Program-made: the position numbers and the translations under genes
DNA from: Bacteroidia bacterium
GTDB taxonomy: Bacteria > Bacteroidota > Bacteroidia > NS11-12g > UBA955
Length of the DNA: 32,281 nt
Reading direction: 5' to 3'
Assembly (NCBI GenBank): GCA_023268875.1
Contig: JALRKL010000020.1
Span: forward strand, 1 to 32,281
The notes under the pieces: generated by a model
What the model was told of the DNA's origin: nothing
The model's input: only the letters and a program-made list of their open reading frames with translations
The model's database searches: none
Part shown: piece after piece, positions 1 to 32,281 of the stretch
How positions within the stretch are numbered: the stretch's first letter is position 1
How the letters are laid out: the number at the start of each line of letters is the position of its first letter

Positions 1-6
1 AAAATC

Positions 7-456
7 ATGAAAAAATTAACCTTACTTTTCGCAGTTGCTTTCGCAGTAGTTGGATCTGCAATGGCACAAATGGCAATCCCTGGTGAAGTTTTCGCCGGAA
101 ACCCTTCTCGTTTTAATGGTCGCAGAGTGACTATTAAGAACATTGAAATTGTTAAAGCTGATCCTAACGGAGGTCCTTCAATCGGAGGTCCTGCTGGAAC
201 TTTCCAAGGCGCACCTGGTGCTGTTGGTAGCCCCACCGCTCCATCTACGCACCCTTGTCGTCCTCCTCGTGGATTCTCTGAAGTATCAATTTTCTTCAAA
301 GGTGCTCCTGAGTTTAAAGCATGCTTCTTCATGGCAGACAATATGAAGACTCAATTAGATCGTGAATGTGGACATGAAAATACTCCTGCCCAAATCAATT
401 TCCGTGGCGATAGCCGCATGGGTTACCACATCACTTTGTACCGCTTAGGTATGTAA
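7..456 (+). CDS. small secreted protein of unknown function (149 aa)
   Basis: ORF with clear N-terminal signal peptide (MKKLTLLFAVAFAVVGSAMAQ), followed by a hairpin terminator; no family recognised. Confidence 0.75.
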   Translation: MKKLTLLFAVAFAVVGSAMAQMAIPGEVFAGNPSRFNGRRVTIKNIEIVKADPNGGPSIGGPAGTFQGAPGAVGSPTAPSTHPCRPPRGFSEVSIFFKGAPEFKACFFMADNMKTQLDRECGHENTPAQINFRGDSRMGYHITLYRLGM

Positions 457-479
457 TTGTTGATTGAAATTTGTATAAC

Positions 480-508
480 AAAAAGCCAAGGTAAATCCTT
501 GGCTTTTT
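480..508 (+). terminator. intrinsic terminator hairpin, potentially bidirectional
   Basis: AAAAAGCCAAGG-taaat-CCTTGGCTTTTT, perfect stem with flanking A/T tracts, just after the 149 aa ORF. Confidence 0.85.
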
Positions 509-591
509 TGTTTATTTAGAATATCAATTTAGATTAGTGCTAAACCAAATTTAGGGATTGCCTGCAAATCAAAAAGCATTTGAAATATATG

Positions 592-1599
592 TTAAAAACC
601 GTTTACCCCATTTACGGTTGTGTATTTAAGAACTAAGTTTTTATTGGGATAAATTCGTTTGAAGGCACTTTGAACCATCAATGTTGCCTCGTGAAATCCG
701 CAGAGGATTAATTTTAATTTACCCTCATAGGTATTTATATCCCCAATTGCGTAAATCCCAGGAATATTAGTGCTGTAATCGGTTGTATTTACTTTGATGG
801 CATTCTTCTCGATTTCTAAATTCCAATCGGCAATGGGTCCTAATTTCGGACTTAATCCAAATAGAGGCAAATAGTAATCTGTGTCAATCCATTGCGTAAC
901 ATCGTTCCCTTTAGTAACGGCTCCTACAGACTCTAACCATTCGTTGCCTTTTAGTTCTTTAATTTCCGTATGGGTTAAAAGCCTAAGGCCCCCGTCTGTT
1001 TGTGCATCCATTACTTTTTGGACCGAGTCTAAATGACCACGGAACTCACCACTCCTGTGAACGAGAGTAACCGATGATGCGATATCTTTGAGAAAGAGTG
1101 TCCAATCTAAAGCACTATCTCCGCCCCCTGCAATTACCACTTTTTTACCCCTGTATTTTTCGGGATCTTTTATCATGTAATCAATTCCCTTTTTTTCGAA
1201 ATCCGAAATATTGCTAATAGGGGGTTTACGGGGTTCGAAAACACCTAAACCACCTGCAATGGCAATATTGGGTGCCTTATGTTCCAATCCAGAATCTGTT
1301 GTTACTAAAAACATACCATCATCCGTTTGCGTAATGCGTTCGGCTTTTTCCCCAAGGGTAAAACCTGGTTTAAATGGTTCAATCTGCTTCATGAGATTGT
1401 CGATTAAATCCCCCGCTAAAATTTCGGGGAACCCAGGAATATCATAAATTGGTTTTTTCGGATAAATTTCTGTAAGCTGTCCGCCGGGTTGCGGTAGCAC
1501 ATCGATCAAATGACATCTTAGTTTTAGCAAACCTGCTTCGAAAACAGTGAACAAACCAACAGGCCCGGCACCAATAATTATTATATCGGTTTCAATCAT
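592..1599 (-). CDS. ferredoxin--NADP reductase, thioredoxin-reductase-like type (YumC-like)
   Basis: FAD GxGxxG motif (IIIIGAGPVGLFTVFEAGLL), NADP motif (VVIAGGGDSALDW), C-terminal IYAIGDI; lacks the CxxC of thioredoxin reductase. Confidence 0.9.
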   Translation of the reverse strand: MIETDIIIIGAGPVGLFTVFEAGLLKLRCHLIDVLPQPGGQLTEIYPKKPIYDIPGFPEILAGDLIDNLMKQIEPFKPGFTLGEKAERITQTDDGMFLVTTDSGLEHKAPNIAIAGGLGVFEPRKPPISNISDFEKKGIDYMIKDPEKYRGKKVVIAGGGDSALDWTLFLKDIASSVTLVHRSGEFRGHLDSVQKVMDAQTDGGLRLLTHTEIKELKGNEWLESVGAVTKGNDVTQWIDTDYYLPLFGLSPKLGPIADWNLEIEKNAIKVNTTDYSTNIPGIYAIGDINTYEGKLKLILCGFHEATLMVQSAFKRIYPNKNLVLKYTTVNGVNGF

Positions 1600-1603
1600 A
1601 ATA

Positions 1604-1611
1604 CAAAAGTA
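1604..1611 (-). promoter_or_regulatory. Bacteroidota -7 element TACTTTTG
   Basis: matches TAnnTTTG; 4 nt before the ATG at 1599 (minus strand). Confidence 0.6.
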
Positions 1612-1672
1612 GGATATATATTAAAGAGGAGTAGTGAGATTGCCGTTTTGATATTGTATTTTACCTAAAAGA

Positions 1673-3064
1673 TCAACGTCTTTCAAGACCTTTTTGGGTA
1701 AACATGTATTCCGCTTCCCCTATTTCTATAATTTGACCGACTTTTTTAAGATGTAAATTTCTAATCTCGCCTTCATTTGTAAGAATAGTGCCTTTTGTGG
1801 CCCGCGCAATTCGCACATAATCTAAGGGTATCGATCGACTTATATCACCACAGAGCAAAATAGATACCGGTTTATCTACAAATTTCAGGATTTTCATGTC
1901 CTTAACCGGTGCATGTGCATCGGCCACCATTAAAATACTGTCTATATCGGGCCATTTTTTCAGAGTACGCAAAATGGCTTCTATATTGTTTTCCGGTAAA
2001 TCACCCCCTGTTCCAGCGTTCATAGCCCTTTGCATGGATTGATAAATAGAATCAAAATGTGATGTTTTAACAGTATAAACGCCCCCGGAATTACCGATAC
2101 GTTTTAAGATTTCTGGTGCACCATTGCCATCGTTAAAGAAACTGAAATAATTGTCGGTCGATAGTTTGGGCCGGGTTTGTAATAAAGCCAAAACTTGTCC
2201 TGTATACGGAGCCATACTTCCGGTAACGTCAATTACGAAGGCCCATTTTTTTCGAAAGGGTCTATTTCGTAACTGGTTATATACATCTAAAGCAGGAATG
2301 GACGCATTTATTCCAGTGTAAACGCCTTTATAAGTGGTATAGCCTTCGATGGTTTTGCGCTTTACGCTATCCAAAACTACTTTCATCTCTGGTTCTCGAA
2401 ACCAAATACCTGATTTGTCATAGCGCATTCCCTTTTCGATTTTATCGTTTCTTCTCGGTAAAAATCGACCTGTTTCTACATATTTTTTGCGTATCCGATA
2501 AATATCACGATCGGGAATTTCGATAAGCGAATCTCGGATACCCAATAGCAAATCATCGATAATTCGCATTTCAGATTTATTGATTTCTGGGGGAACTGGG
2601 TCTTTTAGGAAAATTATAAATCCGTGAAACATTTTACGGGCTTGATTCTCGGTTTTGCCCTTAGTTTGCTCAAATATGCGCCATTCAATACCTTCGTTTT
2701 CGAAAAGAAATGGGAGTTTTTCTGCTAAATTTAGAAAACGATTTTCATTTAATTTTGGTTGATCAAATGTATCTACTTGCCGATAACGCGTATAAACCAG
2801 GTGAACGCTGAGGATTTCTTTTTTTGCTGGAATCGTAAATTGGGTATTCGGTAAAAAAACGGAACTTGAAAAATACATAGGTAAATACACCACTAATGGA
2901 TCGGAGGTTTTAGGATGTTCCGATAGGCGTATAGGTTTGATTTTCATCAATTTTGCAATCTTTTCAGTTGCCGTTGACGCGCGTTTTTGTGCATATAGCG
3001 GTAATGAAAGAGCCAAAATGAAAACCCAGATAATTTCTATTTTCTTGCTAAGGCATCGATTCAT
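1673..3064 (-). CDS. exported von Willebrand factor A-like domain protein
   Basis: signal-like N terminus; MIDAS-like motif FVIDVTGSMAPYTGQ; later SILMVADAHAPVKD. Start codon abuts the bshB1 stop. Confidence 0.65.
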   Translation of the reverse strand: MNRCLSKKIEIIWVFILALSLPLYAQKRASTATEKIAKLMKIKPIRLSEHPKTSDPLVVYLPMYFSSSVFLPNTQFTIPAKKEILSVHLVYTRYRQVDTFDQPKLNENRFLNLAEKLPFLFENEGIEWRIFEQTKGKTENQARKMFHGFIIFLKDPVPPEINKSEMRIIDDLLLGIRDSLIEIPDRDIYRIRKKYVETGRFLPRRNDKIEKGMRYDKSGIWFREPEMKVVLDSVKRKTIEGYTTYKGVYTGINASIPALDVYNQLRNRPFRKKWAFVIDVTGSMAPYTGQVLALLQTRPKLSTDNYFSFFNDGNGAPEILKRIGNSGGVYTVKTSHFDSIYQSMQRAMNAGTGGDLPENNIEAILRTLKKWPDIDSILMVADAHAPVKDMKILKFVDKPVSILLCGDISRSIPLDYVRIARATKGTILTNEGEIRNLHLKKVGQIIEIGEAEYMFTQKGLERR

Positions 3065-3784
3065 TTAAAAAAGGTCGTTTAGGCGATTAACCCCCACAAC
3101 GCCTTTTTCACATATAAAGCCTTCCCCAAATTCACACCCGATGCTTCGGCCATAATCACGTGCTCTCGCTTCAATGAAATCCCAAAATGCTTTACTGCTT
3201 ATTGGGGTTTCTGGTTCCTGACTGTTGGGCTGATAAAATTGGCTTTTAAAAGCAGAAATACAAAGGCGTTTGTGTTCGTATTCCTTAGATATATCAACGA
3301 CGAAATCAGGACCAATATTGCGGTCTTGGATGTAGAAAAAAACCGATTTAGGTCGATGTGCCGTTTGATTTATTCCGTTATACGAAGTTTCAATTTTTAC
3401 AAGTCCCGATAAGAAACAGGCCCTACGGACTATTTCGGAAGCCCTACCATGGTCTGGATGACGGTCAGAAGGTGCATTCGCCAAAACCACTTCAGGCTGA
3501 AAATATCGAATTTGTTCAATAATTGACATTAAAGATTCTTCCGAAGTTTCGAAAAAACCATCTTTAAAATCGAGTTGGTGGCGAGCGGAAAGATTCATTA
3601 TTCGCGCACTTTCCGCTGCTTCTAAACTCCTTAACTCCGCATTGCCTCTACTTCCCAACTCGCCTTTGGTGAGATCGAGTATTCCAACTTTTTTTCCGTT
3701 GTTTATTTCTTTTATAAGGGTTCCGGAACATGCGAGTTCAACATCATCAGGGTGAGCCGCAATAGCTAAAATGTCTAATTTCAT
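3065..3784 (-). CDS. bshB1: bacillithiol biosynthesis deacetylase BshB1 (PIG-L family)
   Basis: AAHPDDVELACSGT and HPDHGRASEIVRRA motifs typical of LmbE/PIG-L BshB1. Confidence 0.9.
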   Translation of the reverse strand: MKLDILAIAAHPDDVELACSGTLIKEINNGKKVGILDLTKGELGSRGNAELRSLEAAESARIMNLSARHQLDFKDGFFETSEESLMSIIEQIRYFQPEVVLANAPSDRHPDHGRASEIVRRACFLSGLVKIETSYNGINQTAHRPKSVFFYIQDRNIGPDFVVDISKEYEHKRLCISAFKSQFYQPNSQEPETPISSKAFWDFIEARARDYGRSIGCEFGEGFICEKGVVGVNRLNDLF

Positions 3785-3836
3785 TGGGATTGTAATGGAG
3801 TTTTAATTTAATTTTAGAGGCCGGGAAAATTCGGAT

Positions 3837-4847
3837 TTAATAAAATAGGCTTGGAGGAGGGTTTAATAATGTGTTCTCTAATGTATGTCCTACAGCCTTT
3901 AAAGTGGGTTTGTGGATTTGCTCCATATTATCGTTATGGGTGTGCCATTCTGCAGGAAAACCACGTGTGTGGTTGTAATCGATTATGTCGATCATAGGAA
4001 TATTGCGGCCTTTATAAACATAAACGTGATCATCTATTACCATTCCTGTGTTTTGGGTTTTAAAGTGATTTTGATAACCCATTTCGTGAGCGACTGACCA
4101 GATATGTGCTAAAAGGAAATTTCCCCATTGATTTGAATTTGATTCCCATAGAAACTCGGCATTTTTTGAGCCAACCATATCAAGAAGTACTCCCATGCGG
4201 GCGGAATAATTAGGAGTATGTGGTTGTTTTGCCCAATATTGGCTTCCCAAACAAAAGGAATTCTCGACTTCCGAAGCCCCTAAGTCTTCTGCATCGAAAA
4301 ATATAATGTCCAAACCGATTTCAGCGGGTAATGTATCGGTAATTCGTGCAATTTCTAGTAATACCCCTACGCCGCTTGCACCGTCATTAGCGCCAGCAAT
4401 TGGCATATTAGTGCGTTCATTATCTTGGTCGGCTACAGGTCTTGAATCCCAATGCGCTCCCCACAACATTCTTTTTTTAGCGTTAGGATTAAAACTACCT
4501 ATAAGATTATAAACAGGGATCTTTTTGCCCGTGTGGGTTTGGGTTGTCCCTTTCTGAAAATAGGCAGTATCGCAATATTGCTGCAATTGAGCGTAAAGCC
4601 AATCGGCACAATTTCGGTGTTCGGCAGTTCCGGGAATTCTGAAGCCGAAGTTAACTTGACGTTCGATAAAGGCAAAAGCCGAATCTTCAGAAAATTTGTT
4701 TCCTTGAATTTTGACTGTTTTTGTATAGCTATTTGGATCTATGTTTTCAGATTCGTTAGGGGTGTTTCCGCAACTATGAAAAACAAGACTTATTGAGATG
4801 AATCCCATTGCGAAGACGGTTCGGAAATTATTGATTTTTAACGCCAT
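3837..4847 (-). CDS. M28 family peptidase / glutaminyl-peptide cyclotransferase-like lipoprotein
   Basis: WGAHWDSRPVADQD, GANDGASGVGVLLEIAR, FFDAEDLG; lipobox-like LVFHSC near the N terminus. Confidence 0.88.
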   Translation of the reverse strand: MALKINNFRTVFAMGFISISLVFHSCGNTPNESENIDPNSYTKTVKIQGNKFSEDSAFAFIERQVNFGFRIPGTAEHRNCADWLYAQLQQYCDTAYFQKGTTQTHTGKKIPVYNLIGSFNPNAKKRMLWGAHWDSRPVADQDNERTNMPIAGANDGASGVGVLLEIARITDTLPAEIGLDIIFFDAEDLGASEVENSFCLGSQYWAKQPHTPNYSARMGVLLDMVGSKNAEFLWESNSNQWGNFLLAHIWSVAHEMGYQNHFKTQNTGMVIDDHVYVYKGRNIPMIDIIDYNHTRGFPAEWHTHNDNMEQIHKPTLKAVGHTLENTLLNPPPSLFY

Positions 4848-4940
4848 TTCAATCGTTCAAAATTACGTTATTTTGTTCTTGAAATTAAGTGATACCCTTC
4901 AAAAGCGATAGGCATTCGTGTTTGCCCGTTTAAAATTACG

Positions 4941-4948
4941 TATTTTCG
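4941..4948 (+). promoter_or_regulatory. -7-like element TATTTTCG upstream of yicC
   Basis: TAnnTTYG-type match, 6 nt before GTG 4955 and 12 nt before ATG 4961. Confidence 0.45.
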
Positions 4949-4954
4949 CCCATA

Positions 4955-5833
4955 GTGGTTATGAAAGCAAAAAGCATGACAGGATTCGGAAGAGCCCAAT
5001 CCGAAAACGATAAATGGACAATAATTTGTGAGATCAAAGCCTTAAATGGGCGATATTTTGAAGCCGATATTCGCTTGCCAAAGTACCTCAATGAATTAGA
5101 TTCAAAATTACGCAGAGCTCTTTCGGAGTATCTCGAACGTGGAACCATCACCGTTACATATAACATCAAAACAAATGACGCGCCTTCTAAAATATCGGTT
5201 AATACCGATTTGGCGAAGGAATACTTAGAAGCCCTAAACCATTTGGGTGGTACCTTGGGTTTAGAACTGAGCGATCCGATGAGGGAAATATTAAAAGTGC
5301 CCGACGTGATGGGAGTGGGCGAACGAGAAATTAGCGATGAATTTAAAGAAGAAATCATTAAAATTACATTAGATGCTGCCGGGAAGTTAGATGAATTTAG
5401 AATGGTTGAAGGTCAGGCAACCGCACAGAAACTTAAACAATTAATAGAGTCGATTTCTGATGATGTTCTCTTAATAGAACACCAAGAAGACAACAGAAGA
5501 GAAGCGCTTCGCGAACGGATTTACGGCAATGTTCTCGAACATATTAAGGAGCAAAATCTAGATGAGAATCGTTTGGAGCAAGAAATCTTACTTTATCTGG
5601 ATAAATGGGATATTGCCGAAGAGAAACAACGACTGAGCCAACATTTAGATTTCTTTATACGAACGCTGCGAGAGGAGCCGAAAGGTCGGAAATTAAACTT
5701 TATTGCTCAAGAAATGGGTCGTGAAATGAATACCTTGGGGGTTAAGAGCAATTTCTTTCCAATGCAAGAATGTGCAGTACGCATGAAGGAAAAGTTGGAG
5801 CAAATCAAAGAACAGGTACTAAACTTAGCTTAA
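4955..5833 (+). CDS. yicC: YicC family protein (endoribonuclease YicC-like)
   Basis: KSMTGFGRA N terminus and C-terminal GRKLNFIAQEMGREMNTLGVKSN; start is GTG 4955 or ATG 4961. Confidence 0.92.
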   Translation: MVMKAKSMTGFGRAQSENDKWTIICEIKALNGRYFEADIRLPKYLNELDSKLRRALSEYLERGTITVTYNIKTNDAPSKISVNTDLAKEYLEALNHLGGTLGLELSDPMREILKVPDVMGVGEREISDEFKEEIIKITLDAAGKLDEFRMVEGQATAQKLKQLIESISDDVLLIEHQEDNRREALRERIYGNVLEHIKEQNLDENRLEQEILLYLDKWDIAEEKQRLSQHLDFFIRTLREEPKGRKLNFIAQEMGREMNTLGVKSNFFPMQECAVRMKEKLEQIKEQVLNLA

Positions 5834-5869
5834 AGGCCTATCAAAAACACATCACATATTCTGAAATTT

Positions 5870-7534
5870 TTGGTATGTCTGATGAACTTTATGTTCATTA
5901 TTCAACCCATAGCAGCTCAAAAGGTGCGGGTTTTGGATTATGATATAGATTCCAACAATACCTTCCATGACAAAAGATTTGAATCAGTATTTAAGGCCAT
6001 ATTATTAATTCATCAGGCTTCTACGGATACGTCGAGAATACAAAAATTGGCCGTTATTGATTTAAATGTATTTGAGACTTATTTGTTAAATAAAATATTA
6101 AAAGATTCTACAAATACAGTATCCGATTTTGAAAACGTTCTATTCGACGAGGAATCTACTCTTAAGGATTATTTTACTTGTATCCGTAGAGCCGTAAACA
6201 ACTATTCCCATGATCGTCGTGAAAATCTGGCAAGATTGAGTTTTTCATCGATTGATCCTGCAATGGATATTCAGTCACTAGCCGAATTTAAAATTAAGGT
6301 TTTATTTCTTTGGGATGATGTTTTTAGATCGGTCCCTTGGAATAAGGCACCCATTTCGTTGAAAGCAATTCGTTCGTTCGTTCGATATCATAAACAATCG
6401 CATCTCAAGAAAGGCGATGACTCCGAAGAGCCATCCCAATCATTTAAAGCTTCTTTCAATGTTCGAGCAACTACCGAATATTGTTTGGATTCTATTGAGA
6501 TTTTTGATTCTCTGAGCCTTCAAATGAACATTGAAAAAAATTGGCAGTTTGTTCGCGATTTTATTAAGTTGTCGAATTCGAGTTACAAGGAATATCGAGA
6601 TATCGCGAATCATTACAGGAGAGTTCGAAAAGCCGCTCCAAATTGGTTGACTCAATCGAAAAATGGGGAGCTATGGCTTGTTGAAAATAACCCTAACGCA
6701 CCTAATCGACCTATTCGTGAATATACGTGTGCCCAGATTTTGGCATTTGAAAATCCAAATTTGGCTTTTCAAACGCATTTTTTTACGGAAAGTAAAAATC
6801 GAGCCAATACAACCGACACCGTATGGCATAGATTGAAACTGTATGATGAATTATTGAAAATTTGGCCCTTAGCTGAATACGATTTTGTTAACCCAGAATC
6901 GGTAATAAACGAAGACGAAGAAGTTTATTCAAATGATGAAGAGCCAGTGAGGTTTTTACTTGGAGGGATAGTAAATGCGGCTTTGAATCAAAGCAATGTT
7001 TTTAATGAGAATTTTGAAAAATTAGGCTTGGAACAAACCAATTTGGGTAATGCTTTGGGATTAGAATTAGGCATAGAAGGATTGGGTGACGGCTTCTTGA
7101 TGAATTTCCAATGGTCTGGCCAGAACCATTGGCTGAATTGGGATTCGCGAGCGCATTATGCCTATACTAACTTCCGGTTTTCGAGTAATATTCCTTTTGT
7201 CAATACCCGGTGGTTAAGTTCGTATTTAGGTTTTGACTACCAATATGAAAAATATCGAATAGCCTTACCCGTGAATCCACAATTTATAGGTAATCCGCAG
7301 GAAGTCGCCAAAGTAATTTCCAATGACGGACAAAATATGGGAATATTCACTCAAATGATTTTTAGAATTAATCACTTGTATGCGAAGGCGCAATTGGGTT
7401 ATCGGTGGGATTTTTCAGATGATAGATGGTATTCTAATGGAATCTCAATAAACAGTATGGATCGGTTTAGAAGTTCTGGTTTGCATTATGGTTTGGGTTT
7501 TGGTTTTTTAATTTTTGGGGGAAATGAAAACTAA
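5870..7534 (+). CDS. exported protein with C-terminal beta-barrel-like region; degenerate paralogue of the downstream gene
   Basis: short signal-like N terminus (FMFIIQPIAAQ); C-terminal alternating aromatic/polar strands; manual alignment to the next ORF. Exact start uncertain (non-ATG 5870 or ATG 5882). Confidence 0.7.
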   Translation: MVCLMNFMFIIQPIAAQKVRVLDYDIDSNNTFHDKRFESVFKAILLIHQASTDTSRIQKLAVIDLNVFETYLLNKILKDSTNTVSDFENVLFDEESTLKDYFTCIRRAVNNYSHDRRENLARLSFSSIDPAMDIQSLAEFKIKVLFLWDDVFRSVPWNKAPISLKAIRSFVRYHKQSHLKKGDDSEEPSQSFKASFNVRATTEYCLDSIEIFDSLSLQMNIEKNWQFVRDFIKLSNSSYKEYRDIANHYRRVRKAAPNWLTQSKNGELWLVENNPNAPNRPIREYTCAQILAFENPNLAFQTHFFTESKNRANTTDTVWHRLKLYDELLKIWPLAEYDFVNPESVINEDEEVYSNDEEPVRFLLGGIVNAALNQSNVFNENFEKLGLEQTNLGNALGLELGIEGLGDGFLMNFQWSGQNHWLNWDSRAHYAYTNFRFSSNIPFVNTRWLSSYLGFDYQYEKYRIALPVNPQFIGNPQEVAKVISNDGQNMGIFTQMIFRINHLYAKAQLGYRWDFSDDRWYSNGISINSMDRFRSSGLHYGLGFGFLIFGGNEN

Positions 7535-9431
7535 ATTATTGCTTTTAGTTATTATTAGTTTTCTCTTCAGAACGTTAGGAGCACAATCCCTTCCTAAAGC
7601 GCAAATCTTCAAAATGAATTTAGATTCTAATGCTGTGATGGACGCCACTTGGAAAAATCTTGCAGAGCAAGCGAAAAAGGTTCGCGTTTTTATGGCAGGA
7701 GAAAATCATAATGAGGTAGATTTCAATGCACTAATGGAGTTTGGATTGATGAACCGCCTTCATGCCTATGCCGGATATCGCCATTATGTGATAGAATTAA
7801 GCCCGGCTCGAGCCCATTATCTCAATCGGTATATTCTTTATTCCGACACACATGCTCGGGATGCTTTAAAGGGGGTTTCATCACTTAAATACATGAACTT
7901 ATTTGAAAATCTTCACAAATGGAATCAACGCCTTGAGCCTGAAGAACGTATTATGGTTCACGGGGTAGATGTGGAGCGATTTTTTGATCTTTCGTTTGAA
8001 AGATTGGCTGAGCCATTGCGAAATTCGATTGAACGGAATACTTGTCCAGATAGTATTTTGGTCGATGTATTGGCTATTGTCTCATATGCGAATCGTCGAT
8101 TTGAAGATCGATTAAATCATTACAAAAAGAAGTTGCGTTCAGAAGGTATAGAGACCGATGATGAAGAAACGGGACCAATGCATCTGTTTTATCGCTTTGA
8201 CTATGCCGAATACATCCAACGAATTGAAAAACAAATACATCTTTATCGAGATTGGTTAAATGAGAATGATTTTAAGGAGTTTTCTCTCGCATTAGAGGGG
8301 GTAAAAGAATGCCAAAAATGGGGTGATGATTCAGAGAGTGCTTCGCGCTTTCATTGGCGAGAAACAGTGATGTTTCAAAGATATCTAAGGGCCTTGAACG
8401 AAAACCCTAAAGGTAGATTTTTTGGGCAGTTTGGCCGGTGTCATATTTCCGAAACCCCATCGGATGTTGATTGTGGTTGGTATGCCTATGAGAGCGTGGT
8501 TAACCGACTAATTGAATATTACTTCAAAAGCAAAGATTCGGTGATCACCATGGGGTATTTTTACCCAGAGAAAAGTCCAAGTGTAACGGCACAGAATATC
8601 GACAAAATGGATAAACTCAATAATGAAATTCAGAATTTATTGAGGGCGTACCACAGCGGTATGGTACTATATGATTTGGAAGGCTCCGATTCGGATTTGC
8701 GAGAATTACGAAAAAAATACCGCTATATATTAGTAAATAATGCAAAAAATAAAGCTTTAACATCCGAATTACCAACCGAGGATATCGGTTCAGATATAAG
8801 TAAATCATCGTATCAATGGGAGTTGAGTTTGCCCTATTTCGGATTCGGATATTGGAATTTGGACAATCAGGGAATGATCGATCATTTTACCGCCAACGGG
8901 GTGAGTTATGAAAATCAGCCCCAATTGTCGATACAGCACCAACTCAATGTTAATTACGGTCCGGTTTTTTTAGGGATTTCAGGATATTACAGTCTCTTTA
9001 ACGATAGGGAAACGGATTTCGCCAACTATACGGATAGCACGGGGTCGGTATATTCAAGAATGTGGGGTGTAGATGTAATGGCGGGGCTACACTATCAGCG
9101 AGGTCCTTGGGTGATAGAGCTAGGCGGGCGTTTAGGAACTGCTCGATTGCAATATCAATATAAAGAATTACTTAACTCGGCTATTTCTGTTAGACCTGTT
9201 AATGGCATGCAAATTCATAATCAATCTTGGAATGTGGGATTGAACTTGAATATGTTTTATCGAATGTCTAGAGAGGCGGGATTTGGAATTCAAGCAAATT
9301 CCTACAGCAATATCGGGAACGGAAGTTGGGTTTATTCGGGTTCGAACCAGCTATATCAAAACCTACCTTTAAATAGCGGCTTAGAAGCCTGGAGCATCAC
9401 GGCTCAAATCTGTTTGTTTTTTTCGCCATAA
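7524..9431 (+). CDS. erythromycin-esterase/ChaN-like domain fused to a C-terminal beta-barrel-like region, exported
   Basis: signal peptide MKTKLLLLVIISFLFRTLGAQ from ATG 7524; RVFMAGENHNEVDF motif; later GQFGRCHISETP; C-terminal beta-rich region ending ITAQICLFFSP. Overlaps the previous ORF by 11 bp. Confidence 0.75.
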   Translation: MKTKLLLLVIISFLFRTLGAQSLPKAQIFKMNLDSNAVMDATWKNLAEQAKKVRVFMAGENHNEVDFNALMEFGLMNRLHAYAGYRHYVIELSPARAHYLNRYILYSDTHARDALKGVSSLKYMNLFENLHKWNQRLEPEERIMVHGVDVERFFDLSFERLAEPLRNSIERNTCPDSILVDVLAIVSYANRRFEDRLNHYKKKLRSEGIETDDEETGPMHLFYRFDYAEYIQRIEKQIHLYRDWLNENDFKEFSLALEGVKECQKWGDDSESASRFHWRETVMFQRYLRALNENPKGRFFGQFGRCHISETPSDVDCGWYAYESVVNRLIEYYFKSKDSVITMGYFYPEKSPSVTAQNIDKMDKLNNEIQNLLRAYHSGMVLYDLEGSDSDLRELRKKYRYILVNNAKNKALTSELPTEDIGSDISKSSYQWELSLPYFGFGYWNLDNQGMIDHFTANGVSYENQPQLSIQHQLNVNYGPVFLGISGYYSLFNDRETDFANYTDSTGSVYSRMWGVDVMAGLHYQRGPWVIELGGRLGTARLQYQYKELLNSAISVRPVNGMQIHNQSWNVGLNLNMFYRMSREAGFGIQANSYSNIGNGSWVYSGSNQLYQNLPLNSGLEAWSITAQICLFFSP

Positions 9432-9439
9432 ATTAGAAT

Positions 9440-9447
9440 TACCTTTG
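9440..9447 (+). promoter_or_regulatory. Bacteroidota -7 element TACCTTTG
   Basis: TAnnTTTG match, 5 nt before ATG of pssA. Confidence 0.6.
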
Positions 9448-9452
9448 TTTAT

Positions 9453-10220
9453 ATGTTAAAGTCGGTTCCTTTTGCCAATGCCATAACCCTGGCAAATTTG
9501 GCTTGTGGACTATTAGCCATTTCTTTGGCTATGGATATAGATACCAGTCAATATGCGTTTTACCTGATAATATTAGCGGCAATTCTAGATTTTTTTGATG
9601 GATTTGTGGCTCGTTTATTGGGGCAGGAAGGGCCATTAGGACAGCAATTGGATAGTTTAGCAGACTTGGTATCTTTCGGGGTGGTTCCGGGTTTGATTTG
9701 GAAAAGTTGGATGGAATCAAAAGGGTACTGTCCTCCAACGGGATTTTGCATCAACTCTTATATTTGGTTGTTAATTCCATTGGCCTCAGCCTATCGCTTG
9801 GCCCGTTTTAATGTTGAATCGGGTGGTTCTACTTATTTTATGGGCATTCCTACCCCGTTAACGGGCATAACTTTGGCTTCCTTTTCTGTGATAGGAATGA
9901 ATATAGGCGCTAATAAACCCTTTTTGGGCATGGAAGTGCTGCCGTTCGTTGATTTCCCCCAGGTTTTATTTGATCATATCTATTTATGGTTGTATATGCC
10001 ATTGTTAGCCAGCTTTTTTATGGTTTCAGATTACCCTATGTTATCGTTGAAATTTAACAAACAAGACGGGGTTGATTTATGGAGATGGATATTTATTGGA
10101 GGCGCAGTTTTACTGCTCCCGATTTTGGGATTTGCGGCCTTTTTCGGAATTTACGTGTGGTTTATAATAACTTCATTTATTGCCTTTCGGGGGAAGTCAA
10201 ACACAACTGAAGAACTATGA
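9453..10220 (+). CDS. pssA: CDP-diacylglycerol--serine O-phosphatidyltransferase
   Basis: CDP-alcohol phosphatidyltransferase signature [31 protein letters not shown]; multiple TM helices. Confidence 0.93.
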
Positions 10221-10729
10221 TAAAAATTGGAATTATAATGGGGAGCGACAGCGATTTGCCGGTAATGAATGCGGCGGTTGAAGTGCTTCATGATTTAGGC
10301 GTTGCGTGTGAAACTACCGTGGTTTCGGCTCACCGTACTCCTGATAGATTGGTTGATTACGCCAAGAATGCTTCTGGAAGAGGAATAAAAGTTATTATTG
10401 CGGGAGCGGGCGGTGCGGCTCATTTGCCGGGAATGGTGGCAAGTTTCACTCATTTGCCCGTAATTGGGGTTCCGGTAAAAACCAGCACCATGAGTGGTTT
10501 AGATAGTTTGTATTCAATTGTACAAATGCCTCCTGGGGTGCCCGTTGCTACTGTTGCTATTAATGGGGCAAAGAATGCGGGTATTTTAGCCGCACAGATA
10601 TTAGGCACGGCAGACGAATCAGTTGCACAGAGGGTCGCTGAGTTTAAGTTGAAAATGGAAAGCGAAGTATTGCAAAAAGCAAGCAGGCTGGAAAATTTAG
10701 GCCCAAGCGATTATCTAAAAGGCATGTAA
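10217..10729 (+). CDS. purE: 5-(carboxyamino)imidazole ribonucleotide mutase
   Basis: [34 protein letters not shown] motifs; 4-bp ATGA overlap with pssA. Confidence 0.97.
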
Positions 10730-10756
10730 TCTATAATTCTAGAACAAGGATAATCC

Positions 10757-11338
10757 ATGATAATTGTTGAGGACGTTTTATTGTCTGAGAATATTTTAGA
10801 GCGAAAATTTGCTTGTCAACTTGATAAATGTAAGGGTGCTTGTTGCATAGAAGGCGATGCGGGTGCCCCTTTAATGCACAGTGAATTAGAGGAGATTGAG
10901 AAAAATCTTGAATCCATAAAGCCCTTCATGACTCCCGATGCTAAAGCGCATTTAGAAAAAAAAGGTTTTTACACCCGTGATTTGGAAGGTGATTTAGTTA
11001 CGGAATGCCTAAACGACGGGGCTTGTGTTTTTGTGCGTTACAATGAATTGGGTATTACCCAATGTGCTATAGAGCAAGCTCATGCTGCGGGTGCTATTGA
11101 ATATAAAAAGCCGATAAGTTGTCATTTATATCCAATTAGAGCAAAAAAATACGGTGCCTATATTGCCATGAATTATCACGATTGGGATATTTGCGGAGAT
11201 GCATGTAAGGCCGGCGTTGAAATGAATATACCTGTATACAAGTTTCTTCAAGAGGCTCTAACCCGTAAAATGGGTGCTAAATGGTATGAGGCTTTGGAAG
11301 CAGTGGCAAGAGATTGGGAAGCCGAAAAAAAGAAGTAA
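10757..11338 (+). CDS. DUF3109 family protein (cysteine-rich)
   Basis: KFACQLDKCKGACCIEGDAGAPL and PISCHLYPIR motifs characteristic of the family. Confidence 0.85.
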   Translation: MIIVEDVLLSENILERKFACQLDKCKGACCIEGDAGAPLMHSELEEIEKNLESIKPFMTPDAKAHLEKKGFYTRDLEGDLVTECLNDGACVFVRYNELGITQCAIEQAHAAGAIEYKKPISCHLYPIRAKKYGAYIAMNYHDWDICGDACKAGVEMNIPVYKFLQEALTRKMGAKWYEALEAVARDWEAEKKK

Positions 11339-11358
11339 AATATATTGAACTAGCTCTT

Positions 11359-12216
11359 TTAGCAAAATAAACTGGTCAACAGACCCAAAAACATAAGTTG
11401 TTTTAAGTGATTCGAGATGCGGTGATATTCTTGGGATGTTTGCGCTTTTTTAAGCTTGCTTAGTATTGCTACTGCAAAGGGTATGGATATACTTAATGCA
11501 CACACCAAAAACATAAATTGTTGGCTGTGTATATAAATCAAACCTAAAATTAAAATACCTGCGATTAACATGAATGCCGCCAATAACTTGGTATATTTAG
11601 CACCGGAAGTGATAGCAAATGTGGTGAATCCTTGAACTTTATCGCCCTCCATATCTTCTAAATCTTTTACCAGTTCGCGGGCAAATGTGATAAAGAATGC
11701 GATGCTGGCATACTCTGCAAAATAGGCCTTTGAAACTTCAAAAACGCCTCGGGACGCAATATAAACGACCATGCCGGCGAGTAAGGATACCAATAGATTA
11801 CCCATAAGGAATTCCCCTTTAAAATCGCTTGAGTAGAAATAAAGCAACACGGCTATGGATAAACACAAAATACCCATTCCCAAACCCGTTACAAACCCTA
11901 AAATTAAACCAACAACCGATAGGATAATATAAAATATATAGAGGTTCGGACTCTTTATTTGACTATGCGCTATTTGCTTCTTTGGCTTATTTACCGCATC
12001 AGTTTCTTTATCGAATATGTCATTTATTACATATCCACCCGATGCGATAAAGATACACGCAAGGGTAGAGGTGATGGCTTCTGGTAATCGAATATTGGAG
12101 AAGTCAAAATTTGAAAACCCTGCATTTACGCGAGATGCCGACAAATAAAATAGGCATTGTGTTACGGCGGTTAACACTAGGTTGATAGGTCGTGTTATGC
12201 GCAAATACAGCTTCAT
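11359..12216 (-). CDS. UbiA family prenyltransferase (geranylgeranylglycerol-phosphate geranylgeranyltransferase-like)
   Basis: YVINDIFDKETDAVNKPKK (NDxxDxxxD-type) and second DLEDMEGDK motif; polytopic. Confidence 0.87.
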   Translation of the reverse strand: MKLYLRITRPINLVLTAVTQCLFYLSASRVNAGFSNFDFSNIRLPEAITSTLACIFIASGGYVINDIFDKETDAVNKPKKQIAHSQIKSPNLYIFYIILSVVGLILGFVTGLGMGILCLSIAVLLYFYSSDFKGEFLMGNLLVSLLAGMVVYIASRGVFEVSKAYFAEYASIAFFITFARELVKDLEDMEGDKVQGFTTFAITSGAKYTKLLAAFMLIAGILILGLIYIHSQQFMFLVCALSISIPFAVAILSKLKKAQTSQEYHRISNHLKQLMFLGLLTSLFC

Positions 12217-12223
12217 GAGGGGA

Positions 12224-12775
12224 TTAACGCTTGGGGAATTTCATTTTGTATTCAACGTTTACACGCCCTTGAGAAATTCCTTCCATTCTTCTCTTTAACA
12301 TGTTTCTTTTTAACGGGCTTATTCTGTCGGTGAATAAAATGCCATCGATATGATCGTATTCGTGTTGGATAATTCGCGCCGCCATGCCGTCGAAGGTTTT
12401 TACATTTTCGTTCCAATTTCTATCGAAGTAACGAATACGTAATTCTCCTTTTCTTTTAACATGTGCACGAACATCAGGAATACTCAGGCAGCCTTCTTCA
12501 AAATCCCATTCTTTGCCAAATTCTTCTTCAATTACGGGATTGATAAAAACTTCTTTAAATCCTTGAGGATTGATATCTTCAATCTCAGATCCATCTACAA
12601 TAAATAAACGGATGGATAGACCAATTTGGGGAGCTGCCAACCCTATACCGTTGCTGTCGTACATGGTTTCAAACATGTTATCGATTAAGTTATTGAGTTC
12701 TGGATATTGCGCATCAATATCTTCGGCTTTTTTTCTTAAAACGGGTTGCCCGTATGCGTATATAGGAAGAATCAT
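12224..12775 (-). CDS. def: peptide deformylase
   Basis: GIGLAAPQIG, EGCLSIP, QHEYDHIDG motifs. Confidence 0.97.
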   Translation of the reverse strand: MILPIYAYGQPVLRKKAEDIDAQYPELNNLIDNMFETMYDSNGIGLAAPQIGLSIRLFIVDGSEIEDINPQGFKEVFINPVIEEEFGKEWDFEEGCLSIPDVRAHVKRKGELRIRYFDRNWNENVKTFDGMAARIIQHEYDHIDGILFTDRISPLKRNMLKRRMEGISQGRVNVEYKMKFPKR

Positions 12776-13188
12776 TGTGAATATTGTGTTAGATATGTCT
12801 GTAAAATAAGGGTAGCAGCAACGGCATCAATTAATCCTTTTTCACGCCGTTGTTCTTTTTTCTTGCCCATTTGAATAATCTGGTTTTGTGCTTCTTTGCT
12901 GCTGTATCTTTCATCTATGGTATGCACAGGGATTAAGGGATACTGTTCACCGAGCCACTTTATAAATTCTCGAACGCGCTGGGTACTATGGGTATCTTCC
13001 CCTGAAAGTCTTTTGGGCATACCCACCACAATGGTGCTTAAGCTTTCTTTTAAAAGATAGTTTTTGAGCCAACTTTCAAATTCTGTAGCAAATATTGTAG
13101 TTAGGGGTTGAGCAAACATATTAAGGGGATCGGTTTGTGCGAGACCAAATCGTTTTTCGCCGTAGTCGATTGCCAAAATACGTGCCAT
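12772..13188 (-). CDS. ruvX: Holliday junction resolvase-like RuvX/YqgF
   Basis: ILAIDYGEKRFGLA, VVGMPKRLSG, DERYSSKEA; 4-bp overlap with def. Confidence 0.94.
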   Translation of the reverse strand: MARILAIDYGEKRFGLAQTDPLNMFAQPLTTIFATEFESWLKNYLLKESLSTIVVGMPKRLSGEDTHSTQRVREFIKWLGEQYPLIPVHTIDERYSSKEAQNQIIQMGKKKEQRREKGLIDAVAATLILQTYLTQYSQ

Positions 13189-13192
13189 GGTA

Positions 13193-13200
13193 CAAAGATA
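13193..13200 (-). promoter_or_regulatory. Bacteroidota -7 element TATCTTTG
   Basis: TAnnTTTG match, 4 nt before the ATG at 13188 (minus strand). Confidence 0.6.
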
Positions 13201-13292
13201 CGTTATGAATCTTGAGCTCTATTTAAAACCGTAATTTTTTAATAAATGGATTTTGGATGTTATCCTTAGATTAATTGAAATTTAATATAAAT

Positions 13293-13325
13293 AAAAAGAG
13301 GCAGCTAAACCAGCCGCCTCTTTTT
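13293..13325 (-). terminator. intrinsic terminator of groES-groEL
   Basis: AAAAAGAGGC-agctaaaccagcc-GCCTCTTTTT hairpin just downstream of groEL stop. Confidence 0.85.
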
Positions 13326-13344
13326 ATTATTTTAGGTTTAAGGG

Positions 13345-15278
<1,934 letters not shown>

Positions 15279-15400
15279 ATTGAAATATTGTTTTTGTTAG
15301 GTTTGTGCCTTGTTTATTACGAAATCCGTGCCACATGTATTTAGATGTAATTTTTACAGCGAAAAATAGGATTTCGTGACAAAAATTCGGCTTCGTGGTG

Positions 15401-16663
15401 TCACTTTGGCAGAAATGCACTGAAATACGGCATGGCGAGCTCGATATTTGGCGTATTTCCTAAGAAAAACTCTTTCGCTTTGCTTTGGTGAAATTCTACA
15501 GTTTGATTATTTCCACTGTGAAAAAGAAGAAAAGCTAAGGTATCGGCTAGTTCATTCGGCGTTTGTCCGTGTAATGCTGCTTTTGCATCAACCGCATCTT
15601 GAGCCTCAGGGAATTTTTGATGTTGGTCTCCAAATAAAACGGGTATGCCGCATGATAATGGCTCTATGATATTATGAAGGGCGTTTTTAAAGCCGCCTCC
15701 AACAATTGCGAGTGCGGCGTATCTATAGATATATCTCAATTTTCCGATTCCATCCACCAATATAACGGTGTCTTCTAAGGGTTTTTGCTGCCAATCTGAT
15801 AGTCTTTGCGTTGCTACAGGTATAGAAGATTCTATGGATTTTAGATTGGCTTCGCTCACGTCATGAGGAGCTATTATGAAACGATATTTAGGGGTTCTTA
15901 ATGGAATAAGTTGCAACAGGATTTCTAGTTCTTCTTTCCAAGAACTTCCCCAAACAATATTGGTTTTTTGCAGCCAAGAACGCTCTTCCTCAAGATTGAA
16001 TATGGTGGGTAACTTCAAGAGTTCTTGAGTTTGTAAAAAGCGGATATCCCCCGTCATTATTTTGGGGGTATTAGGCATAATGCTATCAACGATATGAAGG
16101 GTTGTTTGGTTCTGGCAGAAAATAATTTTGGAATAGGATAACGACCTGACCCATGATTTAGCCCAAAACTTTTTTAAAAAGTGCTCTTTTCTTAGTAATG
16201 TGTTCCAGTAAAAGAAAGGGATATTTTTTTGATTCAGAACGTCGAGATGAGCAAGCCAAAATTCATATTTAGCAAATATGGCTATATCGGGTTCAAGAAG
16301 TGATATAAAGGTATGAGCTTTTTTAGGAGTATCGTGCTGTAAGTAATGAAAGTGCCAATTATATGGGTTTTCTGCATGTTCGAATCCAGAGGGAGAGAAA
16401 AAACTGACATGAATTTCAACCTCAAATTCGCTTTGTAAACGCTCTAAAAGTGGCCATAGCATTTGGAATTCTCCTAGGGAAGCGGAATGTGCCCAAATTC
16501 TTTGTTTTGATTTAGTTGGTAACAGTTTGAGGCGTTCTAGAGTGCGTTTCCGACCATTGAGTACTTTTGCTAATTTGGCTTCCTTCGAAAGAAAAATACC
16601 TAATAAGTCTAATCCCCATTGGATTAGATACATCAGAATTTGATATGCCAATTTAATGGACAT
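15401..16663 (-). CDS. waaA: 3-deoxy-D-manno-octulosonic acid (Kdo) transferase
   Basis: IWAHSASLGEFQ N-terminal motif; GGGFKNALHNIIEPLSCGIPVLFGDQHQKFPEA. Confidence 0.93.
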   Translation of the reverse strand: MSIKLAYQILMYLIQWGLDLLGIFLSKEAKLAKVLNGRKRTLERLKLLPTKSKQRIWAHSASLGEFQMLWPLLERLQSEFEVEIHVSFFSPSGFEHAENPYNWHFHYLQHDTPKKAHTFISLLEPDIAIFAKYEFWLAHLDVLNQKNIPFFYWNTLLRKEHFLKKFWAKSWVRSLSYSKIIFCQNQTTLHIVDSIMPNTPKIMTGDIRFLQTQELLKLPTIFNLEEERSWLQKTNIVWGSSWKEELEILLQLIPLRTPKYRFIIAPHDVSEANLKSIESSIPVATQRLSDWQQKPLEDTVILVDGIGKLRYIYRYAALAIVGGGFKNALHNIIEPLSCGIPVLFGDQHQKFPEAQDAVDAKAALHGQTPNELADTLAFLLFHSGNNQTVEFHQSKAKEFFLGNTPNIELAMPYFSAFLPK

Positions 16664-17439
16664 TATTCCATGTAATAATCGACTTCGCTTACGCGGTCTC
16701 TGTAGCTGATTGGAACCATTATACTGAATACACCTCCTATATAGGTATCGGTTACGGCTCCAGAGTTTGGGGTTTGGGTGGCAAAATCGTAGGGGTGAAT
16801 TCGAGTACCTCGCGATTGCCCCGCTTCAATTCCTAACGTAAAAGAGATGGCGTCGTTATTGATGTATTGCAACTTTAAATGTTCAAAAATGGTAGTTCCT
16901 TGTGTGTGGCGATTATACCCTCCTTGGAAGGTTCCATCGATTTGAGGCAATTGATCAAGATCGAATGTAAACTTTGTGTAATGTGTATAATAGCCAATAC
17001 CTCCGCCTGTTTGTAATAGAAGGCGGCTGTTTCTGTGCTTGTGCAAGATCCAGTTTTTTGAAGCAAAAATTCGGGTGGAAAAGCCTCTCTGATAGGTTCG
17101 GATTACCGCTGGATATCCATTCATATCAATCAAGACACCCGAATCGTTGGTCATAGGACCATAAATTCCTTCTTCATTAACATTTGATCCAAGGTAAAAC
17201 GAATAATCGGCGCCAATAGACCAATTGCTTCGATGGGAATATTCTAAGGCCAGCGGCACCGACAAGTGGGTGGGGTAACGACTCGCCCAATCGCCTCCGG
17301 TTGAAAAATATCCTAAGCCTGCGTGTAAGAAAAACCAGCGTTTTTCTTTTTGTGATATGGGGCCATCGGTTAACTGTGCATTAAGAGGAACGCACATCCA
17401 CAGTGTTAGCAATAATACGGAGCGAATTAGAAATTGCAC
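16663..17439 (-). CDS. outer-membrane beta-barrel protein, function unknown
   Basis: signal peptide (MQFLIRSVLLLTLWMCVPLNAQ, GTG start), alternating aromatic beta-strand pattern. Confidence 0.7.
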   Translation of the reverse strand: MQFLIRSVLLLTLWMCVPLNAQLTDGPISQKEKRWFFLHAGLGYFSTGGDWASRYPTHLSVPLALEYSHRSNWSIGADYSFYLGSNVNEEGIYGPMTNDSGVLIDMNGYPAVIRTYQRGFSTRIFASKNWILHKHRNSRLLLQTGGGIGYYTHYTKFTFDLDQLPQIDGTFQGGYNRHTQGTTIFEHLKLQYINNDAISFTLGIEAGQSRGTRIHPYDFATQTPNSGAVTDTYIGGVFSIMVPISYRDRVSEVDYYME

Positions 17440-17443
17440 GTCC

Positions 17444-17451
17444 CAAAGTTA
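17444..17451 (-). promoter_or_regulatory. -7-like element TAACTTTG
   Basis: TAnnTTTG match, 4 nt before the GTG at 17439 (minus strand); overlaps the end of the upstream hydrolase gene. Confidence 0.45.
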
Positions 17452-18237
17452 ATTAATTTGGCTTAATAAGGCTTTTTTAATTGACTCAACAAAGGCTGTA
17501 GGTTGTTCGGCATGCACCCAGTGACCTGCATTTGGTATGGTAACGAGCTCGGCATTTGGAAATGTCTGTTGTATTTGTTCAAAATCTTCCTTTCCAATAT
17601 ATGCGCTATTCCCTCCTGCAATGAAGGTAGTTGGTATGTGATGAATAAATTGAAATTCTAGAGCACCGATTATTTCTTCGTAATGGTATTCAATAGCGTC
17701 GATATTAATCTTCAATTGATAACCGCCTTCAGGTTTGCTTTCGATATTTTTAAGAAGAAATTGTCTTATCCCCAAGTCCTTCGCATATTCGGAAAATGCC
17801 AAATCGGCATCTTTTCTATTGGCGATTCGGTCAAATGGAATTTCTTTGAATGCATTGATAAACGCAGTGTGACTTGCTTTGTATTTCTTCGGAGCGATAT
17901 CTACAACGATTAATCGGTCTACGATATTCGGGTAGGAGTCGACAAACTTCATCGCAGTTTTACCACCCATAGAATGACCGATTAAAAAAACATGTTCGTG
18001 ATTAAAGTATTCCGTCAAATGTTTAAGATCTTGGGCCATGGCTTGGTAACTGGCATCATTGTCATGGAAGGATTTACCATGATTTCTGGCATCGTAAGTG
18101 ATGACGAAAAAATCAGTAGACAATTGTTGTGCAATGTTATGCCAATTATCGAGCATCCCAAAAACACCGTGGGCAATATAAAGGGGAGGCTTGTTGGCCT
18201 CCCCGTATGTTTTGTGATTTACTAGATTTATATTCAT
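17449..18237 (-). CDS. alpha/beta hydrolase (YbfF-like esterase)
   Basis: HGVFGMLDNWH, nucleophile elbow GHSMGGKTAM, terminal NAGHWVHAEQP. Confidence 0.9.
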   Translation of the reverse strand: MNINLVNHKTYGEANKPPLYIAHGVFGMLDNWHNIAQQLSTDFFVITYDARNHGKSFHDNDASYQAMAQDLKHLTEYFNHEHVFLIGHSMGGKTAMKFVDSYPNIVDRLIVVDIAPKKYKASHTAFINAFKEIPFDRIANRKDADLAFSEYAKDLGIRQFLLKNIESKPEGGYQLKINIDAIEYHYEEIIGALEFQFIHHIPTTFIAGGNSAYIGKEDFEQIQQTFPNAELVTIPNAGHWVHAEQPTAFVESIKKALLSQIN

Positions 18238-19349
18238 TAAGCAAGAACTTCGGATACGGGGGTGTAATCCAAGTTAAATGCTTGGCTTACTCCTTCATAT
18301 ACGACTTTTCCGTTAACGACATTTAAGCCTAAGCGCAATTCTGCATTGTCCTTGCACGCTTGTTGCCATCCTTTGTTCGCCAGTTGAATAGCATAAGGTA
18401 GAGTAGCATTTGTGAGGGCCAAGGTAGAGGTGTAGGGTACAGCACCGGGCATGTTTGCAACGCAATAGTGCACGACTCCGTCAACTACGTAGGTAGGCTC
18501 GGCATGTGTTGTTGGTTTAGAAGTTTCGAAGCAACCACCTTGGTCGATAGCTACGTCAACGATTACCGCTCCCGGTTTCATAGTTGATAACATATCTTTG
18601 GTGATTAATTTTGGTGCTTTTGCTCCAGGGATTAAAACACCACCAATAACTAAATCAGCTGTTTTTATGGCTTCGCGGATATTGTACTCACTACTGAATT
18701 GTGTTTTTACGTTGGCAGGCATGATGTCATCTAATTGACGTAAACGATTAAGATTCACATCCATAATGGTTACGTCGGCTCCCATACCAGCGGCCATTTT
18801 GGCGGCTTGGGTTCCAACAACACCCCCACCAAGAACGATAACATTGGCAGGTTTTACTCCGGGAACACCACCAAGTAAAATTCCTAATCCGCCCATGGGC
18901 TTTTCGAGATACTTCGCTCCCTCTTGTATGCTCATACGTCCGGCAACCTCGCTCATGGGAACCAATAATGGCAATGCGCGATTCACTTCTACCGTTTCAT
19001 AAGCTAAGCAAATAGAACCCGACTTGATCATAGCGTGGGTGAGTGGCTCATAAGAGGCAAAGTGGAAATAGGTAAACAACAATTGATTCTCGCGAATAAG
19101 CGCGTATTCCAATTCTATGGGTTCTTTCACCTTCACAATCATTTCAGCGATGGCATAAACCTCTTCAATGCTTCCGAGAATTTGGGCACCCGCCTCAACG
19201 TATTGATCATCAGAAAAACCGCTGCCGTTTCCTGCTGTGTGTTGCACGTATACTGTATGTCCGTGCTTAACGAATTCTTGTACACCTCCCGGCGTAACCG
19301 CCACGCGGTTTTCGTTATTTTTGATTTCTTTAGGTACCCCGATTATCAT
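18237..19349 (-). CDS. ald: alanine dehydrogenase
   Basis: MIIGVPKEIKNNENRVAVTPGGV, VIVLGGGVVGTQAAKMAAGMGADVTI. Confidence 0.96.
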   Translation of the reverse strand: MIIGVPKEIKNNENRVAVTPGGVQEFVKHGHTVYVQHTAGNGSGFSDDQYVEAGAQILGSIEEVYAIAEMIVKVKEPIELEYALIRENQLLFTYFHFASYEPLTHAMIKSGSICLAYETVEVNRALPLLVPMSEVAGRMSIQEGAKYLEKPMGGLGILLGGVPGVKPANVIVLGGGVVGTQAAKMAAGMGADVTIMDVNLNRLRQLDDIMPANVKTQFSSEYNIREAIKTADLVIGGVLIPGAKAPKLITKDMLSTMKPGAVIVDVAIDQGGCFETSKPTTHAEPTYVVDGVVHYCVANMPGAVPYTSTLALTNATLPYAIQLANKGWQQACKDNAELRLGLNVVNGKVVYEGVSQAFNLDYTPVSEVLA

Positions 19350-19363
19350 AAAAAAATGTGGCG

Positions 19364-19371
19364 CAAATATA
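19364..19371 (-). promoter_or_regulatory. Bacteroidota -7 element TATATTTG upstream of ald
   Basis: TAnnTTTG match, 14 nt before the ATG at 19349 (minus strand). Confidence 0.5.
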
Positions 19372-19400
19372 CGTTATCGGTTTGAATTAGTAATAGGCCT

Positions 19401-20399
19401 TTACAAGCTATGTAAGGCCTTGTTCATGAATAGTTTAACCGATTCTTCTGTGGAGATGAATTTGATCGATTGGGTGTATTTGGGCGCTGTTTTTAACCAT
19501 TTATGAAAAACCGAGCTAAAATTAATATCCAAACGATTCACAACAGCTACACCAAACTCCTCTAATGCCGCAGCATTACAATATTGTTCGTATTGGCCTT
19601 GAATAGGGATTACCATTAAGGGTTTTTTGAGGAAAAGTGCCTCTGCTGGGGTTTCAAAACCTGCTCCGCAAATAACGCCTCGACTGTGAATCATACTTTG
19701 TGAGAAAGACTCGTTATCAACGGGTTTCCATGAAATGTTATAGTCAATTTCTGTTTTCTTCGTTTCTTTTGAGAAAACTTCAAAGCTTACTCCTTCAATT
19801 CCATAAAGATAACGTCTTATTTCTATGTTTGAGTAGTGCGGTAGATAAACCGTTATATGTTTTTGAGTACTAGGTTTGGCCTCCCATAAAGAGGTTTTAA
19901 TTACCGGAGGCAATATCCAATCTTCGTAAGACTTAAAATGGAATCCCACTTTATTGGGGCTTGCACAATAATTTTGTAAAACCCATTCAGCAAATGGTTC
20001 TCTTTTTTTTGGTCTGGGAGTAAGACTACTGCTAAAACTTGCTTGATGCCCCCAATGCCAGAATGGTTTTCCAATTTTTTTACAAGCTCGGGCGGCGAAA
20101 AACTCAAAATCGGATATAATTAAATCGTAATCTGCAACAGGCAATTTTGAAATTTCCCTATTGATATAGAATGGATTTAATTGTCGGATTATTTTGGGCG
20201 TATCCAATCGCCCATTAGAGTTGTAGAATAGCGATATTCCCTTACTTCTGAATTTTACAGGTAAATCGGCTCTTAAGGTCGTGTTGCTCCCACTCAAAAA
20301 TACATCTACTTGTCCGTATTTTCTGAGAAAGGGTATAATCTCTACAGCTCGTGCAATATGCCCGTTTCCGGTAGCTTGGACCGCGTAAAATATTTTCAT
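19401..20399 (-). CDS. glycosyltransferase family protein (MurG-like / MJ1255-type)
   Basis: FYAVQATGNGHIARAVEIIPFLRKYG N terminus; GVICGAGFETPAEALFLKKPLMVIPIQGQYEQYCNA donor-binding motif. Confidence 0.8.
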   Translation of the reverse strand: MKIFYAVQATGNGHIARAVEIIPFLRKYGQVDVFLSGSNTTLRADLPVKFRSKGISLFYNSNGRLDTPKIIRQLNPFYINREISKLPVADYDLIISDFEFFAARACKKIGKPFWHWGHQASFSSSLTPRPKKREPFAEWVLQNYCASPNKVGFHFKSYEDWILPPVIKTSLWEAKPSTQKHITVYLPHYSNIEIRRYLYGIEGVSFEVFSKETKKTEIDYNISWKPVDNESFSQSMIHSRGVICGAGFETPAEALFLKKPLMVIPIQGQYEQYCNAAALEEFGVAVVNRLDINFSSVFHKWLKTAPKYTQSIKFISTEESVKLFMNKALHSL

Positions 20400-20407
20400 C
20401 TTCTAGT

Positions 20408-21262
20408 TTACAAGGCGCTTTGAATCCAAAAGGCAACTTTTTCAGTTAATACATCGGGAATTTTATTCGATGCTGGAAATTCTATATTTGAATGTATTTC
20501 TGCCTTTTTTTGTTGGTCGAAATGATAAATATGCCAATCGCCTTTCCGGTACTCTAAGCTGGTCAGGTTTTCAATCCAATCGCCACTGTTCAGATAAGTG
20601 GTTGCTTTTCCTTCTTTTTGGATTACTCGTTTTTGAGGTTGATGAATATGGCCGCAAATTACAAAGTCGAAACCTTCTTGAAGTGCTAGTTCGCCTGCCG
20701 TATTCTCGAAATCGCTTATCCAGGAAACCGCCTTTTTTACGCTGTTTTTTACTTTTTTTGAAAAACTCCTTTTTTCCTGTCCCAATGATGTGAGAATTTT
20801 ATTGGTCCAATGATTTAACCAGATTAAAAAATCATACCCATGTCCGCCTAATTGAGCAATCAATTTTGCACTTCCTTTAGTCGTAGCATCAAATACATCA
20901 CCGTGAAATATCCAGGCCTTTTTACCGTCAATTTCTAGCACAAGTTTATCGTCGAGTACTAAATTACCAACCCGAGTTCCTGAGTATTTTCTCAATGCTT
21001 CATCGTGATTCCCCGTAATGTAATAAACCTGTGTGCCTCGTTCCATCATTTTGAACACTTCTCGGATTACTTGAATATGTGCTGGAGGGAAGTACTTCTT
21101 TCGAAATTGCCAAATATCAATGATATCGCCATTTAATACTAAAATTCTTGGACGGATGCTTTTGAGATATTGTACGATTTCTAGGGCATGGCAGCCAAAT
21201 GTTCCTAGATGAAGGTCGCTTATAACGCAGACTTCCATAAACCGTTTTTCCGTTTGTTGCAT
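20408..21262 (-). CDS. UDP-2,3-diacylglucosamine diphosphatase-like metallophosphoesterase (LpxH-like)
   Basis: ISDLHLGTFG, LNGDIIDIWQF, ITGNHDEALR, HGDVFD, CGHIHQPQ metallophosphatase motifs; start could be internal ATG at 21238. Confidence 0.82.
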   Translation of the reverse strand: MQQTEKRFMEVCVISDLHLGTFGCHALEIVQYLKSIRPRILVLNGDIIDIWQFRKKYFPPAHIQVIREVFKMMERGTQVYYITGNHDEALRKYSGTRVGNLVLDDKLVLEIDGKKAWIFHGDVFDATTKGSAKLIAQLGGHGYDFLIWLNHWTNKILTSLGQEKRSFSKKVKNSVKKAVSWISDFENTAGELALQEGFDFVICGHIHQPQKRVIQKEGKATTYLNSGDWIENLTSLEYRKGDWHIYHFDQQKKAEIHSNIEFPASNKIPDVLTEKVAFWIQSAL

Positions 21263-21327
21263 ACGGACTCAAATTTGGACATAGACTGCATCCAAAAGAT
21301 TTCCTAAAGAATATCATTAGCATAAAA

Positions 21328-21359
21328 AAAAATTACCGCTGTGTTAAGCGGTAATTTTT
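21328..21359 (-). terminator. intrinsic terminator hairpin (serves the C1 peptidase gene)
   Basis: AAAAATTACCGCT-gtgtta-AGCGGTAATTTTT perfect stem between gene end (21385) and next gene start (21262). Confidence 0.85.
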
Positions 21360-21384
21360 GATTTACGTTTTGTTGATATTTTGA

Positions 21385-22572
21385 TTACCAATTCATTTTT
21401 TTACGAATACTTTTGGGTATGCCATTTTTATTTACCAAAATAGAGATAGTCTTATATCTTACATACGAATCGCTCGCATATAGATATCCTTGGGCTGGGT
21501 TACCGGTTCCCCATGAGTTTTTTACTAAATAAAAGGGTTTTTGCGTTGATTCCTCGATATATTTAGCTACAATATGCATGCCGTGGTCATCTGTGGTTGA
21601 TTGGTTATCGAAAGCGATTTGTCGAAATTCCGAATCAATGTTTTTCTCGGTTACGGGTTTACTAAAGGCATCGCCTTTTTTCTCTGCACCTGCACTGTTA
21701 AATAAGCGATCGTCTTTGCCAATTTTCTTGATTAGGCTATCGTGAGTGGGTACAATAGCCAATCCGTCACGGAATGAGAATCCTTTTTCACTAACGTCGG
21801 TAGCCCAAGCAATTGAATAGCCCTTTTCTAATGAGTTATTAACTACATCCATCATTTCGTCTAGGGGGATGTTCCAAGCAGATTGCATAGACCAGTTATC
21901 GGGAACTTCAATCGCGAAAGCTTTGTAGTAAGGATGATGAGTAAAAGAAGTTAACATGGCATAATCATTCATATCCAATCCCAGAGATTCTGCAAAAGAT
22001 TTTGGGGTGTAGGTTTTGCCTTGGTATTCAAAACTTTCGGGAATTTCTCCTAAATAGGCGTCTAAAACACCTTCAACGGCTTTGATCCATTCGGAACCGA
22101 TATTCCCAGGTTTTTCTTGAGAGATTGCTTCCACAATTGGCTTCAACACGGCCATCATTTGGCTGTGATCGTGGCGTGTTTTGCCATTTATCAATCCGGA
22201 ATAAACCGATTCGGGTACGATTCCATATTTTTCGATGATATAAGGTATGTCATGGCCCTCACCTCCCTCGTCAAACTGGTGTTTACCACCCATTCTAACA
22301 AAAGTCTTTGCTTTTTCAATATAGGCATTGCGAGCTACAAACATTTCACTTAAGTCGTGACTGCCTTTACCCATGCGAATTAACTCGGACTCGAAGAATG
22401 ATAATGTGCTGTAACTCCAACACGTTCCCGTGCGGCATTGGTCGCGTACGGCTGTTTTTTCGATACTGTTAACTTCCTTAAACTGGTAAGAACTTCCAGG
22501 TTTATTTGTTACCTGTGCGAATGCAGGGAGCAGAAAGGCTCCAATAATACTAAATCCTAATAATCTTTTCAC
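21385..22572 (-). CDS. secreted C1 family cysteine peptidase (bleomycin hydrolase/aminopeptidase C-like)
   Basis: DQCRTGTCWSYSTLSFFESE active-site Cys, DDHGMHIVAKY His, VKNSWGT Asn; start revised from 22605 to GTG 22572 giving signal peptide (M)KRLLGFSIIGAFLLPAFAQ. Confidence 0.88.
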   Translation of the reverse strand: MKRLLGFSIIGAFLLPAFAQVTNKPGSSYQFKEVNSIEKTAVRDQCRTGTCWSYSTLSFFESELIRMGKGSHDLSEMFVARNAYIEKAKTFVRMGGKHQFDEGGEGHDIPYIIEKYGIVPESVYSGLINGKTRHDHSQMMAVLKPIVEAISQEKPGNIGSEWIKAVEGVLDAYLGEIPESFEYQGKTYTPKSFAESLGLDMNDYAMLTSFTHHPYYKAFAIEVPDNWSMQSAWNIPLDEMMDVVNNSLEKGYSIAWATDVSEKGFSFRDGLAIVPTHDSLIKKIGKDDRLFNSAGAEKKGDAFSKPVTEKNIDSEFRQIAFDNQSTTDDHGMHIVAKYIEESTQKPFYLVKNSWGTGNPAQGYLYASDSYVRYKTISILVNKNGIPKSIRKKMNW

Positions 22573-22576
22573 CTTC

Positions 22577-22584
22577 CAAATATA
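22577..22584 (-). promoter_or_regulatory. Bacteroidota -7 element TATATTTG
   Basis: TAnnTTTG match, 4 nt before proposed GTG start at 22572 (minus strand). Confidence 0.55.
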
Positions 22585-22614
22585 GGGAAAAAGATAGTGG
22601 TACATTTTTAATAA

Positions 22615-23727
22615 CTAGACAAGTTCACCCGGGGCTTTCAATGCACTTGTTTTGAACGGATTTCTATATGTGTAGTGGTATTTCTTTTGGATATATTTGG
22701 CGTATAACCGGAATAGCCCAAGTAAAATCTTAGATCGCGTGAAAACCACAAAGGAATTTTCAACAGGTACGGCACCCAAAGTACTCTTTATTTCGGCTCC
22801 TGTTCGTCCTAAATTAATCTTTGTAATGCCCAATTCAAATGCCTCTTCAACCAGAGAATACAACATTCTTTGATATAGTTTTCCCGTAATATCAGATTTT
22901 CGATCCAATCCCAATTGCATAGCGAACATTCTAGGCCCATCCACAATGTAGGATATGAATCCCACTATGTGATTATTCTCGTAAAACCCAATAATCCGGT
23001 ACTTTTCTTTAAGTGATTGGTGGTAACAGATTAGCAATTCGGGTAAGTTTCTGCCGATAGCAATCGTTTTGTCTTGCAGAGATTCAGCGAGTAATGCTCC
23101 ACATTGAGCAGCCCAAAAATTCGGAGATTCTGTATGCAGGTAGGTCTTGGTGATAGAATCTGTTTCTTCATAAACCTTTTTTGTGCGAACACGATATTTA
23201 GAAGAAAATGCTCCCAAATAATCGTTGAATGTGCGCCAGTGAGGGGGTAGATCAATAACCATAAACGGCTCCGCACTAACCGTTACGGAATCAGGGTAGG
23301 TATTAAATCCAAGAGTATTTACGGAAATAATAGGACAAGATTTCTGTAGGTTGGCAAACTGTTCCATCCCTTGATTTGGTTCTAATATAGGAAAAACCAA
23401 TCCTGGAGCACAGGCATTTCCAACCGTTCTAATAATTCCCTTTCGGCTGAAAAGATTGAATATACGAATCAAAATCCGGCTTATATATTTTCCAGTTGGG
23501 CGGTGTAATTCTAAAATACTACTTGGGTAAATTCTATCGCCTATTTGGATAGATTCGGCTTTGTTGGGAAGTCCGTCAAGTATCTGATCCGATAATCCAC
23601 ATTGCAAATCGCTAGCCAAAAATGAAGGCCCTGAAGTATTGCTATTTCCCACACTGCAAAGGTGATTCAATACTTTTGATTTTTCATCTACACCCCGAGT
23701 GTGAATCGTCCTACGGGTCAAATTCAT
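22615..23727 (-). CDS. GNAT/FemAB-like acyltransferase
   Basis: C-terminal GNAT-type fold pattern (IIGFYENNHIVGFISYIVDGPRMFAMQLGLDR...INLGRTGAEIKSTLGA), resembles peptidogalycan-type acetyltransferases. Confidence 0.65.
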   Translation of the reverse strand: MNLTRRTIHTRGVDEKSKVLNHLCSVGNSNTSGPSFLASDLQCGLSDQILDGLPNKAESIQIGDRIYPSSILELHRPTGKYISRILIRIFNLFSRKGIIRTVGNACAPGLVFPILEPNQGMEQFANLQKSCPIISVNTLGFNTYPDSVTVSAEPFMVIDLPPHWRTFNDYLGAFSSKYRVRTKKVYEETDSITKTYLHTESPNFWAAQCGALLAESLQDKTIAIGRNLPELLICYHQSLKEKYRIIGFYENNHIVGFISYIVDGPRMFAMQLGLDRKSDITGKLYQRMLYSLVEEAFELGITKINLGRTGAEIKSTLGAVPVENSFVVFTRSKILLGLFRLYAKYIQKKYHYTYRNPFKTSALKAPGELV

Positions 23728-23779
23728 CGTTTATTTCGGCTATTTGGTGCAATACCTTTTTAATAAGAGTAGAAGCCGT

Positions 23780-23787
23780 TATTTTTG
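23780..23787 (+). promoter_or_regulatory. Bacteroidota -7 element TATTTTTG
   Basis: TAnnTTTG match, 4 nt before ATG at 23792. Confidence 0.6.
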
Positions 23788-23791
23788 TAAG

Positions 23792-25663
23792 ATGCCGAAT
23801 TTTAATCACAAATTTTGGAGTCTCGGTTTGATTCTAACCGCGTTCTCAACCACTTTATATGCCCAAAAGGTTCGTCCTGTTAAGGATTATCCAATTCAAG
23901 AACGATTGAATTCCTACAAGAAAGTTCGACTCACAACTGATACAAATAAACTGTCGGAAGCGGAGAAAAAATGTTTGTTCCATTTAATAAAGGCCGCAGA
24001 ACAGGCAGATCTAATCTTTTGGCAACAGGCGTACATGGAAAAAGACCAAGCGCTAAAAAAGGTTAAAGATTCGGTGTTGAAGGCCTTTATTGAAATTAAT
24101 TACGGTCCTTGGGATCGTTTAAACAACAACAAAGCTTTCGTAGATGGAGTGGGAGAAAAGCCCAAAGGAGCTAATTTTTATCCAGAAGGGTTTGACGGGA
24201 AAAACATAGGCGAGGGCGAAGCAACTCGTATTTTAAATCCCTACACCGTTGTAACAAGGGTTTTTGAGATTTCTGAGGGAAATCCCCCACCGATGCCCGA
24301 CAATCAAAATCCCAATTCTGGCCAAATGCCTAAAATGGTAGAAATGTTTCCATTGAACAGCGAATCGGGTTCTAATACGTTTGTGGAAATTGAAAATTAC
24401 GCGCAATACTATCAATCGAATTTGATGGAATTACAAAAACAAATGGATAATGCGGCTAACGCCATCGAATTAGAAGATCCAAAACTTGCAGAATATTTGC
24501 GTATGCGTGGTCAATCCTTGCTTGGAGATCAACTCATTGAAAGTGATATTGCATGGTTGCAGCTCGATGCCCATTTAGACATAATCATAGGCCCTATTGA
24601 GAACTATGAGGATAAATTAACGGGTCAGAAAACGGCATATGAAGCCTATGTTTTAGTGAGAGACAAGGAATGGGGAGAAAAATTAAAGCAATACCTTGTT
24701 TGGTTGCCTAAGCTACAAGCCGAACTTCCTGTAGATAAAGAGTACAAGCCGAGTTTAGGACCAACTGAACCTGAAACCGATGAAGAAGGCAATATTATAG
24801 AAGAGCCCGATATGCCTTTGGATATTCCTGGCTTTCCTCCATTGATTAAACCCAAAGAACCCCAGAGCCAATTGGCCGTTTTTGATGCTGTTTATTACGC
24901 CGGTGATTGCAATGCGGGTAGCAAAACAATAGCGGTGAATTTACCCAATGATGAAGTGATTCAACAGTATTGGGGAACTAGACGTTCGCAATTGAAGAAC
25001 ACAATGAAAGCCAAGTTTGATGAGATTGTGATTCCAATTTCCAAAGAAATTATCCATAAGTCACAACGAAAGAATATTCATTTTGATGCATTTTTCAATA
25101 ATGTAATGTTCCACGAAGTAGCCCATGGTTTAGGGGTGAAAAATTTGGTGCAAGACCCTTCAAAAACGGTTAGAGAAGCTTTAGGCCCTGATTATTCCGC
25201 GATCGAAGAGTGCAAAGCCGACGTACTGGGTTTATATATGGTAACATCCTTACAAGAGGCTGGGGTGTTAAAAGGAGATATTGAAGATTTTTATATCACC
25301 TTCGTGGCGTCTGTTTACCGTTCGGTTCGATTCGGAGCATCAAGCGCACACGGTCGTGCTAATATGATTACTTTTAATACGTTAATGAATAGTGGTTGTT
25401 TGGAGCGCACGAATAAAGGATTGCTTGTGAAAGTTCCGGAAATGAAAAAAGCCATTAGCGCTTTAGCCGGTGAGTTATTGAAATTACAGGGGGATGGAGA
25501 TGTTGCAGGGGTTTCAAAAATGTTAACCGAAAGAGGAGGTATTGATGCGCAATTACAAGAAGAGTTAAATGCCATTCAAAAAAATAACATTCCGGTTGAT
25601 ATTGTCTTTGATCAAGGTACATCGGTACTAGGATTGGATCGATTTGGAAAAAGTAAGAAATAA
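23792..25663 (+). CDS. M49 (dipeptidyl-peptidase III)-like exported zinc metallopeptidase
   Basis: MFHEVAHGLGVKNL zinc motif and second motif EECKADVLGLY; start at ATG 23792 (MPNFNHKFWSLGLILTAFSTTLYAQ signal peptide) rather than 23744. Confidence 0.8.
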   Translation: MPNFNHKFWSLGLILTAFSTTLYAQKVRPVKDYPIQERLNSYKKVRLTTDTNKLSEAEKKCLFHLIKAAEQADLIFWQQAYMEKDQALKKVKDSVLKAFIEINYGPWDRLNNNKAFVDGVGEKPKGANFYPEGFDGKNIGEGEATRILNPYTVVTRVFEISEGNPPPMPDNQNPNSGQMPKMVEMFPLNSESGSNTFVEIENYAQYYQSNLMELQKQMDNAANAIELEDPKLAEYLRMRGQSLLGDQLIESDIAWLQLDAHLDIIIGPIENYEDKLTGQKTAYEAYVLVRDKEWGEKLKQYLVWLPKLQAELPVDKEYKPSLGPTEPETDEEGNIIEEPDMPLDIPGFPPLIKPKEPQSQLAVFDAVYYAGDCNAGSKTIAVNLPNDEVIQQYWGTRRSQLKNTMKAKFDEIVIPISKEIIHKSQRKNIHFDAFFNNVMFHEVAHGLGVKNLVQDPSKTVREALGPDYSAIEECKADVLGLYMVTSLQEAGVLKGDIEDFYITFVASVYRSVRFGASSAHGRANMITFNTLMNSGCLERTNKGLLVKVPEMKKAISALAGELLKLQGDGDVAGVSKMLTERGGIDAQLQEELNAIQKNNIPVDIVFDQGTSVLGLDRFGKSKK

Positions 25664-25680
25664 CATAGTAAGGGTATAAA

Positions 25681-27774
25681 ATGATGAAAAGATGGATTTC
25701 GCTTACGGGCTTGAGCTTGGCAATACTCGCTCTGGTTTTTTGCAGTAATAAACCGTTCTCCGGCGATGAGCCTTTGTTGAAACGCTTAATGATAACCTTA
25801 AACGGGCAGCACTATGCCCCGAAAACCATCAATGATGATTTCTCCATATTGGCTTTTGAAAATACCCTTGAAAATCTGGATGGTAACAAACAGTTTTTTA
25901 CCCAAAAGGATATAGATCGTTTGAAGCCCTTTGAAAAGCAAATCGATGATCAAATTAACGCAGGAAGGTTTGATTTTTTTGATTCGGCTTGGAATACCCT
26001 CATGCTCCGATTAGACCAGATTGAGCCATGGATTCTTGATCCATTGAATGATCCTATGGATTACTCAACTGGAGGTGTTTTTGAGGTTTCTCAAGAGAAT
26101 AAAACCTATTTATTAGATGAAGCTGCTTTGAAAGATTATTGGACTCGTTGGACTCGCTACCAAGTGGTTGACCGTTTATACAGAAAGCAGAAACAACAGA
26201 AGGACCTTGAAAAGGGTAAGGATAGTTCTGGTGCTGTTAAAATCATTCCTTACGACACTCTGGAGTTGAAAGCACGAAACGAAACAAAAACATTTGTAGA
26301 AAATTGGTTCAAGCGTTGGAGAAAGATGGATAGGCAGGATAAAATTGCATTCTATGCAAATACCATCGCCGAAATCTACGATCCCCACACAAATTATTTT
26401 CCGCCTGCGGATAAAGAGAATTTCGACATTTCAATGACGGGTAAACTAGAGGGTATCGGTGCTACTCTTAGTGAACGCGATGGGTACGTAAAAGTCGAAC
26501 GCATTGTGCCAGGCAGTGCAAGTTACAAACAGGGCGAACTCAAAGCAGGAGATTTGATTTTAAAAGTAGCACAAGGGGAAGATGAGCCCGTTGACATTGT
26601 AGATATGAAGTTGGATGATGCCATTCAATTGATAAGAGGTAAAAAGGGAACCGAAGTGCGATTAACAGTTAAAAAGCCCGACGGCGTTATTAAGGTTATC
26701 CCTATAGTTCGGGAAGTAGTAGTAATTGAGGAGACCTATGCGCGCAGTGCTATTTTTACACACAAGAAAAAGCGTTTTGGAATTATTCAATTGCCAAGTT
26801 TCTATGCCGATTTTTCTTCAAGAGGTCGAGGCCGTAATAGCGCGGGCGACGTTCGGTTAGAAATTGAAAAACTGAAAGAAGAAAACGTAGACGGTATTGT
26901 TTTAGATCTGAGAAATAACGGAGGTGGAAGTTTGGCAGATGCCATTGAAATGAGTGGTTTGTTTATTGCTTCTGGTCCTATTGTTCAGGTTAAAGATTCA
27001 GAGGGAAACATTAATGCGGCGAATGATTTTAACCCAACTACTCTTTACAGTGGGCCTTTGGTTGTATTAACCAATGCGTACAGCGCATCTGCTTCCGAAA
27101 TTTTAGCTGCGGCTTTACAAGATTACAAGAGGGCCATTATTTTGGGATCGAAAAGTACTTTTGGCAAGGGAACCGTTCAGACGATGGTGGCATTGAATGG
27201 GGGTCGCTCCGAGGTATTCCCTAGGGGTTTCGGTGAACTAAAAGTAACCATTCAAAAGTTTTATCGAATTAACGGTGGTACCACCCAACTTAAAGGAGTG
27301 GAACCGGATGTGGTTGTTCCAGATATTTATGATGGAGTCGAGCGAGGAGAAAAAGAGATGGACTACCATCTTGCTTACGACGAAATCCCTTCGGCTAAAT
27401 ACAAATCGTATGAAACCAAAGCGTATCGTGAGGCAATCAAATCGGGACAAAAATGGATAAAGTCGCATAAATATTTTGATTTAGTGGAAGAGCGTTCACA
27501 GCAGATTGAAAAAATCAGAAAGGGCATGACCTATAATTTGAACTTAGAAGCATATGCTGCTCAACAAGAGTCTCTAGAGAAAAACGATGAGAAGTTCCGA
27601 AAGTATGAGTACAAAAGAGCATTTGATACAATCTTTGCGCTAAAACGCGATTTGCAAGAAGTTCAAAACGATAGTATCAAAATTATCCAAAGATCAAATT
27701 GGCCAAAGCCTTATTTGAAAGACGCTACATTAGATGCGGCTTTGGAAATTTTGGAGTGTTGGTCAGAAAAATAA
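25681..27774 (+). CDS. prc: carboxy-terminal processing (tail-specific) protease, S41A Prc-like with PDZ domain
   Basis: N-terminal tail-specific-protease region, PDZ (GIGATLSERDGYVKVERIVPGSASYKQGELKAGD), catalytic NAYSASASEILAAALQDYKRAIILGSKSTFGKGTVQ. Confidence 0.93.
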   Translation: MMKRWISLTGLSLAILALVFCSNKPFSGDEPLLKRLMITLNGQHYAPKTINDDFSILAFENTLENLDGNKQFFTQKDIDRLKPFEKQIDDQINAGRFDFFDSAWNTLMLRLDQIEPWILDPLNDPMDYSTGGVFEVSQENKTYLLDEAALKDYWTRWTRYQVVDRLYRKQKQQKDLEKGKDSSGAVKIIPYDTLELKARNETKTFVENWFKRWRKMDRQDKIAFYANTIAEIYDPHTNYFPPADKENFDISMTGKLEGIGATLSERDGYVKVERIVPGSASYKQGELKAGDLILKVAQGEDEPVDIVDMKLDDAIQLIRGKKGTEVRLTVKKPDGVIKVIPIVREVVVIEETYARSAIFTHKKKRFGIIQLPSFYADFSSRGRGRNSAGDVRLEIEKLKEENVDGIVLDLRNNGGGSLADAIEMSGLFIASGPIVQVKDSEGNINAANDFNPTTLYSGPLVVLTNAYSASASEILAAALQDYKRAIILGSKSTFGKGTVQTMVALNGGRSEVFPRGFGELKVTIQKFYRINGGTTQLKGVEPDVVVPDIYDGVERGEKEMDYHLAYDEIPSAKYKSYETKAYREAIKSGQKWIKSHKYFDLVEERSQQIEKIRKGMTYNLNLEAYAAQQESLEKNDEKFRKYEYKRAFDTIFALKRDLQEVQNDSIKIIQRSNWPKPYLKDATLDAALEILECWSEK

Positions 27775-27799
27775 GGCGAACTCGTAAAACGGACTTTAA

Positions 27800-28459
27800 C
27801 TAATCTTTCCAAAGACTCTGAAATAGTACTCCGGTTAAGACTAAAACCAGTAGGTCTAAGGAACATAAAAGATAGATATCGGTATAGACCGAACCTACTA
27901 ATACGGGATTAAATGCTTTTAGAGAGGCTTTAATCCCAACTAAAATTAAAGGAAATATTATAGGTAAGCTCAGTACGGGTGCCATAAACGAGGCACCACC
28001 CGCCTTAGTGGCTACGGCTCCAACGAAAGTAAATACTGATGAGATGCCGCCCGATACGAGTAATAAAATGGCAAAATACGGACCTAAATGTATAACGGGT
28101 ATACCTAAAAACCAGGCAAAAAACAATAGATTCACCGCCGTAAGCAGGAGCATTTGTCCCCAACCGTAAATTATCTTGCCCCATAGCATTTCCGCCGGGG
28201 ATGCGATTTGATTCCAAAAAATCCACCGCCCACGAGCCACCATTGTGAAATTTTTCGACACGGACGGAATACTTCCCAAAATAAGAGTAATCCAAAATAT
28301 ACTATTCCAGACCGAAGCGAGCATATTGGGTTGAGAAAGCATACTGAGCAAAGCGGTAATGCCCAATTGCAAAATCGCCGACACCAGAAGGGTGGGTTTT
28401 TTCAAGTCGAGCATGAATTCGACTTTTATGAGGGTTATGACCTTGGCAATTTGCCGCAT
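27800..28459 (-). CDS. ccmB: heme exporter protein B (cytochrome c maturation)
   Basis: CcmB-like polytopic membrane protein with N-terminal KVEFMLDLKKP; about 220 aa. Confidence 0.8.
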   Translation of the reverse strand: MRQIAKVITLIKVEFMLDLKKPTLLVSAILQLGITALLSMLSQPNMLASVWNSIFWITLILGSIPSVSKNFTMVARGRWIFWNQIASPAEMLWGKIIYGWGQMLLLTAVNLLFFAWFLGIPVIHLGPYFAILLLVSGGISSVFTFVGAVATKAGGASFMAPVLSLPIIFPLILVGIKASLKAFNPVLVGSVYTDIYLLCSLDLLVLVLTGVLFQSLWKD

Positions 28460-28466
28460 CTTTAGT

Positions 28467-28482
28467 TACCTTCGCGAAGGTA
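28467..28482. promoter_or_regulatory. perfect 16-bp palindrome carrying TACCTTCG on both strands; divergent promoter/operator candidate
   Basis: TACCTTCGCGAAGGTA equals its own reverse complement; lies between divergent ccmB (28459, -) and accC (28512, +). Confidence 0.6.
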
Positions 28483-28511
28483 TAGTAAATCTTTATAATA
28501 CCGTATTAACT

Positions 28512-30014
28512 ATGTTTAGTAAAATCTTAATAGCCAATCGTGGAGAAATAGCATTGCGGGTTATGCGTACATGCAAGGAAATGGGTATTTCAACGGTTGC
28601 TGTATACAGTACCGCGGATAAATTATCGCGACATGTTCGCTATGCGGACGAAGCTTATTGTATTGGTGAAGGTCCGAGTAATCAAAGTTATTTGTTGATG
28701 GATAAAATTATCGAAATAGCGGAGAAAACAGGATCGCAAGCCGTACATCCCGGATATGGATTTCTATCAGAAAATTCGGTATTTGCTCGAAAGCTCGCTG
28801 AAAAAGGACTAGTATTAATTGGTCCAAGTCCTGAGGCAATGGAAATAATGGGGAGTAAAATTGCGAGTAAGCAGGCCGTAGAAAAATACGGTGTTCCATT
28901 AGTGCCCGGAATAAATGAGGCGATTACCGATTCAAAGGCGGCACTTGAAGTGGCTAAAAAGGTAGGTTTTCCCGTATTGATAAAAGCGAGTGCAGGAGGT
29001 GGTGGAAAGGGAATGCGCGTTGTGTATTCAGATGCAGAATTTGAGGATGCCTTAACAGCGGCACAAAATGAAGCGCGGAGTGCCTTTGGAGATGATAGTG
29101 TTTTTATTGAAAAATACGTTGGAAACCCAAGACATATCGAATTTCAGTTAATTGCGGATAATTTTGGAACCGTACTTCACTTATTTGAACGGGAGTGCAG
29201 CATTCAACGTCGCCACCAAAAATTGGTAGAGGAAGCTCCCTCTGCAGTATTGTCGCCCGAATTAAGGAATAAAATGGGTGAAGCAGCTGTGAATGTGGCT
29301 AAAGCTTGCAATTATACCGGAGCGGGAACGGTGGAATTCTTGTTAGGCGATAACGACGAATTTTATTTTTTGGAGATGAATACCCGTCTGCAAGTGGAGC
29401 ATCCGGTTACCGAGATGATTACGGGCTTAGATTTGGTTAAATGTCAAATTGAAGTGGCGGCTGGCCTGCCCCTTTCATACGCGCAATCGGATTTGAAAAT
29501 AAACGGTCATGCTATCGAACTTCGGGTATGTGCGGAAGATCCCTATCAACAATTTTTACCTAATATCGGAACGGTACGAACGTATGAAATACCATCAGGA
29601 CCAGGCATCCGAATCGACGATTTTATGGAGTCGAACATGGAGATTCCGATATACTACGACAATATGCTTGCCAAATTAATTGTTTGGGGTGCCAATCGCA
29701 ACGAGGCAATTGCACGTTTGAAACGAGCCATTGATGAATACACTATCACTGGAATACAAACCACATTGCCCTTTGGTACTTTCGTTATGAACCATCCAAA
29801 GTTTATTAGCGGCGATTTTAATACGCATTTCATTCAAGAGAATTTTGAAGCTTCTATGTTGCAAAATGAAGAAACAGATAACATTGATGTTTTGGCTACC
29901 GCTGCCGTTTCTTTTTTCAAAGGAGTTCAAACGGATTCAGAGGTGTCGAGTGATTCTCATAACGTAGATAGCACGGAATGGTATAACCGTCGCCGCCAAC
30001 TTAGAAATGGGTAG
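28512..30014 (+). CDS. accC: acyl-CoA (acetyl/propionyl-CoA) carboxylase biotin carboxylase subunit
   Basis: MFSKILIANRGEIALRVMRTCKEMG start (the ORF-track N-terminal extension runs through ccmB antisense); GGGGKGMR ATP-grasp; EMNTRLQVEHPVTE. Confidence 0.93.
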   Translation: MFSKILIANRGEIALRVMRTCKEMGISTVAVYSTADKLSRHVRYADEAYCIGEGPSNQSYLLMDKIIEIAEKTGSQAVHPGYGFLSENSVFARKLAEKGLVLIGPSPEAMEIMGSKIASKQAVEKYGVPLVPGINEAITDSKAALEVAKKVGFPVLIKASAGGGGKGMRVVYSDAEFEDALTAAQNEARSAFGDDSVFIEKYVGNPRHIEFQLIADNFGTVLHLFERECSIQRRHQKLVEEAPSAVLSPELRNKMGEAAVNVAKACNYTGAGTVEFLLGDNDEFYFLEMNTRLQVEHPVTEMITGLDLVKCQIEVAAGLPLSYAQSDLKINGHAIELRVCAEDPYQQFLPNIGTVRTYEIPSGPGIRIDDFMESNMEIPIYYDNMLAKLIVWGANRNEAIARLKRAIDEYTITGIQTTLPFGTFVMNHPKFISGDFNTHFIQENFEASMLQNEETDNIDVLATAAVSFFKGVQTDSEVSSDSHNVDSTEWYNRRRQLRNG

Positions 30015-30957
30015 CCGCGTACTGATAATCGATGACGTTTATGAAAGCTTGATTAAAGGCTTAGAAGCGCATGGATTTATCGTGTACTACGAAAAGGATA
30101 TCCTAAAGGATGCGGTACTTTCACGGGCGTTGGAATTGAAGGTAGAGGGAATCGTAGTGCGATCGAAGATGTATTTTTCGGGGGAATTTTTACACGCCTG
30201 TAATGGGCTGAAATGGATTGCCCGTGCAGGAGTTGGTACTGATAATATAGACACACATGCGGCCGAAGAGTTAGGGTTGCACATTATCAATGCCGACGGT
30301 GCGAATGCCCTCACCGTAGCGGAACACGTGCTTGGGATGATTTTGGGATTCCTCCACAAATTACCAAGTGCCGATTTTTCTGTGCGTTCCGGTGCTTGGG
30401 ATCGGGAAGGTCACCGCGGACGTGAATTATCTTCCCTCAAGATTGGAATAGTGGGTCTTGGAAATACCGGTATGGCTTTGAGTCGTTTACTAAAGGGATT
30501 TGAAGTAGACATATTCGGTTATGATAAATATAAAGTGGGGTTTGGAAAGGATTACTTAAAAGAAGTAAGTAGTTTGGAAGAAATTTGGGAGAAATGCGAT
30601 GTGATTAGTTTTCATGTTCCTTTAAATGAAGAAACTAAGGGGATGATACACGCAGATAATTTAAAAAAAATCTCACAAAACCCACTGATTATCAATGCTT
30701 CAAGAGGAGCAGTTTTAGATGTGGTTTCAGTAGTTAATGCGCTGAAAAAAGGACATATTAGCGGATTGATTTTAGATGTATGGCCGGATGAACCACCTCT
30801 TAAAACGGGCGCGTTATACCGAGAAGAATTTGAATGGCTCTGTGAGCAAAGCTGTGTAATGTTTTCGCCACATGTTGCGGGATGGTCTCAAGAGAGTTAC
30901 GTCCGAATTTCTGATAAACTTTTGGATAATGTCTTGAAATTCAAGGGTTGTATCTAA
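30007..30957 (+). CDS. D-isomer-specific 2-hydroxyacid dehydrogenase (phosphoglycerate dehydrogenase-like)
   Basis: WIARAGVGTDNID, IGIVGLGNTGMALSRLLKGF, INASRGAVLDV; 8-bp overlap with accC. Confidence 0.88.
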   Translation: MGSRVLIIDDVYESLIKGLEAHGFIVYYEKDILKDAVLSRALELKVEGIVVRSKMYFSGEFLHACNGLKWIARAGVGTDNIDTHAAEELGLHIINADGANALTVAEHVLGMILGFLHKLPSADFSVRSGAWDREGHRGRELSSLKIGIVGLGNTGMALSRLLKGFEVDIFGYDKYKVGFGKDYLKEVSSLEEIWEKCDVISFHVPLNEETKGMIHADNLKKISQNPLIINASRGAVLDVVSVVNALKKGHISGLILDVWPDEPPLKTGALYREEFEWLCEQSCVMFSPHVAGWSQESYVRISDKLLDNVLKFKGCI

Positions 30958-31106
30958 TTGTGTGATTATAAATTGACGTGCTTGCTTTTTTGAAATGTTG
31001 ATTTGCGACTAAAATAAACTTGCTAAATCCTCGATTTTTCGATAAACTTGCCGTTTAAAGCGTAGAATGAACGTACCTTTTTGTAACAAACGAATAAGAA
31101 CGGAAT

Positions 31107-32281
31107 ATGAAGGATAAATTACTGAGATGGGCCTTTACATGGGTCTTTGCATTTAGTTGTCAATTGGCGTTGGCACAAACCAACTATGCAGATTTTCGTG
31201 TGAAAACAACCGATGGCGATGGTAAGCCGTTAAGTGGTGTTCAAGTTAAAATGTACCTCAACGGTATATTTAAAACCTCTGATACTACAGATTCGGATGG
31301 TAATGCCATTTTCCAAACTTTAAGCCCAGGTGTGTATGATGTGGAGTTCTCGAAACAGGGAAGTTCCGATCAAAAAGTGACCGGTTTGAACTTAAGCGCT
31401 GGTTTGAACGAACCCCTGAAAATTGCTATGACAGGAAGAATGGGCGACGTAGTTATCACCACAAAAGCGAGCAATAAGGTTATTCAGTTAGAAAAAAATG
31501 AGCAACAAGTTCGCGGTAAAGATATGATTAATAGCGGGCGTCGTGGGGTAGGAGCACTAACCTCAACAAACGCTGCGATTGTAGAGTCACGTCAAGGTAT
31601 CTCGGTACGTGGAACACGCTCAGACGGTAACGGTACTTTTATCGATGGTGTTCGTGCCATTGGTTCTGGAGCGATCCCATCCTTGGGGGTAGAAGGAATT
31701 TCTGTTAACATCGGGGGTATTCCTGCGATGTATGGGGATTTAACCGGTGGTGCATTTTCTTACACGTCTAAGAGTGCAACAGACAAATTTATTACCATAT
31801 TTGAAGGTATAACATCAACATTGTTAGATCCATACTCTTACAATACAGTAGAGGGTTTCATTTCAGGTCCGCTTTGGGTTGAAAGAAAAAAGAATAGTTA
31901 CGGAAAGACCGAGAAGAATGTAAAACTTGGTTTTACTCTAAATGGTAATATTGGTTATTATAAAGATCCAAGCCCTACCCGTACGGGAGTTTATGTATTA
32001 AACGAAGACAAATTAAATCAGATTAAGCAAGATCCATTGGTGTTTACACCTAATGGTTTCGTTCATCGCGCGGCTTTCTTGAGAGAGAACGATTTTACAC
32101 GCCTCGCTGCCAGACCGAATTCGGCACAATACAATGGTAACTTGATTGGGAAACTTGAGTTTAACCCAAATAAAAATATTGCTGTTACTGCATTTGCCAG
32201 TTACTTTTATGGCGGTGGACGCAGCGTAACCAATTTCACTGGCCAGACGCTCAGGGCCCACGACCATACCGTTGCGACCAA
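31107..32281 (+). CDS. TonB-dependent receptor-like outer membrane protein, 5' part only
   Basis: manual translation: MKDKLLRWAFTWVFAFSCQLALAQ signal; carboxypeptidase-regulatory-like beta-sandwich (VKTTDGDGKPLSGVQVKMYLNGIFKTSDTTDSDGNAIFQTLSPGVYDVEF); plug-like ISVRGTRSDGNGTFIDGVRAIGSGAIPSLGVEGISVNIGGIPAMYGDLTGGAFSYTSKS; open at window end. Confidence 0.82.
   Translation, partial: MKDKLLRWAFTWVFAFSCQLALAQTNYADFRVKTTDGDGKPLSGVQVKMYLNGIFKTSDTTDSDGNAIFQTLSPGVYDVEFSKQGSSDQKVTGLNLSAGLNEPLKIAMTGRMGDVVITTKASNKVIQLEKNEQQVRGKDMINSGRRGVGALTSTNAAIVESRQGISVRGTRSDGNGTFIDGVRAIGSGAIPSLGVEGISVNIGGIPAMYGDLTGGAFSYTSKSATDKFITIFEGITSTLLDPYSYNTVEGFISGPLWVERKKNSYGKTEKNVKLGFTLNGNIGYYKDPSPTRTGVYVLNEDKLNQIKQDPLVFTPNGFVHRAAFLRENDFTRLAARPNSAQYNGNLIGKLEFNPNKNIAVTAFASYFYGGGRSVTNFTGQTLRAHDHTVAT

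Follow-up and report, generated by a model that had tools for sequence, protein, structure and literature searches.

The window, a stretch of 32,281 nucleotides from a Bacteroidia draft genome (2.1 Mb, 97% complete), contains two overlapping genes. We read them, with moderate confidence, as an outer-membrane-anchored hydrolase of the erythromycin-esterase (Ere) superfamily, DN, and a duplicated, degenerate copy of it, UP, which would act as its non-catalytic partner. The pair is real and not an artefact, and it relates both to known Ere hydrolases and to enzyme/pseudoenzyme pairs.

An overlapping gene pair in a housekeeping neighbourhood

UP and DN are neighbouring open reading frames (ORFs) on the forward strand: UP at 5870-7534 (554 codons) and DN at 7515-9431 (638 codons, with its ATG at 7524). 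A first-pass annotation of the letters had reported an overlap of 11 bp, which is correct (7524-7534). The features of the locus are listed below; both signal peptides were assigned by eye from the sequence.

5870..7534, forward strand: UP, degenerate paralogue (pseudo-enzyme plus barrel); ORF, profile homology to DN, adjoins DN in about 41 of 71 family genomes
5882..5917, forward strand: short hydrophobic, signal-peptide-like start of UP, MNFMFIIQPIAA; from sequence, longer if TTG or CTG is used, as are the signal peptides of homologues
5960..6682, forward strand: UP enzyme-like domain, active site lost; AlphaFold elements H31-48 to E263-267, hhalign of the N-half 98.4%, catalytic columns unconserved
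6947..7519, forward strand: predicted UP C-terminal 8-stranded outer-membrane barrel; eight strands in the model, Foldseek OmpA 1bxw (6.9e-6), Ail, OmpX
7524..7534, forward strand: overlap of UP end and DN start, 11 bp; from sequence, 4 bp in most relatives
7524..9431, forward strand: DN, predicted Ere-superfamily hydrolase fused to an outer-membrane barrel; sequence, profiles, AlphaFold, Foldseek
7524..7586, forward strand: DN signal peptide, MKTKLLLLVIISFLFRTLGAQ; from sequence, helix 2-17 in the model
7599..8747, forward strand: DN enzyme domain (P0002 residues about 29-411); Foldseek 2rad, 2qgm, 3b55 and EreC 6xcq at E 1e-10 to 1e-9, profile against the PDB 8.5e-10
7698..7709, forward strand: GENH, with E63 and H65 (EreC E47, H50); invariant in 50 enzymes, roles in EreC from PMC7979712
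7794..7796, forward strand: E94 (EreC E78); invariant, aligned to the EreC Glu
8358..8360, forward strand: R282 (proposed EreC R261); invariant, 28 residues before H310, like R261 before H289
8427..8444, forward strand: QFGRCH, with H310 (proposed EreC H289); invariant
8817..9422, forward strand: predicted DN C-terminal 8-stranded barrel; AlphaFold model, Foldseek OmpA 9fzd (3.5e-7) and others

For UP, the start candidates are ATG at 5882, which leaves a very short signal sequence, and TTG at 5870 and CTG at 5861, which would give a more typical one. Between 5834 and 5882 there is no good ATG ahead of the signal peptide, and translation may actually begin at CTG 5861 (CTG AAA TTT TTG...) or TTG 5870. 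A UP homologue at another locus (L031) shows an apparent non-ATG start codon followed by two lysines.

The surrounding genes (yicC, pssA, purE, DUF3109 and ubiA) are housekeeping genes and give no functional clue to the pair. The rest of the window is likewise ordinary, with a chaperonin Cpn60 gene and a small gene at 13345-15278 and an M49-like peptidase adjoining a tail-specific S41 protease at 23744-27774. Records related to the window come from uncultured Flavobacteriales/Bacteroidetes metagenome-assembled genomes.

DN resembles erythromycin esterases in fold and active site

Neither UP nor DN of the window matches a model in Pfam or NCBIfam, and at its curated cut-off the Pfam family Erythro_esteras (PF05139) finds neither DN nor any other protein of the genome. 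Since DN has no match above the cut-off, we call it a relative, and not a member, of the PF05139 family. Its own relatives carry the signal: PF05139 is matched by 33 of 50 at E ≤ 0.1 (best 4.9e-11), NCBIfam EreB by 20 and ChaN (PF04187; best 3e-5) by two. Searched against the PDB, the DN family profile retrieves BcR135 (2rad, 8.5e-10) and EreC (6xcq, 5.5e-4). The AlphaFold model of DN (mean pLDDT 87.8) matches 2rad (9.6e-11), 2qgm, 3b55 and EreC 6xcq (9.7e-10) in Foldseek over about 430-440 columns, and its last 200 residues match OmpA, OmpW and NspA barrels. The family matches and the EreC hit support the EreA/ChaN-like identity first proposed for DN, on the side closer to Ere.

The catalytic residues of EreC are E47, H50, E78, R261 and H289 (PMC7979712). 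In DN, E63, H65, E94, R282 and H310 are invariant across 50 homologous enzymes. Two of them, E63 and E94, align directly to EreC E47 and E78 in the profile comparison with the PDB, and H65 lies one residue nearer to the Glu than in Ere (GExH versus GExxH). Judging from their invariance and the identical 28-residue spacing, R282 and H310 probably correspond to R261 and H289. We take DN to be, most likely, a hydrolase that is tethered to the outer membrane and faces the periplasm. Candidate substrates are esters on antibiotics, glycans or lipids.

Profile comparisons reveal homology between UP and DN

Direct BLASTP of UP against DN returns nothing (best E 1.9). The relationship is therefore invisible in pairwise comparison, and this result and the Pfam and NCBIfam negatives would, by themselves, have suggested two unrelated proteins. 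Profile-profile comparison of the whole proteins gives 100%/4e-38 when three intermediate sequences (L049, L048 and L047) are included and 99.7%/6.5e-27 when they are left out. An HMM-HMM comparison had been proposed as a check at first pass; with no intermediate sequence included, the N-terminal halves prove similar in hhalign (98.4%/6.6e-15). Control profiles from the same loci (YicC, PssA and PurE) give 0.1-0.4% and reversed N-halves 0.1%. The barrels score 98.7%/1.5e-16 and a reversed-barrel control reaches 39%, so that barrel similarity by itself is weaker evidence of homology. With the window's four-member UP clade only, hhalign returned the barrel match and a weak N-half (45%), and the wider UP family was therefore required.

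The gap between the two proteins is spanned by seven upstream copies that have diverged less: L049, L048/L100, L047/L101 and four further intermediates from the genome collection (L097, L102, L103 and L136). The copies at L049, L048 and L047, which belong to other genera, match the DN enzyme domain (E 4e-37, 3e-22 and 3e-12) and also the UP barrel, and the profile of the window UP family matches the intermediates at 97.6%/2.9e-12. An alignment made by eye at first pass agrees with these profile alignments where it sets QKLAVIDLNVFETYLLNKIL against RHYVIELSPARAHYLNRYIL; the stretch QKVRV, just past the UP signal peptide, is not the counterpart of KKVRVFMAGENHN.

The AlphaFold model of UP is weak overall (pLDDT 68.8), with unreliable stretches at residues 1-27 and 270-351 and values mostly of 72-91 up to residue ~230. 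Read by eye, its helices and strands between residues 31 and 267 run parallel to DN 65-304 with the first strand and the GENH loop left out. Foldseek with the UP model alone retrieves barrels and no Ere structure, so an Ere-type fold for UP rests on the profiles and the order of elements. The structural check suggested earlier therefore came out as expected for the 8-stranded C-terminal barrel of both models and the Ere fold of DN, but not for the retrieval of an Ere structure with UP.

A single in-place duplication in an uncultured family

In a maximum-likelihood tree of the enzyme domain (seven alignable UPs, root placed at the midpoint), the UP clade (support 99/98) and the DN clade (89/86) are sister groups, and single-copy enzymes fall outside both. 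The window UP is too diverged to be placed, and its membership therefore rests on profiles and synteny. One relative (L051) has a single copy in the order yicC-DN-pssA, and in the window's genus the pair lies between yicC and pssA. Together with the tree, this position makes one in-place tandem duplication the simplest account.

According to counts made by hand from genome tables, the pair is present in about 41 of 71 genomes of the family, including all 15 of the window's genus, and some other genomes of the family have the enzyme only. A cultured relative, Crocinitomix algicola (L144), carries one copy. Among the 71, UP without DN was not found, allowing for contig breaks. No UP turned up in the sister family, where the hits were cross-hits to its single enzymes. 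The enzyme has no match in 118 sampled other genomes of the phylum and is thus lineage-restricted; a plasmid search gave no match for DN. The tandem paralogy proposed at first pass is borne out by profiles, intermediates, tree and synteny, and the gene pair is conserved in relatives as the survey suggested there indicates.

Loss of the catalytic set in UP

Every one of the 37 enzymes examined has the motifs GE[N/D/S]H and GRCH, together with the E of iEl and the R of WRE/FRE; none of the 32 UPs inspected has a complete catalytic set. The motifs GENH and GRCH are indeed present in DN and absent from UP, as first noted. The least diverged UP (L049) reads GENF and retains the counterparts of E94, R282 and H310; others read GVPEES and RCE (L048), GINRS and RCF (L047) or GVNH (L136). 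Outside such basal copies the counterparts of E94, R282 and H310 are lost, and the window UP has none of the catalytic set in the alignment. It has a His near the GENH position (His33, in TFHD), with a similar one in about ten UPs of the same genus. Across the UP family, the enzyme-like domain has no new conserved constellation of His, Glu or Cys, and the only strongly conserved acidic residue in UP is D334, in the linker. Conserved parts of the UP surface include the helix FxVxxTxxxFLDS at residues 192-204.

Three upstream copies (L095:712-2832, L099:4737-6869 and L136:4992-6821) have a His at or near the GENH position and lack the Glu (WFPQVHPY, GVNHYY), a hint that the order in which catalytic residues disappeared differed between copies.

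Barrel topology and conservation of the two halves

Both C-termini form eight strands that close a barrel in the AlphaFold models and match OmpA/OmpX in Foldseek, in line with the outer-membrane beta-barrels expected at first pass. In each predicted barrel, strands 2, 4 and 6 lead into short turns and strands 1, 3, 5 and 7 into long loops. Short turns mark the periplasmic side of such barrels, and this pattern therefore predicts that the N-terminal domains of UP and DN lie in the periplasm. A natural fusion (described below) sets the DN domain behind the end of the UP barrel, which agrees with this placement. Of the two locations originally offered, surface or periplasm, loop lengths and fusion thus favour a periplasm-facing arrangement and speak against the cell surface.

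Mean identity across genome pairs is 0.18 for the UP N-terminal half, 0.23 for the UP barrel, 0.37 for the DN N-terminal half and 0.20 for the DN barrel; the single-copy enzymes have 0.31 and 0.21. The enzyme-like half of UP thus drifts faster than its barrel, and DN shows the reverse: the catalytic half of UP has lost constraint, and its barrel is about as conserved as that of DN. In basal pairs (L100, L049, L097 and L102) the enzyme-like half of UP is still better conserved than the barrel. UP barrels share the loop motif GYxWDxSDxRW.

Stand-alone ORFs of about 230 residues in the same genome family (G020:C17:33041-33499 and similar) match the enzyme profile in its C-terminal barrel portion, and their products may be related to whatever protein supplied the barrel.

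Maintenance and linkage of the pair

UP evolves under purifying selection, with dN/dS of about 0.06-0.30 compared with about 0.08-0.12 for DN in close genome pairs; values at larger distances were left out, as synonymous sites are saturated there. UP ORFs are intact and full-length at nearly all pair-bearing loci. Identity to the two nearest relatives is 44% and 32% for UP and 61% and 54% for DN. The two genes overlap, most commonly by 4 bp, or lie almost end to end, and close overlaps persist in diverged genera. In one genome (G029; locus L057, continued by L058), known from one metagenome assembly, the UP barrel is joined to the DN enzyme domain by a linker of ~100 residues, and an internal signal peptide is not evident. 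The fusion is one open frame split over two overlapping contigs (L057:5287-8580 and L058:5528-7036); UP and DN are separate in a genus-mate (L055).

Combined with profiles, intermediates, tree, synteny and predicted structure, these signs of selection support the original proposal of a duplicated barrel-anchored enzyme plus pseudo-enzyme.

Proposed mechanism and alternative readings

We propose that DN, once exported through its signal peptide, is anchored beneath the outer membrane by the 8-stranded OmpA-like barrel at its own C-terminus. There, H65 (held by E63), E94 and H310 would probably activate water for the hydrolysis, in the periplasm, of an ester or a comparable bond. UP would have arisen from DN when the gene was duplicated once, in tandem and in place, in a common ancestor of several genera within this uncultured family; it would have retained the signal peptide, the barrel and the helical framework while losing the catalytic residues. 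Because its active site was lost and the gene has been maintained ever since, UP is probably a helper subunit of DN, most likely forming or regulating a hetero-oligomer with it. The heteromeric system suggested at first pass has indirect support from the co-occurrence of the genes, their overlap and the one fusion. In a more specific and tentative version, the two would constitute an obligate hetero-oligomeric outer-membrane machine, in which UP, through its barrel and helical domain, serves the periplasm-facing active site of DN by recruiting, gating or activating the substrate.

Alternatively, UP could be a neofunctionalised barrel protein independent of DN, with a linkage that reflects only tandem origin and shared transcription. 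Its barrel, with the common loop motif, is now its better conserved half, and the enzyme-like domain is down to about 18% mean identity. Against this, UP never occurs without DN, whereas DN-type enzymes occur alone, and both the L057 fusion and the persistence of close, often 4-bp, overlaps across diverged genera argue for association; we consider independence rather unlikely.

DN might itself be non-catalytic, a ChaN-like binding protein for haem or another ligand on the Ere/ChaN fold. This is improbable given a full Ere catalytic set invariant in 50 sequences and 33 Erythro_esteras and 20 EreB matches among 50 relatives, set against a GExH one residue shorter than the GExxH of Ere and the two ChaN matches.

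That UP remains an enzyme through a rebuilt active site, for instance one around a His near the old GENH position, is very unlikely. His33 and its equivalents in about ten same-genus UPs, the GVNH of basal L136 and the L049 copy, which retains E, E, R and H and lacks the first His, fit such a site; however, the UPs as a family have no conserved His, Glu or Cys in the enzyme-like domain, D334 lies in the linker, and the E94, R282 and H310 counterparts are gone outside the basal copies. A slowly decaying pseudogene, which the very fast divergence of UP might suggest, was rejected as barely conceivable, since it is contradicted by dN/dS well below 1, by intact full-length ORFs at nearly all pair loci and by the retained signal peptide and barrel.

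Relation to known systems

DN shares with the erythromycin esterases EreA/B/C/D (PF05139; EreC 6XCQ/6XCS) the fold, counterparts of the catalytic set and remote profile matches, but it is exported, barrel-fused and chromosomal and has GExH, not GExxH. Its best sequence and structure matches are BcR135/'succinoglycan biosynthesis protein' of Bacillus cereus (2RAD, 3B55, 2QGM), which, unlike DN, have no barrel. The C-terminal halves of UP and DN match 8-stranded barrels of the OmpA/OmpX/Ail type, whereas here the barrel sits C-terminal to a pseudo-enzyme or enzyme domain.

In enzyme/pseudoenzyme pairs that arise by gene duplication, a homologous partner loses catalysis and its gene is maintained beside the active copy. 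UP and DN resemble such pairs: they are homologous, UP lacks the catalytic set, and it is kept by selection next to DN. No recognised system with this architecture was named at first pass, and a limited search of open-access text likewise found no published pair of the UP/DN type, no pseudoenzyme pair with an Ere-superfamily hydrolase and none with two barrel-anchored partners.

With DN, the erythromycin-esterase superfamily gains a branch anchored in the outer membrane. The locus offers, across many genomes, a rare graded series that starts at a lone active enzyme and passes through half-degenerate paralogues to fully degenerate ones, so that the order in which catalytic residues are lost beside an active sister can be read directly. 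If the putative UP-DN interaction is real, the pair would be a two-barrel hydrolase complex whose division of labour evolved after a self-sufficient enzyme was duplicated.
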